From Frateuria sp. Soil773 (GTDB lineage: Bacteria > Pseudomonadota > Gammaproteobacteria > Xanthomonadales > Rhodanobacteraceae): a DNA stretch of 64,000 nucleotides. The position numbers and the translations under genes were made by a program. The stretch is from the NCBI RefSeq assembly GCF_001428405.1, contig NZ_LMSL01000041.1:641087-705086 (forward strand), in the 5' to 3' direction. Below, piece after piece: positions 1 through 64,000 of this stretch (its first letter is position 1; every line of letters begins with the position of its first letter). The notes under the pieces are model-generated. The model did not search any database, was not told where the DNA came from, and worked only from the letters and a program-made list of their open reading frames with translations.

Positions 1-1
1 C

Positions 2-433
2 CTGCACGCCCTGCTGCCCGACTACATGGTGCCCCGCCGCTGGCTGCCGCTCGATGCCCTCCCGCTCAGTGCCAACGGCAAGATCGACCGGCGGGCGCTC
101 ACCGAGCAACTAACCGAACAAACCTCGACCACCGCGCGCCATGAACCCCCGCGCGATGCGCTCGAACAGGAACTCGCCGATCTGTGGTCGCAGGTGCTGG
201 CCTGCGAGCGCGTCGCGCGCGACGACGATTTCTTCCAGCTAGGCGGCGACAGCCTGCGCGCGACGCGGCTGGTCGAGCTGCTGCGCCAGCGCCGGCTCGG
301 CACCGGCACGCTTTCGCTGCGCAGCATGTTCGCCGCGCCCACGGTGGCCGCGCAGGCGGCGCTGCTGCGCCAGCCGCCGGTCCCGTCCGCGCCTCTACCT
401 ACCGACAACGCTTTCGAAGAAGGTGCCCTATGA
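2..433 (+). CDS. NRPS C-terminal part: end of adenylation domain plus carrier domain (cut by window edge)
   Basis: Only the last 143 residues lie in the window; the reading frame is open at the left edge. They show the end of an adenylation domain with the A10 motif NGKIDR (about residue 24) and then a peptidyl carrier domain with DDFFQLGGDSL, whose serine (nt 251-253) would carry the phosphopantetheine arm. The stop overlaps the next NRPS start by ATGA, so the two synthetases are translated together. In pyochelin-type assembly lines the enzyme before the Cy-A-MT-PCP-TE synthetase (PchE) also ends in A-PCP, so a PchE-like role is the best guess. Substrate specificity cannot be read because the core of the domain is outside the window. 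Confidence 0.9.
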   Translation: MHALLPDYMVPRRWLPLDALPLSANGKIDRRALTEQLTEQTSTTARHEPPRDALEQELADLWSQVLACERVARDDDFFQLGGDSLRATRLVELLRQRRLGTGTLSLRSMFAAPTVAAQAALLRQPPVPSAPLPTDNAFEEGAL

Positions 434-3400
434 ATCCCGCAACCCTCGTCGCCGAGTTCGACGCGCTCGGCATCCGCCTGTGGAGCGAAGACGGCCAGCT
501 GCGCTTCCGCGCGCCCGCCGGAGCGCTGACCGATGACCACAAGACGATCCTGCGCGCGCACAGGCAGGCGCTGATCGATCACCTCGGCGACGCCGATGCC
601 GTCGCGGTGGCAGCCGACCCGTCGCACCGCCATGCGCCCTTTCCGCTCACCGACGTGCAGGCGGCCTACCTGGTCGGCCGCGGCAACGCCTACGACTACG
701 GCGGCATCGGTTGCCACGGCTACGTGGAACTGGAGCTGCCCGACCTCGATCCGCAACGGCTCGAACAGGCATGGCACCGCCTGATCCAGCGCCACGACAT
801 GCTGCGTGCCGTGGTGTCGCCAGAGGGGTGGCAACGCGTGCTCGAGGACGCGGTGCCGCCGCCGCTCGCCGTGCAGGACCTGCGCGGCGCGCCGGCGGAA
901 CGCGCGCAGGCGGCACTGGACTACGTGCGCGCCGAGATGTCCGCGCGCTGCTACGCGCCCGACGCGTGGCCGCTGTACGAACTGCGCCTCAGCCGCACCG
1001 ACGCCGGCAGCCGCCTGCACCTTTCGCTGGACCTCCTGATCGCCGACTTCGTCAGCATCCAGGTGATGCTGGCCGAACTGGACCGGCTCTACCGGGAGCC
1101 GGACGCCATGCCACCCGCGCCCGCCGTGTCGTTCCGCGACGTCGTGCTGGCCGACCGCCGCGCCGGCGAACGGCCGGCGCAGCTCGCACGGCAGGCGCGC
1201 GACCGCGACTACTGGCTCGAACGCATCCCCGCGATGCCGGGCGCGCCCGAACTGCCCACGCTGGACGGTGCGAAGGAGGCCCGGCCGGTGCGCTTCCGGC
1301 GCCATGCGCTGACGCTGCCGGCAGCACACTGGCAGGCCTTGTGCAGGCACGCCGGCGGCCGCCGGGTGACGCCTTCGTCGGCCGTGCTGGCCGCCTTCGC
1401 CGAAACGGTCGGCCGCTGGTCGCGGCAGCCGTCGTTCTGCCTCAACGTCACCGTGTTGAACCGGCCATCCATCCATCCGGACGTCCATCGCATCGTCGGC
1501 GACTTCACGTCGGTCGACGTGCTCGAAGTCGCGCATGCGACGGCGACGGCCTTCGCCGAACGGGCGCAGCAGCTGCAGCAGCGGCTGTGGGAAGACCTGG
1601 AGCACGCCGGCTTCTCCGGCATCGACGTGTTGCGCGAGATGGCGCGCCAGCACCGGCAGCGCGGATTGATCATGCCCGTCGTGTTCACCAGCACGATCGG
1701 CGTCGGCACCAACGACGGCGATGCCATCGACGGCGAATTCATGCAGGGCGGCCGGCTCGGCTACGGCATCACCCAGACCCCGCAGGTCTGGCTGGACTGC
1801 CAGGCCGGCGAACGCGCCGGCGCGCTGCACCTGAACTGGGACGTCCGCGAGGGCGTGTTCCCGCCCGGCCTGGTCGAGCAGGCCTTCGACGCCTTCGGCA
1901 GCTTGCTCAGGGCGCTCGCCGACAACGAGGAAACCTGGCAGCAGGACGATCCGCTGCAACTGCCCGCCGCCGTCCAGGCACGCCGGGCGCAGGTCAACGC
2001 CACCGCCGCGCCGCTGCCGCAAGGCGCCCTGCACCATGGCTTCCTGCGCATGGCGCGGCAGCAGCCGCTGCAGCCGGCGGTGATCGACGCGCAGGGCGCC
2101 ACCAGCTATCGCGAACTGGCCGGACGCGCCGCCGCCGTGGCGCTGGCGTTGCGCCAGGCCGGCTGCCGGGACGGCGAACGGGTGGCCGTGGCGATGGACA
2201 AGGGCGCGGCGCAGATCGCCGCCGTGCTGGGCGTGCTGTGGGTGGCCGGCAGCTACCTGCCACTCGATACGCAGCAGCCGGCGGCGCGGCGCGACGCGAT
2301 CCTCGCCGACGCCGGCGTGCGCTACGTGCTGGCCGATGCGGCGCGGCGCGACGACACCTGGCCGGTGGATGCGCGGGTGATCGCCGCCGACCGGCTCGAA
2401 CCGCCGGCGCACGATGCCGATGCCGTGCCGCCGGCGCCGGTCGATCCCTACCAGCTCGCCTACGTGATCTACACCTCCGGCACCACCGGCGCGCCCAAGG
2501 GGGTGATGATGAGCCACAAGGCGGCGCTCAACACCATCGCCGACATCAACGCGCGCTTCGGCATCGATGCGCATGACCGCGTGCTGGGGCTCGCCAGCCT
2601 CGCCTTCGACCTGTCCGTCTACGACATCTTCGGCACCCTCGCCGCCGGCGGCGCCCTGGTGCTGCCCGCGCCGGAACGCCGCGGCGATCCCGCGCACTGG
2701 GCCGAGCTGATCGCACGGCACGGCGTGACCGTGTGGAACTCGGTGCCCGCGCAACTGCAGATGCTGCAGAGCTATCTCGACACCGAGCCGGGCGCCGCGC
2801 CGGACACGTTGCGACTGGCCCTGCTGTCCGGCGACTGGATCCCGGTCGGCCTGCCGGCGGCGATCCGCCGGCACTGCCCGCCGCTGCGGATCGTCAGCCT
2901 GGGCGGCGCCACCGAGGCGGCGATCTGGTCGATATGGCACGACATCGGCGAGGTGCCGGCCGGCGCGCGCAGCATTCCCTACGGCACGCCGCTGGCCAAC
3001 CAGAGCTTCCACGTGCTCGACGGGCAGATGCGTCCCTGCCCCGACTGGACCGCCGGCGAGCTGTACATCGGCGGCGCCGGCCTGGCGCTGGGCTACCTGC
3101 ACGACCGCGCGCGCACCGAAGCGCGCTTCGTGCGCCATCCGCGCAGCGGCGAACGGCTGTACCGCACCGGCGACCTGGGCCGCTACCGGCCGGACGGCGT
3201 GATCGAGTTCCTCGGCCGCGACGACGGCCAGGTGAAGATCCGCGGCCACCGCATCGAACTGGGCGAGATCGAAAGCGCCCTGCAGGCGCATCCGCAGGTG
3301 GCGATGGCCGCCGTGGTGGTCTGCGGCGACTCGCCGATGGAGCGCCGCCTGGCCGCCTTCGTGGAACCGGTCGCGCAGGCCGCATCGGACGAATCCGCCG

Positions 3401-5946
3401 CGCGCGCCCGGCTCGCCGCCGCGGCACATGCCGCGGGGGATGCCAGCGTCGCCTCGCTCGACCGCGATGCGTTCCAGTGCTGGGTGACCACCGCCGACGA
3501 CATCGCGCGACTGGACATGCTCGACGCCCTGCGCGGCTGCGGCCTGTTCGCCGACACCCGCGCCAGCCACGACCTGGCCGAGATCGTCGAACGCAGCGGT
3601 ACCGCCGCCGCCAACCAGCGGCTGCTGCGGCGCTGGCTGCACACCTTGTGCGAGGCGCAGTGGCTGGCGCACGATCCGCAGGACCGGCGCTACCGCCTGC
3701 TGCGCGAACCGGCCGCCGGCGAAACCGCGCGCCGCTGGAACGACTTGCAGCAACTCGAACAGACCGTGCGCTACAGCAGCGAACTGCTGCGCTACCTGCG
3801 CGAATCGAGCGCTCACCTGCCCGGCCTGCTGCGCGGCGAGGTCGACCCGCTGGACCTGTTGTTCCCGCAGGGCAGGCTCGATACGGCGGTGGCCGCCTAC
3901 AACGACAACCTGGTCAACCGCTGCATGAACGCGGTGGTGTGCGCGGCCGCACGCGACGTGGCCGCCACGCGCACCCGCACCGACGACCCGGCGCGCCCGC
4001 TGCGCGTACTGGAGATCGGCGCCGGCGTCGGCGGCACCAGCCGCGCGCTGATCCCGGCGCTGGAGGGTTTCCCGGTCGACTACCTGTACAGCGACGTCTC
4101 GCCGTTCTTCCTCAACGAGGCGCGCGAGCGCCACGCTGCCCAGCCGTGGGTGCGCTACGGCCTGTTCGACCTCAACCAGGACTACGCCGCGCAGGGGCTG
4201 ACCGCCGGCAGCTGGGACGTGATCGTCTGTTCCAACGTGCTGCACAACGCGCGCCATGCGCCGACCGTGCTCGAGCGCCTGCGCGAACTCGGCGCACCGG
4301 GCTGCACGCTGATCGTGATCGAGGCGACCCGCGAGATCGCCGCGCTGATGACCTCGATGGAATTCCAGGTCGGCCTGTCCGGCTTCGTCGACGAGCGCGA
4401 GGCGCTGGACCAGACCTTCTTCACCCGCGAGCAATGGCAGCGCCTGTTCGCCGGGGCGCATGGCGAACTGCTATGCAGCTATCCGCCGCCGGAGGACGCG
4501 CTGGCCAGCGTGGGCCAGGCCGCGTTCGTGGTGCGCTTCCCGCAGGAACGCGCGGTATTGCACGAACAGGTGCTGCGCGACCACCTGCAGGCGCGGCTGC
4601 CGGAATACATGCTGCCGGCGCGGCTGGAATGGCTGCATGCGCTGCCGCTGTCGCGTAACGGCAAGCTGGACCGCGCCGCGCTGCTGCAACGCGCGCAGGC
4701 GGCCGCGCGTCCCGCGGCCGCCGCCATCGAGCAACCGCTGGACGCGCTGGAAGGCCGCATCGCCGCGGTGTGGGCGGCGGCGCTGGGACGCGACGGGCTC
4801 GGCCGCGAGGAAGACTTCTTCCAGGCCGGCGGCGACTCGCTGCTGATCGCCCAGGTGGTCGCGCGGATGCGCGAGCAACTGCCCGAGGCACATGGCTGGG
4901 AGTGGGACCGGCTGATGCGGGAAGTGCTGCGCGCGCCCACCGTGGCGGCCATCGCCGCGCACCTGCGCGCGCGTCCCGGCGATGCCGCCGACGGCGCGCC
5001 GCGCGTTGCGCCGTCGCCGCTGCTGCCGCTGGCGCCGGCGCGCGGCGACAGCGACCTCGTGCACGTCGTGCTGCACGACGGCAGCGGCACGCTCGCCCCG
5101 TACCGCGCGCTGCTGCCGCTGCTGGCGGATGCGCCCGGCCGGCGCGGCGAGATCGTCGGCATCACCGTGCCCGACGCCAGCGACTACCTCGCGCGCGAGC
5201 CGGAGCGGCTGATCGCCGAACTCGCCAGCGAGTACGCCGCGCTGCTGCTCGCCCGCGGCGGCCGGCGCTTCCACCTGATCGGCTACTGCATGGGCGGCCT
5301 GCTCGCCACCGAGGTCGCCCGCGCCCTGCTCGAAGCGGGCAAGGACATCGAGCCGGTCACGGTCATCAGCAGCGACCGCTTCCGCTACCGCATCGACGAC
5401 GACCTACTGCTCGAACGCGCCTTCGGCGGCCTGCTCGGCGCCGACATCGGCGCGGCGGGGCATACCGTGGACAACGTGCAGATGGCGCACGCGCTGGCGA
5501 CCCTGCGTGCGCGCCACGGCGACCGGCTGCCGGCGGGCTGCCTGCAGGAGCTGGACGGCGAACTGGCCGCCGTGTCCGCCTGCTATGCGCAACTGGCGCG
5601 GCGGCCGGCGGCCGAACGGCTGTCCGCGCTCGCCGCGACGGTGGAAAGCAAGGCCGAGGCGATCGTCGGCGACCAGATCGACATCCTGTTCCGGATCTTC
5701 CGCCACAGCCTGCGCGCGGTGGCCGCCTACGCGCCCGAGCCGTTCGCGGGCGACCTGCGCCTGCTGCGTGACGACGAGGCGCTGCACTTCCTGCCCGGGC
5801 TGGCCTCCGACATGCAGCGCTTCTGGACGGAACTCGCGCTCGGCGACATCCGCGTGGAACGGATCGACGGCAACCACCTGTCCTGCCTGCAACCGCCGCA
5901 CGTGCAGGCAGTGGCCTCGCGCATCCTGCAGGCGCGGGCGGCATGA
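430..5946 (+). CDS. Pyochelin-type NRPS, TubC docking-Cy-A(MT)-PCP-TE, predicted cysteine-activating (PchF-like)
   Basis: A protein of 1838 residues, close to PchF of the pyochelin pathway in size and domain order. Residues about 1-55 resemble a TubC N-terminal docking domain. The condensation-like domain has the cyclization signature DxxxxDxxS (D201, D206, S209) in place of HHxxxDG, so it should form a thiazoline ring. The adenylation domain has YTSGTTGAPKG and a pocket that I read by eye as D-L-Y-N-L-S-L-I-W-K starting at D727, the code of cysteine-activating domains. A SAM methyltransferase (LEIGAGVGGTS near 1192-1202) interrupts the A domain before its A10 motif NGKLDR. The carrier serine is S1470. 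The final thioesterase has GYCMGG with Cys1620 where serine is usual. The start is the ATG in an ATGA overlap with the preceding gene. It probably adds and cyclizes the last cysteine, N-methylates it after reduction, and releases the siderophore. Confidence 0.93.
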   Translation: MNPATLVAEFDALGIRLWSEDGQLRFRAPAGALTDDHKTILRAHRQALIDHLGDADAVAVAADPSHRHAPFPLTDVQAAYLVGRGNAYDYGGIGCHGYVELELPDLDPQRLEQAWHRLIQRHDMLRAVVSPEGWQRVLEDAVPPPLAVQDLRGAPAERAQAALDYVRAEMSARCYAPDAWPLYELRLSRTDAGSRLHLSLDLLIADFVSIQVMLAELDRLYREPDAMPPAPAVSFRDVVLADRRAGERPAQLARQARDRDYWLERIPAMPGAPELPTLDGAKEARPVRFRRHALTLPAAHWQALCRHAGGRRVTPSSAVLAAFAETVGRWSRQPSFCLNVTVLNRPSIHPDVHRIVGDFTSVDVLEVAHATATAFAERAQQLQQRLWEDLEHAGFSGIDVLREMARQHRQRGLIMPVVFTSTIGVGTNDGDAIDGEFMQGGRLGYGITQTPQVWLDCQAGERAGALHLNWDVREGVFPPGLVEQAFDAFGSLLRALADNEETWQQDDPLQLPAAVQARRAQVNATAAPLPQGALHHGFLRMARQQPLQPAVIDAQGATSYRELAGRAAAVALALRQAGCRDGERVAVAMDKGAAQIAAVLGVLWVAGSYLPLDTQQPAARRDAILADAGVRYVLADAARRDDTWPVDARVIAADRLEPPAHDADAVPPAPVDPYQLAYVIYTSGTTGAPKGVMMSHKAALNTIADINARFGIDAHDRVLGLASLAFDLSVYDIFGTLAAGGALVLPAPERRGDPAHWAELIARHGVTVWNSVPAQLQMLQSYLDTEPGAAPDTLRLALLSGDWIPVGLPAAIRRHCPPLRIVSLGGATEAAIWSIWHDIGEVPAGARSIPYGTPLANQSFHVLDGQMRPCPDWTAGELYIGGAGLALGYLHDRARTEARFVRHPRSGERLYRTGDLGRYRPDGVIEFLGRDDGQVKIRGHRIELGEIESALQAHPQVAMAAVVVCGDSPMERRLAAFVEPVAQAASDESAARARLAAAAHAAGDASVASLDRDAFQCWVTTADDIARLDMLDALRGCGLFADTRASHDLAEIVERSGTAAANQRLLRRWLHTLCEAQWLAHDPQDRRYRLLREPAAGETARRWNDLQQLEQTVRYSSELLRYLRESSAHLPGLLRGEVDPLDLLFPQGRLDTAVAAYNDNLVNRCMNAVVCAAARDVAATRTRTDDPARPLRVLEIGAGVGGTSRALIPALEGFPVDYLYSDVSPFFLNEARERHAAQPWVRYGLFDLNQDYAAQGLTAGSWDVIVCSNVLHNARHAPTVLERLRELGAPGCTLIVIEATREIAALMTSMEFQVGLSGFVDEREALDQTFFTREQWQRLFAGAHGELLCSYPPPEDALASVGQAAFVVRFPQERAVLHEQVLRDHLQARLPEYMLPARLEWLHALPLSRNGKLDRAALLQRAQAAARPAAAAIEQPLDALEGRIAAVWAAALGRDGLGREEDFFQAGGDSLLIAQVVARMREQLPEAHGWEWDRLMREVLRAPTVAAIAAHLRARPGDAADGAPRVAPSPLLPLAPARGDSDLVHVVLHDGSGTLAPYRALLPLLADAPGRRGEIVGITVPDASDYLAREPERLIAELASEYAALLLARGGRRFHLIGYCMGGLLATEVARALLEAGKDIEPVTVISSDRFRYRIDDDLLLERAFGGLLGADIGAAGHTVDNVQMAHALATLRARHGDRLPAGCLQELDGELAAVSACYAQLARRPAAERLSALAATVESKAEAIVGDQIDILFRIFRHSLRAVAAYAPEPFAGDLRLLRDDEALHFLPGLASDMQRFWTELALGDIRVERIDGNHLSCLQPPHVQAVASRILQARAA

Positions 5947-7076
5947 GCGTCCCGCGCGTCGGCATCGTCGGCGCCAGCGGCGCCGTGGGCGCCGCCGCCC
6001 TGGCCTGCCTGCAGGCGGAGGGCCGCTTCGCGCTGCGCGGCGGCTACCGCCATGCGCCGCCGGCCGCCTCCTCGCACGTGGAATGGCTGACGGTGGACGT
6101 GGACGATTCCTCGTCGCTGGCGCGTTTCTGCGAGGGCTGCGCGATCGTGCTCAACGCCGCCGGGCCGTCGTGCCGCATCGGCGACCGCGTCGCCAGGGCT
6201 GCCGACGCGGCCGGCGCGGACTATGTCGACGCCTTCGGCGGCGAGGGCCTGCAACGCCAGCTCGACGCGCAGCCGCTGTCCGCCGGGCGGCGCGCGATCC
6301 ATTCGGCCGGCGTGTTTCCCGGCCTGTCGGGCCTGCTGCCGCGCTGGCTGGCGGCGCAGGGCTTCGACCGCGTACACACGCTGTCGATCTGGGCCGGCGG
6401 CCGCGAGCGCTGCACGCCGGCGGCGGGCGCCGACGTGCTGCTCAGCACCGTCGCCGGCTTCGGCCAGGCCGGCGCCGCCTGGATCGACGGCCGCCGCGTG
6501 GGCGGCGCCCTGGCGCCGCAGGACGGGCTGGAACTGCCGGGCGTGCCCGGCCGCGTGCACGCGCAACCCTTCCTCACCGGCGAACTGGCGCAGCTCGCCG
6601 CCGAGCTGGGGCTGCGCCATGCGCAGTGGCATACCCTGGCGCCGAGCCCGCGCGCGGCCACGCTGATCGGCCGCTGGAGCGGGCGCCTCGCGGCCACGCC
6701 GGCGATCGATCCGGCGATGCTGGCGCAAGCCGTGGCCGACCTGGTGGAAGCGGCCACGCTCGACCTCGCCGGCCACGCGCCCTACTACCGCGCCGTGATC
6801 GAACTGGACGGCCTGCGCGGCGGCCAGCCGCGCCACCGGCGCGCCGTGCTGCGCGCCGGCGACAGCTACCGGCTCAGCGCGGCGGTGGCCGCGGCCGCCG
6901 TACTCGCACTCACCGACGGGAGCCTGCCCTGCGGTACGCACCACGCGGCCGAAACGCTCGATCCCGCCGCGACGCTCGAACGCCTGCACCGCTGGCGCGC
7001 GTACGACGGCCTCGACCTGGTCGAACTCGCGCCGCGTGACGCGGCGACCGCGGTCACCGAGGAAGGCGTGCTGTGA
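5943..7076 (+). CDS. Saccharopine dehydrogenase-like NAD(P)-binding reductase of the siderophore cluster
   Basis: 377 residues. The N-terminus has a Rossmann dinucleotide motif (GASGAVG, residues 10-16), followed by the pattern of the saccharopine dehydrogenase-like superfamily: an acidic strand VDVDDSSSL, then VLNAAGPSC, then a DAAGADYVDAFG segment. The start ATG overlaps the NRPS stop (ATGA) and the stop overlaps the next gene (GTGA), so it belongs to the siderophore operon. The substrate cannot be read from the sequence. A second reductase of the thiazolinyl imide type follows immediately, so this protein either reduces another ring or intermediate, or makes or recycles a precursor. The family call is fairly firm; the function is inference from context. 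Confidence 0.72.
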   Translation: MSVPRVGIVGASGAVGAAALACLQAEGRFALRGGYRHAPPAASSHVEWLTVDVDDSSSLARFCEGCAIVLNAAGPSCRIGDRVARAADAAGADYVDAFGGEGLQRQLDAQPLSAGRRAIHSAGVFPGLSGLLPRWLAAQGFDRVHTLSIWAGGRERCTPAAGADVLLSTVAGFGQAGAAWIDGRRVGGALAPQDGLELPGVPGRVHAQPFLTGELAQLAAELGLRHAQWHTLAPSPRAATLIGRWSGRLAATPAIDPAMLAQAVADLVEAATLDLAGHAPYYRAVIELDGLRGGQPRHRRAVLRAGDSYRLSAAVAAAAVLALTDGSLPCGTHHAAETLDPAATLERLHRWRAYDGLDLVELAPRDAATAVTEEGVL

Positions 7077-8167
7077 CGGCCGTCCGCTTGCGCGTCATCG
7101 TCTGCGGCGTCACCTTCGGCCAGGTCTACCTGCGCGGCGCGGCGGGCCTGCCGGAGCACTTCGAGCTCGTCGGCATCCTCGCCCGCGGCAGCGCGCACGC
7201 GCGCGACTGCGCGGCACGCCATGGCGTGCCGCTGTATACCGGCGTGGACCAGCTGCCGCCGCGGGGCGTGGACCTGGCCTGCGTGGTGGTGCGCGCCGGC
7301 GTGGTCGGCGGCGTCGGCACCGAACTGGCGCTGGCCCTGCTCGCGCGCGGCATCCACGTGCTGCAGGAGCATCCGCTGCACCACGATGAGGTCACCGCGT
7401 GTCTGCGCGCAGCACGCGAGACGGGTTGCCGGTATCGCATCAACAGCTTCTATCCGGACGTGGCGCCGGTCGTCCGCTTCATCGACGCGGCGCGACGCGC
7501 ACTGGCGCTGCGCGAGGCGGTCTACCTCGACGCGGCCTGCAGCGTGCACGTGCTGTATCCGCTGGTCGACATGCTCGGGCAGGCGCTGGGCGCGCTGCGG
7601 CCCTGGTCGTTCGCGCTGCAGCCGGCCGGCGACCATGGCGGCCCGTTCACCTGCATCGGCGGACGCATCGGCGGCGTGCCGCTGACCCTGCGCGTGCAGA
7701 ACCAGCTCGACCCCGCCGACCCGGACAACCATACCCAGTTGCTGCACCGGATCGCGCTCGGCACCACCGGCGGCACGCTCACCCTCAGCGATACGCACGG
7801 CCACGTGCTGTGGCATCCGCGCATGCACCTGGAACGGCGCGATGACGGCGTGCTCGACCTGGCCGCCGAGGACGCCGCCGTCGCGCTGCCGGTCGGCTCG
7901 CTGCTGGGGCCGGCCGAGACGCCGACGTTCGGCGCGGTGTTCCGCGAACTGTGGCCGCGCGCGATCGCGCGCGCGCTGCTGCGCATGCATGCGGCGATCG
8001 GCAGCGACTCCGGCGACGCCGCGCTGAACCAGTACACGCTGGCCAGCTGCAAGGCCTGGCAGGAACTCGGCGCCCTGCTGGGTCCGACCCGGCCCCTCGC
8101 GGCCGAGGCGCCACGGCCGCTGCCCGCCGAGGCGCTGCTTGCGGATGCGGACGGCCTGCCGGCATGA
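7073..8167 (+). CDS. Thiazolinyl imide reductase (PchG/Irp3-like)
   Basis: 364 residues of the Gfo/Idh-like type found in thiazoline siderophore pathways, where PchG (pyochelin) and YbtU/Irp3 (yersiniabactin) use NADPH to reduce an enzyme-bound thiazoline to thiazolidine. Visible features are the N-terminal Rossmann strand RVIVCGVTFGQVYLRG, the helix start GSAHARDCAARHG, the strand ending GIHVLQEHPLHHDEV (the EKP-like position of Gfo/Idh enzymes) and the segment YRINSFYPDVAPV. The start is GTG in a GTGA overlap with the upstream stop, and the end overlaps the thioesterase gene (ATGA). Its presence beside a methyltransferase-containing Cy-A-PCP-TE protein supports an N-methylated thiazolidine in the product, as in pyochelin. 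Confidence 0.85.
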   Translation: MTAVRLRVIVCGVTFGQVYLRGAAGLPEHFELVGILARGSAHARDCAARHGVPLYTGVDQLPPRGVDLACVVVRAGVVGGVGTELALALLARGIHVLQEHPLHHDEVTACLRAARETGCRYRINSFYPDVAPVVRFIDAARRALALREAVYLDAACSVHVLYPLVDMLGQALGALRPWSFALQPAGDHGGPFTCIGGRIGGVPLTLRVQNQLDPADPDNHTQLLHRIALGTTGGTLTLSDTHGHVLWHPRMHLERRDDGVLDLAAEDAAVALPVGSLLGPAETPTFGAVFRELWPRAIARALLRMHAAIGSDSGDAALNQYTLASCKAWQELGALLGPTRPLAAEAPRPLPAEALLADADGLPA

Positions 8168-8970
8168 ACGCCGTCCACCTTCCCGCGCGCGCCGCAGACT
8201 CGCCCTGGTTCCGCCGGTACAGCCCGCGCCCGGCCGCGTCGATGCGGCTGGTCTGCCTTCCGCACGCCGGCGGCTCGGCGGGGTTCTTCCGTGCCTGGGC
8301 GGCGCTGCTGCCGGACAGCATCGAGTTGGTGGCCGTGCAGTATCCCGGCCGCGAAGACCGGCTGGACGAACGACCGATGGACGACATGCACGCGCTGGTC
8401 GACGCCATCGCGCAGGCGATGCCGGTGCTGCTCGACCGTCCCTACCTGCTGTTCGGCCACAGCATGGGCGCCGCCGTCGCGCACGAACTGTGCCTGACCC
8501 TGCACGGACGGCGGCAGCGCCTGCCGGCGCACCTGGTGGTGTCCGCCCGCGAAGCGCCAGCACGCCACCACGGCGGCACGCTGCACCGTGCGGGCGAGGA
8601 TGCCCTGCGCCACGAACTGCGCCGGCTTGGCGGCACCCCGGCGGCCCTGCTGGACTGCGACGAATTCTGTGCCCTGCTGCTGCCGCGCATGCGCAGCGAC
8701 TACCGCCTGATCGAAACCTATCGCCCGGCGCTTGCCACGATGCCGCCGCTGCCGCTGGCGATCAGCGCCTTCGTCGGCACGGATGACCACGAACTCGCCA
8801 GCGGCGATGCCGAGGCATGGGCACAGCAGACCTCGCAGGCCTTCCACCTGCGCCGTTTTGCCGGCGACCACTTCTACCTGGTGCCGCAGATGCGGCAGGT
8901 CGTGCATGCGGTGCTGGCATGCGCCGGCAAGGCCGCAACGCCTGCCGATGCGTGGCCTTCGACGCCTTGA
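8164..8970 (+). CDS. Type II thioesterase of the siderophore NRPS (PchC/YbtT-like)
   Basis: 268 residues of the GrsT-type external thioesterase family, which removes wrongly loaded or stalled acyl groups from NRPS carrier domains. The opening RLVCLPHAGGSAGFFRAW and YPGREDRLDE are typical. The nucleophile motif is GHSMG with Ser100; an aspartate lies in FVGTDDHE and the catalytic histidine in FAGDHFYL. The start is the ATG of an ATGA overlap with the reductase gene; longer in-frame extensions run back into that gene and are rejected. It is the last gene of the operon here and meets kdpE tail to tail with about 130 nt between them. In contrast to the terminal thioesterase of the NRPS, it keeps the usual serine. 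Confidence 0.92.
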   Translation: MNAVHLPARAADSPWFRRYSPRPAASMRLVCLPHAGGSAGFFRAWAALLPDSIELVAVQYPGREDRLDERPMDDMHALVDAIAQAMPVLLDRPYLLFGHSMGAAVAHELCLTLHGRRQRLPAHLVVSAREAPARHHGGTLHRAGEDALRHELRRLGGTPAALLDCDEFCALLLPRMRSDYRLIETYRPALATMPPLPLAISAFVGTDDHELASGDAEAWAQQTSQAFHLRRFAGDHFYLVPQMRQVVHAVLACAGKAATPADAWPSTP

Positions 8971-9102
8971 ACGAAACGCTGCGGCATGGATGCGCGGAAC
9001 GCCCTTGCGGCGGCACCCGGCGCGGATCGACCAACCGAAACGGAGCGGTGGCAGGCGGCGTCAGTGCAGCGAAAATGCGCGTTCGTTCCGCCGGGGACCC
9101 AT

Positions 9103-9795
9103 TCAACTCAGGAAGCGATAACCCACGCCCGGCTCGGTCTTCAGCCAGCGAGGGTTGGCCGGGTCGTCGCCCAGCTTCTGCCGCAGCTTGCCGAGCACGA
9201 TGCGCAGGTAGTGCGTGTCCTGCACGTGGCTGGCGCCCCACACCTCGCGCAGCAGCTGCTGCTGGCTGACCACCCGGCCGGCGTGGCGCAGCAGCAGCGC
9301 CAGCACGGCGTACTCCTTGCGGGTGAGCGAAACCGGCGCACCGTCCAGGCTCACCTCGCGGCGCGCCAGGTCCACGCCGAGGCGGCCGTCGTCGTAGCGC
9401 GGCGGCAGCTCCGGCTCGCCGGACGGGCGGTTGCGCAGCAGCGCACGCAGCCGCGCCATCAGCTCCTGGATGCCGAACGGCTTGGTCACGTAGTCGTTGG
9501 CGCCGTGGTCCAACGCGCGCACCTTCTCGCTCTCCGCGTCGCGCACCGACAGCATCAGCACCGGCACCTGGCTCCACTGGCGCAACTCGGCCAGCACGTC
9601 GTGGCCTTCGCGGTCGGGCAGGCCGATGTCGAGGATCACCAGGTCCGGCGATTGCGTGGCCGCCTGCGCCAGGCCTTCGACCGCATTGGCGGCGAGCAGC
9701 ACCTGGTAACCCTCGGCGCGCAGGCCGATGTCGAGGAAGCGGCGGATCTGCGCTTCGTCGTCGATCACCAGGATGCGCGGTGCAGCTGAGCTCAT
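9103..9795 (-). CDS. kdpE: Response regulator KdpE
   Basis: 230 residues, the usual length for an OmpR/PhoB-type regulator. The receiver domain (1-120) has the acidic pair DD at 12-13, the phosphoacceptor D56 in VILDIGLPD and the conserved lysine in YVTKPF. The winged-helix DNA-binding domain follows (about 135-230) with LTRKEYAVLALLLRHAGRVVSQQQLL and the C-terminal hairpin TEPGVGYRF. The ATG overlaps the kdpD stop (ATGA), as in many kdpDE pairs. It should be phosphorylated by KdpD under low K+ or high osmolarity and activate the kdp operon. A candidate target site is the tandem CGCGTAWAG repeat upstream of the operon. Confidence 0.95.
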   Translation of the reverse strand: MSSAAPRILVIDDEAQIRRFLDIGLRAEGYQVLLAANAVEGLAQAATQSPDLVILDIGLPDREGHDVLAELRQWSQVPVLMLSVRDAESEKVRALDHGANDYVTKPFGIQELMARLRALLRNRPSGEPELPPRYDDGRLGVDLARREVSLDGAPVSLTRKEYAVLALLLRHAGRVVSQQQLLREVWGASHVQDTHYLRIVLGKLRQKLGDDPANPRWLKTEPGVGYRFLS

Positions 9796-12473
9796 GGATT
9801 CGTATCGGGCGGCGCCGGCAACGGCAGGCTGATGCGGATGGTGGTGCCGATGCCGTCGCCGGGCAAGGCCTCCACGCTGCCGCCGTGCGCGCCGATCATG
9901 CCGCGGCAGATCGCCAGCCCCAGCCCGGTGCCCTGCGGCGCGCGGTCGCCACGCGATACCGAGTAGAACATGTCGAAGATGCGTGCGCGCTCGTCCTCCG
10001 GGATGCCCGGGCCGCGGTCGCTGACGTCGATCAGCAGGCGTTCGCCACTGCTGCGCACGGTCACGCGGACGGCCTCGCCCGGCGGCGAGAAGCGTGCGGC
10101 GTTCTCCAGGATGTTGAACAGCGCCTGTTCGATCAGGGCGGGATGGACGTAGAGCAGCACACCTTCCGGCGGCGCCGACGTCTCCACACGCAGGTCGGGA
10201 AACTGCTTGCGCAGCCGCGTCACCGCGGCGGCGGCGATCTCGGCGCTGTCGGTCCAGTCGCGGTTGAGCTTGAGCGTGCCGTGGCCGAGCCGGGTCATGT
10301 CGAGCAGGTTCTGGATGTAGCGATCCAGCCGCTGGCCTTCGCCGAGGATGGCCTGCAGCAGGTCGCGGCGCTCGTCCGCCGGCAGCCTGTCCTCGTAGCT
10401 GACCAGGGTGCCGGCCGCGCCGATCATCGAGGCCAGCGGCGAGCGCAGGTCGTGCGAGACGGACGACAGCAGCGCGCTGCGCAGGCGCTCGGTCTCGCCC
10501 TGCACGCGGGCGCCCTCCAGTTCGTCGGACAGCCGCGCGCGCTCCAGCGCCTGGCCGATGTCCTGGGTCATCGCCAGCGCCAGGCTGCGCCGGTCGGCGT
10601 CGAACTCGCCCTGCGCGGGATCGAGATGCAGCGCGACCACGCCCAGCGGACGGCCCTCGCCGCCCAGCGGCAGCATCCAGCACGGCGCGGCGTTCAGCGT
10701 GTCGGTACTGCGGCCCGCCTGCTCGCCGTGGCGTTCGCTCCAGTCGGCGGCGGCCAGGTCCTGCGCGGACAACGCGTGCTCCCGCGGCGCGCTCGCGACC
10801 ACGCGCAGCACCTGCCCCGCGTCGCGGGCGAGGATCGACGCCTCGCAGCGCAGCGCCTGCGCCAGCGCCCGGGTGCCGGCCGCGCGGACGCCATCGGCGT
10901 CGGTGCTGCTGGTCAGCTGCTGGCCCAGTCCCAACAGGGCGCGCGCCTGCGCGTGTGCGGCGCGCAACGATTCCACCTGGCTGGCCAGCCGCGTCGCGAG
11001 GCGGCTGCAGACCAGGGCGGCCAGCAGGAACAGCACCACCGCCAGCACGTCGTCGAGGTTGGCGATCGCCAGCGTGTAGCGCGGCGGCGCGAAGAAGAAG
11101 TTGTATCCCACGAAGCACGAAACGGCCGTATAGACGGCCACGCTCATGCGCGTGCGCACCGCCACCACCAGCACCGCGGTGAGGAAGATCAGCGACAGGT
11201 TCGCCACCGACAGGTAGCGGTCGGCCACGAACGACAATCCGAACGCGACCAGGGTGGCGAGCGTGGCATAGGCGTATTCGCCGCGCGAACCGCGCCCGCC
11301 CGGCAGGCGCAGGCGGCGGCGCGCCTTCGCCCGCTCGCTCGGCGTGGCGATGATGGTCAGCTCCAGGTGTGCCCCGCGGCGCAGCAGCAGTTGGGTCAGC
11401 GAGCGGCCGAGCATGCGCGCCAGCGGCCGTTCGCGGGTGCGCCCGAGGATGATCTGGCCGACGCCTTCGCGGTCAGCATGCGCCAGCAGCTCGTCGGCGA
11501 CGGCATGGCCGCGCAGCACGATGGGCTCGCCGCCGAGACGCCGCGCCAGGCGCATCGCCGCCTCCAGCCGCTCGCGCCGCGCCGGGTCGAGCGTCGCGCC
11601 GGTGTCCACGTAGGCGACGCTCCACGGCGCGCCGCGCCGCTCGGCGATGCGCCGCGCCACGCGCACCAGGTACTCGCTCTGGCCTTGCCCGTCGATCGCC
11701 GCCAGCACGCGGCGGCGCACCGGCATCGCGCCGCCGCGCGCCAGCATCGATTCGCGCAGGTCGCTGTCGACGTGGCCGGCGATCGTGTCCACCGCCAGCT
11801 CGCGCAGGGCGGCCAGGTTGGTCGGCGAGAAGAACGCGTCGAGCGCCGCCGCCGCGGTCTCCGGCACATAGACCTTGCCCTGCTTGAGCCGGCCGATCAG
11901 CTCGCGCGGCGGCAGGTCGACCAGCACGATATCGCGCGCGCGGTCGAGGAAGGCGTCCGGCACGGTCTCGCGCACAGCGATGCCGGTGATCCGGCGCACC
12001 TGGTCGTTGAGGCTTTCCAGGTGCTGCACGTTGAGCGCGCTGTACACCTCGATGCCGGCGTCGAGCAGCTCGGCGATGTCCTGCCAGCGCCGCTCGTGCC
12101 GCCCGCCCGGCAGGTTGCGGTGGGCCAGCTCGTCGACCAGCAGCACCGCCGGCTTGCGCGCCAGCGCGGCGTCCAGGTCGAACTCGCTGAACTCGCGCTC
12201 GCTGCCGTCGGACGCGCGGTAGCGCACCGCGCGCCGCGGCAGTACCTCCAGGCCCTCCAGCAGGGCGGCGGTCTCGGCGCGGCCGTGCGTCTCGACCAGG
12301 CCGACCACCACGTCCACGCCCTGCCGCTTCAGCTCGCGCGCGGCGGACAGCATGGCGTAGGTCTTGCCGACGCCGGGCGCGGCGCCGAGGAAGACCTTGA
12401 GCCGGCGGGTGCGCTCGTCCTGTCCCGCACTCAGCAGGGCATCGGCACGCGCTTCGCGGGAAGGTCCGGTCAT
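9792..12473 (-). CDS. kdpD: Osmosensitive K+ channel sensor histidine kinase KdpD
   Basis: 893 residues, full length for the family. The N-terminal KdpD domain begins with RLKVFLGAAPGVGKTYAML, a Walker A motif at about 30-38, and is followed by a universal-stress-protein-like domain with IDGQGQSEYLVRVARRIAE. A block of about four hydrophobic helices follows (YATLATLVAFGLSFVADRYL and the next segments). Then come a GAF-like region, the phosphoacceptor H674 in SSVSHDLRSPLASM, and an ATPase domain with N box NILENAARFS, DRGPGIP and GTGLGLAIC. It senses K+ limitation in the inner membrane and phosphorylates KdpE. It lies about 120 nt downstream of kdpC and overlaps kdpE. Confidence 0.97.
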   Translation of the reverse strand: MTGPSREARADALLSAGQDERTRRLKVFLGAAPGVGKTYAMLSAARELKRQGVDVVVGLVETHGRAETAALLEGLEVLPRRAVRYRASDGSEREFSEFDLDAALARKPAVLLVDELAHRNLPGGRHERRWQDIAELLDAGIEVYSALNVQHLESLNDQVRRITGIAVRETVPDAFLDRARDIVLVDLPPRELIGRLKQGKVYVPETAAAALDAFFSPTNLAALRELAVDTIAGHVDSDLRESMLARGGAMPVRRRVLAAIDGQGQSEYLVRVARRIAERRGAPWSVAYVDTGATLDPARRERLEAAMRLARRLGGEPIVLRGHAVADELLAHADREGVGQIILGRTRERPLARMLGRSLTQLLLRRGAHLELTIIATPSERAKARRRLRLPGGRGSRGEYAYATLATLVAFGLSFVADRYLSVANLSLIFLTAVLVVAVRTRMSVAVYTAVSCFVGYNFFFAPPRYTLAIANLDDVLAVVLFLLAALVCSRLATRLASQVESLRAAHAQARALLGLGQQLTSSTDADGVRAAGTRALAQALRCEASILARDAGQVLRVVASAPREHALSAQDLAAADWSERHGEQAGRSTDTLNAAPCWMLPLGGEGRPLGVVALHLDPAQGEFDADRRSLALAMTQDIGQALERARLSDELEGARVQGETERLRSALLSSVSHDLRSPLASMIGAAGTLVSYEDRLPADERRDLLQAILGEGQRLDRYIQNLLDMTRLGHGTLKLNRDWTDSAEIAAAAVTRLRKQFPDLRVETSAPPEGVLLYVHPALIEQALFNILENAARFSPPGEAVRVTVRSSGERLLIDVSDRGPGIPEDERARIFDMFYSVSRGDRAPQGTGLGLAICRGMIGAHGGSVEALPGDGIGTTIRISLPLPAPPDTNP

Positions 12474-12595
12474 GGCCTCATTCTCGCCGGTTTGCGTGCG
12501 TCAGGCTCGCCTGTACCGAAGAAGGAATGGGCCGGGCACGGGCGCGCGCCACCCTCACGCGCGGATCCGCGCGCAACCGGGCAGGCCTGCGCGCC

Positions 12596-13198
12596 TCACC
12601 TGGCGTCCCGCCCCGGCACGGAGCCAGCGGGCATCGCATCCAGCGCCAGGTTGAGCTGCAGCACGTTCACCCGCGGCTCGCCCAGCACGCCGAACTGGCG
12701 GCCGGAGGTGTACCGCGCCACCAGCGCCCGCACCTGCGCCATGTCCAGCCCGCGCGCCCGCGCCACCCGCGCCGCCTGGTACTGCGCCGCGGCGGGGCTG
12801 ATCTGCGGATCGAGGCCGCTGCCCGAAGCGGTGACCAGATCCACCGGCACCGGCGCCTCGTTGCCCGGGTCGGCCCGGCGCAGCGCGACGATGCGCTGCC
12901 TGGCCGCCTCGGCCAGCGCCGGGTTGGTCGGCCCCAGGTTGGAACCGGACGACGCACCGGCGTTGTACGCGTTCGGCGCGGTCGCCGACGGCCGGCCCCA
13001 GAAATACTTCGGCTCGGTGAACGCCTGGCCGATCAGCGCCGAGCCGACCGGCTTGCCGTCTTTCTCGACCAGGCTGCCGTTGGCCTGGCGCGGGAAGATC
13101 AGTTGGGCCAGCCCGGTGACGGCCAGTGGGTACAGCACGCCGGTGACCGCGGTCAGCACCAGCAGCAGGACGAGGGAGGGGCGCAGCAGTTTGCTCAT
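12596..13198 (-). CDS. kdpC: K+-transporting ATPase subunit C (KdpC)
   Basis: 200 residues. One N-terminal membrane helix ([20 protein letters not shown]) is followed by a periplasmic domain with family motifs [57 protein letters not shown] and the C-terminal [10 protein letters not shown]. KdpC stabilizes the KdpA-KdpB complex and supports K+ binding. The start is the ATG giving MSKLLRPSL; the frame runs further upstream, but that part has no family similarity and overlaps the porin gene in another frame. It is separated from kdpB by a small ORF and a porin gene, which is not the usual kdpABC arrangement. Confidence 0.97.
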
Positions 13199-13272
13199 GG
13201 TTGTCACCGCTTTTCGGGAAAGTGGCCGGCGTGGACGGCCGGCCGTTGCCACACGGGGCAGGATCGCCCGCA

Positions 13273-14079
13273 TCAGAAGCTGCCCTGCAGCATCACGAAA
13301 ACGCGCGAACCGCCCATGTTGCGCGTGTCGCCGGCATCGAGAAAGCTGCTCGTGCGCCGGTAGAAAGCGGCGTTGGTGGCATGCGTGGCGCCCGCGCCCA
13401 GCGACCAGTGCGCGGCTAACTGGTACTTCAGCGTGGCGCCGAAGTCGCTGTAGCCGGGATCGCGCGCGCCACTCGCCAGCGGCGCGGCGAGCGTGGTGGT
13501 GTAATGCGTGTGGCCGGCGTGCAGGGCGAGGCTCCAGGCCGCGCCGAGCGGGATGAGCGCATCGAGTTGCAGGTAGCCGGTGCCCTTGGAATCGCCCCGG
13601 TAGCCCTGCTCCGTATCCACGCCGAAGTAGTCGGTGATCGCGCGGTTGTATTTCAGGGTGAGCCATTTCCAGCTCAGGGCGGCGTTGGCCTCGACCGTGT
13701 CGAACGAGCGCGACGACAGCCCGGCCCGGTCGAGGTCGGCGCCCGGGTACACGTAACCGTACACGCCGGCACGCCAGGACCAGTCGTCGTCGATCGACCG
13801 TCCGTAGCTGGCGTAGAGGTCCAGCTCCATCGCGCCGCCCGGGTAGCTGCGCTCGCTGATGCTCGATGCCCACAAGCCGGCGGCGAAACCGCCCGGGCCG
13901 GTGTAGTCGGCGCCGCCCTGGATCGCCGGCCGGCCCCAGGTCTGGGTCAGGCCGCGGAACATGTAGTCGGAGGTCACGGCGACGTTGCCGGTGACCGGGC
14001 TCGCCGGTGCGTCGCCGGCATGCACGGCGACGGCGAGGGATGCGAAGGCTGCCGCGGCAGCGAGGGAAAGCGGTTTCAT
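13273..14079 (-). CDS. TorF-family putative outer-membrane porin inside the kdp operon
   Basis: 268 residues with a clear signal peptide ([21 protein letters not shown], cleavage near residue 21). The mature part begins with [28 protein letters not shown], the hallmark opening of the TorF / gcw_chp putative porin family, and continues in alternating beta-strand style to a C-terminal phenylalanine (VFVMLQGSF), as expected of an outer-membrane barrel. It lies between the 76-residue ORF (69 nt away) and kdpC (74 nt), all on the same strand, so it is likely co-transcribed with kdp and induced by K+ limitation. Passage of K+ or another cation through the outer membrane is an inference from context only. 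Confidence 0.88.
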
Positions 14080-14148
14080 GGCGGGAACCTCGGCGCCGTG
14101 CCTGTCGGGGCGGCGCCTGTCTGGGGATTGCGGGGTTGGAGCGTCGGA

Positions 14149-14379
14149 TCAGATGCCGGCGTAACCGCCGAGCACGTAGTCGTCGTCGCGCGGCGATTCG
14201 CTGTCGCGCGGCAGCGGCACCACGTTGTCGCGTGGCAGTCGCACCGCCTGGGCGGGCTGCCCCGACTGCACCGGCAGCGCGATCACCACGTCGCAGGCGG
14301 AATCGTCGGCGGACAGCCGCAGCTCCATGTCGGGGTGGGCGGCGCCGGGAAGGGATACGGATACTTTCAATGTCTGCAT
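14149..14379 (-). CDS. 76-residue protein of unknown function between kdpB and the porin gene
   Basis: I do not recognise a family. The predicted product has no signal peptide or membrane helix. It opens with a strand-like stretch ([20 protein letters not shown]), and its C-terminal half is rich in Pro, Arg and Asp ([26 protein letters not shown]). A GGAG ribosome-binding site lies about 9 nt ahead of the ATG, supporting a real gene. It lies in the same direction as the kdp genes, 112 nt after kdpB (a gap that holds a dispersed inverted repeat) and 69 nt before the porin gene. Codon use looks like that of its neighbours. Confidence 0.6.
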
Positions 14380-14403
14380 GACAGCGCTCCAGGGAAGGGA
14401 GTC

Positions 14404-14479
14404 GTCATCCGGTCGAAGGCCGGGATCCAGGATCGTTGATGCGACGAGGCCACTGGACTCCGGCCTTCGCCGGAATGAC
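14404..14479. repeat. Dispersed inverted repeat (GTCATCC...GGAATGAC type), copy 1
   Basis: The left arm GTCATCCGGTCGAAGGCCGG and the right arm ending CCGGCCTTCGCCGGAATGAC are imperfect inverted copies about 25 nt long, each with an inner ATCCAG/CTGGA, separated by roughly 20 nt. It lies between kdpB and the 76-residue ORF, so it would form a hairpin inside the kdp transcript and could damp expression or stabilize upstream mRNA. Related copies lie at 19893, 25506 and 25788. Confidence 0.8.
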
Positions 14480-14491
14480 GAGCAAAGGGAA

Positions 14492-16564
14492 TCAGGCCAG
14501 TCCGCACAGGACCAGCAGCATGTCGATCAGCTTGATGCCGAGGAACGGCACGACCATGCCGCCCAGGCCGTAGACCAGCAGGTTGCGGCGCAGCAGCGCG
14601 CCGGCGCCGAGCGCGCGGTACTTCACGCCCTTCAGCGCCAGCGGGATCAGGCACACGATGATCAGCGCGTTGAAGATCACCGCCGACAGGATCGCGCTCT
14701 GCGGCGTCGCCAGGCGCATCACGTTGAGCGCGTTGAGCGCGGGATAAGTCGTCGCGAACGCGGCCGGGATGATCGCGAAGTACTTGGCGATGTCGTTGGC
14801 GATGGAGAAGGTGGTCAGCGCGCCACGGGTGATCAGCATCTGCTTGCCGATCGCCACCACCTCGATCAACTTGGTCGGGTTGGAATCGAGGTCGACCATG
14901 TTGCCGGCCTCTTTCGCGGCCTGGGTGCCGGTGTTCATCGCCACCGCCACGTCGGCCTGCGCCAGCGCCGGCGCGTCGTTGGTGCCGTCGCCGCACATCG
15001 CCACCAGCCGGTTCTCGGCCTGCATGTCGCGGATCAGCTTGAGCTTGGCTTCCGGCGTGGCCTCGGCGAGGAAGTCGTCCACCCCGGCCTCCGCCGCGAT
15101 GGCGGCGGCGGTGAGCGGGTTGTCGCCGGTGATCATCACGGTCTTGATGCCCATCTTGCGCATCTCGGCGAAGCGCTCCTTGATGCCGCCCTTGACGATG
15201 TCCTTCAGCTCGATCACGCCCAGCGCGCTCGAACCCTCGGCGACGACCAGCGGCGTGGCGCCGCGGCGGGCGACGTCCTCGGCCAGGCGCCTGACCATCG
15301 GCGGCAGGTGGCTGCCCTGCCCGTCCAGGTATTTCTCCACCGCATCCAAGGCGCCCTTGCGGATCCGCCGCGCGTCGCTGTCCACGCCGCTCATGCGGGT
15401 CTGCGCGGTGAACGGCACGAACTGCGCGTGCAGGGCCTCGAGCGGCTGCTCGCGCAGGCCGAACTTTTCCTTCGCCAGCACCACCACGCTGCGCCCTTCG
15501 GGCGTCTCGTCGGCCAGCGAGGCGAGCTGCGCGGCCTCGGCGAGGACGCTTTCCTCCACCCCCGGCGCCGGGTGGAAGGCCACCGCCTGGCGGTTGCCCA
15601 GGGTGATCGTGCCGGTCTTGTCCAGCAGCAGCACGTCGACGTCGCCTGCCGCCTCGACCGCGCGGCCGGAGGTGGCGATCACGTTGGCGCGGATCATCCG
15701 GTCCATGCCGGCGATGCCGATCGCCGAAAGCAGCGCGCCGATGGTGGTGGGGATCAGGCAGACCAGCAGCGCGACCAGCACGGTCAGCGTGATCGGGTTG
15801 CCGCCGCCGGCCGCCTGCACGCTGTAGATCGAATACGGCAGCAGGGTGGCGCAGGCGAGCAGGAAGATCAGGGTGAACTTGGCCAGCAGGATGGTCAGCG
15901 CGATCTCGTTCGGCGTCTTGCGCCGCTTGGAGCCTTCCACCATCGCGATCATGCGGTCGAGGAAGCTCTCGCCGGGATTGCTGGTGATGCGCACCACCAG
16001 CCAGTCCGACAGCACACGGGTGCCGCCGGTGACCGCGCTGCGGTCGCCGCCGGACTCGCGGATCACCGGGGCGGACTCGCCGGTGATCGCGCTCTCGTCC
16101 ACGCTGGCCGCGCCGGCCACCACCTCGCCGTCGCCCGGGATCGGCTCGCCCGCCTCGACCAGCACGTGGTGGCCGCTGCGCAACTCGCTGGATGGCGTGA
16201 AGGTGATCGCGGCGTTGCGGTCGGCTGATGCCAGCTTCTTCGCGAGCACGTCCTTGCGCGAGCTGCGCAGCGCATGGGCCTGCGCCTTGCCGCGCCCCTC
16301 CGCCAGCGCCTCGGCGAAATTGGCGAACAGCAGGGTGAACCACAGCCACAGGCTGACCCAGAAGATGAAGCCGGTCGGCGCCTCGCCGTGCCCGGCCAGC
16401 GCCTGCACCCACAGCACGGTGGTCAGCACGCTGCACACGAACACCACGAACATCACCGGGTTGCGGAACTGCAGCCGCGGCGACAGCTTGCGGAACGAAT
16501 CGGCCAGCGCCGTGAGAACCAGCTCGCGGTCGAAACCGCGGGCGGCATGGGTTTGCGAAGTCAT
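14492..16564 (-). CDS. kdpB: K+-transporting P-type ATPase subunit B (KdpB)
   Basis: 690 residues. This is the catalytic ATPase subunit of the Kdp pump in the inner membrane. It has the actuator loop TGES (161-164), the phosphorylation motif DKTGT (D315 is the phosphorylated aspartate), the nucleotide-domain segment [12 protein letters not shown], and the hinge motifs TGDNPLTA and [20 protein letters not shown]. Membrane segments sit at about 35-90, 220-285 and in the last 110 residues. The ATG lies 3 nt after the kdpA stop, so translation is probably coupled. No key residue is missing. Confidence 0.98.
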
Positions 16565-16567
16565 GGA

Positions 16568-18376
16568 TCAATGCCCCGTAGCGGACAGCAGGGATTCGAC
16601 GATCGGCCCGAGGGCCAATGCGGGAAGGAAAGTCAACGCGCCCACCACGATCACCACGCAGGCCAGCAGCGCGACGAACAGCGGCGTGTGCGTGGGCAGC
16701 GTGCCGGCGGACTCGGGCACGTGGCGCTTGGCGGCGAGCGAGCCGGCCATCGCCAGCATCGCGATGGCGAGCGGGAAGCGCGCGAGGAACATGCACAGCC
16801 CCAGCAGCACGTTCCAGAACGGCGTGTTCGCCGAGAGGCCGCCGAACGCGCTGCCGTTGTTGTTGGAGGCCGAGCTGACCGCGTACAGGATCTCGCTGAA
16901 GCCGTGCGCGCCGGGGTTGGCGACGCCCGCCACGCCGGCCGGCAGCAGCACGGCGACCGCGGTGCAGATCACCACCAGCGCGCACGGCAGCAGCACCGCG
17001 AGGCTGGCCATCTTCATCTCGTGGGCCTCGATCTTCTTGCCCAGGTATTCCGGCGTGCGGCCGACCATCAGCCCCGCGATGAATACGGCGACGACGGCGA
17101 AGGCGAGCATGCCGTACAGCCCCGAGCCGACGCCGCCGAAGACCACCTCGCCGAGCTGCATCAGCCACATCGGCACCAGGCCGCCCAGCGGCGTGAGCGA
17201 ATCGTGCATCGCGTTCACCGCGCCGCACGAGGCGGCCGTGGTGATCGCCGCGAACAGGCCGCTGGAGGCGATGCCGAAGCGCGTCTCCTTGCCTTCCATG
17301 TTGCCGCCGGCCTGCAGCGCCGAGGCGTGCGCATCCACCGCCAGCCCGTGCAGCGCCGGGTTGCCGGCCTGCTCTGCCGCGACCAGGCCCAGCGTCAGCG
17401 GTACGAAGATCAGCAGCATCGTGGCGAGGATCGCCCAGCCCTGCCGCCGGTCGCCCACCATGCGGCCGAAGGTGTAGCAGAGCCCCGCCGGGATCAGGAA
17501 GATCGCCAGCATCTCGATGAAGTTGGAGAACGGCGTGGGATTCTCATACGGGTGCGCCGAGTTGGCGTTGAAGAAGCCGCCGCCGTTGGTGCCCAGGTGC
17601 TTGATCGCGATCTGCGAGGCGGCCGGGCCCATCGGCAGGGTCTGCGTGACGACCGGGACGTCGCGGGTCATCTCGTGGCCGGCAGCATCCTTCTGCGGAT
17701 GGCCGGCGGCATCCTTGACGGTCTCCGTATAGCTGGTGGCCTGTGCCACCGGCACGTCGACGTACGGCTTGAAGTTCTGCACCACGCCCTGCGACACCAG
17801 CAGCAGGCTCATCAGCAGCGACAGCGGCACCAGCACGTACAGCGTGCTGCGCGTGAGGTCGACCCAGAAGTTGCCGATGGCCTTCGCGCCGCGCCGGGCG
17901 AAGCCGCGCACCACCGCCACCAGCACCGCGATGCCGGTGGCCGCGGAGAGGAAGTTCTGCACCGCCAGGCCGAGCATCTGGGTCAGGTAGCTCATCGTCG
18001 ACTCGCCGCCGTAGCCCTGCCAGTTGGTGTTGCTGGCGAAGCTGATCGCGGTGTTCATCGCCGAGTCCGGCGACACCGCGGCGAAGTGCTGCGGGTTCAG
18101 CGGGAGCCACTGCTGCACGCGCTGCAACAGGTACACGGCCAGCAGGCCGAGCACGTTGAACAGCAGCATCGCCAGCGCATAGCGCTTCCAGCCCATGTCC
18201 TCGTCGGGCCGGATGCCGCACAGCCGGTAGATGCCGCGCTCCGCGCGGCCGCCGAAGCGGGTGACGCGGTTGGGCGCATCGGCGAACACCAGCGCCATGT
18301 AGTTGCCGACCGGCTTGACCAGCAGCAGCAACACGGCCAGGAACAGGCCGACCTGCAGGATGTCGTTGGCGGTCAT
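16568..18376 (-). CDS. kdpA: K+-transporting ATPase subunit A (KdpA)
   Basis: 602 residues, somewhat longer than the roughly 557 of E. coli KdpA. It is the K+-selecting, channel-like subunit with four pore repeats; visible pore segments include SFASNTNWQGYGGES, KHLGTNGGGFFNANSAHP, TAASCGAVNAMHDS and SSASNNNGSAFGG. About ten hydrophobic helices are present. The extra length is partly a hydrophilic loop before LPMGPAASQ that contains the duplicated unit KDAAGHPQ/KDAAGHEM, from a 24-nt DNA repeat at about 17677-17724. The start is the ATG giving MTANDILQVG, which overlaps the kdpF stop by ATGA; a few residues of open frame precede it but lie inside kdpF. Confidence 0.97.
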   Translation of the reverse strand: MTANDILQVGLFLAVLLLLVKPVGNYMALVFADAPNRVTRFGGRAERGIYRLCGIRPDEDMGWKRYALAMLLFNVLGLLAVYLLQRVQQWLPLNPQHFAAVSPDSAMNTAISFASNTNWQGYGGESTMSYLTQMLGLAVQNFLSAATGIAVLVAVVRGFARRGAKAIGNFWVDLTRSTLYVLVPLSLLMSLLLVSQGVVQNFKPYVDVPVAQATSYTETVKDAAGHPQKDAAGHEMTRDVPVVTQTLPMGPAASQIAIKHLGTNGGGFFNANSAHPYENPTPFSNFIEMLAIFLIPAGLCYTFGRMVGDRRQGWAILATMLLIFVPLTLGLVAAEQAGNPALHGLAVDAHASALQAGGNMEGKETRFGIASSGLFAAITTAASCGAVNAMHDSLTPLGGLVPMWLMQLGEVVFGGVGSGLYGMLAFAVVAVFIAGLMVGRTPEYLGKKIEAHEMKMASLAVLLPCALVVICTAVAVLLPAGVAGVANPGAHGFSEILYAVSSASNNNGSAFGGLSANTPFWNVLLGLCMFLARFPLAIAMLAMAGSLAAKRHVPESAGTLPTHTPLFVALLACVVIVVGALTFLPALALGPIVESLLSATGH

Positions 18377-18465
18377 TCGAACCACTCCGGCTTGAGCAGG
18401 GCCACGCACAGGTAGCCCACCAGGGCCACCGCGATCAGCGCGGCGATGAGGTAGAGAACGTTCAT
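18373..18465 (-). CDS. kdpF: KdpF, small membrane subunit of the K+-ATPase
   Basis: A 30-residue peptide, MNVLYLIAALIAVALVGYLC followed by VALLKPEWFE. It is a single hydrophobic helix ending in the LxxPExF-like tail (LLKPEWF) typical of KdpF, which packs against KdpA and stabilizes the complex. The stop overlaps the kdpA start (ATGA). It is easily missed because of its size. Confidence 0.92.
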   Translation of the reverse strand: MNVLYLIAALIAVALVGYLCVALLKPEWFE

Positions 18466-18510
18466 GGCGGGAATCTCACGCGGGGAAGGCGGGGCGGAAG
18501 GCGGGCGCGC

Positions 18511-18603
18511 TCACTTGCGCGGCCCGAGCCGGTCGCAGATCAGCACGAAGCCGAGCGCCGCGGCGCACAGCACGAACAGGAACAGCAGGTAGACGACATC
18601 CAT
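18511..18603 (-). CDS. Second 30-residue single-helix peptide upstream of kdpF
   Basis: A short frame encoding MDVVYLLFLFVLCAAALGFV followed by LICDRLGPRK: one membrane helix and a short basic tail. It lies 45 nt upstream of kdpF in the same orientation and is the first frame of the operon. From memory, small peptides of this kind (tail like LCxRL) are found ahead of kdpF in other proteobacteria and are annotated only as hypothetical or KdpF-like; I could not verify this here. The coding call rests on position, on hydrophobicity, and on the exact helix-plus-basic-tail pattern. Function is unknown; an accessory Kdp subunit is plausible. Confidence 0.6.
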   Translation of the reverse strand: MDVVYLLFLFVLCAAALGFVLICDRLGPRK

Positions 18604-18679
18604 CGGCGCCGGCTCATGGGGAAGACGGCGCGCACTGTAGGAAGTGCCGCATAAGAACGGGGTATCGCTTCGGCCGCTT

Positions 18680-18699
18680 CGCGTATAGAACGCGTAAAG
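18680..18699. promoter_or_regulatory. Candidate KdpE operator upstream of the kdp operon
   Basis: Two direct copies, CGCGTATAG (18680-18688) and CGCGTAAAG (18691-18699), start exactly 11 bp apart. They lie 77-96 nt upstream of the first small ORF of the operon, in a local AT-richer patch (read on the minus strand: CTTTACGCG, TT, CTATACGCG). OmpR/PhoB-type regulators such as KdpE bind tandem half-sites spaced by about one helical turn. The spacing and position fit; the assignment itself is inference. Confidence 0.45.
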
Positions 18700-18734
18700 T
18701 TTTCCGGCGAACCGGCGGGTCGCCGCTCAGACGG

Positions 18735-19709
18735 TCATGTGCAACCGGTCAGCGCCGCTTGCGGAGCGGCCGACGGCAGATGGTCGACGCCGTACCCCGC
18801 GGCGTCCCACGCATCGAGCCCGCCCAGCAGCGGGCGCACCCGGTGGTAGCCGATCGCCATCAGCAGCTTGGCCGCCCTGGCCGCGGATACTTCGTTCGGG
18901 CAGCTGCAGTAGATCACCAGCTCGCGATCCGGCGGAACGCCTTGCAGCACCTGGCCGATACCCTCCAGATCGGCCAGCACGGCGCCGGGGATGACCCGCG
19001 TGTCGAGCTGGCGCGCCGCCTGCGAACGCACGTCGACCACCACCGGGGCCCGCCCCTCCGCGATGGACTGGTTCAGTTCCTCCACGGTGATGCGGGCCAT
19101 GCGCAAGGCCACCAGCAGGCGCCGGCGCTGCCACCACTTGGCGGCGATGTAGAGCGCCAGCAAGACCAGCAGCAATTCGAACGCGACCGTGCCGGCACTG
19201 GCCAGAGCGGCCAGCAGACCGTCGACCTGGGCGGTGAACGCGTAGCCAAGCCCGACCGCGACGCCCACCCACAGCAACGAGCCCAGGCCGTCCAGCAGCA
19301 CGAAGGTGCCGGCGCGCAAGCCCATCGCGCCTACCAGCGGCGGGGCTACCGTAGACAGTCCCGGCACGAATTTGGCGATCAGCAACTCCCGCCCTCGCCA
19401 GCGCTGGAAGTGCAGCTCGGACTGCTTCACGCAGGAATCCAGCGACAGCGAGATGCGGCAGATCGTGCGCATCACCCTGGAACCGAAGCGGCGGCCTGCC
19501 CAATACCAGAGCAGATCGCTGAGCAGGCAGGCGAGAACCGCAGCCAGTACCACGCCGGCCAGCGGCAACCTGTCATTTGCGCCCAGTGCACCTGCCACGA
19601 CCAGGGTGGGCACCGCCGGCACCGGCACGCCCGCCTGCTCCACCAGCACGTTGAAGAACACCAGCAGCAAGCCGTACTGCGCGATCAGCACGATGATTTC
19701 GTGGGCCAT
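18735..19709 (-). CDS. DedA-family membrane protein fused to a rhodanese domain
   Basis: 324 residues. The first about 200 residues are a DedA/SNARE-associated domain with several membrane helices, the motif GxRFGSRVMRTICRISLSLDSCV, and the conserved FVPGLSTVAPPLVGAMG. The last about 110 residues form a rhodanese-like domain: VVVDVRSQAARQLDTRVIPGAV, then the active-site loop YCSCPNEVSAARAAKLL with Cys268 as the likely sulfur or thiol carrier, ending GGLDAWDAAGY. The start is the ATG giving MAHEIIVLIAQYG; the frame continues far upstream, but that part has no family features. DedA proteins help flip or transport polyprenyl phosphate or other lipids and maintain membrane potential; the role of the attached rhodanese is unknown. 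It reads toward the kdp operon, 131 nt away. Confidence 0.9.
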   Translation of the reverse strand: MAHEIIVLIAQYGLLLVFFNVLVEQAGVPVPAVPTLVVAGALGANDRLPLAGVVLAAVLACLLSDLLWYWAGRRFGSRVMRTICRISLSLDSCVKQSELHFQRWRGRELLIAKFVPGLSTVAPPLVGAMGLRAGTFVLLDGLGSLLWVGVAVGLGYAFTAQVDGLLAALASAGTVAFELLLVLLALYIAAKWWQRRRLLVALRMARITVEELNQSIAEGRAPVVVDVRSQAARQLDTRVIPGAVLADLEGIGQVLQGVPPDRELVIYCSCPNEVSAARAAKLLMAIGYHRVRPLLGGLDAWDAAGYGVDHLPSAAPQAALTGCT

Positions 19710-20023
19710 CGGTACGCTACCCGTGACGCGATGCGGCCATGATTGGAGCTTGCCCGGGCGATTGCAAACCTCGCGCCCAGGCGGTCGCACAGCCAGCCGC
19801 GGCACCCCGCCGCGGGCATTGCGCGCGCCTTCAGCGGCCCTGCGCGAAGGCTGCAAAGCCTGTTCACGATTTCCAGGCATCCCCCATGAAACGTCATCCC
19901 GGCGAAGGCCGGGATCCAGCGCCTTTGGCGGATCAAGCCACTGGACGACCAGCCTTCGGCCGTCGAAAGCCGCAGGCATGACGAAGAAGCGGCTGGACTG
20001 ACGGATGGATCGTGAACCTGCTT
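19710..20023. other. Intergenic gap between the MFS and DedA genes
   Basis: No credible gene was found. The gap is downstream of the MFS gene and upstream of the DedA-rhodanese gene, and it contains one dispersed inverted repeat (19893-19983). Short frames here are uncharacteristic in composition. Confidence 0.7.
19893..19983. repeat. Dispersed inverted repeat, copy 2
   Basis: It starts GTCATCCCGGCGAAGGCCGG plus GATCCAG and ends, after CTGGACGACCAGCCTTCGGC, with CAGGCATGAC. The outer arms are complementary with mismatches, and the left arm alone contains the small palindrome CCCGGCGAAGGCCGGG. It belongs to the same family as the copies at 14404, 25506 and 25788. Confidence 0.8.
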
Positions 20024-21232
20024 TCAGGCCGGTTGCGCCTGCGCCTGCGCGGCGGCCGCGCGGTCGATCCTGCGCGCGCCGGCGATCACCAGCGGCAGCC
20101 ATGCCAGGGTCAGCGCCGCGGCGCACAGGAACACCCCGCCGGTGCCCAGCCGGCCCAGCGCGAGGCCGCCGACCGCGCCGCCGACGAAGGCGCCGAGGAA
20201 CTGGCTGGTGGAGTACGCGCCCATCGCCGCGCCGCGCAGGTGGCCCGGCGCCAGCCGCGAGACCAGGCTGGGCAGCGCCGCCTCCAGCAGGTTGAAGGCG
20301 GAGAAGAACGCCGTGGCCGCCACGCCGAGCCAGGCCAGGTGGGCGCCGGACACGGCGAACCCCACCAGCGAGAGCCCGATCGCCACCACGCACAGCATCA
20401 CGATGCGCAGGCTCTGGCGCACTTCCTTCATCCGGTGCATGCAGGCGCCCATCACGAGGGCGGCGATCACCATCACCGGCAGGTACAGCTCCCAGTGGCG
20501 GTTCACCGGCAGGCGCAGGCGCTCGGCCAGCAGCAGCGGCAGGCCGACGAAGCTCGCGGTGAGCAGCGCATGCAGGAAGAACACCGAGCCGTTCAGCACC
20601 AGCATGCGGCCGTCGCGCAGCATCGCCAGCACGCGGCCGAAGGTGGCGGCCGCCGGCGCCTGCGCGCGTTCGGGCGTCGGCACGATCAGCCACAGCAGCA
20701 CCAGCGAGGCCAGCGCCAGCGCCGAGGTGGCCGCGAACAGCCCGGACAGGCCGTCCAGCGCTTCCAGCGGCGGCCCCAGGACCAGCGCCAGCAGGAAGGC
20801 GACGCCGATCGACACGCCGATGATGCCCATCGCCTTGCCGCGCTGTTCCTCGCGGGTGAGATCGGCCATCAGTGCGGTGCCGGCGCCAGCCACCGCGCCC
20901 ATGCCCTGCAGCGCGCGGCCGGCCACGATGCCGGCCAGCGTATGCGACAGCGCCGCCACCAGGCCGCCGGCCACGAACACCAGCAGCCCCAGGGTGATCG
21001 CCGGCTTGCGCCCAATGCGGTCGGACAACAGGCCCAGCGGAATCTGCAGCAGCACCTGGCCCAGCCCGTACACGCCCAGCGCCAGTCCGATCAGCAGCGG
21101 CGTCGCGTCCGGCAGCTTCTGCGCATACAGCGAGAACACCGGCATGACCAGGAACAGCCCGAACAGGCGCAGGCTGATCACGCAGGCCAGTGCCAGCGCG
21201 CTGCGGCGCTCGATGCGGTTGAGCCTGCTCAA
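20024..21232 (-). CDS. MFS transporter (YajR-like drug/metabolite efflux type)
   Basis: 402 residues with about 12 hydrophobic helices. The motif A loop between helices 2 and 3 is GLLSDRIGRKPAITLGLLVF, and GRALQGMGAVAGAGTALMADLTREEQRGKAMGIIG is the family signature around helices 4-5. No ATG suits the protein start. The best start is TTG at 21230-21232 (product begins MSRLNRIERRSALALACVI), with AGGA eight nt ahead; in-frame sequence further upstream overlaps ispB on the other strand and is rejected. It is divergent from ispB across a 163-nt gap. Substrate unknown; single-component efflux is the usual role. Confidence 0.85.
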   Translation of the reverse strand: MSRLNRIERRSALALACVISLRLFGLFLVMPVFSLYAQKLPDATPLLIGLALGVYGLGQVLLQIPLGLLSDRIGRKPAITLGLLVFVAGGLVAALSHTLAGIVAGRALQGMGAVAGAGTALMADLTREEQRGKAMGIIGVSIGVAFLLALVLGPPLEALDGLSGLFAATSALALASLVLLWLIVPTPERAQAPAAATFGRVLAMLRDGRMLVLNGSVFFLHALLTASFVGLPLLLAERLRLPVNRHWELYLPVMVIAALVMGACMHRMKEVRQSLRIVMLCVVAIGLSLVGFAVSGAHLAWLGVAATAFFSAFNLLEAALPSLVSRLAPGHLRGAAMGAYSTSQFLGAFVGGAVGGLALGRLGTGGVFLCAAALTLAWLPLVIAGARRIDRAAAAQAQAQPA

Positions 21233-21364
21233 CGGGGTGATCCTGACGGGAAGGGTGTGCCGGACATCGGCCCGATTATACGGACCGGCTCCGCGCCGGG
21301 CTTGCGGCGGCGTGTCGCGGGCCGCCCATGACGTCCGGCTGCAGGTTTGCCGGCCCGGGGCCTC

Positions 21365-21370
21365 TATACT
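21365..21370 (+). promoter_or_regulatory. Candidate -10 element for ispB
   Basis: TATACT (5 of 6 matches to TATAAT) ends 25 nt before the ispB ATG, in an otherwise GC-rich stretch. No good -35 is visible at the right distance, so the call is tentative. Confidence 0.35.
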
Positions 21371-21395
21371 TGGCGCACAGAGGACCCGACCCGCA

Positions 21396-22400
21396 ATGAA
21401 CTCGATGCCTGCCGACGCCCCCCGCCCCACCGCCGATTTCGACAGCGTGCGCGCGCTCGCCGCCGCCGACATGCAGCGGGTGGACGCGCTGATCCGCCAC
21501 CGGCTGTCTTCCGACGTGGTGCTGATCAACCAGATCGCCGACCACATCATCGCCGGCGGCGGCAAGCGGCTGCGCCCGATGCTGCACGTGCTGGCCGCCG
21601 GCGCGGCCGGCTACCGCGGCGAGCAGCAGGTCAAGCTGGCCGCGGTGATCGAGTTCATCCACACCTCCACCCTGCTGCACGACGACGTGGTGGACGAGTC
21701 CGACCTGCGCCGCGGCCGCAAGACCGCCAACGCGCTGTGGGGCAACGCCGCCAGCGTGCTGGTGGGCGACTTCCTCTACTCGCGCTCGTTCCAGCTGATG
21801 GTCGAGCTGGACGACATGCGGGTGATGCGCATCCTGGCCGACACCACCAACACCATCGCCGAGGGCGAGGTGCTGCAACTGCTCAACATCGGCAACGCCG
21901 ACGTGGACGAGGCCGCCTACCTGGCGGTGATCGAGCGCAAGACCGCGGTGCTGTTCGCCGCCGCCACCGAACTGGGCGGCATCCTCGGCGGCCTGCCGCA
22001 GGCGCAGGTCGAGGCGCTGCGCGAGTACGGCATGCAACTGGGCTATGCTTTCCAGATCGCCGACGACCTGCTCGACTACGTCAGCGACGCCGACACCCTG
22101 GGCAAGAACATCGGCGACGACCTCGCTGAGGGCAAGCCCACCCTGCCGCTGATCTACGCGCTGGAAAAGGCCAGCGTGGAACAGGCGCAGTCGCTGCGCC
22201 ACGCGATCGAGCACGGCGGGCTCGACTCGCTCGACCGCATCGTCGCCGCGATCCGCGACTCCGGCGCGCTGGAACGCACCCGCGAACGCGCGCTGCGGCA
22301 CGCTGACGCCGCGTGCGAGGCGCTCGACGCCCTGCCGGCATCGCCCTACCGCGATGCCCTGCGCACCCTGGCGGACTATTCGGTGAACCGCAGCCACTGA
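21396..22400 (+). CDS. ispB: Polyprenyl (octaprenyl) diphosphate synthase
   Basis: 334 residues of the trans-polyprenyl synthase family. The first aspartate-rich motif is in LLHDDVVDESDLRRG, with its N-terminal partner GGGKRLRPML; the second is QIADDLLDYVSD, followed by GKNIGDDLAEGKPTLPLIYAL. It condenses isopentenyl diphosphate units to make the side chain of ubiquinone; chain length cannot be read with certainty, but C40 is usual in this group. The first ATG (MNSMPADAP) has AGAGGA about 11 nt upstream; an ATG three codons later is also possible. The ubiquinone hydroxylases of the same pathway lie about 10 kb away in this window. Confidence 0.95.
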   Translation: MNSMPADAPRPTADFDSVRALAAADMQRVDALIRHRLSSDVVLINQIADHIIAGGGKRLRPMLHVLAAGAAGYRGEQQVKLAAVIEFIHTSTLLHDDVVDESDLRRGRKTANALWGNAASVLVGDFLYSRSFQLMVELDDMRVMRILADTTNTIAEGEVLQLLNIGNADVDEAAYLAVIERKTAVLFAAATELGGILGGLPQAQVEALREYGMQLGYAFQIADDLLDYVSDADTLGKNIGDDLAEGKPTLPLIYALEKASVEQAQSLRHAIEHGGLDSLDRIVAAIRDSGALERTRERALRHADAACEALDALPASPYRDALRTLADYSVNRSH

Positions 22401-22410
22401 TCCGTCCGGG

Positions 22411-22463
22411 CCGGTTTTATCGGGCTGGTTCATCGGGCCGGTTCATCGGGCTCGCTCATCGGG
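22411..22463. repeat. Imperfect 13-bp tandem repeat after ispB
   Basis: Four units of the form CYGGTTCATCGGG (first unit CCGGTTTTATCGGG, last CTCGCTCATCGGG) follow the ispB stop by 10 nt. No inverted symmetry or T-run makes it a terminator. The remainder of the gap to 22649 holds nothing I can name. Confidence 0.6.
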
Positions 22464-22649
22464 CGGGTTTGTTTCATTGGACCGCTTCGTGGGCCCGCTC
22501 GAGTCCACCTGCACCGATCCTTTCGGTCCGGTCAGCCCGGCCGCCGCCGAACCGCGCCGCAGTCGGCCTGCCGCAACGGCATCGCCATGGCGGCCATGCC
22601 TGCGCGATTTTTGACCCACGCAAATACCGGGTTATGGCAGGGTGGCCCG

Positions 22650-25388
22650 ATGGACAGCACCTGCCCGATCCCGGACGCATCCTCCGACGGCCTCGATGGC
22701 CTCCCGCCTGCCTTCATCCGCCATGCGGCGCCGCCGCGCCGGTGCCGCATGCCGGTGGCGTGGCTCCTGGCGTGCGTGGCCTGGGCGATCGGCAACGCCG
22801 CCTGCGCCGCCACGGCCACGCAGGCGCTCGATGCCGGCTGGCGCTTCCGCCTGCTGCCCGGCACCGATGCCGTCCGCGCACACCCGGAAGCCGCCGGCTG
22901 GCATGCGGCCGCCGTGCCGGGCAGCGTGCACACCGACCTGCTGGCGGCGGGCGCGATCCCCGACCCGTTCCGGCGCGACAACGAGGCCCGTCTGCAATGG
23001 ATCGGCCTGGCCGACTGGCAGTACCGGCTTTCCTTCGACGTCGATGCGGCGACGCTGCGACGCGACCACGTGGAGCTGGTGTTCGACGGGCTGGATACCT
23101 TCGCCGACGTGGCCCTGAACGGCCGGTCGCTGCTGGCCGCCGACAACATGTTCCGCCGCTGGCGGGTGCCGGCGAAGGAGTACCTGCATGCCGGGCGCAA
23201 CACGCTCGAGGTGACCCTGCACTCGCCCGTCGCGCGGCTGCTGCCGTGGTTGCTGAAGCAGCCCTATGCGCTGCCGGGCGAATTCGACTCCGCCTTCGGC
23301 GACGAGCCCAAGGGCAGGCAGACCGCCAACTACGTGCGCAAGGCCAACTACCAGTACGGCTGGGACTGGGGCCCGCGCTACGTCACCGCAGGCATCTGGC
23401 AGCCGGTGCGGCTGGAGAGCTGGGACGCGCTGCGTCTGGCCGATTTCCACATCGCCCAGGCACGGGTGGAGGCGCAGGCCGCCGACCTGCGCGCGCAGGT
23501 CGCAGTACGGTCCGACCGCGCCGGCAAGGCGCAATGGCAGGTGGACTGGCGCGCGCCGGACGGCCGCACCGGCCATGCCTCCCGCGAGATCGAACTGCGT
23601 GCCGGCGAAAACGCGTTCGAGCTGCCGATCCGGATCGACCGTCCGCAGCGCTGGTGGCCGACCGGCTACGGCGCGCAAAACCTGTACGACTTCCATGCAA
23701 CCGTGCTCGTCGACGGCAAACCGGTCGAACAGGCCGACCGCCGCACCGGCCTGCGCAAGGTCGAGCTGCGCCGCGACAGGGACCGCTGGGGCCGCGGCTT
23801 CGCCTTCGCGGTCAACGGCGTGCCGATCTTCGCCAAGGGCGCCAACCTGATTCCCTTCGACAGCTTTCCCTCGCGCGTCGGCGAGGCGCAGATGCGGCGG
23901 GTGCTGCGATCCGCCCGCGACGCCAACATGAACATGCTGCGCGTGTGGGGCGGCGGCATCTACCCGAGCGACGCGTTCTACGCGATGGCCGACCGGCTCG
24001 GCCTGATGATCTGGCAGGACTTCATGTTCGGCGGCGCGATCCCGCCGGCGGACGCCGCCTTCCGCGACAACGTGCGGCAGGAGGCGACCGAACAGGTGAT
24101 CCGCCTGCGCGACCACCCCAGCCTGGTGCTGTGGTGCGGCAACAACGAGGTGCAGACCGGCTGGGAATCGTGGCCCGACCGCAAGGCCTTCGCGCGGTCC
24201 GTCGGCCCGACGGAGCGCAGGCGCATCGAGGACGGCATGCGCGAACTGTTCGACCATACCCTGCGCGACGCGGTCAGGGAGCATTCGCCGCAGGTGCCGT
24301 ACTGGGCCAGCTCGCCGAGCACCGACTACGAGGGTCCGGCCAACGTGCCGGACGACGGCGACGTGCATTTCTGGGACGTCTGGTCCGGCGCAGCCAGGCC
24401 GGTCGAGGCCTACCTCGACAGCACGCCGCGCTTCCAGTCCGAATACGGCCTGCAGTCGTTCCCGGCGATGGCGACGATCCGCCGCTTCGCCGACGCGGGC
24501 GACCTCACGATCGACTCGCCGGTGATGCGCGCCCACCAGAAATACGACGGCGGCAACGGCAACGAGCGCGTGCTGCGCTACGTGCGCCGCGGCTATGGCG
24601 AGCCGAAGGATTTCGAGTCCTTCGTCTACCTGAGCCAGGTGATGCAGGCCGAGGGCATCGAACTGGCGGTGGACCACCTTCGCAGCGCGCGGCCGCGCAC
24701 CATGGGCTCGCTGTACTGGCAGCTCAACGACGTGTGGCCGGGCGCCTCGTGGTCGAGCATCGACCATGACGGGCGCTGGAAGGCGCTGCAATTCCACGCC
24801 CGGCACTTCTACGCACCGCTGCGGGTGGCGCCGATCCGGCGGGACGGGCGCACCGCGGTTTTCCTGATCTCCGACCGCACCGCGCCGCTCGACGCGCAAC
24901 TGCGCATCCGCGTGCTCGACATGGACGGCCACGCGCGGATCGACCGCACCCGACCGGCCCACCTGCCCGCGCTCTCCAGCACCGAGGCGGCCGCGCTCGA
25001 CGACGCGGCGCTGCTGCGGGGCGCCGATCCGCGCCGCAGCATGGCCGTGTTCGACCTGCTCGACCACGGCAAGCCCGTCGCCCGTCACCTGATCTATTTC
25101 GTCCCGTCCACCCAACTGGCGCTGGCCGACCCGGGCCTGCACGCCGAACTGGCCGCCGACGGCGGCGGCATCACGCTCACCGTGAGCGCAAGGCACCTGG
25201 CGCGCCAGGTATGGATCGACTTCGGCGAACTCGACGCCGACCTGTCCGACAACGCCTTCGACCTGCTGCCGGGCGAACCCGCCGTGCTGCGCGTCGATAG
25301 CCGCGCCGGCCTCGATGCGCTGCGGAAGGCGCTGCACGTGCGCTCGCTGTGGGGGGCGACCATCCCGGGCCGAGCCTCCGCACCGTAG
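22650..25388 (+). CDS. Exported beta-mannosidase, glycoside hydrolase family 2
   Basis: 912 residues from the chosen ATG. An N-terminal hydrophobic stretch (MPVAWLLACVAWAIGNAACA, about residues 34-53) looks like a signal peptide, so the true start may be the internal ATG at 22749; 22650 is the next upstream ATG. The GH2 layout is visible: sugar-binding domain (LDAGWRFRLLPG, RLQWIGLADWQYRLSF, FDGLDTFADVALNG), an immunoglobulin-like domain, then the TIM barrel with NMLRVWGGGIYPSDAFY, acid/base Glu500 in LVLWCGNNE, and nucleophile Glu598 in FQSEYGLQSFP. DWGPRY (about 240) and WWPTGYGAQNLYDF are typical of mannosidases of this family. It would remove the beta-linked mannose left when alpha-mannosidases have trimmed an N-glycan core. 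It is followed by the GH125 and GH92 genes, after a 1.1-kb gap. Confidence 0.92.
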   Translation: MDSTCPIPDASSDGLDGLPPAFIRHAAPPRRCRMPVAWLLACVAWAIGNAACAATATQALDAGWRFRLLPGTDAVRAHPEAAGWHAAAVPGSVHTDLLAAGAIPDPFRRDNEARLQWIGLADWQYRLSFDVDAATLRRDHVELVFDGLDTFADVALNGRSLLAADNMFRRWRVPAKEYLHAGRNTLEVTLHSPVARLLPWLLKQPYALPGEFDSAFGDEPKGRQTANYVRKANYQYGWDWGPRYVTAGIWQPVRLESWDALRLADFHIAQARVEAQAADLRAQVAVRSDRAGKAQWQVDWRAPDGRTGHASREIELRAGENAFELPIRIDRPQRWWPTGYGAQNLYDFHATVLVDGKPVEQADRRTGLRKVELRRDRDRWGRGFAFAVNGVPIFAKGANLIPFDSFPSRVGEAQMRRVLRSARDANMNMLRVWGGGIYPSDAFYAMADRLGLMIWQDFMFGGAIPPADAAFRDNVRQEATEQVIRLRDHPSLVLWCGNNEVQTGWESWPDRKAFARSVGPTERRRIEDGMRELFDHTLRDAVREHSPQVPYWASSPSTDYEGPANVPDDGDVHFWDVWSGAARPVEAYLDSTPRFQSEYGLQSFPAMATIRRFADAGDLTIDSPVMRAHQKYDGGNGNERVLRYVRRGYGEPKDFESFVYLSQVMQAEGIELAVDHLRSARPRTMGSLYWQLNDVWPGASWSSIDHDGRWKALQFHARHFYAPLRVAPIRRDGRTAVFLISDRTAPLDAQLRIRVLDMDGHARIDRTRPAHLPALSSTEAAALDDAALLRGADPRRSMAVFDLLDHGKPVARHLIYFVPSTQLALADPGLHAELAADGGGITLTVSARHLARQVWIDFGELDADLSDNAFDLLPGEPAVLRVDSRAGLDALRKALHVRSLWGATIPGRASAP

Positions 25389-25505
25389 CGTGGGAGCAGC
25401 CGGTGCAGAGGCCCGTGCAACGTCGTCCCGGCAAGTCATCCATGGGTGCTTCCCATGGCCCCACGCAACACCATCGCCGGCGAAACACCAAGATGCCAAC
25501 ACGCC

Positions 25506-25588
25506 GTCATCCCGGCGAAGGCCGGGATCCAGCGACTTCGGTCCGTCGAAATGCCAAGGCGCTGGATTCCAGCTTGCGCTGGAACGAC
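25506..25588. repeat. Dispersed inverted repeat, copy 3
   Basis: It begins GTCATCCCGGCGAAGGCCGG followed by GATCCAGCGACTTCGGTCC and closes with GGATTCCAGCTTGCGCTGGAAC plus GAC. The left part is repeated almost exactly at 25788. Its right arm differs from that of copy 4. Confidence 0.8.
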
Positions 25589-25690
25589 GCGCGCGTGGTG
25601 GGTTGGCAGGGCGGACGTCGGGATGATCCGGCCGAAGCCGGGTTTCCGAGGCAAGGCGATGAACCGACAGGTGCCATGCCGGCGCAACAC

Positions 25691-25726
25691 CACTCTCGAA
25701 GGCATCCACACTCTCGAAGGCATCCA
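25691..25726. repeat. 18-bp perfect tandem duplication
   Basis: CACTCTCGAAGGCATCCA occurs twice in direct succession (25691-25708 and 25709-25726). There are only two copies and no spacer, so it is not a CRISPR; it looks like replication slippage. Confidence 0.85.
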
Positions 25727-25787
25727 CGCGCCGCCAACGCACCAGAACGCCCATGCGACACCGCGTCGAGCGAAGCACCAACGCGCC

Positions 25788-25926
25788 GTCATCCCGGCGA
25801 AGGCCGGGATCCAGTGACTTCGGTCCGTCGAAATGCCAAGGCGCTGGATGACCAGTCCTCGGCTTTTGAAAAGCGCCTCCTGCGTGCTTGACCGGCCCTG
25901 CGGCCGTTGAAAGCCGCTGGAATGAC
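25788..25926. repeat. Dispersed inverted repeat, copy 4 (long form)
   Basis: It starts with GTCATCCCGGCGAAGGCCGG and ends with GCCGCTGGAATGAC. Between these lie additional repeat-like blocks (ATGACCAGTCCTCGGCTTTT, then CCGGCCCTGCGGCCGTTGAA), so it may be a composite of two elements. Confidence 0.75.
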
Positions 25927-26182
25927 GAGGGGATGGCGCACCGCGACCATGGGCGAACAGGTCATACCGCCCAACGTCTTTTCTACGGCGAACCCTACGG
26001 CGAACCGCGCGAACCACGCCGCCACTCACGTGGCCTCGCACCTTTGCCTCCGACAAGGCTGGCTGCGCCGCAGCAAGCACGGAAACGGCCTGAGATTTAG
26101 ATCGATTGAATCTTCGCGGCGCAAATTGCTGCAACGCACAGCACGCCATGGAAAAAATCCATTGCCGTCAGTCGATTGATCG

Positions 26183-26210
26183 TTGGAAAAATTATTTAGA
26201 TCGAGATAAA
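26183..26210 (+). promoter_or_regulatory. Candidate promoter for the GH125-GH92 operon
   Basis: TTGGAA (26183-26188) and GATAAA (26205-26210) are separated by 16 bp in the most AT-rich patch of the gap. The word ATTTAGATCGA occurs inside the spacer (26194-26204) and again 99 bp upstream (26095-26105), which could be a regulator-binding repeat. The GH125 start codon is 277 nt downstream, leaving a long leader. Confidence 0.4.
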
Positions 26211-26486
26211 AAGCCTGCGTCGGGTGGCTTCGGCACGGGTTGGACATGACCTTCATGCCGCGCCATGAAGATCACCCAAGCCGAGCGACCGGCGACCGGC
26301 AACAAGGGCCCTGGCCGCAGAAGCAGCCCAGGTCGCGGGAGAAGGTGGAAAGTACCGGTATCCATCCGGCCGAAGGCCGGCACAGAGGGGAGACTCGATG
26401 AGGCTTCGCAAGCACGCCACGTACGCCGCCACGGCTGCCGCGCCGCCCGTCGCTCCTTCGCCGGCGCGAAACGTGCCGGGCCCGCC

Positions 26487-27947
26487 ATGACGACCAGCCG
26501 CCGCGACCTCCTGAAGATGCTGGCCTTCGCCGGCGGCGCCGGACTGGTCGGCACGCCGCTTCCGGGATGGGCCCGCACGCCGCCGGCAGCCGGTGCGGAT
26601 CGGTTCGCCAGCCGCCGCCCGCCTGTGGAAAAGCGCCGCTTCGCCAGCGCGGCGGTGGAAGCGCAGATCGCCCGTGTCAGGGCGAGGATCGCCGATCCGG
26701 AGCTGGCCTGGCTGTTCGGGAACTGCTACCCGAACACGCTCGACACCACCGTCCACCTGGGCACGCTGGACGGCAAGCCGGACACCTTCGTGGTCACCGG
26801 CGACATCGACGCGATGTGGCTGCGCGACTCGTCCGCCCAGGTCTGGCCCTACCTGCCGCTGGCCGCGAAGGATCCCGCCCTGCGCACGCTGTTCCGCGGC
26901 CTGGTCCATCGCCAGGCGCGCTGCATCGCGATCGACCCGTACGCCAATGCCTTCCTGCCCGACCCGGCTGCGCGCACGCACCTGGAGTGGGCCAGGAACG
27001 ACCTCACCGAGATGCGCCCCGGGGTGGCCGAGCGCAAGTGGGAGATCGACTCGCTGTGCTACCCGATCCGCCTCGCCCACGGCTACTGGAAGGCCACCGG
27101 CGACACCGCGCCGTTCGACGACGACTGGCGCGCCGCGATGCACGCGGTGCTGCGCACCTTCCGCGAGCAGCAGCGCAAGGACGGCCCCGGCCCGTACCGC
27201 TTCCAGCGCAACTCGCCCAACGCCACCGAGAACCCGCCGCTGGGCGGCTATGGCAATCCCGGCCGGCCGGTGGGGCTGATCTTCTCGATGTTCCGGCCGT
27301 CCGACGACGCCTGCCTCTATCCGCTGTCCGTGCCGGCGAATTTCTTTGCCGTGACCTCGCTGCGCCAGCTCGCCGCGATGAGCGAGGCGATCCACCGCGA
27401 CACGGCCTTTGCCGGCGACTGCCGCGCGCTGGCCGGCGAGGTGCAAGCCGCGCTGGACGAATACGCGCCCATGCGCGACGGGTGCGGCGGCGACGTGTGG
27501 GCCTACGAGGTGGACGGCTTCGGCAACCAGTTGTCCATGGACGACGCCAACGCGCCGAGCCTGTCCAGCCTGGCCTACCTCGGCGCGATGCCGCTGGACG
27601 ATGCACGCTACCGGCGCACCCGCGCGCTGGCCTGGAGCCCGCGCAATCCGTACTTCTTCCGCGGCCGCGCCGCCGAAGGCATCGGCGGGCCGCACGAAGG
27701 GCTGCGGATGATCTGGCCGATGTCGATCGTCATGCGCGCGCTCACCGCCCGCGACGACGCCGAAATCCGCCAGTGCCTGCAATGGCTCAAGGCCACGCAT
27801 GCCGGCACCGGCTTCATGCACGAAGCCTTCGACCAGGACGATCCGGCGCACTTCACCCGTGCCTGGTTCGCCTGGGCCAACACCTTGTTCGGCGAGCTGG
27901 TCGCCGGACTCGCCGAACGCCGACCCGACCTGCTGCGCCGCGCCTGA
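26487..27947 (+). CDS. Exo-alpha-1,6-mannosidase, glycoside hydrolase family 125, Tat-exported
   Basis: 486 residues. The N-terminus MTTSRRDLLKMLAFAGGAGL is a twin-arginine signal (SRRDLLK), so the enzyme is folded and then exported. The GH125 core shows NCYPNTLDTTVH, the substrate-binding block TGDIDAMWLRDSSAQVWPYL, KWEIDSLCYPIRLAHGYW, MFRPSDDACLYPLSVPANFF, and near the end GTGFMHEAFDQDDPAHFTRAWFAWAN. The family cuts non-reducing alpha-1,6-linked mannose, as in the N-glycan core. It is followed after 40 nt by the GH92 gene, also with a Tat signal, and preceded by a GH2 beta-mannosidase. The start is chosen because it places the Tat motif at the N-terminus; the frame is open further upstream without features. 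Confidence 0.93.
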   Translation: MTTSRRDLLKMLAFAGGAGLVGTPLPGWARTPPAAGADRFASRRPPVEKRRFASAAVEAQIARVRARIADPELAWLFGNCYPNTLDTTVHLGTLDGKPDTFVVTGDIDAMWLRDSSAQVWPYLPLAAKDPALRTLFRGLVHRQARCIAIDPYANAFLPDPAARTHLEWARNDLTEMRPGVAERKWEIDSLCYPIRLAHGYWKATGDTAPFDDDWRAAMHAVLRTFREQQRKDGPGPYRFQRNSPNATENPPLGGYGNPGRPVGLIFSMFRPSDDACLYPLSVPANFFAVTSLRQLAAMSEAIHRDTAFAGDCRALAGEVQAALDEYAPMRDGCGGDVWAYEVDGFGNQLSMDDANAPSLSSLAYLGAMPLDDARYRRTRALAWSPRNPYFFRGRAAEGIGGPHEGLRMIWPMSIVMRALTARDDAEIRQCLQWLKATHAGTGFMHEAFDQDDPAHFTRAWFAWANTLFGELVAGLAERRPDLLRRA

Positions 27948-27987
27948 GCGCGGCGTCCACGCCACCGCCGAACCCGAGGAGACTCCT

Positions 27988-30468
27988 ATGGTGACCCGCC
28001 GTCGATTCCTGCAAGGCACGGCCACGGCGCTGACCGCGCTGGGCGCCGGCCTGGTCGCCCCCGCCGCGCTCGCCGGCGGGCGCCGCGATGCGCTGGCCGC
28101 CGCCACCGGCCAGGCCCTGGGCTCCCCGGCACCGGGCGGAGCGGCGGCGGTCAACCCGGACGGGCTGGCCCGCCACGTCGACGTGTTCGTCGGCACCGGC
28201 GGCCACGGCCATACCTTCCCGGGCGCCTCGATGCCGTTCGGCATGGTGCAGCTCAGCCCCGACACCAACGACTTCGGCTGGGACGCCTGTTCCGGCTACC
28301 ACCAGGGCGACGGCTCGATCATGGGCTTCTCGCATACGCACCTGTCCGGCACCGGCGCCAGCGACATGCTCGACGTACTGGTGATGCCGGCCCAGGGCGC
28401 GGTGAAGCTGCAGCCGGGCGGGCGCGGCCGGCCCGAGGTGAACTACCGCTCGCAGTTCGACGGCGCCGCGCCCGCGGGCGTGCAGCAGCCGCCGGTGGAC
28501 GCCGCGATCACGCCGGGCGACGGCTACCGCTCGCGCTTCGACCCCGCCAGCGAGCAGGCGCACCCCGGCTACTACCGCGTGCGCCTGAGCGACCACGACA
28601 TCCTCGCCGAGCTGACCGCCACGCCACGCACCGGCCTGCACCGCTACACCTTCGGCAAGGCCGGCAAGGGCCACCTGCTGGTGGACCTGGCGCACGGCTA
28701 CCACGACGACCCGAAGGTGCCCTGCCAGGTATCCGGCGCCAGCCTGCGCGTGATCGGCGCAGACACCCTGGTCGGCAGCCGCACCGTGCACCAGTGGGCC
28801 AACGGCCGCACCCTCCATTTCGCGCTGAAGGTGTCGCGCCCGTTCGCCCGCGCCGCGCTCTACAGCGAGGACCGGCCGCTGGCCGCCGGCGCGGGCGAGG
28901 CCGCTGGCACCCACCTGAAGGCCGCGCTGCACTTCGACGAGGTCGCCGGCACGCCGCTGCTGGTGAAGGTCGGCCTGTCCGGCGTGGACGTGGACGGCGC
29001 CCTGCGCAACCTGGAGGCCGAGGCGCCCGGCTGGGACTTCGACGGCGCGTGCGCCGCGTCGCTCGCCGCCTGGGAGAAGGAGCTTGGCCGCATCCGCATC
29101 GACACCGCCTCCGACACGACCCGCCGCATCTTCTACTCCGCGCTCTACCACACCCTGCTCGCGCCCACCTTGTTCAGCGACGTGGACGGCCGCTACCGCG
29201 GCATGGACCTGCAGGTGCACCGGCTGCCCGAGGGCTCGCACAACTACAGCACCTACTCGCTGTGGGACACCTACCGCGCGTTGCACCCGCTGCTCACGCT
29301 TTACCAGGGCGAGCGCGTGCCCGACCTGGTCAACGGCCTGATCCGGATGGCCGCGGAAAGCCCGGAAGGCCCGCCGGTGTGGCCGCTGCAAGGCGTGGAG
29401 ACCGGCTGCATGATCGGCTACCACTCCGCCTCGGTCGTCGCCGAGGCGCACGCCAAGGGTTTCAAGGGCATCGACATCGCCAAGGCGTGGCCGCTGTTCC
29501 GCAAGCGCGCAATGGACGACGACTACCGCGGCCTGCCGTACTACCGCAAGCTCGGCTACATCCCCAGCGACAAGGAAGGCGAGGCGGTCAGCAAGACGCT
29601 GGAATACTGCTACGACGACTGGGCGGTGGCGCACATCGCCGAGGCCGCCGGCGCGCGTGCAGACGCCAGGGCGCTGCGCGCCCGCTCGCGCAACTATGCC
29701 CACGTGTTCGACAGGAAGACCGGCTTCGTGCGCCCGCGCGGCGAGAACGGCCGGTGGCTGGAACCGTTCGACCCGCAGTCGACCGGGCATTCCGCGCGCT
29801 GGCGCGACTTCACCGAGTCCAACAGTTGGCAGGCCACCTTCCTCAACCAGCACGACCTCTACCGTTACATGACGCTGTTCGGCGGCGAGAAGGCGTTCGA
29901 GAAGAAGCTCGACGGCCTGTTCAGCGCCGACTCCGGCCAGAAGGGCGACGCGCCGCCGGACATCGCCGGCCTGGTCGGCCAGTACGCGCACGGCAACGAG
30001 CCCAGCCACCACGTGGCCTACCTGTACGCGTACACCGGCTCCCACCACAAGACCCAGGCGCGCGTGCGCATGCTGCTGGAAAAGATGTACGCGGCCGAGC
30101 CGGACGGCCTGGCCGGCAACGAGGACTGCGGGCAGATGAGCGCGTGGTACGTGATGGGCGCGCTCGGGCTCTACGCGGTCGATCCGGTCAGCGGCGACTA
30201 CGTCTTCGGCAGTCCGCTGCTGGACCGCGCCGAGATGCAACTGGGCGAAGGGCGCACGCTTGTCGTCACCACCGCCGGCAACGGCCCCGGCAAGGCCTAT
30301 ATCCAGTCGGTGAGCTGGAACGGCAGGCCGTGGAAGAAAAGCTGGATCAGCCATGCGGAACTGGCCGGGGGCGGCACGCTGGCCTTCGTCATGGGCGACA
30401 CGCCGAACAAGGCGTTCGGCAGGGCCCGCGCCGCCCGGCCGCCGTCGTTCGGCCGGGCGGCGGGCTGA
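27988..30468 (+). CDS. Alpha-mannosidase, glycoside hydrolase family 92, Tat-exported
   Basis: 826 residues. The N-terminus MVTRRRFLQGTATALTALGA is a twin-arginine signal. The mature protein opens with VDVFVGTGGHGHTFPGASMPFGMVQLSPDT, the GH92 signature, and continues with GFSHTHLSGTGASDMLD. The catalytic (alpha/alpha)6 domain contains GSHNYSTYSLWDTYRALHPL, GRWLEPFDP, FTESNSWQATF, GQYAHGNEPSHHVAYLY and GNEDCGQMSAWYVMGALGLY, which carry the acidic catalytic and calcium-binding residues in this family. GH92 enzymes are Ca2+-dependent exo-alpha-mannosidases, mostly alpha-1,2 or alpha-1,3. A GAGGAGA ribosome-binding site precedes the ATG. With GH125 and GH2 it could strip high-mannose N-glycans in the periplasm. 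Confidence 0.95.
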   Translation: MVTRRRFLQGTATALTALGAGLVAPAALAGGRRDALAAATGQALGSPAPGGAAAVNPDGLARHVDVFVGTGGHGHTFPGASMPFGMVQLSPDTNDFGWDACSGYHQGDGSIMGFSHTHLSGTGASDMLDVLVMPAQGAVKLQPGGRGRPEVNYRSQFDGAAPAGVQQPPVDAAITPGDGYRSRFDPASEQAHPGYYRVRLSDHDILAELTATPRTGLHRYTFGKAGKGHLLVDLAHGYHDDPKVPCQVSGASLRVIGADTLVGSRTVHQWANGRTLHFALKVSRPFARAALYSEDRPLAAGAGEAAGTHLKAALHFDEVAGTPLLVKVGLSGVDVDGALRNLEAEAPGWDFDGACAASLAAWEKELGRIRIDTASDTTRRIFYSALYHTLLAPTLFSDVDGRYRGMDLQVHRLPEGSHNYSTYSLWDTYRALHPLLTLYQGERVPDLVNGLIRMAAESPEGPPVWPLQGVETGCMIGYHSASVVAEAHAKGFKGIDIAKAWPLFRKRAMDDDYRGLPYYRKLGYIPSDKEGEAVSKTLEYCYDDWAVAHIAEAAGARADARALRARSRNYAHVFDRKTGFVRPRGENGRWLEPFDPQSTGHSARWRDFTESNSWQATFLNQHDLYRYMTLFGGEKAFEKKLDGLFSADSGQKGDAPPDIAGLVGQYAHGNEPSHHVAYLYAYTGSHHKTQARVRMLLEKMYAAEPDGLAGNEDCGQMSAWYVMGALGLYAVDPVSGDYVFGSPLLDRAEMQLGEGRTLVVTTAGNGPGKAYIQSVSWNGRPWKKSWISHAELAGGGTLAFVMGDTPNKAFGRARAARPPSFGRAAG

Positions 30469-30506
30469 TCTCGGCAACGGGGCGCAGGCGCGCTCTTCCG
30501 CCCACC

Positions 30507-30537
30507 GCGGAACGGCCGGCTCGCGTCCGGCCTCCGC
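30507..30537. terminator. GC-rich hairpin between convergent genes
   Basis: GCGGA, AC, GGCCGG, then a 7-nt loop, then CCGGCC, TCCGC: an 11-bp stem with a 2-nt bulge, lying between the convergent GH92 and dienelactone hydrolase genes. No T-run follows on either strand, so it may be a weak or Rho-assisted terminator. Confidence 0.4.
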
Positions 30538-30558
30538 AAGGCACGCCTACCCGCCCGT

Positions 30559-31347
30559 TCAGTCCTTGCCGGCGAAGGCGTGCGACAGCCAGTCGCGCAT
30601 CAGCCGGTAGCTGCGCGCGGCCGCGCGCGCGTCGTAGGCGCAGCCCTCGCTGTGCTGGTCGGTCTCGGTGAAGCAGTGCACCGCGTTGCCGAGCACGACG
30701 AACTCCCAGTCGGCCTTGCTGCCGCGCATCTCGTCCATGAACTTGCCCGCGTCGGGCATGGTGCCCCGGTCGTCGGCGCCGTTCATCGCCAGCACGCGCG
30801 CCTTGATGTGTTTCGCCAGCGCCGGGTCGTCGGTCTGCAACGCGCCGTGGAACGACACCACCGCGGCGACGTCGGCCCCGCTGCGCGCCAGGTCGAGCAC
30901 CGCCGAACCGCCGAAGCAGAAGCCGATCGCCGCCAGCTTGGCGGCGTCGATCGGCGCCGTCTTCGCCTGCACCCGGAGCTGGTCCAGCGCCATGACGACG
31001 CGCTTGCGCATCAGGGCGCGGTCGGCGTACAGCGGCTTCACCGCGGCCTCCGCCTGGTCGTTGTCGGCCGGCCGCACCTTCTCGCCGTACATGTCGGTGA
31101 GCAGGATCACGTAGTCCTTGCCGGCGATCGTCTCGGCCTTCTTCACCGCCGTCTCGTTCACGCCGTACCAGTTCGGCACCATCACCAGGCCGGGCCGCCT
31201 GGTGTCGACGGCATCGTCGTAGACCAGCACGCTGTGGAAGCGCGTGCCGTCCTGGGTCCACTCCACCGGCGTGTGCACCATCCTGGCCTGGGCCGTCGCG
31301 GCCAGGCCGAGCCAAAGCACCGCCAACAGACTCTTCGCTGCACGCAT
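30559..31347 (-). CDS. Exported dienelactone hydrolase family protein
   Basis: 262 residues. The signal peptide is MRAAKSLLAVLWLGLAATAQA. The alpha/beta-hydrolase core of the dienelactone hydrolase family follows, with the nucleophile elbow GFCFGGSAVLDLA (cysteine nucleophile, as in true dienelactone hydrolases), an aspartate in MNGADDRGTMPD, and the histidine in GNAVHCFTE. The start is the ATG at 31345-31347 with AGGAG eight nt ahead. Proteins like this are common, and their natural substrate is rarely known. It is a single gene, convergent with the GH92 gene. Confidence 0.88.
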   Translation of the reverse strand: MRAAKSLLAVLWLGLAATAQARMVHTPVEWTQDGTRFHSVLVYDDAVDTRRPGLVMVPNWYGVNETAVKKAETIAGKDYVILLTDMYGEKVRPADNDQAEAAVKPLYADRALMRKRVVMALDQLRVQAKTAPIDAAKLAAIGFCFGGSAVLDLARSGADVAAVVSFHGALQTDDPALAKHIKARVLAMNGADDRGTMPDAGKFMDEMRGSKADWEFVVLGNAVHCFTETDQHSEGCAYDARAAARSYRLMRDWLSHAFAGKD

Positions 31348-31579
31348 GGGTACGTCTCCTGACACGGGGGATGGGAGGCGGCGATCGCCGATCCGGCATG
31401 CTGCGCGCGGCAGCCGCTGCGTTCAAGCGCTACGGCGCACAGGCGCAGGAGTCGCACCCGGCTCCACCGTCATATCTACATCTACGGCCCATCGCCACGC
31501 CCCCCACCGGGACGGGCCGGACGGGGTACTGCCGCACCGACGGCGCCTGCGCGGAGCGCGGACGTCGCCGCTTCGCGGC

Positions 31580-32788
31580 TCAGCGGCCGGCGGCGTGGCC
31601 GGCGAGCAGCCGCTTGAACGGCGGCAGGCGGTCGAGCAGGCGCACGCCCAGGCCGCGCGCCGCCACCAGCGGCGGCGCCTGCCAGGCGTAGATGCGCGCC
31701 AGCGCGTCGAAGCCGAGCGCGTCGAGCGTATCGGCGCTGCGCCGGCGCCGCGCATAGCGGCGCAGCACGTGCGCGGCGGCGATGTCGCCGCCCGCCTCGC
31801 GCGCGGCCAGCAGCACGTCGCGCAGTTCGGCCACGTCGCGCAGCCCCAGGTTCACGCCCTGCCCGGCCAGCGGATGCACCGCATGCGCCGCGTCGCCCAG
31901 CAACACCAGGCGCTCGGCCTGGTAGCGCCCGGCCAGTTGCAGCCTGAGCGGGAACGCGGCGCGCGGCGTGCTGGCGACGATCCGGCCGAGCCGGAAGTCG
32001 CTGGCCACGCCAAGCTCGTCGCGGAACGCCGCGTCGTCCAGCGCCAGCACGCGCCGCGCCTCGTCCTCGGGCAGCGACCAGACGATCGAGCTGCGGCCGT
32101 CGGCGAGCGGCAGCAGGGCCAGCGGCCCGCCCGGCAGGAACCGCTGCCATGCGGTCCGTTCGTGCGGCCGCTCGGTGGCGACGTGCGCCACCACGCCGAG
32201 CTGCGCGTAGTCGCGCCCGCGGGTGCCGATGCCGGCGAGCCGGCGCAGCGGCGAACCGGCGCCGTCCGCGGCCACCAGCAGGCGCGCGGACAGGCTCTCG
32301 CCGTCGGCCAGGTCGAGCTGCACGCGGTCCTCGCGCGCCTCGTAGGCGGCGACCTCGGCCGGGCACAGCCGGCGCACGCCGGCGGCATCCAGCGCCCGCC
32401 ACAGCGTCCACTGCACCAGGCTGTTCTCGACGATGAAGCCGAGCTCGGCACGGCCCTCGCGCGCCGCGTCGAAATGGATCGCCGCGCCGGTGGCGGCGTC
32501 CCACACGTGCATCTGCGCATAGGCGCCGGCGCGCGCTTCGCGTATGGACGTCCATACGCCCAGCTCGTCGAGCAGGGCCACCGACGAGGGCGCCAGCCCG
32601 ACCACGCGCAGGTCCACCTCGTCGCCGGCACGCCACGGCGCGGGCTCGCGCGCCTCCAGCAATGCGGTGGCGAAGCCGGCGCGCGCCAGCGCCAGCGCGG
32701 CGGCCGCGCCGACCATGCCGCCGCCGACCACCGCCACGTCCAGCGCCGGCCCGCGGCGGCGCGTCGATTCGCTGCGCACCGGATTCAT
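31580..32788 (-). CDS. FAD-dependent ubiquinone hydroxylase, UbiI/VisC-like
   Basis: 402 residues of the UbiH/UbiF/VisC/COQ6 monooxygenase family. Visible are the FAD-binding GGGMVGAAAALALARAG near the N-terminus, the DG motif LVAADGAGSPLR, and the second FAD motif LVLLGDAAHAVHPLAGQGVNLGLRD. It overlaps the upstream ubiH-like gene by ATGA, as paired Ubi hydroxylases often do. Members insert one of the hydroxyl groups of the ubiquinone ring; C5 hydroxylation (UbiI) is the likely job, since the neighbour looks like UbiH. The exact position on the ring cannot be proven from sequence. Confidence 0.88.
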   Translation of the reverse strand: MNPVRSESTRRRGPALDVAVVGGGMVGAAAALALARAGFATALLEAREPAPWRAGDEVDLRVVGLAPSSVALLDELGVWTSIREARAGAYAQMHVWDAATGAAIHFDAAREGRAELGFIVENSLVQWTLWRALDAAGVRRLCPAEVAAYEAREDRVQLDLADGESLSARLLVAADGAGSPLRRLAGIGTRGRDYAQLGVVAHVATERPHERTAWQRFLPGGPLALLPLADGRSSIVWSLPEDEARRVLALDDAAFRDELGVASDFRLGRIVASTPRAAFPLRLQLAGRYQAERLVLLGDAAHAVHPLAGQGVNLGLRDVAELRDVLLAAREAGGDIAAAHVLRRYARRRRSADTLDALGFDALARIYAWQAPPLVAARGLGVRLLDRLPPFKRLLAGHAAGR

Positions 32789-34026
32789 GGCAGCCGCTCC
32801 AGCACCGCGCGCGGCGGCTCGCCGCGGAAACCCATGCCGCGCTGCGCCAGCGCCCGCTGCAACGGTGGCAGACGGTCGCACGCCAGCAGCGCCAGCGAAC
32901 GCAGCGGCGCCAGCAGCGGCTGCTCCAGGCAGGCCAGCCGCACCAGGCCGTGGCTCATCGTCATGGTGCCCTCGCGGTCCTCGGTGCGGCGCGCCGCATA
33001 GCGCTCCAGCAGGGCGGCATCGCCGGGATCGGCGGCGCCGGCCACCAGCTCGGCCAGGGTCAGCGCATCGCGCAGGCCGAGGTTGAAGCCCTGCGCGCCG
33101 ATCGGGTGCACCGTCTGCGCCGCGTTGCCGACCAGCACCGCGCGCGGCCCGGTCAGCCGTTGCGCGGCGACGCGCTGGATCGCGTACGGATAGCGCTTGC
33201 CTGGCCGGCCGAGGCGTCCCAGCTTCCAGCCGAAGCGCCGCTGCGCCAGGGCGACGAAACCGGCATCGTCCAGCGCCGCCACCGCGGCGGCTTCTTCCGC
33301 CGGCACGGTCAGCACCAATCCGCAGCGGCCCTCGCCCAGCGGCAGCAGGGCGACCGGGCCGTCGTCGGCGAAACGCTCGTAGGCGCGATGGGCGTGCCCG
33401 CGTTCGGGCGTCACCGTGCAGACGAACAGGGTCTGCCGGTAGTCGTGGCGCTCGGCCTCGATGCCGAGCCGGGCGCGCACGAAGGATTCGGTGCCGTCGG
33501 CGCCCACCAGCAGCGCCGTGTCCAGCGTGCGGGCACCGTCGGCGGTGCGCACCTGCACGCGCCAGCCGCCGTCATGCGGCGCCATCGACTCCAGCGTCGC
33601 CGGGGCGAAGCGGGTCAGCCGGGTGCAGTCGTCCAGCCGGCGCAGCAGCGCCGCGCCCAGCTCGCGCGCCGGCAGCGTCCAGCCAAGCGCATCGACGCCG
33701 TGCCTGGCCGCCTCCAGCCGCGCGCTGCCGAACTCGCCGGCGCGGCTGACCCGGATCTGCCGGATCGGCGTGGCCGCGGCCGCCGCATGCGGCCACACGC
33801 CGATCGCCTGCAGGCCGTTGACGCTGGCGCGGGCCAGCGCGAGGTTGCGTTCGTCGTAGCTGGGCTGCGCGTCGGCCCGCGGCGCGCTGGCCTCGACCAG
33901 GGTGGTGGCGATGCCGGCGGCGTCCAGGGCGATCGCCAGGCTGGCGCCGACCAGGCCGCCGCCGACGACCAGCACGCCGGTCCGGCCGACGGACCCGCTG
34001 CGGTCCGTGTTGTCGATGGCATTCAT
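32785..34026 (-). CDS. ubiH: 2-polyprenyl-6-methoxyphenol hydroxylase UbiH
   Basis: 413 residues. It belongs to the same flavoprotein family as the downstream gene, with VLVVGGGLVGASLAIALDAAG, an early YDERNLALA segment, LLVGADGTESFVR, and the UbiH-typical VGNAAQTVHPIGAQGFNLGLRD. It hydroxylates the C1 position of the ubiquinone ring precursor in the inner-membrane-associated Ubi complex. The start ATG lies 119 nt from the divergent btuM-like gene. With ispB in the same window, three steps of ubiquinone synthesis are represented, but not in one operon. Confidence 0.92.
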   Translation of the reverse strand: MNAIDNTDRSGSVGRTGVLVVGGGLVGASLAIALDAAGIATTLVEASAPRADAQPSYDERNLALARASVNGLQAIGVWPHAAAAATPIRQIRVSRAGEFGSARLEAARHGVDALGWTLPARELGAALLRRLDDCTRLTRFAPATLESMAPHDGGWRVQVRTADGARTLDTALLVGADGTESFVRARLGIEAERHDYRQTLFVCTVTPERGHAHRAYERFADDGPVALLPLGEGRCGLVLTVPAEEAAAVAALDDAGFVALAQRRFGWKLGRLGRPGKRYPYAIQRVAAQRLTGPRAVLVGNAAQTVHPIGAQGFNLGLRDALTLAELVAGAADPGDAALLERYAARRTEDREGTMTMSHGLVRLACLEQPLLAPLRSLALLACDRLPPLQRALAQRGMGFRGEPPRAVLERLP

Positions 34027-34145
34027 GCGCCGATGATACGCGCTGATCGCCCCGGATCGATGGGCCGCGCTGGCCGTGGCCGCGCCCGGTTGCGCTAAAC
34101 TGGCCGCTCCGATTCCGGCTCGCCCAACCAGGAGCAGTACCCATC

Positions 34146-34751
34146 ATGGCTAAGACGTCGACCCAGCGCCTGGGTATCTTTCTGGCACTCGCCCTGGTGA
34201 TGGCGGTGACCCGCATCCACCTTTCGCTGTTCAACCACGACGTGCGCGACGCGTCCTGGGCGGTGTTCTTCCTGGCCGGCTTCTGGCTGCGCGGCCAGGC
34301 CCGCTGGGCGTTCCCGCTGCTGATGGCCGAGGCGGTGCTGATCGACTTCATCGTGATCAGCAACACGGGCCAGAGCTTCTGGAGCCACTACTGCGTCTCC
34401 GCCGCCTACTGGTTCCTGGTGCCGTCCTACGGCGCGCTGTGGCTCGGCGGCAACTGGCTGGCGCGGCACGACCTGGGCCTGCGCCTGCCCACCCTGGGCC
34501 TGGCGGCGGTGGCGCTGCTGGTCAGCGCGAGCCTGTGCTACCTGATCTCCAACGGCAGCTTCTACTGGCTCAGCGCCAGCGTGCCGGCGCCGCGCAGCTT
34601 CGCCAACTGGTTCGTGAACCTGGGCGACTGGTACGTGCCCTTCCTCGGCACCACCGCGATCTACGTGGGCGTGGGCGCCGTGCTGCACGTGCTGGCGGTC
34701 CAACTGGCGCGCGCGTCGAGGCACGCCGGCCAGACCAACCTGCCGCGCTGA
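34146..34751 (+). CDS. btuM: BtuM-like membrane transporter for vitamin B12
   Basis: 201 residues with about six hydrophobic helices, matching the small BtuM family of solitary ECF-type S-components in Gram-negative bacteria. The conserved cysteine that binds cobalt and removes cyanide in characterized BtuM (Cys80 in Thiobacillus denitrificans, from memory) corresponds well with Cys83 in SFWSHYCVSAAYWFLVPSYG. The next gene, 16 nt downstream, is a cob(I)alamin adenosyltransferase, which strongly supports a B12 role. A possible -10 (TAAACT, 34096-34101) lies upstream; no B12 riboswitch box was seen in the 119-nt gap to ubiH. Confidence 0.82.
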   Translation: MAKTSTQRLGIFLALALVMAVTRIHLSLFNHDVRDASWAVFFLAGFWLRGQARWAFPLLMAEAVLIDFIVISNTGQSFWSHYCVSAAYWFLVPSYGALWLGGNWLARHDLGLRLPTLGLAAVALLVSASLCYLISNGSFYWLSASVPAPRSFANWFVNLGDWYVPFLGTTAIYVGVGAVLHVLAVQLARASRHAGQTNLPR

Positions 34752-34767
34752 GCCGCGGCCGACCGCG

Positions 34768-35340
34768 ATGGGCAACCGGCTCTCGAAGATCTACACGCGC
34801 ACCGGCGACGACGGCAGCACCGGCCTGGGCGACGGCTCGCGCGTGCCGAAGGATTCGCTGCGCGTGGCCGCCTACGGCACCGTCGACGAACTCAACAGCG
34901 CGATCGGCATGGTGCTCGCCAGCGACGGCGTAGACGACGCCGTGCGCGAGACGCTGACCCAGGTGCAGCACGAACTGTTCGACCTCGGCGGCGAGCTGTG
35001 CATCCCGGGCATGGCGATGATCGACGACGCCGACATCGACCGGCTCGAGCAGGTGCTGGACGGCTTCAACGAGCCGCTGCCGCCGCTGAAGGACTTCATC
35101 CTGCCCGGCGGCGGCATGGCCGCCTCGTGCTGCCACCTGGCGCGCACCGTGTGCCGGCGCGCCGAGCGCGAGGTGATCGCGCTGCGCCGCGAGGAGGCCG
35201 ACGTGCGGCCGCAGGCGCAGCGCTACCTCAACCGGCTGTCGGACCTGCTGTTCGTGCTCTGCCGCGTGCTGGCCCGCGCCAGCGGCCACGGCGAGGTGCT
35301 GTGGCAGCACGAGCGGCGGCGCAAGCCGAAAGCCGGCTGA
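34768..35340 (+). CDS. Cob(I)alamin adenosyltransferase, PduO type
   Basis: 190 residues. It begins MGNRLSKIYTRTGDDGSTGLGDG, the ATP-binding TRTGDxGxTxL signature of PduO-type adenosyltransferases. It continues with VDELNSAIG and the core motif FILPGGGMAASCCHLARTVCRRAER, then YLNRLSDLLFVLCR. It transfers the adenosyl group from ATP to cob(I)alamin, making coenzyme B12. It is placed just after the BtuM-like gene and 9 nt before the deacetylase-fold gene, so the three are probably one operon. Confidence 0.95.
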   Translation: MGNRLSKIYTRTGDDGSTGLGDGSRVPKDSLRVAAYGTVDELNSAIGMVLASDGVDDAVRETLTQVQHELFDLGGELCIPGMAMIDDADIDRLEQVLDGFNEPLPPLKDFILPGGGMAASCCHLARTVCRRAEREVIALRREEADVRPQAQRYLNRLSDLLFVLCRVLARASGHGEVLWQHERRRKPKAG

Positions 35341-35349
35341 GCCCGCCGC

Positions 35350-36270
35350 ATGCTGCGGCTGTATACCCATTCCGCCTGCCTGCAGCATGACCCGGGCCCC
35401 GGCCACGCCGAGTCCCCCTCGCGCCTGAGGGCGGTGCTGCAGGCGCTCGACCACGACCGCTTCGCCTCGCTCGACCGCGTCGAGGCGCCGCGCGCGACGC
35501 GCGAACAGTTGCTGCGCGTGCACACGCCGGCCCACCTCGAGCGGATCTTCGCCGGCGAACCGGCCGACGGCACCGCCGCGCTCGACGAGGACACCGCGAT
35601 GTCGCCCGGCTCGCTCGAAGCCGCGCTGCGCGCCGCCGGCGCCTGCGTGGCGGCGGTGGACGCGGTGCTGCAAGGCGCGGTCGCGCGCGCGTTCTGCGCG
35701 GTGCGCCCGCCCGGCCATCACGCCACGCCGGACCGCGCGATGGGCTTCTGCCTGTTCAACAACGTCGCGGTGGCCGCGGCGCACGCGCTGGCCGCGCACG
35801 GCCTGAAGCGCGTCGCCATCGCCGACTTCGACGTGCACCACGGCAACGGCACCCAGGACGTCTTCGCGGCCGAGCCGCGGGTGCTGTTCCTGTCCAGCCA
35901 CCAGTCGCCGCTGTACCCGGACAGCGGCTACGAGGACGAACACGGCGCCGGCAACATCGTCAATGGCTGCCTGTCGCCCGGCGCCGACTCGCTGGAGTTC
36001 CGCGAACTGTGGGACGGCCTGCTGCTGCCGCGCCTGCACGCCTTCCGGCCGCAACTGGTACTGGTGTCGGCCGGCTTCGACGCGCACCGCAACGACCCGC
36101 TGGCCGACCTGCGCCTGGGCGCCGAGGACTACGCCTGGATCACCGGCCGGCTGGTCGAGCTGGCCCGCCAGCATGCCGGCGGGCGGCTGGTATCGACGCT
36201 GGAAGGCGGCTACGACCTCGCCGCGCTGGCCGCCAGCGCCAGCGCGCACGTCGCCGCCCTGGCCGAATAG
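35350..36270 (+). CDS. Histone deacetylase-fold zinc hydrolase (class II HDAC / AcuC-like)
   Basis: 306 residues. The deacetylase signature is complete: RPPGHHATPDRAMGFCLFNNVAVAA with the catalytic histidine pair, then IADFDVHHGNGTQDVF with the zinc-binding aspartate and histidine, SSHQSPLYPDSGY, LVSAGFDAHRNDPLADL with the second zinc aspartate, and the final STLEGGYD. Bacterial members deacetylate acetyl-lysine, polyamines or other amides; the substrate is unknown. It starts 9 nt after the adenosyltransferase stop. Confidence 0.92.
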   Translation: MLRLYTHSACLQHDPGPGHAESPSRLRAVLQALDHDRFASLDRVEAPRATREQLLRVHTPAHLERIFAGEPADGTAALDEDTAMSPGSLEAALRAAGACVAAVDAVLQGAVARAFCAVRPPGHHATPDRAMGFCLFNNVAVAAAHALAAHGLKRVAIADFDVHHGNGTQDVFAAEPRVLFLSSHQSPLYPDSGYEDEHGAGNIVNGCLSPGADSLEFRELWDGLLLPRLHAFRPQLVLVSAGFDAHRNDPLADLRLGAEDYAWITGRLVELARQHAGGRLVSTLEGGYDLAALAASASAHVAALAE

Positions 36271-36431
36271 CCGCACAGGGCGAGGCGAGGCCCAGGTCGT
36301 TCCGCCCGATGCACGCGCCGGCGCAGGCTGAATCTCCCCCTGAACCATCCCGTCCCGCCAGGGCGCCCGCCTGCCTTAGGAGGGGGCTTTCTGCTAGCTT
36401 AACGGGCCTTCGCAGCCGACAGACACACGAC

Positions 36432-38858
36432 GTGACGTCCAAGAGCCCCTTGCCTCCGCGCCGCCTGCTGGCGGTCGCCGCCGCCCTTGCCCTGTTCGGC
36501 GGCCCGGCCGCGGCCGGCACCGCGCCCGCACCGGCCGAGCCCGGGACGGCCGGGGCATCCAGTTGTCCGCTCGGCGCGTTCCGCTGCCCGCCGCGGCCGG
36601 CCAATTTCGCCATGTGCCGGCCGAACGCGCTGCTGGAGTTCTACGACCCGGCCCTGAGCCGCGACAGCAGCCAGCGCGACACCGCCAACACCAAGGTGGA
36701 CGCGGTGCACGTGGACAGCTCCGACCAGTCCATCTACAAGCTCAACGGCAACGTGCGGATCGAGCGCGCCGACCAGCTCCTGCGCGCCGACCGCGTCGAC
36801 TACAACGACCAGACCACCGACTACGACGCGCAGGGCAACGTACGCTACCAGGAGGCCGGGCAACTGCTGTCGGCCGACCGCATGCGCGGCAATACCGACG
36901 CCAGCCACGGCATCGCCGACAACGTGCGCTACCAGATGCTGGAGGCGCGCGGCAACGGCGTCGCCAGGCGCGGCGAGATGCTCGACGCGCAGCGCAGCCA
37001 CTACACCCAGGTGACCTACTCCACCTGCGACGTCGGCCACCACCTGTGGGAGGTGCGCGCGAAGGACCTGAAGACCGACAAGACCACCGGCGTGGGCACC
37101 GCGCGCAGCGCCACCATGCGCTTCGCCAACGTCCCGTTCCTGTACCTGCCGTACTTCACCTTCCCGATCGACGACCGGCGCAAGAGCGGCTTCCTGTTCC
37201 CGACCATCGGCAGCTCCAACCGCTCCGGCATGATGCTGGGCGTGCCGTACTACCTGAACCTGGCGCCGAACTACGACGCCACGCTGGAGCCGCGCCTCTA
37301 CACCCAGCGCGGCACCCTGCTCGCGGGCGAGTTCCGCTACCTGTTCCCGGGCACCAGGGGCCAGCTGAACCTCGAGTACCTGCCGAACGACCGCGGCAAC
37401 AGCGACGACACCGTGGAATCGACCAAGGGTCGCGACCGCTGGCTGCTCAAGTACACCGACAGCACCGCGCTCGCCCCGGGCTGGTCGTTCGGCACCAACA
37501 TCAACCGCACCTCCGACCGCAACTACCTGCGCGACTTCGGCAACGACCTGTACACCTCCGCGATCGGCACGCTGGCGTCGAACGCCTACGTGTACGGCAG
37601 CGGCAACTGGTGGAGCGCCTCGTTCGGCGTGGACAGCTACCAGAACGTGGACCCGTACCTGCCCGACACCGTGGTGCAGTACAAGCGCTGGCCGCGCGCC
37701 ACCTTCAACATGGACGTGCCGCTGGCGCACTGGCTGGAGTTCGGCCTGGACAGCGAGGCCGTCGCCTTCCGCAAGGACGACGTGATCGAAGGCAAGCGCG
37801 CCGACCTGTCGCCCTACCTGGCCGCCGACTTCCGCGGCGCCGCCTGGTTCGTCAAGCCCAAGCTGGCCTACCGCTACACCGCCTACCAGCTCGATCCGAA
37901 CTACCAGCGCTTCGATTACCGCAGCGTGCTCGCCACCGGCGCGACCAGCCCGTTCGACCGGCGCTCGCCCAGCCGCTCGCTGCCGATCGCCAGCATCGAC
38001 AGCGGCCTGATCTTCGACCGCAGCACCAGCCTGTTTGGCAGCCAGTACACGCAGACGCTGGAGCCGCGGCTGTACTACCTGTACGTGCCGTACCGCAACC
38101 AGAACAACCTGCCGCTGTTCGACACCAGCCTGATGTCGTTCGACTACTGGCAGTTGTTCTCGCCCAACCAGTTCTCCGGCGCCGACCGCCAGATGAACGC
38201 GAACAACCTCACCGCGGCCCTGACCACGCGCCTGCTCGACGACAGCGGCGTGGAACGGCTGTCGGCCAGCTTCGGCCAGATCCGCTACTTCACGCCGCAG
38301 AAGGTGCAGTTGCCCAACTGCTGGAACGGCAAGCAGAGCGTCGCCTGCCCGGCCACCGACTGGTCCGGCTCCGACTACGTCGCCCAGTTGGGCGTGCAGT
38401 TGAGCGACCGCTGGCGCCTCAACAGCTCCTACCAGTGGAGCCCGAACACCCGCCAGACCGACCTGGGCGCGGTGGAACTGCAACGCCGGATCGGCGCGGA
38501 CGGCATCCTCAACTTCTCCTATCGCTATCGCCGCACGCCGGGCGCGGAACTGCCGCTGCTGGAACAATACGACGCTTCCGTGGTCTATCCGGTCTCCGAG
38601 CGCTGGCGCCTGCTGGGCCGCTGGACCTACTCGGTGAAGGACAAGCGCACCGTCGAGGCGCTGGCCGGCGTCGAGTACGACAGTTGCTGCGTCGCGGTGC
38701 GGGTGGTCGGCCGCCACTACGTGCGCAGCTTCAACGGCAACACCAACCAGGTAGGCACCAACAATGCGGTGATGCTCGAACTGGAATTCAAGGGCCTGGG
38801 CTCGCTCAACGGCCAGACCGAGGACCTTTTGCGCCGTGGTATTCTTGGATATCAATGA
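36432..38858 (+). CDS. lptD: LPS-assembly outer-membrane protein LptD
   Basis: 808 residues. The start is a GTG at 36432; it gives a proper signal peptide (TSKSPLPPRRLLAVAAALAL, then FGGPAAAG), and no ATG suits. The periplasmic OstA-like domain (about 90-230) shows NGNVRIERADQLLRADRVDYN and YDAQGNVRYQEAGQLLSADR, followed by a large beta barrel beginning FANVPFLYLPYFTFPIDDRRKSGFLFP. The cysteines in TCDVGHH and the adjacent pair in DSCCVAVRVV correspond to the disulfides of E. coli LptD. It inserts LPS at the cell surface together with LptE. It heads the lptD-surA-pdxA-rsmA-apaG-apaH block. Confidence 0.96.
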   Translation: MTSKSPLPPRRLLAVAAALALFGGPAAAGTAPAPAEPGTAGASSCPLGAFRCPPRPANFAMCRPNALLEFYDPALSRDSSQRDTANTKVDAVHVDSSDQSIYKLNGNVRIERADQLLRADRVDYNDQTTDYDAQGNVRYQEAGQLLSADRMRGNTDASHGIADNVRYQMLEARGNGVARRGEMLDAQRSHYTQVTYSTCDVGHHLWEVRAKDLKTDKTTGVGTARSATMRFANVPFLYLPYFTFPIDDRRKSGFLFPTIGSSNRSGMMLGVPYYLNLAPNYDATLEPRLYTQRGTLLAGEFRYLFPGTRGQLNLEYLPNDRGNSDDTVESTKGRDRWLLKYTDSTALAPGWSFGTNINRTSDRNYLRDFGNDLYTSAIGTLASNAYVYGSGNWWSASFGVDSYQNVDPYLPDTVVQYKRWPRATFNMDVPLAHWLEFGLDSEAVAFRKDDVIEGKRADLSPYLAADFRGAAWFVKPKLAYRYTAYQLDPNYQRFDYRSVLATGATSPFDRRSPSRSLPIASIDSGLIFDRSTSLFGSQYTQTLEPRLYYLYVPYRNQNNLPLFDTSLMSFDYWQLFSPNQFSGADRQMNANNLTAALTTRLLDDSGVERLSASFGQIRYFTPQKVQLPNCWNGKQSVACPATDWSGSDYVAQLGVQLSDRWRLNSSYQWSPNTRQTDLGAVELQRRIGADGILNFSYRYRRTPGAELPLLEQYDASVVYPVSERWRLLGRWTYSVKDKRTVEALAGVEYDSCCVAVRVVGRHYVRSFNGNTNQVGTNNAVMLELEFKGLGSLNGQTEDLLRRGILGYQ

Positions 38859-38913
38859 TCTTGCCGTCGCCAACTTCCCGCGTCGCCCCGCCGGCGACCG
38901 AAGGCCCCCACCG

Positions 38914-40263
38914 ATGAAGCAACCCCTCGCCCTGTTCGTGCTCGCGTTCGCCGCGGCCACCGTCCTGCCCGCCCACGCCCAGTTGCTGCAGCAGGCCCCT
39001 TCTGCCGGCCAGGCGAACCAGCCGCTCGACCGCATCGTCGCCGTGGTGGACGAGGACGTGATCCTGCAAAGCGAGCTGAACGAGGCGGTACGCTCGGTGC
39101 AGCAGCAGTACGCCAGCAACCCCGGCCAGTTGCCGCCGATCAACGTGCTGCAGAAGCAGGTGCTGGACCGCCTGGTCCTGATGAAGCTGCAGGTGTCCAA
39201 GGCCAAGGAGCAGGGCATCCGCGTGTCCGACAGCGACATCGACCAGGCCGTGGCGGGCGTGGCGCAGCAGAACAAGATGACGCCGGAGCAACTGCGCGCG
39301 GCGGTCGAGCAGGAAGGCGGCTCGTTCGCCGCGTTCCGCGCCCAGTTGGGCGAGCAGCTCATGGTGCAGAACCTGCACCAGAGCGTGGTGCGCGACTCGG
39401 TGAACATTACCGACAGCGAGATCAACAACCTGCTCAACAGTCCCAGCTACAAGGCCGGCGAGGTGCACCTGGCGCACATCCAGGTCAGCATCCCCTCCGG
39501 CGGCAGCGCGGCCGACATCCAGGCCGCGCAGGCCAAGGCCGAGCAGGCGATCAACTCGATCAAGGGCGGCATGGACTTCAACGCCGCCGCGATCCGCTAT
39601 TCCGACGCGCAGGACGCCCTCGAAGGCGGCGACCTCGGCTGGCGCCGCATGGACGAGGTGCCGCCGGCGTTCGCCGACACCGTCTCCGGCATGAAGCCGG
39701 GCGACGTCAGCCCGGCGCTGCGCGGCCCCACCGGCTTCCACATCCTCAAGCTGGTCGACCAGCGCCAGCCCAGCAAGCAGATGGTCACCGAGTTCCACGC
39801 CCGGCAGATCCTGATCAAGCCCAGCGAGCTGGTCACGCCGGCGCAGGCCGAGCAGAAGGCGCAGGACCTGTACAACCGCATCGTCAACAAGCACGAGGAC
39901 TTCGCCAAGCTGGCGAAGGAAAACTCCAAGGACAACACCACCGCGAACATCGGCGGCGACATGGGCTGGTTCCCGCAGCAGGCCTGGGGCAGCACGATCG
40001 CCGAGCAGATCGGCCAGCTCAAGGACGGCGAGGTGTCGAAGCCGTTCCAGAGCGAGGCCGGGTGGCACGTGCTGCAGCTGGAAGGCCGCCGCCAGAGCGA
40101 CCTCACCGACCAGATCGAGCGCGACCAGGCGCGCCAGGCCATCGGCAACCGCAAGGCGGAGCAGGCCTACGACGACTACCTGCGCCAGCTGCGCTCCGAC
40201 GCCTACGTGAACATCCTGGTGCCCGAACTGCGCGACGACACCGCCGCCGGCGGCAAGTCGTAA
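38914..40263 (+). CDS. surA: Periplasmic chaperone and peptidyl-prolyl isomerase SurA
   Basis: 449 residues. The signal peptide MKQPLALFVLAFAAATVLPA ends at HA, before QLLQ. The N-terminal SurA domain follows (LDRIVAVVDEDVILQSELNEAV), then two parvulin domains at about 185-285 and 300-400, each with the GGDLGW or GGDMGW motif, and a C-terminal helix. It escorts outer-membrane proteins, including the neighbouring LptD product, to the BAM machinery. The start is the ATG that yields the signal peptide, 55 nt after lptD; earlier in-frame codons overlap lptD. Confidence 0.97.
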   Translation: MKQPLALFVLAFAAATVLPAHAQLLQQAPSAGQANQPLDRIVAVVDEDVILQSELNEAVRSVQQQYASNPGQLPPINVLQKQVLDRLVLMKLQVSKAKEQGIRVSDSDIDQAVAGVAQQNKMTPEQLRAAVEQEGGSFAAFRAQLGEQLMVQNLHQSVVRDSVNITDSEINNLLNSPSYKAGEVHLAHIQVSIPSGGSAADIQAAQAKAEQAINSIKGGMDFNAAAIRYSDAQDALEGGDLGWRRMDEVPPAFADTVSGMKPGDVSPALRGPTGFHILKLVDQRQPSKQMVTEFHARQILIKPSELVTPAQAEQKAQDLYNRIVNKHEDFAKLAKENSKDNTTANIGGDMGWFPQQAWGSTIAEQIGQLKDGEVSKPFQSEAGWHVLQLEGRRQSDLTDQIERDQARQAIGNRKAEQAYDDYLRQLRSDAYVNILVPELRDDTAAGGKS

Positions 40264-40280
40264 GCGCGAGCGCGCAAGCC

Positions 40281-41279
40281 ATGGCCTTGCCCCGGCTTGC
40301 CGTCACCGCGGGCGAGCCGGCGGGCGTCGGCCCCGATCTGCTGGTCAAGCTGGCCGCCAGTCCGCTGGCGGCCGATCTCGTCGCGATCACCGACCGCGCG
40401 CTGCTCGAGCGCGCGGCCGTGCGCTACGGCATTCCCCTCCGCCTGGCCGAGGACGATGGCGCCGCCCTGGCGGCGCGCGAGCCGGGCACGCTGCGGATAC
40501 GCCACGTGCCGCTGGCCGAAGCCGAACGGCCCGGCCAGCCCGACCCGCGCAACGCCCGGCACGTCCTGGCTACGCTGGCCGAAGCCGCCGATGGCTGCAT
40601 GGAAGGCCGCTACGACGCCATCGTCACCGCGCCGCTGCAGAAGGCCTCGATCAACGAGGCCGGCATCCGCTTCAGCGGCCACACCGAGTTCTTCGCCGAG
40701 CGCGCCCGCGCCGACGTGGTGATGATGCTGGCCAGCCCCGAGCTGCGCGTGGCGCTGGCGACCACCCACCTGCCGCTGCACGCCGTGCCGGCGGCGATCA
40801 CCGCCGACGGCCTCGCCCGCGTCCTGCGCATCGTGCACGCCGAGCTGCGCTCCAAGTTCGGCTTCGCGCAGCCGCGCATCGCCGTGCTGGGGCTCAACCC
40901 GCATGCCGGCGAAGGCGGCCATCTCGGCCGCGAGGAGATCGACACGATCGTCCCGGCGCTCGAGCGCCTGCGCGCCGAAGGCATGCACCTGCTCGGCCCG
41001 CTGCCCGCCGACACCGCCTTCGTGCCGGCGCAGCGCCGGCACTACGATGCGGTGCTGGCGATGTACCACGACCAGGGGCTGCCGGTGCTCAAGAGCGAGG
41101 CGTTCGACCGCACCGTGAACCTCACCCTGGGCCTGCCCTACGTCCGCACCTCGGTCGACCACGGCACCGCACTGGACCTGGCCGGCACCGGCAAGGCCGA
41201 CCCGGCCAGCCTGATCGCCGCGGCGAATCTCGCCCTGACGCTGGCGGCGCGACGGCGAGAAGAGAGTGGAGAGGAGTGA
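40281..41279 (+). CDS. pdxA: 4-hydroxythreonine-4-phosphate dehydrogenase PdxA
   Basis: 332 residues. It has the family start LAVTAGEPAGVGPDL, the substrate and metal motifs IVTAPLQKASINEAG, FSGHTEFFAER, LATTHLPLHAVP and LGLNPHAGEGGHLGREE, and the end block MYHDQGLPVLKSEAFDRTVNLTLGLPYVRTSVDHGTALDLAGTG. It makes the precursor of pyridoxal phosphate. The C-terminal residues RRREESGEE and the stop are encoded by the left arm of a long hairpin that spans the gap to rsmA. It starts 17 nt after surA. Confidence 0.97.
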   Translation: MALPRLAVTAGEPAGVGPDLLVKLAASPLAADLVAITDRALLERAAVRYGIPLRLAEDDGAALAAREPGTLRIRHVPLAEAERPGQPDPRNARHVLATLAEAADGCMEGRYDAIVTAPLQKASINEAGIRFSGHTEFFAERARADVVMMLASPELRVALATTHLPLHAVPAAITADGLARVLRIVHAELRSKFGFAQPRIAVLGLNPHAGEGGHLGREEIDTIVPALERLRAEGMHLLGPLPADTAFVPAQRRHYDAVLAMYHDQGLPVLKSEAFDRTVNLTLGLPYVRTSVDHGTALDLAGTGKADPASLIAAANLALTLAARRREESGEE

Positions 41280-41345
41280 GAAGTGAGAGAAAAGACCGGA
41301 CCGCTTTCGCTTCTACTCGCTTCTCACTCCTCCCCACTCACTCTT
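41259..41345. other. Long purine/pyrimidine hairpin across the pdxA-rsmA junction
   Basis: GAGGAGTGAGAAG (41271-41283) is perfectly complementary to CTTCTCACTCCTC (41320-41332). With mismatches, pairing extends outward through GAGAGTGGA and the matching CCCACTCAC. The loop is about 36 nt. The left arm covers the pdxA stop codon and the right arm ends about 10 nt before the rsmA start, so it could affect translation of rsmA or protect the pdxA end. Confidence 0.75.
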
Positions 41346-41350
41346 AGCTC

Positions 41351-42139
41351 ATGAACTCACGCCCCAAGAAAAGCTTCGGCCAGCACTTCCTGCACGAGAA
41401 GCGCTACATCGAGCGCATCGTCGGCGCGGTGGCGCCGCGCGCCGACGACTTCGTGGTCGAGATCGGCCCGGGCGAGGGCGCGCTGACCCTGCCCCTGCTC
41501 GCCGCGGCCGGCCGGCTCACCGCGATCGAGCTGGATACCGACCTGATCCCCGGATTGCAGGCACGCGCCGCCGCCGTGGGCGAACTCTCGATCGTCCATG
41601 CCGACGTGCTGAAGGTGGACTTCACCGCGCTGGCGCACCGCCACGGCGTGGAACGGCTGCGCCTGGCCGGCAACCTGCCCTACTACATCTCCAGCCCGAT
41701 CCTGTTCCACTGCGTCGAGCATGCCGCGGCGATCCGCGACATGCACTTCATGCTGCAGAAGGAAGTGGTCGACCGCATGGCGGCCGAGCCGGGCAGCAAG
41801 GTCTACGGGCGGCTGTCGGTGATGCTGCAACTGGCCTGCCGGGTGATCCCGCTGTTCACCGTGCCGCCGGGTGCGTTCCGGCCGCCGCCCAAGGTCGATT
41901 CGGCGGTGGTGCGGCTGGAGCCGCTGGCCGCGCACGAATTGCACGACGCCGACCCCGACCGGCTGCACGCGATCGTCAAGGCCGCCTTCGCCCAGCGCCG
42001 CAAGACGCTCGCCAACGGGCTCAGGCAGTTGCTTGACGCCGAGGCCATCCGAAGCGCCGGCATCGATCCGAAGGCGCGCGCCGAGACGCTGGCGCCGATG
42101 GATTTCGTGCGTCTCGCGAAGGTTCCCGCCGGCGCCTGA
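41351..42139 (+). CDS. rsmA: 16S rRNA (adenine1518/1519-N6)-dimethyltransferase RsmA (KsgA)
   Basis: 262 residues. It opens with RPKKSFGQHFLHEKRYIERIV and has the SAM-binding motif VVEIGPGEGALTLPLL, an acidic end of strand 2 in TAIELDTDL, the catalytic NLPYYISSPI, and the C-terminal helical domain with AFAQRRKTLANGLRQLL. It dimethylates two adenines near the 3' end of 16S rRNA during ribosome assembly. The ATG follows the hairpin region; no strong ribosome-binding site is visible, the nearest purines being TTAGCTC. Confidence 0.97.
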   Translation: MNSRPKKSFGQHFLHEKRYIERIVGAVAPRADDFVVEIGPGEGALTLPLLAAAGRLTAIELDTDLIPGLQARAAAVGELSIVHADVLKVDFTALAHRHGVERLRLAGNLPYYISSPILFHCVEHAAAIRDMHFMLQKEVVDRMAAEPGSKVYGRLSVMLQLACRVIPLFTVPPGAFRPPPKVDSAVVRLEPLAAHELHDADPDRLHAIVKAAFAQRRKTLANGLRQLLDAEAIRSAGIDPKARAETLAPMDFVRLAKVPAGA

Positions 42140-42218
42140 ACGGACGCCGGCCGCGCCGGTCCGGCCGCGATCGCGCCGTTCCCGCCCCATGGAGGGCGGC
42201 AGGCCTTACAATCCGCCC

Positions 42219-42602
42219 ATGAACCAGAAATCTTCCTACACGATCGACGTGCAGGTCGAAACGCGCTTCGTCCCCGACCAATCGAAGCCCGGCGACAACC
42301 GCTATGTTTTCGCCTATACCGTCACGCTGCGCAACGCCGGCGACATGCCCGCGCGCCTGCTCGCCCGCCACTGGGTGATTACCGACGCGAACGGCAAGGT
42401 CGAGGAAGTCCGCGGCGACGGCGTGGTCGGCGAGCAGCCGTGGATGCGCCCGGGCGACGACTACGAATACACCTCCGGCGCCGTGCTGGAGACCGCCGTG
42501 GGCACCATGAGCGGCAGCTACCGGATGCTGGCCGACGACGGCACGCAGTTCGACGCGGCGATCCCGACCTTCACCCTGTCCATTCCGCGCACGCTGCACT
42601 GA
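42219..42602 (+). CDS. apaG: ApaG/CorD domain protein
   Basis: 127 residues, the standard length. A single beta-sandwich domain with YTIDVQVETRFVPDQSKPGDNRYVFAYTVTLRN, the motif LLARHWVITDANGKVEEVRGDGVVGEQP, and YTSGAVLETAVGTMSGSYRM. The biochemical role of ApaG is not settled. It sits between rsmA and apaH as in many gammaproteobacteria. The ATG giving MNQKSSYTI matches the family start. Confidence 0.95.
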   Translation: MNQKSSYTIDVQVETRFVPDQSKPGDNRYVFAYTVTLRNAGDMPARLLARHWVITDANGKVEEVRGDGVVGEQPWMRPGDDYEYTSGAVLETAVGTMSGSYRMLADDGTQFDAAIPTFTLSIPRTLH

Positions 42603-42630
42603 TGGGCGCCGCATCGATGGGCCTGCTCTG

Positions 42631-43482
42631 ATGGCTACGTACGCGATCGGCGACGTGCAAGGCTGCTACCCGGAACTGCAGCGCCTGCTCGACAAGCTGC
42701 GCTTCGATCCGGCCCAGGACAGATTGTGGTTCTGCGGCGACCTAGTCAACCGCGGCGGCCAGTCGCTGGAAACCCTGCGGCTGATCCACGACCTGCGCGA
42801 GCAGTCGGTCGTCACCCTGGGCAACCACGACCTGAGCCTGCTGGCGATCGCGCAGCGCAAGCCCGACGCCCAGGCCAAGGTCAATCCCGAGCTGCGCTCG
42901 GTGCTGTTCGCCGAGGACGCGCCGGTGCTGTTCGAGTGGCTGCGCTCGCAGAAGCTGCTGCACGTGGACGAATCGCTCGGCTGGGCGATGGTGCACGCCG
43001 GCCTGGCGCCGTCGTGGACGCTGCGCCAGGCCCAGCGCTCGGCGCAGGAAGTGGAGCGCGAGCTGTCCAGCCCGCGCCATCCGCGGCTGCTCAAGAACCT
43101 GTTCGGCAACCGCCCGGCCGCCTGGTCGAGCCGGCTGCAGGGCATCGAGCGCTTCCGCGCCTCGATCAACACGATGACCCGGATGCGCTACTGCGACGTC
43201 GGGGGCCGAATCGACTTCGAGGGCAAGGGCATTCCCGGCACGCAGAAGCCCGGGTTCTACCCGTGGTTCGAGGTGCCCGGCATGCGCCGGCGCGAGATCC
43301 GCATCGTCTGCGGCCACTGGTCCGCCCTCGGGCGCTTCGCCGGGCTCGGCGTCCACGCGATCGACACCGGCTGCGTATGGGGCGGCCAGCTCACCGCGCT
43401 GCGGCTGGACGTGCCCGAACCGCAGTACGTCACGGTCGATGCCGAGCCGCATCGCAAGCGCCCACCGGGCGGCGGCGACTGA
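42631..43482 (+). CDS. apaH: Bis(5'-nucleosyl)-tetraphosphatase, symmetrical (ApaH)
   Basis: 283 residues of the calcineurin-like metallophosphatase fold. Metal-binding motifs are present in order: YAIGDVQGCYPEL, FCGDLVNRGGQSLETL, TLGNHDLSLL, MVHAGLAPSW and IVCGHWSALG. It splits Ap4A into two ADP and also acts on Np4-capped RNA. It is the last gene of the lptD operon block. No T-rich terminator was seen in the 109 nt before the cupin gene. Confidence 0.97.
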   Translation: MATYAIGDVQGCYPELQRLLDKLRFDPAQDRLWFCGDLVNRGGQSLETLRLIHDLREQSVVTLGNHDLSLLAIAQRKPDAQAKVNPELRSVLFAEDAPVLFEWLRSQKLLHVDESLGWAMVHAGLAPSWTLRQAQRSAQEVERELSSPRHPRLLKNLFGNRPAAWSSRLQGIERFRASINTMTRMRYCDVGGRIDFEGKGIPGTQKPGFYPWFEVPGMRRREIRIVCGHWSALGRFAGLGVHAIDTGCVWGGQLTALRLDVPEPQYVTVDAEPHRKRPPGGGD

Positions 43483-43591
43483 GCCGCGGCGTCCGTGAAA
43501 ACCATGCAGGGGCGCGGCCGGCGAAGGCACCGAAAGGGCCGGAACGCGGCACGAGCGTGACGAATCGCAACCACCGACGCGGCGTTCAGCG

Positions 43592-43921
43592 ATGAAGATT
43601 TCCGATCTGCCCTTCTGCACGGTCGACTGGTCCGAGGTCCAAACCACGGAACATGCCGGCGAGCACGGCATGGCCTACTGGCGGACCTGCCGGTTCGGCG
43701 CGATCCGCGTCCGCATGGTCGAATACAGCCCCGGCTACCTCGCCGACCATTGGTGCACCAAGGGGCACATCCTGTTCTGCCTGAGCGGGCGGCTCGAAAC
43801 CGAACTGTCCGACGGGCGGCGGTTCGTGCTGACGCCCGGCATGTCGTACCAGGTCGCCGACGACGCGGAGCCGCACCGCTCCGCGACGGCGACCGGGGCC
43901 ACGCTGTTCGTCGTGGACTGA
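43592..43921 (+). CDS. Small cupin-fold protein with DHWC motif
   Basis: 109 residues. The sequence fits the small DHCW-motif cupin family: VRMVEYSPGYLADHWCTKGHILFCLSGRLETELSDGR is the first cupin box region, and FVLTPGMSYQVADDAEPHRSAT resembles the second. Metal binding is likely through the His/Cys/Glu residues. No partner or substrate can be inferred; it stands alone between apaH and the secA terminator. Confidence 0.78.
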   Translation: MKISDLPFCTVDWSEVQTTEHAGEHGMAYWRTCRFGAIRVRMVEYSPGYLADHWCTKGHILFCLSGRLETELSDGRRFVLTPGMSYQVADDAEPHRSATATGATLFVVD

Positions 43922-44023
43922 TCCACCGGGCGGCGTCCCGCCGCGCAGGGCGGACTTGCGACGGCATCCGGCTTCGGCGCCGTTCCGCGGAATACCGGAC
44001 CGGCATCGCCATGGCCCGAAACG

Positions 44024-44049
44024 AAAAACCCCGCCGAGGCGGGGTTTTT
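44024..44049. terminator. Bidirectional Rho-independent terminator between the cupin gene and secA
   Basis: AAAAACCCCGCC, a GA turn, then GGCGGGGTTTTT: a 7-bp GC stem flanked by A5 and T5. It ends both the cupin transcript (plus strand) and the secA transcript (minus strand, stop at 44070). Confidence 0.93.
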
Positions 44050-44069
44050 CATGCCGGTCTTCGACCGGA

Positions 44070-46796
<2,727 letters not shown>

Positions 46797-46988
46797 CGGT
46801 GGTCCGGTAATGAGGAACGATTGCCGCGCCACGCGCGGGCGAAACGGGCATGGTACTACACCCTGCCCGGTCAACCGGGATGGCGGCGCCGCCGGCCCGA
46901 TTCAAGTGTGCTCAAGCGCGCCCGATGGCGCAGTTTCCTGCGAGGGAAAGCCGGATCGCCGGCGGGTGCCCTGCTCAGGCGCAGCCGG

Positions 46989-47918
46989 TCAGCGGTGGTT
47001 GCGCACGTAGGCCAGCGGGTTGACCACGCGGCCCTTGTACCAGACCTCGAAATGCACGTGCGGGCCGGTCGAACGGCCGGTGGAGCCGGCCTTGGAGATC
47101 GCGTCGCCGACGTGCACGCGCTGCCCCGGATGCACCAGCAGGGCGCTGTTGTGCGCGTAGCGGGTCATGTAGCCATTGCCGTGGTCGATCTCGACCACGT
47201 TGCCGTAGCCGCTGCGCACGCCGGCGTAGGTGACCATGCCCTCGGCCACCGCATGCACGGGCGTGCCGAGCGAGGTGGCGATGTCCAGGCCGGTATGCCG
47301 CGCGCTGTGGCCGCTGAACGGGTCGGGGCGGCCGCCGAAATAGGAGGAGATGTAGCCCTGCACCGGCATGCCGGTCGGCTTGAGGTTGGACTCGATCTTC
47401 GCGTCCAGCAGCAGGCTCTGCAGCGCGGAGAGCTGCGCCTGCTGGCTGTCGAACTGCCCGGCCAACTGGTCGATGCTGGCGGACAGCGTCTGCGGCAGGG
47501 CGTAGGCGCTGCCGCTGATGTCCTCGATGCCGCCCACCGCTGGAGGCTCGTCGAAATTGAACTCGCCGTCGTCGAGCTTGCCGATCCGGGTCAGCCGCTC
47601 GCCCAGGGCATTGAGACGGGTCGATTGCGCCTGCAACTGGCCCAGCTTGATCGCCAGCGCGTCCAGTTCGCGCTGCGAATCCTTGCGGACGTCGGCCAGT
47701 TGCGTGTCCTGCCGCCGTACCTGCTGCTGCAGGGCCTTGATCTCGCTCAGGGCCCGGTCGCGCGGGCTGGCTACCGCCAAGGCCAGGGCGGCGCCAAGGC
47801 CGCAGCATCCGAGTACGGCCGTCGCCGCTACCGCAGCAAGTCGCCAGCGCAAGCGGCGGGTGGCCAGGTCGAACGTCCTCGGCACTTTCTTGCTGCGTGA
47901 TACGAGTATGATTTGCAT
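46989..47918 (-). CDS. M23-family murein endopeptidase with N-terminal membrane anchor
   Basis: 309 residues. After a short basic cytoplasmic segment there is one membrane helix (LAAVAATAVLGCCGLGAALA), then a coiled-coil region (SEIKALQQQVRRQDTQLADV and following, about 60-115), and a LytM/M23 zinc peptidase domain with GYISSYFGGRPDPFSG, the zinc ligands in HTGLDIATSLGTPVHA, and GPHVHFEVWYKG. It probably cleaves peptidoglycan cross-links or activates an amidase. The start codon is 29 nt from the divergent dciA start. It lies upstream of secA in the same direction, with a 192-nt gap. Confidence 0.93.
   Translation of the reverse strand: MQIILVSRSKKVPRTFDLATRRLRWRLAAVAATAVLGCCGLGAALALAVASPRDRALSEIKALQQQVRRQDTQLADVRKDSQRELDALAIKLGQLQAQSTRLNALGERLTRIGKLDDGEFNFDEPPAVGGIEDISGSAYALPQTLSASIDQLAGQFDSQQAQLSALQSLLLDAKIESNLKPTGMPVQGYISSYFGGRPDPFSGHSARHTGLDIATSLGTPVHAVAEGMVTYAGVRSGYGNVVEIDHGNGYMTRYAHNSALLVHPGQRVHVGDAISKAGSTGRSTGPHVHFEVWYKGRVVNPLAYVRNHR
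47907..47912 (+). promoter_or_regulatory. Candidate -10 element for dciA
   Basis: TATGAT (5 of 6 to consensus) lies 35 nt before the dciA start codon and inside the first codons of the divergent M23 gene. The -35 region is weak (CTTTCT/TTTCTT area at about 47884). Confidence 0.35.
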
Positions 47919-47947
47919 TGCTTTTTCACGTTGAAGATATCGGCACC

Positions 47948-48430
47948 ATGCAGCGCGCCGTTCCTCCCGCATCCCGCCGACCCGAGCGGGGACCGAAGTC
48001 CCTCGCCGAATGCGGCTCCTTCGCTTCGCTGGCAAAGAAAGCCCGCGAGCTGGATGCGCTGGACCGCGCCCTGCGCCAGACGCTGCCGTCGCCGTTGCGC
48101 GAGCAGGTGCGATTCGCCCACCTGCGCAACGACCGCCTCGTCTTCCTGGCGTCTTCACCGGCCTGGGCTTCGCGGCTGCGCCTGATGCAGACGCAGATAC
48201 TCGCCACCGCCCGCGCCATCGGCACGAGCGCCAGTTCAGTCACCGTGAAAGTGGCCCCCCAACCGCCGGCCGCAACCTTGCCGGATCGGTCAAAACCTCT
48301 TTCGCCTGCCGCAGCCGTCCATCTGAAGGCTGCCGCAACGTCAATAACAGACCCCGAACTGCGGGCACTGTTCCTTGAGTTGGCGTCCATCGCCGAAACC
48401 GCTGTTTCCAGGACCGATGGAACGGACTGA
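47948..48430 (+). CDS. dciA: DciA-like DUF721 protein, replicative helicase loader/operator
   Basis: 160 residues. The N-terminal DUF721 domain has SFASLAKKARELDALDRALR, LPSPLREQVRFAHLRNDRLVFLASSPAWASRLRLMQTQIL and a KVAPQ-like strand; the C-terminal part is a variable helix. DUF721 is DciA, the ancestral protein that assists DnaB loading in bacteria lacking DnaC or DnaI. In Pseudomonas aeruginosa it also lies between lpxC and secA, so the synteny agrees. It runs opposite to its neighbours. The ATG at 47948 is chosen; a TTG start 10 codons earlier is possible but would overlap the M23 start. Confidence 0.82.
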   Translation: MQRAVPPASRRPERGPKSLAECGSFASLAKKARELDALDRALRQTLPSPLREQVRFAHLRNDRLVFLASSPAWASRLRLMQTQILATARAIGTSASSVTVKVAPQPPAATLPDRSKPLSPAAAVHLKAAATSITDPELRALFLELASIAETAVSRTDGTD

Positions 48431-48590
48431 ACGCAAGGTCCGACTGTCCCCCCGGGCGGCGCCAGCCGGCGCCTGACCTACCCGCCGCTCCGCGGCGAAG
48501 GTGGGTTTATAGCATGGGCGGGCGGCGTGTGTAGCCGGCAATGTCGACGAGGCGTGAAGTAAAACGCGGAAGAAATGTGATGCTCATCAC

Positions 48591-48629
48591 AAAAAAGGGC
48601 GGCTACGCGCTCGGCGCAGCCGCCCTTCC
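48591..48629 (-). terminator. Rho-independent terminator of lpxC
   Basis: Perfect 10-bp stem AAGGGCGGCT (48595-48604) with AGCCGCCCTT (48618-48627); on the minus strand it is followed by a run of T (TTTTTTGTG). It lies 20 nt after the lpxC stop and closes the long dcw-lpxC transcription unit. Confidence 0.93.
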
Positions 48630-48648
48630 GGACTCCCCGTGGAACCTT

Positions 48649-49563
48649 TTAGATCGCCTGCGCGGGATGCGCGTAGGAGATCGGCGCGGTGGCCGGATCG
48701 TCCTGGTAGCTGACTTCCTCCCAGGCCGAGGCATCGGCCATCAGGGTGCGCAGCAGCTTGTTGTTCAGCTCGTGGCCCGACTTGTGCGCGTGGTACGCGC
48801 CGATAAGGCTGTGGCCGAGCAGGTAGAGGTCGCCGATCGCGTCGAGGATCTTGTGCTTGACGAACTCGTCCTCGTAGCGGAGGCCGTCCTCGTTGAGCAC
48901 GCGGTAGTCGTCCAGCACCACGGCGTTGTCCATCGAGCCGCCAAGCGCCAGGTTGTGCTCGCGCAGCATCTCGATGTCGCGCATGAAGCCGAAGGTGCGC
49001 GCGCGGCTCACTTCCTTCACGAAGGAGGTGGTGGAGAAGTCGATCTCGGCGCGCGAGGTGCGCTTGCTGATGATCGGATGGTCGAAGTCGATCGAGAAGC
49101 CGACCTTGAAGCCTTCGAACGGCTCGAAGCTGGCCCACTTGTCGCCTTCCTGCACCTTCACCGGCTTCTTGATGCGGATGAAGCGCTTGGCGACCGGCTG
49201 CTCTTCGATGCCGGCGGACTGCAGCAGGAACACGAAGGGACCGGCGCTGCCGTCCATGATCGGCACTTCCGGCGCCGACAGGTCGACGTAGGCGTTGTCG
49301 ATGCCCAGGCCGGCCATCGCCGAGAGCAGGTGCTCCACGGTGGAGACGCGCACGTCGCCGTTGACCAGGGTGGTGGACAGGCGGGTATCGCCCACGTTGT
49401 CCGGGCGCGCGTGGATGTCCACCGGCGGATTCAGGTCGGTGCGGCGGAACACGATGCCCGTGTTCGGCGCGGCCGGGCGCAAGGTCATGTACACCTTGTC
49501 GCCCGTGTGCAGGCCGACGCCGGTCGCACGGATGATGTTCTTGAGCGTACGCTGCTTGATCAT
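48649..49563 (-). CDS. lpxC: UDP-3-O-acyl-N-acetylglucosamine deacetylase LpxC
   Basis: 304 residues. It has the family start [26 protein letters not shown] and the zinc ligands H78 in [17 protein letters not shown] and those in [14 protein letters not shown], with the catalytic HKSGHELNN. It carries out the committed step of lipid A synthesis in the cytoplasm. A separate promoter is likely: TTTTCA and TAGCAT spaced by 16 bp lie 44 nt upstream. In some relatives LpxC is controlled by proteolysis; nothing here tests that. Confidence 0.98.
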
Positions 49564-49606
49564 TTTTATGGGTACTCGTGGTAGGCAGCAGCCAATCAGG
49601 GGACGG

Positions 49607-49634
49607 ATGCTAACACAGTCTTAACCAGTGAAAA
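49607..49634 (-). promoter_or_regulatory. Candidate lpxC promoter
   Basis: On the minus strand TTTTCA (49634-49629) and TAGCAT (49612-49607), 16 bp apart, each 4 of 6 to consensus, inside an AT-rich stretch. The predicted leader before the ATG at 49563 would be about 35 nt. Confidence 0.4.
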
Positions 49635-49744
49635 AGCAAACCGTACCGTACAGTCTGTTCACGCTTTCATCTTCTCTTCATCCCGTGAACACCGTCACAA
49701 GTCAGCGAACACTCCATAACTTTCAATAACTTAAAGACGGCACA

Positions 49745-49781
49745 CGGCCCTGCGCCCGGACGGGATTCCGGCGCAGGGCCG
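49745..49781 (-). terminator. Likely ftsZ terminator hairpin
   Basis: Twelve perfectly paired bases, CGGCCCTGCGCC with GGCGCAGGGCCG, around a 13-nt loop. It lies about 190 nt downstream of the ftsZ stop. The T-run on the minus strand is short, so Rho help is possible. Confidence 0.55.
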
Positions 49782-49971
49782 CGGAGGGATCGGCAAGCTC
49801 CGGCCAATCCGTCATACGACCTCCCTGCTCGTACAGCCTGTCTCGCCTGGCTTCCGACGGTCTGCAACGCAAGCGCAACGTTCGCGCGGCGCGTTCAACC
49901 ACTGACAAGCCGATCCGGCGATTTGTTCAATTATTCGTAAGACGCTCCTCGAATCGTGGTCGCCTCCCGCC

Positions 49972-51156
49972 TCAGTCCGCCTGGCGGCGCAGGAAGGCCG
50001 GGATGTCGAGGTAGTCGAAGCTCGGGTCGGCGCTCTTGGCCGGCGCCTCGCCGCGCGTGGCGGTGGCGGGCACCACGTCCGGCTGGGCGTAGTCGACCAC
50101 TTCGTTGCCGGTGCCGGTGCGCAGCACCACCGGGCGCGGACGCTGGCGCATCTCGACCTGCTGGGTGGCGACCTGGCGGATCGGCTGGCGGGCGGCCGCG
50201 GCGCGGTTCAGGCCGGTGGCGACCACGGTGACGCGCACGTCGTCCTGCATCTCCGGGTCGAGCGAGGTGCCGATCACCACGGTGGCGTCCTCGCTGGCGA
50301 AGTCGTGGATGACGCGGCCGATCTCGTCGAACTCGCGCATGGTGAGGTTCGGGCCGGCGGTGACGTTGACCAGGATGCCGCAGGCGCCGTTGAGGTTCAC
50401 GTCCTCCAGCAGCGGGTTGTTGATCGCCGCCTCGGCCGCGGCCTGGGCGCGGTCGTCGCCGCGGGCGGTGCCCGAGCCCATCATCGCCATGCCCATCTCG
50501 GACATCACGGTGCGCACGTCGGCGAAGTCGACGTTGATCAGGCCCGGCGCGGTGATCAGGTCGGCGATGCCCTGCACGGCACCCTGCAGCACGTCGTTGG
50601 CGGCCTTGAAGGCATTCAGCAGGGTGACCTCGCGGCCGAGCACCGACAGCAGCTTCTCGTTCGGCACGGTGATCAGCGAGTCGACGTGCTGGGACAGGTC
50701 CTCGATGCCCTTCAGGGCGACCTGCATGCGGCGGCGCCCCTCGAACGGGAACGGCTTGGTGACCACCGCCACCGTGAGGATGCCCTTTTCCTTGGCCAGT
50801 TGCGCCACCACCGGCGCCGCGCCGGTGCCGGTGCCGCCGCCCATGCCGGCGGTGATGAACACCATGTCGGCGCCTTCGAGCATTTCCTCGATACGCTCGC
50901 GGTCTTCCAGCGCCGCCTGGCGGCCCACTTCGGGGTTGGCGCCGGCGCCGAGGCCCTTGGTGACGTTGCCGCCGAGCTGCAGGTGCGTGCGGCTGCCGCA
51001 GGTCTTCATCGCCTGCGCGTCGGTGTTGGCGACGACGAACTCGACGCCTTCGATGTTGGCATTGAGCATGTGCGCCACGGCGTTGCCGCCGCCGCCGCCC
51101 ACGCCGATGACCTTGATGACTGCATTGGGTGCGAGTTTTTCGATCAGTTCAAACAT
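49972..51156 (-). CDS. ftsZ: Cell division GTPase FtsZ
   Basis: 394 residues. The tubulin-like GTPase core has [14 protein letters not shown], the nucleotide motif GGGTGTG (106-112), and the T7 loop [12 protein letters not shown] linker rich in Gln, Arg and Pro follows, then the conserved C-terminal tail [14 protein letters not shown], which binds FtsA and ZipA. It polymerizes into the division ring. The ATG is preceded by a strong GGAGG site; open frame upstream of it crosses the ftsA gap and is rejected. Confidence 0.98.
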
Positions 51157-51225
51157 TTCCCGTCCTCCGAAGAGCTTCGTTGTCGTTGTAACCGCGGGAT
51201 ACGGCTCCTGCCGGCCCGGGGTGGT

Positions 51226-51268
51226 GGGCGAACCTCCATTCGCCCGTGGCGGCGCTTCCTGCGCCGCC
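51226..51268 (-). promoter_or_regulatory. Twin hairpins in the ftsA-ftsZ gap
   Basis: Two adjacent perfect stems: GGCGGCGC/GCGCCGCC (51248-51268, 5-nt loop) and GGGCGAA/TTCGCCC (51226-51245, 6-nt loop). On the transcript the second loop reads UGGAGG. They lie 37-79 nt after the ftsA stop and at least 69 nt before the ftsZ start, and could attenuate transcription, set an RNA end or adjust FtsA:FtsZ ratio. Confidence 0.45.
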
Positions 51269-51304
51269 GAAACGCTTCCGGCAAGGGCCGCCGCCCTCTG
51301 CCGG

Positions 51305-52537
51305 CTAGAAATTCTTGGTGATCCAGCCGCGCAGCCGGTCGACCAGGCCGCCGACGCTGCCGCCGACCGGGCCGCCCACGCGCATGCCGCCGGAGCGCGC
51401 GCCGTGCAGCAGCAGGCCCACGCCGGTGGAATGCAGCGGATTGGCGACGACCTCGCCCAGGCCGGTGACGTGCTGCGGCACGCCGATGCGCACCATCTTG
51501 TGGAAGATCTCCTCGGCCAGCTCCAGCGCGCCTTCCATCCGCGAGGCGCCGCCGGTGAGCACGATGCCGGCGGCGACCAGGCTGTCGTAGCCGGAGCGGC
51601 GCAGCTCGTCCTGCACCATCTCGAAGATCTCCTCGTAGCGCGCCTGCACGCTCTGCGCGAGCGACTGCCGGGCCAGCCGGCGCGGCGGCCGGTCGCCCAC
51701 GCTGGGCACCTGGATGGTTTCCTCGGCATGCGCCAACTGCGCCAGCGCGCAGGCGTACTTGATCTTGATCTCCTCGGCGTGCGCGGTCGGCGTGTGCACG
51801 CCGTAGGCGATGTCGTTGGTGACCTGGTCGCCGCCCACCGGCAGCGACTTGGTGTAGCGGATCGAGCCCTGGGTATAGATGGCGATGTCGGTGGTGCCGG
51901 CGCCGATGTCGACCAGGCACACGCCCAGCTCGCGCTCGTCGTCGGTGAGCACCGACTTGGCGCTGGCCACCGACGAGGGCACCAGCTCGTCCACCGAGAG
52001 GCCGCAGCGCTGGATGCACTTGGAGATGTTCTGCACCGCCGCCGCCGCGCCGGTGACCAGGTGCACGCTGGCCTCCAGCCGCACGCCGCTCATGCCGACC
52101 GGCGAGCGGATGCCGTCCTGGCCGTCGATGCGGTATTCCTGCGATTCCTTGTAGAGCACCTTGCGGTCGGCCGGGATCGCCACCGCGCTCGCCGCTTCCA
52201 GCACCTGCTCCAGGTCGCCGGCGGTGACCTCGCGGTCGCGGATCGCGGCGGTGCCGTGCGAGTTCTTGGTCTCCAGGTGACTGCCCGAGATCGAGGCGAA
52301 CACCGAGCGGATGTCGCAGCCGGCCATCAGCTCGGCCTCTTCCACCGCGCGCTGGATCGAATGCACGGTCGACTCGATGTCCACCACCGAGCCGCGCTTG
52401 AGCCCGCGCGACACGTGCGAGCCGATGCCGATCACCTCGATCGGCTCGCCCGGCTCGTATTCGCCGACGATCGCGGTCACCTTGGAGGTGCCGATGTCGA
52501 GGCCGACGACGAGTTGCTTGTCGTTCCTGGTTTTCAT
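51305..52537 (-). CDS. ftsA: Cell division protein FtsA
   Basis: 410 residues, an actin-like ATPase that tethers FtsZ to the membrane. It shows the phosphate 1 motif [17 protein letters not shown], phosphate 2 [15 protein letters not shown] and the adenosine motif [21 protein letters not shown]. The C-terminal amphipathic anchor is [10 protein letters not shown]. The ATG overlaps the ftsQ stop (ATGA). Confidence 0.98.
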
Positions 52538-53268
52538 GTGCGGGGGGAACCTCCAGCGTTGGCGGCAGCCGGTTGCGGCCAGCGCACGGCGAATCCGTTG
52601 GTGTAGCGAAGGTCGGCGTAGGCGAAGCTCTCGGCGTGCCCGGCGACCAGTTGCGGATAGACGGCGAGGAAACGGCGCAGGCGGCGGCCCGCCTGCTCGC
52701 GGTCGCCGACCACGATCTGCGCCCCCGATGCGGTGACCAGGCTCCAACTGCCGCGCTCGGTCAGCGCCACGCCGGCGATCTTCAGGCGGGTGCCGGCGAA
52801 CGCCTTCTGGGTCTCGGCGTAGAAGCTCACCACCTCGGCCAGGCGCGCGTCCGGGCCGTGCAGGTCGGGCAGCGCGGCGTTGTCGGCCGCGCCCGGCGCG
52901 TCGAACACCAGGCCCTGCCGGCTGATCAACTGCTTGCCGTTCCAGCGCGCGAACGGCTGGCGCTCGTAGATGCGCAGCAGCAGGGTGTCCGGCCAGCGCT
53001 TGCGCGCCTCCACCGACTCCACCCACGGCAAGGCGGCCACCGCCTTCTGCACGCTGTCCAGGTCGAGCGCGAAGAAGCCCTTGCCCAGGCGCGGCAGCAC
53101 GGCTGCGCGGATCTCTTCCGCGCCCACGTGCTTGAACTCGGCCTGCACCGTCAACTGGGTCACCGGCCAGCGATGGGCCGCGAACCACCCGCGCAGCACG
53201 CCGACGATCGGCAGCGCCACCAGCGCGATGGCCAGGCACCAGGCGACCAGGCGGACGGCTCCTTTCAC
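52534..53268 (-). CDS. ftsQ: Cell division protein FtsQ
   Basis: 244 residues. A short cytoplasmic end and one membrane helix ([19 protein letters not shown]) are followed by the POTRA domain ([59 protein letters not shown]) and the FtsQ beta domain. It links early and late divisome proteins. The start is GTG, in a GTGA overlap with the ddl stop. Confidence 0.95.
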
Positions 53269-54326
53269 GCGGCGCCTCCCTTGGAACCGCGGGATTCGGG
53301 ATTCGGGATCCGGGATTCGGCAGAGCGGTTGTCCGCACTGAGCTGATCCTCACGGAAGCTGGTTTCCAGCACGCGCCAGCACAGTTCCTGGTAGTCGATG
53401 CCGGCCTGCGCGGCCGCCTTCGGCACCAGCGAGTGCGAGGTCATGCCCGGCGCGGTGTTCACTTCCAGCAGCCAGTTGCGGCCGGCGCGGTCGCGCATCA
53501 CGTCCACGCGGCCCCAGCCATGGCAGCCCAGCGCGTCGAAGGCGCGCAGCGCCAGCGCGCGCAGTTCCGCCTCGGCATCGCCTTCGAGGCCGGGGCACAG
53601 GTAGCGCGTGTCCTCGGCGACGTATTTCGCGTTGTAGTCGTAGAACGCGCCCTTCGGCACGATGTGGATGCTGGGCAGCACCTCGCGGCCGAGGATGGCG
53701 ACGGTCAGCTCGTCGCCCTCGATCAGCGCCTCCATCAGCAGGTCGCCCGGGTATTTCGCGGCCAGTTCCACCGCCGCGTCCAGGTCCTTGTCCTCGAACA
53801 CGCGGGTGACGCCGACGCTGGAGCCCTCGCAGGCCGGCTTCACGATCAGCGGGAAGCCGACCTCGCGCGCGGCGGCGTGCACGTCGGCGCCGCGCGGCAG
53901 CGCGACGAACTTCGGCGTCGGCAGGCCGAGCGACTGCCACACGCGCTTGGAGCGGGTCTTGTCCATCGACAGCGCCGAACCGAGCACGCCCGAGCCGGTA
54001 TACGGCACGTTCAGCGATTCCAGCGCGCCCTGCAGCACGCCGTCCTCGCCGCCGCCGTGCTGGCCGTGCAGGATGTTGAACACGCGGGCGAAATGGCCGG
54101 CGCGCAGGGCATCGAGCAGGGCCGGGATGCCGTCGATCGCGTGCGCGTCGACGCCGCGCGCCCTGAGCGCCGCCAGCACGTTGCGGCCGGAATCGAGCGA
54201 CACCTCGCGCTCGGCCGAGCTGCCGCCCATCGCCACGGCGACGCGGCCGAACTGGGCCGGATCGGTGATGCGCTGCGCGCCGGGCATCGGGAATCGGGCA
54301 TCGGGCATCGTGTTTGCGGCCATCAT
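53265..54326 (-). CDS. ddl: D-alanine--D-alanine ligase
   Basis: 353 residues, longer than the usual 305-330. The ATP-grasp core is complete: [77 protein letters not shown] and [20 protein letters not shown]. It makes the D-Ala-D-Ala dipeptide that MurF adds. Both ends carry low-complexity additions encoded by heptanucleotide repeats: [13 protein letters not shown] near the start and [17 protein letters not shown] at the end. The start ATG overlaps the murC stop. Confidence 0.96.
53291..53318. repeat. Heptanucleotide tandem repeat at the ddl 3' end
   Basis: Four units: GGGATTC, GGGATTC, GGGATCC, GGGATTC. They encode the ESRIPNPES tail of Ddl in reverse. Similar arrays lie at 54282 and 56952. 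Confidence 0.92.
54282..54309. repeat. Heptanucleotide tandem repeat at the ddl 5' end
   Basis: Four units: GGGCATC, GGGAATC, GGGCATC, GGGCATC. They encode the MPDARFPMP stretch near the start of Ddl. Confidence 0.9.
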
Positions 54327-55768
54327 TCGGCCCCTCGGGTCTTGAGTTGGCCGGCCTGGGCCAGTTCCACCGCCGCCGCGCCGATGTCGCCGGCGCCCAG
54401 CAGCAGCAGCAGGTCGCCGTCGCGCAGCAGGGCCGGCAGCGATTCCCTGAATTCGCGCGGGTGCTCGATCAGCACCGGGTCGACCTTGCCGCGCGCGCGC
54501 ACCGCGCGGGCCAGCGCGCGGCCGTCCGCGCCGGCGATCGGCGCCTCGCCGGCGGGGTAGACGTCGGTGAGCACCAGCACGTCGGCCTCGGCCAGCACGT
54601 TGGCGAAGTCGTCCATCAGGTCGCGGGTGCGGCTGTAGCGGTGCGGCTGGAAGCCGACCACCAGGCGCCGCTCCGGCCAGCCGCCGCGGGCGGCGGCGAA
54701 CACCGCCGCAAGCTCGCGCGGGTGGTGGCCGTAGTCGTCCACCAGCAGCACGCTGCCCTGGTCCAGCGCCAGCTCGCCGCGGCGATGGAAGCGCCGGCCC
54801 ACGCCCTGGAAATTCGCCAGCGCGCGGGCGATCGCCACCGGCTCCACGCCGAGCTGCCAGCCGATGGTGGCGGCGGCCAGCGCGTTGAGCACGTTGTGCC
54901 GGCCCGGCAGGTTGAGCTGCACCGGCAGGCCGCGCTCGCGCCCGGGCAGGTGCAGCTCGAAGTGCATCTGGAAGCCGTGCTGCTCGATGTTGGCGGCGCG
55001 CACGTCGGCGTCGGCCGTGTCGATGCCGTAGGTCATCACGCGGCGCGAGGTGTCGCGGGCCAGCAGCGCCACCTCCGGATCGTCCACGCACAGCACGGCC
55101 AGCCCGTAGAAAGGCAGGCGGTGCAGGAAGTCGGCGAAGGCCTTCTTCACCTCGGCGAAGTCGCCGTGGTAGTTCTCCAGGTGGTCGGCGTCGATGTTGG
55201 TGATCGCGGCGATCACCGGCGACAGCAGCAGGAAGGAGCCGTCCGACTCGTCGGCCTCGGCCACCAGGTATTGCCCCGTGCCCAGCCGCGCGTTGGCGCC
55301 GGCCGCGTTGAGCTGGCCGCCGATCACGAAGGTGGGGTCGTAGCCGGCCTCGGCCAGCACGCTGGCGGCCAGGCTGGTGGTGGTGGTCTTGCCGTGCGTG
55401 CCGGCGATCGCGATGCCGCGGCGGAAGCGCATCAGCTCGCCGAGCATCTCAGCGCGCGGGATCACCGGAATGCGCGCGGCGCGCGCGGCGACCAGTTCCG
55501 GGTTGTCCGTCTGGATCGCGCTGGAGGTGACCACCACGTCGGCGTCGCCGATGTGCGCGGCCTCGTGGCCGATGCGCACGTCGATGCCCAGTTGCGCCAG
55601 CCGCTGCGCGGTCGGCGAGCTGGACCGGTCCGAGCCGGACACGGCATAGCCGAGATTGTGCAGCACCTCGGCGATGCCGCTCATGCCGACACCGCCGATG
55701 CCGATGAAGTGCACCCGGCGGAAGGTGGACATCAGGTCCTCGTGGGCGAGCAGGCGGCGCGGCGTCAT
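54323..55768 (-). CDS. murC: UDP-N-acetylmuramate--L-alanine ligase MurC
   Basis: 481 residues. It has the N-terminal Rossmann region [18 protein letters not shown], the ATP-binding [14 protein letters not shown], the central [15 protein letters not shown] and [12 protein letters not shown], and the C-terminal [13 protein letters not shown] and [11 protein letters not shown]. It adds the first amino acid of the peptidoglycan stem. The start ATG overlaps the murG stop (ATGA); a second in-frame ATG 12 codons in ([14 protein letters not shown]) fits the family length as well. Confidence 0.97.
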
Positions 55769-56988
55769 GCGGCCACCTCCAGGCAGGCCGCGGCGATGCC
55801 CGCGGCCGCGTCCGGCTTGGCCAGCGCGCGCGCGGCCTCGGCCATCGCCAGCAGTTTCGGCCGGTCACCCAGCAGCGCCTCCAGGCGCTGCGCGAAAGCT
55901 TGTACGTCCAGATCGCGCTCCTGCATCAATTCGGCCGCGCCGGCGGCGACCAGCGCCTCGCCGTTGCGGGTCTGGTGGTCGTCCACCGCGTATGGGAAAG
56001 GCACCAGCACCGCGCCGAGGCCGGCGGCGGTGAGTTCGGCCACGGTGAGGGCGCCGGCGCGGCACACCGCCAGGTCGGCCCAGGCATAGGTGCCGGCCAT
56101 GTCCCCGATGAACGGCACCACCTGCGCCTCGACGCCGGCCTTGGCATAGGCTTCGCGCGTCTCGTCCACGCCGCGGGCGCCGCACTGGTGCAATACCTCC
56201 GGGCGCTGCGCCGGCGCCAGTTGCGACAGCGCGCGCGGCAGGGTCAGGTTCAGCGCGCGCGCGCCGAGGCTGCCGCCGAGCACGAGCAGCCGCGGACGGC
56301 CGTCGCGCGCGCCGATGCGCTGCGCGGGATCGGGCAAGGCGGCGATCGTCGCGCGCACCGGGTTGCCGATCCATTCCGCGCCCGGCAGGGCGTCGGCGAA
56401 GCCGGCCAGCACGCGCCCCGCATGGGCCGCCAGCTTGCGGTTGGTATAGCCGGCGACGCGGTTCTGCTCGTGCACCAGCAGGGGGCGCCGCGTCAGCCGG
56501 GCGGCTACGCCGCCCGGTCCGGCCACGTAGCCGCCCATCGACAGCACGCTGCGCGGCTTCAGCCTGCGCATCACCGCCAGCGAGGCGGCCAGCGCACGCA
56601 GCAGCATCAGCGGCGCCAGCAGCCGCGACTTCAGGCCCTTGCCGCGCAGGCCGCGCACCGGCACCACGTGCAGCTCGATGCCGTGCGCCGGCACCACCTT
56701 GGTCTCCATCCCGCCGACCGCGCCCAGCCAGGCCACCGGCACGCCCTGCGCGCGCAGCACCTCGGCCACCGCCAGGCCCGGGAAAATGTGCCCGCCGGTG
56801 CCGCCGGCCATGATGAGGACCGGGCGGGAGTCCGCCGCACGGGATCCGGGGGCCGGAATCGGGGGTTCGTCGGCGCGCGGCGCGCGGGTGTCAACGCGCC
56901 CGCCATTCGGGGCGGCCGACATCGCCATGGCCTGGCGCACGGCGCTCGTCCGAATCCCGAATCCCGAATCCCGGATCGCGGTACTCAT
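55765..56988 (-). CDS. murG: Lipid II-forming N-acetylglucosaminyltransferase MurG
   Basis: 407 residues, about 50 more than usual. The catalytic part starts at [22 protein letters not shown] (about 55) and includes [38 protein letters not shown], the donor-binding [27 protein letters not shown] and [18 protein letters not shown]. The extra N-terminus ([20 protein letters not shown] and following) is partly encoded by a heptanucleotide repeat. The start ATG overlaps the ftsW stop, but internal ATGs at 56928 and 56922 could be used instead. It adds GlcNAc to lipid I at the inner membrane. Confidence 0.95.
56952..56979. repeat. Heptanucleotide tandem repeat at the murG 5' end
   Basis: Three perfect GAATCCC units (56952-56972) and a degenerate GGATCGC. 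Read on the coding strand they give GGGATTC units that encode RDSGFGIR just after the murG start. Confidence 0.9.
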
Positions 56989-58226
56989 GCCGCCACCGCC
57001 TCGCGCTCGCGCGGCGCCACCGCGGCGTTTGCGTCGGGCACGGCCAGCGCCGGCATGCGCGTGGCCATGTGGCGCGCGTCCAGCGCGCGGTTGATCTCGA
57101 AAGTCGCGCGCAGCAGCACGCCGGCCATCGCGCAGGTCAGCAGCACCGAGGAGCCGCCGGAGCTGATCAGCGGCAGGGTCAGGCCCTTGGTCGGCAAGGC
57201 GCCGAGGTTCACCCCGATCGACACCATCGCCTGCAGGCCGAGCATCAGCGACAGGCCGAACGCGACGTAGCCGGCGAAGCGCTGGCCCACTTCCACGCCC
57301 TTCAGGCCGAGGTACAGGCCGCGCCCCACCGCCAGCGCGAACAGGCCGACCACCAGCAGGATGCCGGCCAGGCCGAGTTCCTCGCCGATCACCGCCAGGA
57401 TGAAGTCGGTGTGCGCCTCCGGCAGGTAGGACAGCTTGAGCACGCTGGAACCCAGCCCCACGCCGGTCCATTCGCCGCGGCCGATCGCCATCAGCGACTG
57501 GGTGAGCTGGAAGCCGTCGTTGAACGGGTCCTTCCACGGGTCCATGAACGAGGTCAGCCGCTTCATGCGGTAGCTCTCGCTGGTCGCCGCGATCACCAGC
57601 GCCGGCATCAGCGGCAGGCCCATCAGGAACAGGAACACCGGCCGCGCGCCGCCCAGCCAGACCATCGCGATGGTCACCGCGATCACCAGCATGGCCGAGC
57701 CGAAGTCCGGCTGCAGCAGCAGCAGGCCGACGATGCCGCCGGCGACGATCAGCGGCTTGATCAGGCCCAGGAAGCGCGTCTCGATGCTCTCGCGGTGGCG
57801 CACCAGATAGCTGGCCATGTACACCACGAGGATCAGCTTCACCGCCTCCACCGGCTGGAAGCTCAGCGCGATCAGGTTGAGCCAGCGCCGCGCGCCGTTG
57901 ATGCGCATGCCCAGGTGCGGCACGAACACCGCCAGCAGCAGGATGAAGGCCGCCAGCAGCAGCAGGAACGCATGCTTTTCGAACAGCTTCAGCTCGGTGC
58001 GCATCGCCATGCCGGCGAGCACCAGGCCCATGCCCAGGTAGAAGACGTGCTTCTTGAGATAGTAGAACGCGCCGATGTGCTGGCTGTCCGCCACCGCGAT
58101 CGAGCTGGATGCCACCATCACCACGCCGATGCTGGCCAGCCCGACCAGGGCGACCAGCAGCGGCAGGTCGAAGCTGCCGCGCGGCCCCTGCCGCTTCACC
58201 GCCTGCGATGTGCCGAAGCCGAACAT
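56985..58226 (-). CDS. ftsW: Lipid II polymerase / division SEDS protein FtsW
   Basis: 413 residues with about ten membrane helices. SEDS motifs include the segment RRWLNLIALSFQPVEAVKLILVVYMASYL, LLLLQPDFGSAMLV, SFMDPWKDPFNDGFQLTQSLMAIGRGEWTGVGLGSSVLKLSYLPEAHTDFILAVIGEELG and GLTLPLISSGGSSVL. It polymerizes lipid II at the septum with FtsI. It follows mraY with a 1-nt overlap (TGATG); murD, usually found here, is absent. Confidence 0.96.
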   Translation of the reverse strand: MFGFGTSQAVKRQGPRGSFDLPLLVALVGLASIGVVMVASSSIAVADSQHIGAFYYLKKHVFYLGMGLVLAGMAMRTELKLFEKHAFLLLLAAFILLLAVFVPHLGMRINGARRWLNLIALSFQPVEAVKLILVVYMASYLVRHRESIETRFLGLIKPLIVAGGIVGLLLLQPDFGSAMLVIAVTIAMVWLGGARPVFLFLMGLPLMPALVIAATSESYRMKRLTSFMDPWKDPFNDGFQLTQSLMAIGRGEWTGVGLGSSVLKLSYLPEAHTDFILAVIGEELGLAGILLVVGLFALAVGRGLYLGLKGVEVGQRFAGYVAFGLSLMLGLQAMVSIGVNLGALPTKGLTLPLISSGGSSVLLTCAMAGVLLRATFEINRALDARHMATRMPALAVPDANAAVAPREREAVAA

Positions 58227-59308
58227 CAGCGCACCTTCAACGTGGCGAGGCCGACCAGCACCAGCACGACGCTGATGATCCAGAAGCGCACGATCACCCG
58301 CGGCTCCGGCCAGCCTTTCAGCTCGAAGTGGTGGTGGATCGGCGCCATCCGGAACACGCGCTTGCCGGTGAGCTTGAAGCTGGCGACCTGGATCATCACC
58401 GAGGCGGTTTCCATCACGAACACGCCGCCCATCACCAGCAGCACGATTTCCTGACGCACGATCACCGCGATCGCGGCCAGCGCGGCGCCGATCGCCAGCG
58501 CGCCGACGTCGCCCATGAACACCTGCGCCGGATAGGTGTTGAACCACAGGAAGCCGAGCCCGGCGCCGGACAGCGCACCGCAGACGATCGCCAGCTCGCC
58601 CGCACCGGGGATCGAGGGGATGCCCAGGTACTCGGAGAACACCTTGTTGCCGGCCAGGTAGGCGAACACGCCCAGCGCGCCGGACACCAGCACGGTCGGC
58701 ATGATCGCCAGGCCGTCCAGGCCGTCGGTGAGGTTCACCGCGTTGGAGAAGCCCACGATCATGAAGTAGGCCACCACCACGAACAGCAGCCCCAGCGGCA
58801 ACGCCACCTGCTTGAACAGCGGCACGTACAGCGCCGTCTCGGCCGGCAGCGCGGCGGTGTGGAACAGGAACCACGCCGCGGCCAGCCCGAACACCGACTG
58901 CCAGAAATACTTCCAGCGCGAGGCCAGCCCGCGGCTGTCCTTCAGCACCAGCTTCTTGTAGTCGTCGTAGAAGCCGATCGCGCCGAAACTCACCAGCACG
59001 GCCAGCACGATCCACACGTAGCGGTTGTGCAGGTCGGCCCAGAGCAGCGAGGCGATCGCCACCGACAGCAGGATCATCACGCCGCCCATGGTCGGCGTGC
59101 CGGCCTTGGACAGGTGCGACTGCGGGCCGTCCTTGCGCACCACCTGGCCGGCCTTCAGCGCGGCCAGCTTGCGGATCAGCCATGGGCCGAACAGCAGCGA
59201 CATCGCCAGCGCGGTGAGCGCGGCCATGATCGTGCGGAAGGTGATGTACTGGAACAGGTGCAGCGCGGTGAAGTGCCGTGCCATCCAGTCCGCCAGCTCA
59301 AGCAGCAT
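58226..59308 (-). CDS. mraY: Phospho-N-acetylmuramoyl-pentapeptide transferase MraY
   Basis: 360 residues, ten membrane helices. It has the motifs [74 protein letters not shown] and [15 protein letters not shown]. It makes lipid I from UDP-MurNAc-pentapeptide and undecaprenyl phosphate. The start ATG lies 11 nt inside the end of murF. Confidence 0.98.
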
Positions 59309-60665
59309 CGGATGCGCCCTCCCCTTGCCGGTGATCCCCCAATGCCGCCACGACCTGCTCCATGCCGGCCGAACGTGAACCCTTGACCAGGCAGGTGACC
59401 CCGCCGTGCAGTTGCCGCTTGAGCGACGCGACCAGCGACGCCTTGTCCGCGTGGTGCTCGCCGCCGGCGCCGAACGCCTCGACGGCGGCCGCGCCCAGCG
59501 GGCCCACCGCGAACAGCCGCTGGATGCCGTGCGCCTGCGCGTAGCGTCCGATCCCCGCATGCAGCTCGCGCGCGTTCTGGCCCAGCTCGGCCATGTCGCC
59601 CAGCACCAGCCAGCGCTCGCCGCCGGCCAGCGCCAGCGTGTCGATCGCCGCGTTCACCGAACCGGGGTTGGCGTTGTAGCTGTCGTCGATCAGCACCGCG
59701 CCGCCGGCCAGCGTCTCGCTGCGCAGCCGCCCGGCCACGCCGGGCACCTGCTCGAGCCCCTCGACGATGGTCGCCAGCGGCACGTCCAGCGCCAGCGCGA
59801 TCGCGGTCGCCGCCAGCGCGTTGGCGACGTTGTGGCGGCCCGCCAGCGGCAGCTCCACCTCGGCCTCGCCGGCCGGCGTGCAAAGCACGAAGCGCGAGCC
59901 GTCCACGCGCTGCTCGAGGATCCGGGCGCCGACCTCCGCCCCGCGCCCGAGGCCGAAGCGCAGCAGCCGCCGCGACCCGGCCAGTCCGGTGAAGAAGCGC
60001 GCGAACGCGTCGTCCGCATTGATGATCGCCACGCCGTCCGCGGGCAGCGCCTGGTACAGCGCGCCCTTGGTCTCGGCCACGCCTTCCAGGCTGCCCATCC
60101 GCTCAAGATGCGCCGAGGCGATGGTGTTGACGAGGCCGATATCGGGCCGCGCGATGGCCGCCAGATAGGCGATGTCGCCCGGCTTGCCGGCGCCCATCTC
60201 CAGCACGGCGAACTGGGTGTCGGCCGGCATCGCCAGCAGGGTCAGCGGCAGCCCCAGCTCGTTGTTGTAGTTGCCGGCATTGACGTGGGTGCGGCCGTGC
60301 CGCGACAGGATCGACGCGGCCAGCGTCTTCACCGTGGTCTTGCCGTTGGAGCCGGTGATGCCGATCACCCGCACGTCGCCCTGCGCGCGCACCGCGCTGG
60401 CCAGGTCGCCGAGCGCGAGCTGGGTGTCGTTCACCAGCACCTGCGCCAGCGGCGTGTCCATCCGGCGCGTCACCAGCGCGGCCGCCGCGCCGCGCGCCGC
60501 GGCATCGGCCAGGTAGTCGTGGCCGTCCACGCGGTCGCCGCGGATCGCCACGAACAGATCGCCGGGCTGCAGCTTGCGCGTGTCGATCGCCACGCCGCCG
60601 ATCGCCGTGTCGGCGCCGAGCAGCCGGCCGCGGGTCCACAGCGCGATCTCCGCCAGCCGCATCAT
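59298..60665 (-). CDS. murF: UDP-MurNAc-tripeptide--D-alanyl-D-alanine ligase MurF
   Basis: 455 residues. It shows [25 protein letters not shown], the ATP-binding [55 protein letters not shown] and the late [18 protein letters not shown]. It attaches the D-Ala-D-Ala made by the Ddl product. The start is the first of two ATGs, overlapping the murE stop (ATGA). Confidence 0.97.
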
Positions 60666-62176
60666 GCGCAACGCTCCCGGCGCAGGTGCGCCAGCGCGTC
60701 GGCCGCGACCGCCATGTCGTCGAAGGCGCGCTTGCCGGCGGCGCCTTCCTGATAGGTTTCGTGCCCCTTGCCGGCGATCAGCACCACGTCGCCGGTCCGC
60801 GCGGAGTGCAGCGCCAGGCCGATGGCGGCGGCGCGGTCGCGCTCCACGCGCATCGCCGCGGGCCGCTGCAGCCCGGCCACGATCTGCGCCACGATGGCGT
60901 CGCCGTCTTCGCCGCGCGGATTGTCGTCGGTGACGATCGCCTCGTCGGCCAGCCGCTCGGCGATCGCGCCCATCAGCGGGCGCTTGCCGGCGTCGCGCTC
61001 GCCGCCGCAGCCGAACACGCAGATCAGCTGCCCGGCGCAGTGCGCGCGCACGGCGGCGAGCGCCTGCTCCAGCGCGTCCGGCGTATGCGCGTAGTCGACC
61101 ACCACCAGCGGCGCGCCGTCCACGCCACCCAGGCGGCTCATGCGGCCGTTCACCGGCTGCAGGGCTTCGAGCGCCCCGGCGAGGCGCTCGAACGGCTCGC
61201 CCAAGGCACCCAGGCAGGCGGCCACGGCGAGCAGGTTGTCCACGTTGAAGCGCCCGAGCAGGGCGCTGTGGATCCGCCGCGAGCCCCACGGCGTGCGCAG
61301 GTCGAACGCCAGGCCCTCGGAGGAGGTGGCGATCGCGCCGGCGGCGAGGTCGGCGGCGGGATCGCCCGCCGCGCTGAAGCGCAGGCCCCGCACGCCGGCG
61401 GCGAGCCGGGTCGCCAGCTCGCGCCCGAAGGCGTCGTCGGCGTTCAGCGCCGCCGCCTTCAGGCCCGGCCAGGCGAACAGCCTGGCCTTGGCTTCGCCGT
61501 AGGCCTGCATGCTGCCGTGGTAGTCCAGGTGGTCGCGGGTGAGGTTGGTGAACGCCGCCACCTCGAAATCCACCGCGCCCACGCGCCCCTGCTCCAGCGC
61601 GTGCGAGGAGACTTCCATCGCCACGTGGCTGGCGCCGGCGTCGCGGAACCCGGCCAGCAGGCGCTGTACGTTGATCGCGTCCGGCGTGGTGCGCTCGCCC
61701 TCGTGCAACCGGCCGTGCAGGCCGGCGCCCAGGGTGCCGATGGTGGCGGCGCGGTGCCCCAGGTGTTCCAGCGCCTGGGCCAGCATCTGCACCGTCGAGG
61801 TCTTGCCGTTGGTGCCGGTGACGCCGAGCACGCGCAATGCGCGCGAGGGACGATCGTAGAAACGCGCGGCGATCTCGCCGACCAGCGCGTGCAGGTTCGC
61901 GATCCACAGCACCGGGACATTCAGCGCGACATCGGCCGGCACGACGTCGCCGGCCGCCTCGGCCAGCACCACCCGCGCGCCGCGCGCCACCGCACCGGCC
62001 GCGTGCGCGATGCCGTGCTCGCGCGTGCCCTCGAGCGCGAAGAAGGCGTCACCCGGGCGCACCTGGCGCGAATCCAGCGCCAGGCCCGACACCTCCAGCG
62101 CCATGACGGCGGCCTCGCCGGACCCGGCGGGCACGGCGAGGCCGGACAGCAGTTCGTGCAGGGGACGCGGCGTCAT
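60662..62176 (-). CDS. murE: UDP-MurNAc-L-Ala-D-Glu--2,6-diaminopimelate ligase MurE
   Basis: 504 residues. It has LDSRQVRPGDAFFALEG, the ATP motif GVTGTNGKTSTVQMLAQAL, AMEVSSHALEQGRVGAVDFEVAAFTNLTRDHLDYHG and VVDYAHTPDALEQAL. The motif DDNPRGEDG contains DNPR, which marks use of meso-diaminopimelate, so the peptidoglycan is of the Gram-negative type. The start overlaps the ftsI stop (ATGA). Confidence 0.97.
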   Translation of the reverse strand: MTPRPLHELLSGLAVPAGSGEAAVMALEVSGLALDSRQVRPGDAFFALEGTREHGIAHAAGAVARGARVVLAEAAGDVVPADVALNVPVLWIANLHALVGEIAARFYDRPSRALRVLGVTGTNGKTSTVQMLAQALEHLGHRAATIGTLGAGLHGRLHEGERTTPDAINVQRLLAGFRDAGASHVAMEVSSHALEQGRVGAVDFEVAAFTNLTRDHLDYHGSMQAYGEAKARLFAWPGLKAAALNADDAFGRELATRLAAGVRGLRFSAAGDPAADLAAGAIATSSEGLAFDLRTPWGSRRIHSALLGRFNVDNLLAVAACLGALGEPFERLAGALEALQPVNGRMSRLGGVDGAPLVVVDYAHTPDALEQALAAVRAHCAGQLICVFGCGGERDAGKRPLMGAIAERLADEAIVTDDNPRGEDGDAIVAQIVAGLQRPAAMRVERDRAAAIGLALHSARTGDVVLIAGKGHETYQEGAAGKRAFDDMAVAADALAHLRRERCA

Positions 62177-63990
62177 GGCGTGGCGTCCTCGATCGGCTCG
62201 TTGTCCACCGACATGTCGTCCGGCGGCTTGTTGCCCACCAGCCCGTTCGGGCTCTGCAGCGGGCCGCCCGCGTACCAGCGGCCGATGTTGTCCGGCGGCA
62301 CGTCGAGCAGGCGCAGCGCGCCCTCCATCACCCGGGCGAACACCGGGCCGGACACCATGCCGCCGTAGTAGCTGCGCTTCTTCGGGTCGTCGATGATCAC
62401 CACCCCGACCAGGCGCGGGTCGCTGGCCGGCACCATGCCGGCGAAGGCGGCGGTGTAGTTGTTCTTGGAGTAGCCGCCGGCCGAGGCCTTGTGCGCGGTG
62501 CCGGTCTTGCCGGCGACGATGTAGTTGGCGATCTGCGCGGTGGTGGCGGTGCCGCCCGGCGCGGTCACCGTCTCCATCATCTTCACCACCTGGGCCGCGA
62601 TCTGCGGCGTCACGATCGCCTTGGGCTCGCTGTCGGCGCCCTTGATGAAGGTGGGCGTGTGCATCACGCCGCCGTCGGCGAGCGTGGCGTACGCGTTGGC
62701 CAGTTGCAGCGGCGTCACGTTCAGGCCGTAGCCGTAGCCCATGATCGCCTTCTCCAGCGGGCGCCAGTCGCGCCCCACCCGCAGCAGGCCGGCCGACTCG
62801 CCGGGAAAGCCGCTGTTGGTGCTGTTGCCGAAGCCGAACGCGCGGTAGGTGTCGTACATCAGCGGCGTGTCGAGCTGCATGGCGATGTGCGCCGCGCCGA
62901 CGTTGCTGGACTTGGTGATCACGCCGGTAGGCGTCAGCACGCCCCAGTTGTGCGTGTCGTGGATGTCGTGGCCCTGGAAGAACCAGTGGCCGCCGCCGGT
63001 GTCGATCAGCGGGCTGGTCGGGGTGAACTTGCCGCTGGACAGCGCCGCCGTCATCAGGATCGGCTTGATCGTGGAGCCCGGCTCCAGCAGGTCGGTCATC
63101 GCGCGGTTGCGCCGCTGCGACGGCACGCTGCCGCGCACCGCGTTCGGGTTGTAGGTGGGCAGGTTGGCCATCGCCAGCACCTCGCCGGTCTTCGCGTCGA
63201 GGATCACCACCGAGCCCGACTCGGCCTCGAACTGGACCAGCGCGTTCTTCAGCTCGTTGTAGGCGAGGAACTGGATGCGCCGGTCGATGCTCAGCGTGAG
63301 GTTCTTGCCCGGCTTGGGCTCGCGCACCTGCTCGACGTCCTCCACCACGTGGCCCATGCGGTCGCGGATCACCCGCTTCGCGCCCGGCTTGCCGGCGAGC
63401 CAGTCGTCGTAGGCCAGCTCCAGCCCTTCCTGGCCGTGGTCGTCGATGTTGGTGAAGCCGAGCACGTGCGCGGTCACCTCGCCCGACGGGTAGTAGCGGC
63501 GGTACTCGCGCTGGCTGTTGACGCCGGGGATGCCCAGGTCGAGCACGGCCTGCGCCGCCTCCGGCGGCATCTGCCGGCGCAGGTAGACGAACTCGCGGTC
63601 GGCGCGCTGGGCCAGCCGGTCCTTCAGCTCCGCCGCGTCCACGCCCAGCGACTTGGCCAGCGCCGGGATGCGGTCGTCGTTCTCCAGCACCTCGGCCGGA
63701 TTGGCCCAGATCGACATCATCGGCGTGGACACCGCCAGCGGCTCGCCGTTGCGGTCGAAGATGGTGCCGCGCGACACCGCGATCGGCATCACGCGCAGGA
63801 AGCGCGCATCGCCCTGGTCCTGGTAGAACTGCTTGCGCACCACCTGCAGGTCGAACGCGCGCGCCACCAGCCCAAGCGAGGCGAGGCTCAGCACGCCGAC
63901 CACCACCACCATGCGCCTGCGCGTGCTGGGGCCGGCGCCGCGACGGCGGCCGCTGGCGGACGATGCGGCGGTACGGTTGCGCCAGCTCAT
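62173..63990 (-). CDS. ftsI: Septal peptidoglycan transpeptidase FtsI (PBP3)
   Basis: 605 residues. One N-terminal membrane helix (MVVVVGVLSLASLGLVARAF) is followed by a dimerization module (SRGTIFDRNGEPLAVSTP) and a transpeptidase domain with the active serine S306 in EPGSTIKP, the SSN triad in TKSSNVGAAHI, and KTGT in YIVAGKTGTAHKASAGGY. It cross-links septal peptidoglycan with FtsW. It is complete; its ATG is 10 nt from the window's right edge, where ftsL would be expected next. Confidence 0.97.
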   Translation of the reverse strand: MSWRNRTAASSASGRRRGAGPSTRRRMVVVVGVLSLASLGLVARAFDLQVVRKQFYQDQGDARFLRVMPIAVSRGTIFDRNGEPLAVSTPMMSIWANPAEVLENDDRIPALAKSLGVDAAELKDRLAQRADREFVYLRRQMPPEAAQAVLDLGIPGVNSQREYRRYYPSGEVTAHVLGFTNIDDHGQEGLELAYDDWLAGKPGAKRVIRDRMGHVVEDVEQVREPKPGKNLTLSIDRRIQFLAYNELKNALVQFEAESGSVVILDAKTGEVLAMANLPTYNPNAVRGSVPSQRRNRAMTDLLEPGSTIKPILMTAALSSGKFTPTSPLIDTGGGHWFFQGHDIHDTHNWGVLTPTGVITKSSNVGAAHIAMQLDTPLMYDTYRAFGFGNSTNSGFPGESAGLLRVGRDWRPLEKAIMGYGYGLNVTPLQLANAYATLADGGVMHTPTFIKGADSEPKAIVTPQIAAQVVKMMETVTAPGGTATTAQIANYIVAGKTGTAHKASAGGYSKNNYTAAFAGMVPASDPRLVGVVIIDDPKKRSYYGGMVSGPVFARVMEGALRLLDVPPDNIGRWYAGGPLQSPNGLVGNKPPDDMSVDNEPIEDATP

Positions 63991-64000
63991 CGGCGCGCCA

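Follow-up and report, generated by a model that had tools for sequence, protein, structure and literature searches.

Outer-membrane channel genes recur in kdp operons: a TorF-family barrel and a small protein between kdpB and kdpC in Rhodanobacteraceae

Background

Why should the gene for an outer-membrane channel lie inside the operon of an inner-membrane K+ pump? The question is raised by the kdp locus of Frateuria sp. Soil773, a gammaproteobacterium of the Rhodanobacteraceae. The locus lies within a 64,000-nucleotide stretch (contig NZ_LMSL01000041.1, positions 641,087 to 705,086), referred to here as the window. K+ and NH4+ are usually assumed to leak freely through general porins, and models of their uptake draw no outer-membrane step. 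K+ should pass through ordinary Porin_4 porins, and the two ions have nearly equal radii. The initial annotation of the locus placed a porin gene and a small ORF between kdpB and kdpC, and suggested that the pump, paired with an outer-membrane channel of its own, would make up a trans-envelope K+ uptake unit.

The porin belongs to the TorF family, which Pfam labels as "of unknown function". In Shewanella, TorF carries the label of a TMAO reductase system porin (PMC5955497), and TorF protein has been reported on gold particles (PMC13303613). Arrangements of kdp genes in acidophiles have been described, and the accessible portions of those accounts make no mention of a porin there (PMC8886135, PMC9062700). 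Among the matches listed in our literature searches, whose coverage excludes most subscription journals, there was no report of a porin in a kdp operon.

Methods

The family sample comprised 41 genomes, 25 of them from the window's family (Rhodanobacteraceae, f1); KdpC was matched in 22, of which 20 belong to that family. Besides the window, 150 kdp loci were compared: 20 from Rhodanobacteraceae, 30 from a class sample together with the order, 80 from a phylum sample and 20 from f213, a family of another class. The set of 30 consisted of G027 and 29 non-own kdp genomes; a thirtieth non-own genome, G260, was left out as a partial match. The phylum sample took 80 of 135 kdp genomes, hand-picked and mostly one per genus; eight others were the window's own or already included. 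Follow-up of f213 turned up 26 further kdp genomes, of which 20 were taken.

Inserts were surveyed from kdpA to kdpD as ORFs of at least 200 residues in mechanical gene calls, with those between kdpC and kdpD counted in. Opposite-strand matches near kdp (TorF at L221, BBP2 at L256) were left out of the counts. Genome-wide background counts covered TorF only, in the 80 phylum-sample genomes and the 41 relatives.

Results and discussion

A channel gene inside a complete kdp operon

The window carries a complete kdpFABCDE set on the minus strand, interrupted between kdpB and kdpC by a 76-residue ORF and a gene for a TorF-family barrel (Table 1); the two same-strand ORFs reported there in the initial annotation were both found. 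The subunits and both regulators of the known high-affinity KdpFABC-KdpDE K+ uptake system are present, and the barrel and the small ORF between kdpB and kdpC are what sets the window apart from it. KdpA, KdpB and KdpC all score above their curated cut-offs. Contiguity of kdpABC, in contrast, is absent from the window, and gene order varies among relatives too; it is no requirement for the identity of the pump. The 30-codon ORF at the head of kdpA is presumably kdpF, a name given from general knowledge rather than from a family scan.

Table 1. Features of the kdp locus in the window, and TorF genes found beside ammonium genes at other loci
Feature	Position	Strand	Basis
Hydrophobic-peptide ORF, 30 codons, 5' of kdpF	18511..18603	-	ORF reading
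kdpF-like ORF, 30 codons; TGA overlaps kdpA ATG	18373..18465	-	ORF reading
kdpA	16568..18376	-	TIGR00680, 762 bits (cut-off 387.7); start codon placed by the kdpF overlap
kdpB	14492..16564	-	TIGR01497, 1060 bits (cut-off 527.9)
Two copies of a REP-like repeat (3 mismatches in one of them) between kdpB and the small ORF	14403..14480	.	Repeat count
76-residue ORF, putative small kdp-specific protein	14149..14379	-	Relatives at kdp, alignment, codon changes
TorF-family predicted outer-membrane barrel, 268 residues	13273..14079	-	TIGR02001, 131.5 bits; AlphaFold2 model
kdpC	12596..13198	-	NF001454, 285.8 bits (cut-off 178)
kdpD, sensor kinase	9792..12473	-	Best NCBIfam match NF007793 (KdpD), 631 bits, under the curated cut-off of 1123
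kdpE, response regulator; start overlaps kdpD stop	9103..9795	-	Named from position and look
TorF beside glnK-amtB(-glnA)	L071; L089-L130 (e.g. L092:7968-12032); L161:6149-8729		

Between the TorF stop codon and the kdpC start the median distance is 13 bp (n = 36), and from this spacing the kdp operon, TorF included, is likely to be read as a single transcript. In a consensus scan of positions 9000-18900, the only terminator-like site was on the plus strand, and neither strand had a sigma-70-like promoter. With up to three mismatches allowed, the window contains five copies of the REP-like repeat (0.03 expected). Because two of these copies sit between kdpB and the small ORF, there may be an internal start or processing site in this gap. 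Further copies were seen at 19892, 25505 and 25787. Just past kdpE, at 7073-8970, lie ORFs that by eye resemble siderophore-cluster genes for a thioesterase and a thiazolinyl imide reductase.

The inserted proteins

The 268-residue protein exceeds the TIGR02001 ("TorF family putative porin") cut-off of 47.15 bits by a wide margin and also matches PF09694; in Pfam at E<=1, the only other match was a sub-threshold one to a TonB barrel. The word porin in the family name is an annotation. An AlphaFold2 model from a 56-row alignment has 12 strands at a mean pLDDT of 91.9, and the C-terminal aromatic residue, F268, is invariant in a 10-row alignment and conserved in at least 90% of the 56 rows. TorF is confidently predicted from this model to be a 12-strand outer-membrane beta-barrel. 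In family score and barrel model the window's protein agrees with the TorF family (TIGR02001/PF09694), and its linkage to Kdp is what differs. The solved folds nearest to the model are NanC and KdgM (Z 16.9, rmsd 2.2-2.9, identity 8-12%), monomeric 12-strand porins that serve acidic sugars; the TorF model shares their 12-strand fold, but the protein is not a member of their sequence family, and no PDB sequence matched it at E<=1.

Values of dN/dS for TorF were 0.15-0.30 in six pairs, and the gene looks to be under purifying selection. When inward-facing strand positions were guessed by strand parity, 33 kdp-linked TorFs averaged 6.4 acidic (D/E) against 4.1 basic (K/R) residues, and 23 TorFs away from kdp averaged 8.8 against 4.0. 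Such a net-acidic lumen, as modelled, would fit a preference for cations and does not single out K+. Lumen charge was rejected as a K+ signature, since the TorFs not linked to kdp are the more acidic. Nor could kdp-linked and unlinked TorFs be told apart by the pI or net charge of the mature protein.

The 76-residue ORF matched no family in NCBIfam or Pfam, and no confident fold was predicted for it (mean pLDDT 57.6). Its last seven residues read LGGYAGI in 18 of 18 aligned rows, while the remainder is loosely conserved; among eight further copies, one has R for L in this motif. Synonymous codon changes occur within the tail, and six pairs gave dN/dS values of 0.33-0.51; because of both, the ORF is very likely a protein-coding gene. 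With a profile built from 18 relatives, the small protein was found at kdp in at least 11 of the 20 kdp-bearing Rhodanobacteraceae, next to TorF or to the BBP2 barrel described below. The profile gave two extra weak matches away from kdp (E 0.02 and 0.09), which look like chance, and on these searches the protein is taken to be specific to kdp.

Conservation within Rhodanobacteraceae

The order kdpB-(small ORF)-TorF-kdpC, with TorF at 52% identity or more, is found in nine of the 20 kdp-bearing genomes of the family, the window included. In eight others, kdpB adjoins an unrelated barrel, BBP2 (PF07642, about 490 residues), which lies in the kdpB-kdpC gap in seven and in the kdpB-kdpD gap in G021. 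Four of these eight proteins and that of G002, which carries both TorF and BBP2, were scanned by Pfam, and the rest were identified by a local HMM; one BBP2 protein searched against the PDB had no relatives by sequence. BBP2 takes the place of TorF at kdp in this part of the family. In G004 and G013, TorF lies just upstream of kdpA, and in a second kdp set of G020 kdpE is followed by a PF13557-like channel, recognised by local HMM alone.

In all, an intact barrel is present at kdp in 19 of the 20 kdp-bearing genomes. The exception is G024 (L038), a genome of 2.5 Mb, where one frame in the kdpB-kdpC gap resembles the TorF C-terminus by eye and is an apparent TorF remnant. In the five Rhodanobacteraceae that lack kdpC, no TorF exceeds 41% identity to that of the window.

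Among 80 loci listed from named genomes, some of which are the same genomes as those in our numbered samples, kdpB-TorF-kdpC occurs in 37 and kdpC-TorF-kdpD in two near-identical ones (L108, L112). The genera represented include Rhodanobacter, Dyella, Luteibacter, Frateuria, Fulvimonas, Rudaea and Dokdonella. The initial annotation had asked whether the order is conserved in related genomes or confined to this strain; it is conserved in nine of the 20, across several genera, and the arrangement is not one of a single strain. A chance or strain-specific insertion is ruled out by this conservation together with the recurrence described next.

Recurrence outside the family

Same-strand barrels were found at kdp in 36 of the 150 loci: 19 of 20 in Rhodanobacteraceae, 3 of 30 in the class set, 8 of 80 in the phylum sample and 6 of 20 in f213, the last not an unbiased rate, since that family was chosen because two of its members were positive. 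Outside Rhodanobacteraceae, therefore, TorF, BBP2 or PF13557 occurs at 17 of 130 kdp loci, and most kdp operons are without a channel gene. The position of the barrel varies: it may lie upstream of kdpA, in the order kdpB-X-kdpC or kdpC-X-kdpD, or, where the genes run kdpA-C-B, as kdpB-X-kdpD. PF13557, a third channel family, was found in or beside kdp at L242, L248, L258 and, by local HMM only, L046; in three of these cases it lies between kdpB and kdpC.

What is inserted is seldom anything else. Between kdpA and kdpD, the same 130 loci contain 17 ORFs that lie on the operon's strand and are at least 200 residues long, of which 15 are barrels (twelve TorF/BBP2 and three PF13557) and two are CorA-like; with f213 set aside, 9 of 11 inserts in 110 loci are barrels. 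The statement that kdpABC are almost always contiguous thus holds outside the family, where those 17 inserts, including the ones between kdpC and kdpD, are spread over 130 loci; it fails for the window itself. Both CorA-like genes lie between kdpC and kdpD (L132:8611-9789 and L186:7309-8964); one scores above the Pfam cut-off and the other just below it.

The 80 phylum-sample genomes contain 68 distinct TorF places, eight of which share the strand of kdpC and are no more than about 6 kb away from it, against 0.08 expected, the expectation being a rough uniform model with rounded inputs (65 TorF genes, 5.0 Mb) that the use of 68 places hardly changes. On a tree of 60 TorF sequences, 23 of them kdp-linked, the kdp label changes 11 times by gain or loss, and at least 10 of these changes are forced by well-supported branches; the label is still clustered, with 11 changes against a mean of 18.5 when shuffled. 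In f150 the kdp-linked TorF and the unlinked one from that genome are sisters, and f192 has linked and unlinked copies intermixed. Descent of TorF as one inherited kdp subunit was rejected on account of the 11 label changes and the f150 pair.

Channel genes have thus been placed in the kdp operon several times, in our reading by selection, from TorF, BBP2 or PF13557. The genomic half of the initial annotation gains from this survey: the linkage is conserved across genera, has arisen repeatedly and involves three families of outer-membrane channels. A porin gene might instead have landed in an ancestral operon and stayed there with no functional link, as could be argued from the many kdp operons outside Rhodanobacteraceae that manage without a channel. 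We consider this very improbable; the linkage recurs on the tree and in three channel families, the eight TorFs near kdpC far exceed chance, and barrels dominate the inserts.

TorF genes beside ammonium operons

Away from kdp, TorF has another common neighbour. GlnK or AmtB lies within 4 kb in 34 of 41 unlinked TorF loci from the named set, mostly as TorF-glnK-amtB with glnA nearby, in a set retrieved by likeness to the kdp-type TorF and leaning to one order. In a wider sample of 20 unlinked TorFs (the best-scoring one from each of 18 other families, plus two more), GlnK and AmtB are both present within about 3.5 kb in seven and neither is present in 13. Here the same porin family accompanies an inner-membrane system whose cation is of nearly equal size, NH4+ rather than K+. 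The usual amtB-linked TorFs form clades apart from the kdp-type ones, with two exceptions. At L071 (Rhodanobacter sp. C06), a TorF nested in the kdp-type clade lies directly downstream of glnK-amtB; L161, the second TorF of G023 (50-52% identity), has the same position. These are both of the TorFs resembling the kdp clade that were found away from kdp, and each is at an ammonium operon.

Because the L071 and L161 TorFs adjoin glnK-amtB, strict K+ specificity is weakened, and the ammonium pairing supports a small-cation channel. On gene neighbourhood, TorF looks like a family of small-cation channels rather than a Kdp subunit. The idea that the porin is the pump's own channel survives in part: its place at kdp is conserved, but its relatives are often paired with AmtB.

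These contexts would also fit a broader reading, in which TorF is a general channel for small cations and small amines (K+, NH4+, choline, betaine, TMAO), recruited beside whichever transporter needs one and not specific to K+. GlnK or AmtB near unlinked TorFs in both samples, the two kdp-like TorFs at ammonium operons and the TMAO label of the Shewanella TorF (PMC5955497) all point this way, as does a TorF right behind genes that by eye resemble betaine-aldehyde and choline dehydrogenases (L287:375-4207). Taken alone, however, such a general channel leaves the entry of BBP2 and PF13557 into kdp operons unexplained, and we find the case for it evenly balanced.

Kdp operons are induced by osmotic upshift as well as by K+ scarcity, and the barrel could accordingly pass compatible solutes and not K+. 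Together with that induction, the betaine-like and TMAO contexts of some TorFs would agree with a role in osmoadaptation. We regard it as unlikely: apart from the two CorA-like genes, the operons surveyed up to kdpE contain no solute-transport gene, and the nearest paralogs pair with AmtB.

A proposed role in K+ scavenging

The reading we prefer, at a probability of roughly 0.7, is that TorF at kdp is a channel for small cations, expressed together with the K+ pump, and that the two form a trans-envelope unit for K+ scavenging. Under K+ scarcity, KdpDE would switch on the operon, and TorF, as a 12-strand outer-membrane diffusion channel made together with the Kdp pump, would raise the permeability of the outer membrane to K+ and similar small cations. 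KdpFABC would then draw K+ from the periplasm into the cell, with the small protein as a putative accessory of the kdp operon. Linkage, conservation and recurrence in several families are observed; K+ conduction, co-transcription, control by KdpDE and a benefit at low K+ are what we infer from genomic context.

In favour of the scavenging unit we counted the barrels in 19 of 20 Rhodanobacteraceae, the 15 of 17 inserts, the 11 label changes, the 13-bp gap, the porin-like fold, the net-acidic lumen and the paralogs at GlnK-AmtB. Against it stand the few channels outside the family, the porin-rich carriers described below, the more acidic lumen of unlinked TorFs, the 13 of 20 unlinked TorFs away from GlnK and AmtB, the TMAO label of the Shewanella TorF, and the position of L071 and L161 at ammonium operons.

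Because unrelated channel types have repeatedly been placed in kdp operons, the data suggest that some bacteria build a dedicated path for K+ through the outer membrane. A larger proposal is tentative, and we give it slightly less than an even chance: that K+ entry across the outer membrane is limiting in many Gram-negatives and has been solved repeatedly through at least three barrel families in kdp, that TorF is a K+/NH4+ channel family feeding Kdp or AmtB, and that the LGGYAGI-tailed protein is part of the unit in Rhodanobacteraceae. Channel genes in kdp operons and beside glnK-amtB speak against the assumption of free leakage for a set of species. They offer a testable function for the TorF and BBP2 barrels, and the textbook assumption that outer-membrane permeability to K+ never limits becomes directly testable.

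General porins in the same genomes

The barrel might compensate for a scarcity of general porins in the outer membrane and be redundant in porin-rich species. By hand count, 8 of the 33 genomes with a channel and 31 of the 47 others had strong Porin_4 matches (E<1e-10; Fisher p 0.0003). The trend would agree with a need for a dedicated channel in genomes with few general porins, but the comparison is confounded by kinship, since 19 of the 33 belong to one family. Five channel-bearing genomes are porin-rich, with 8 to 20 Porin_4 matches each (G262, G494, G589, G468 and G425). Given this confounding and these exceptions, a porin-poor outer membrane can serve only in part as the explanation; we hold compensation to be possible rather than probable, and it is compatible with, not opposed to, a channel and pump acting together in K+ scavenging.
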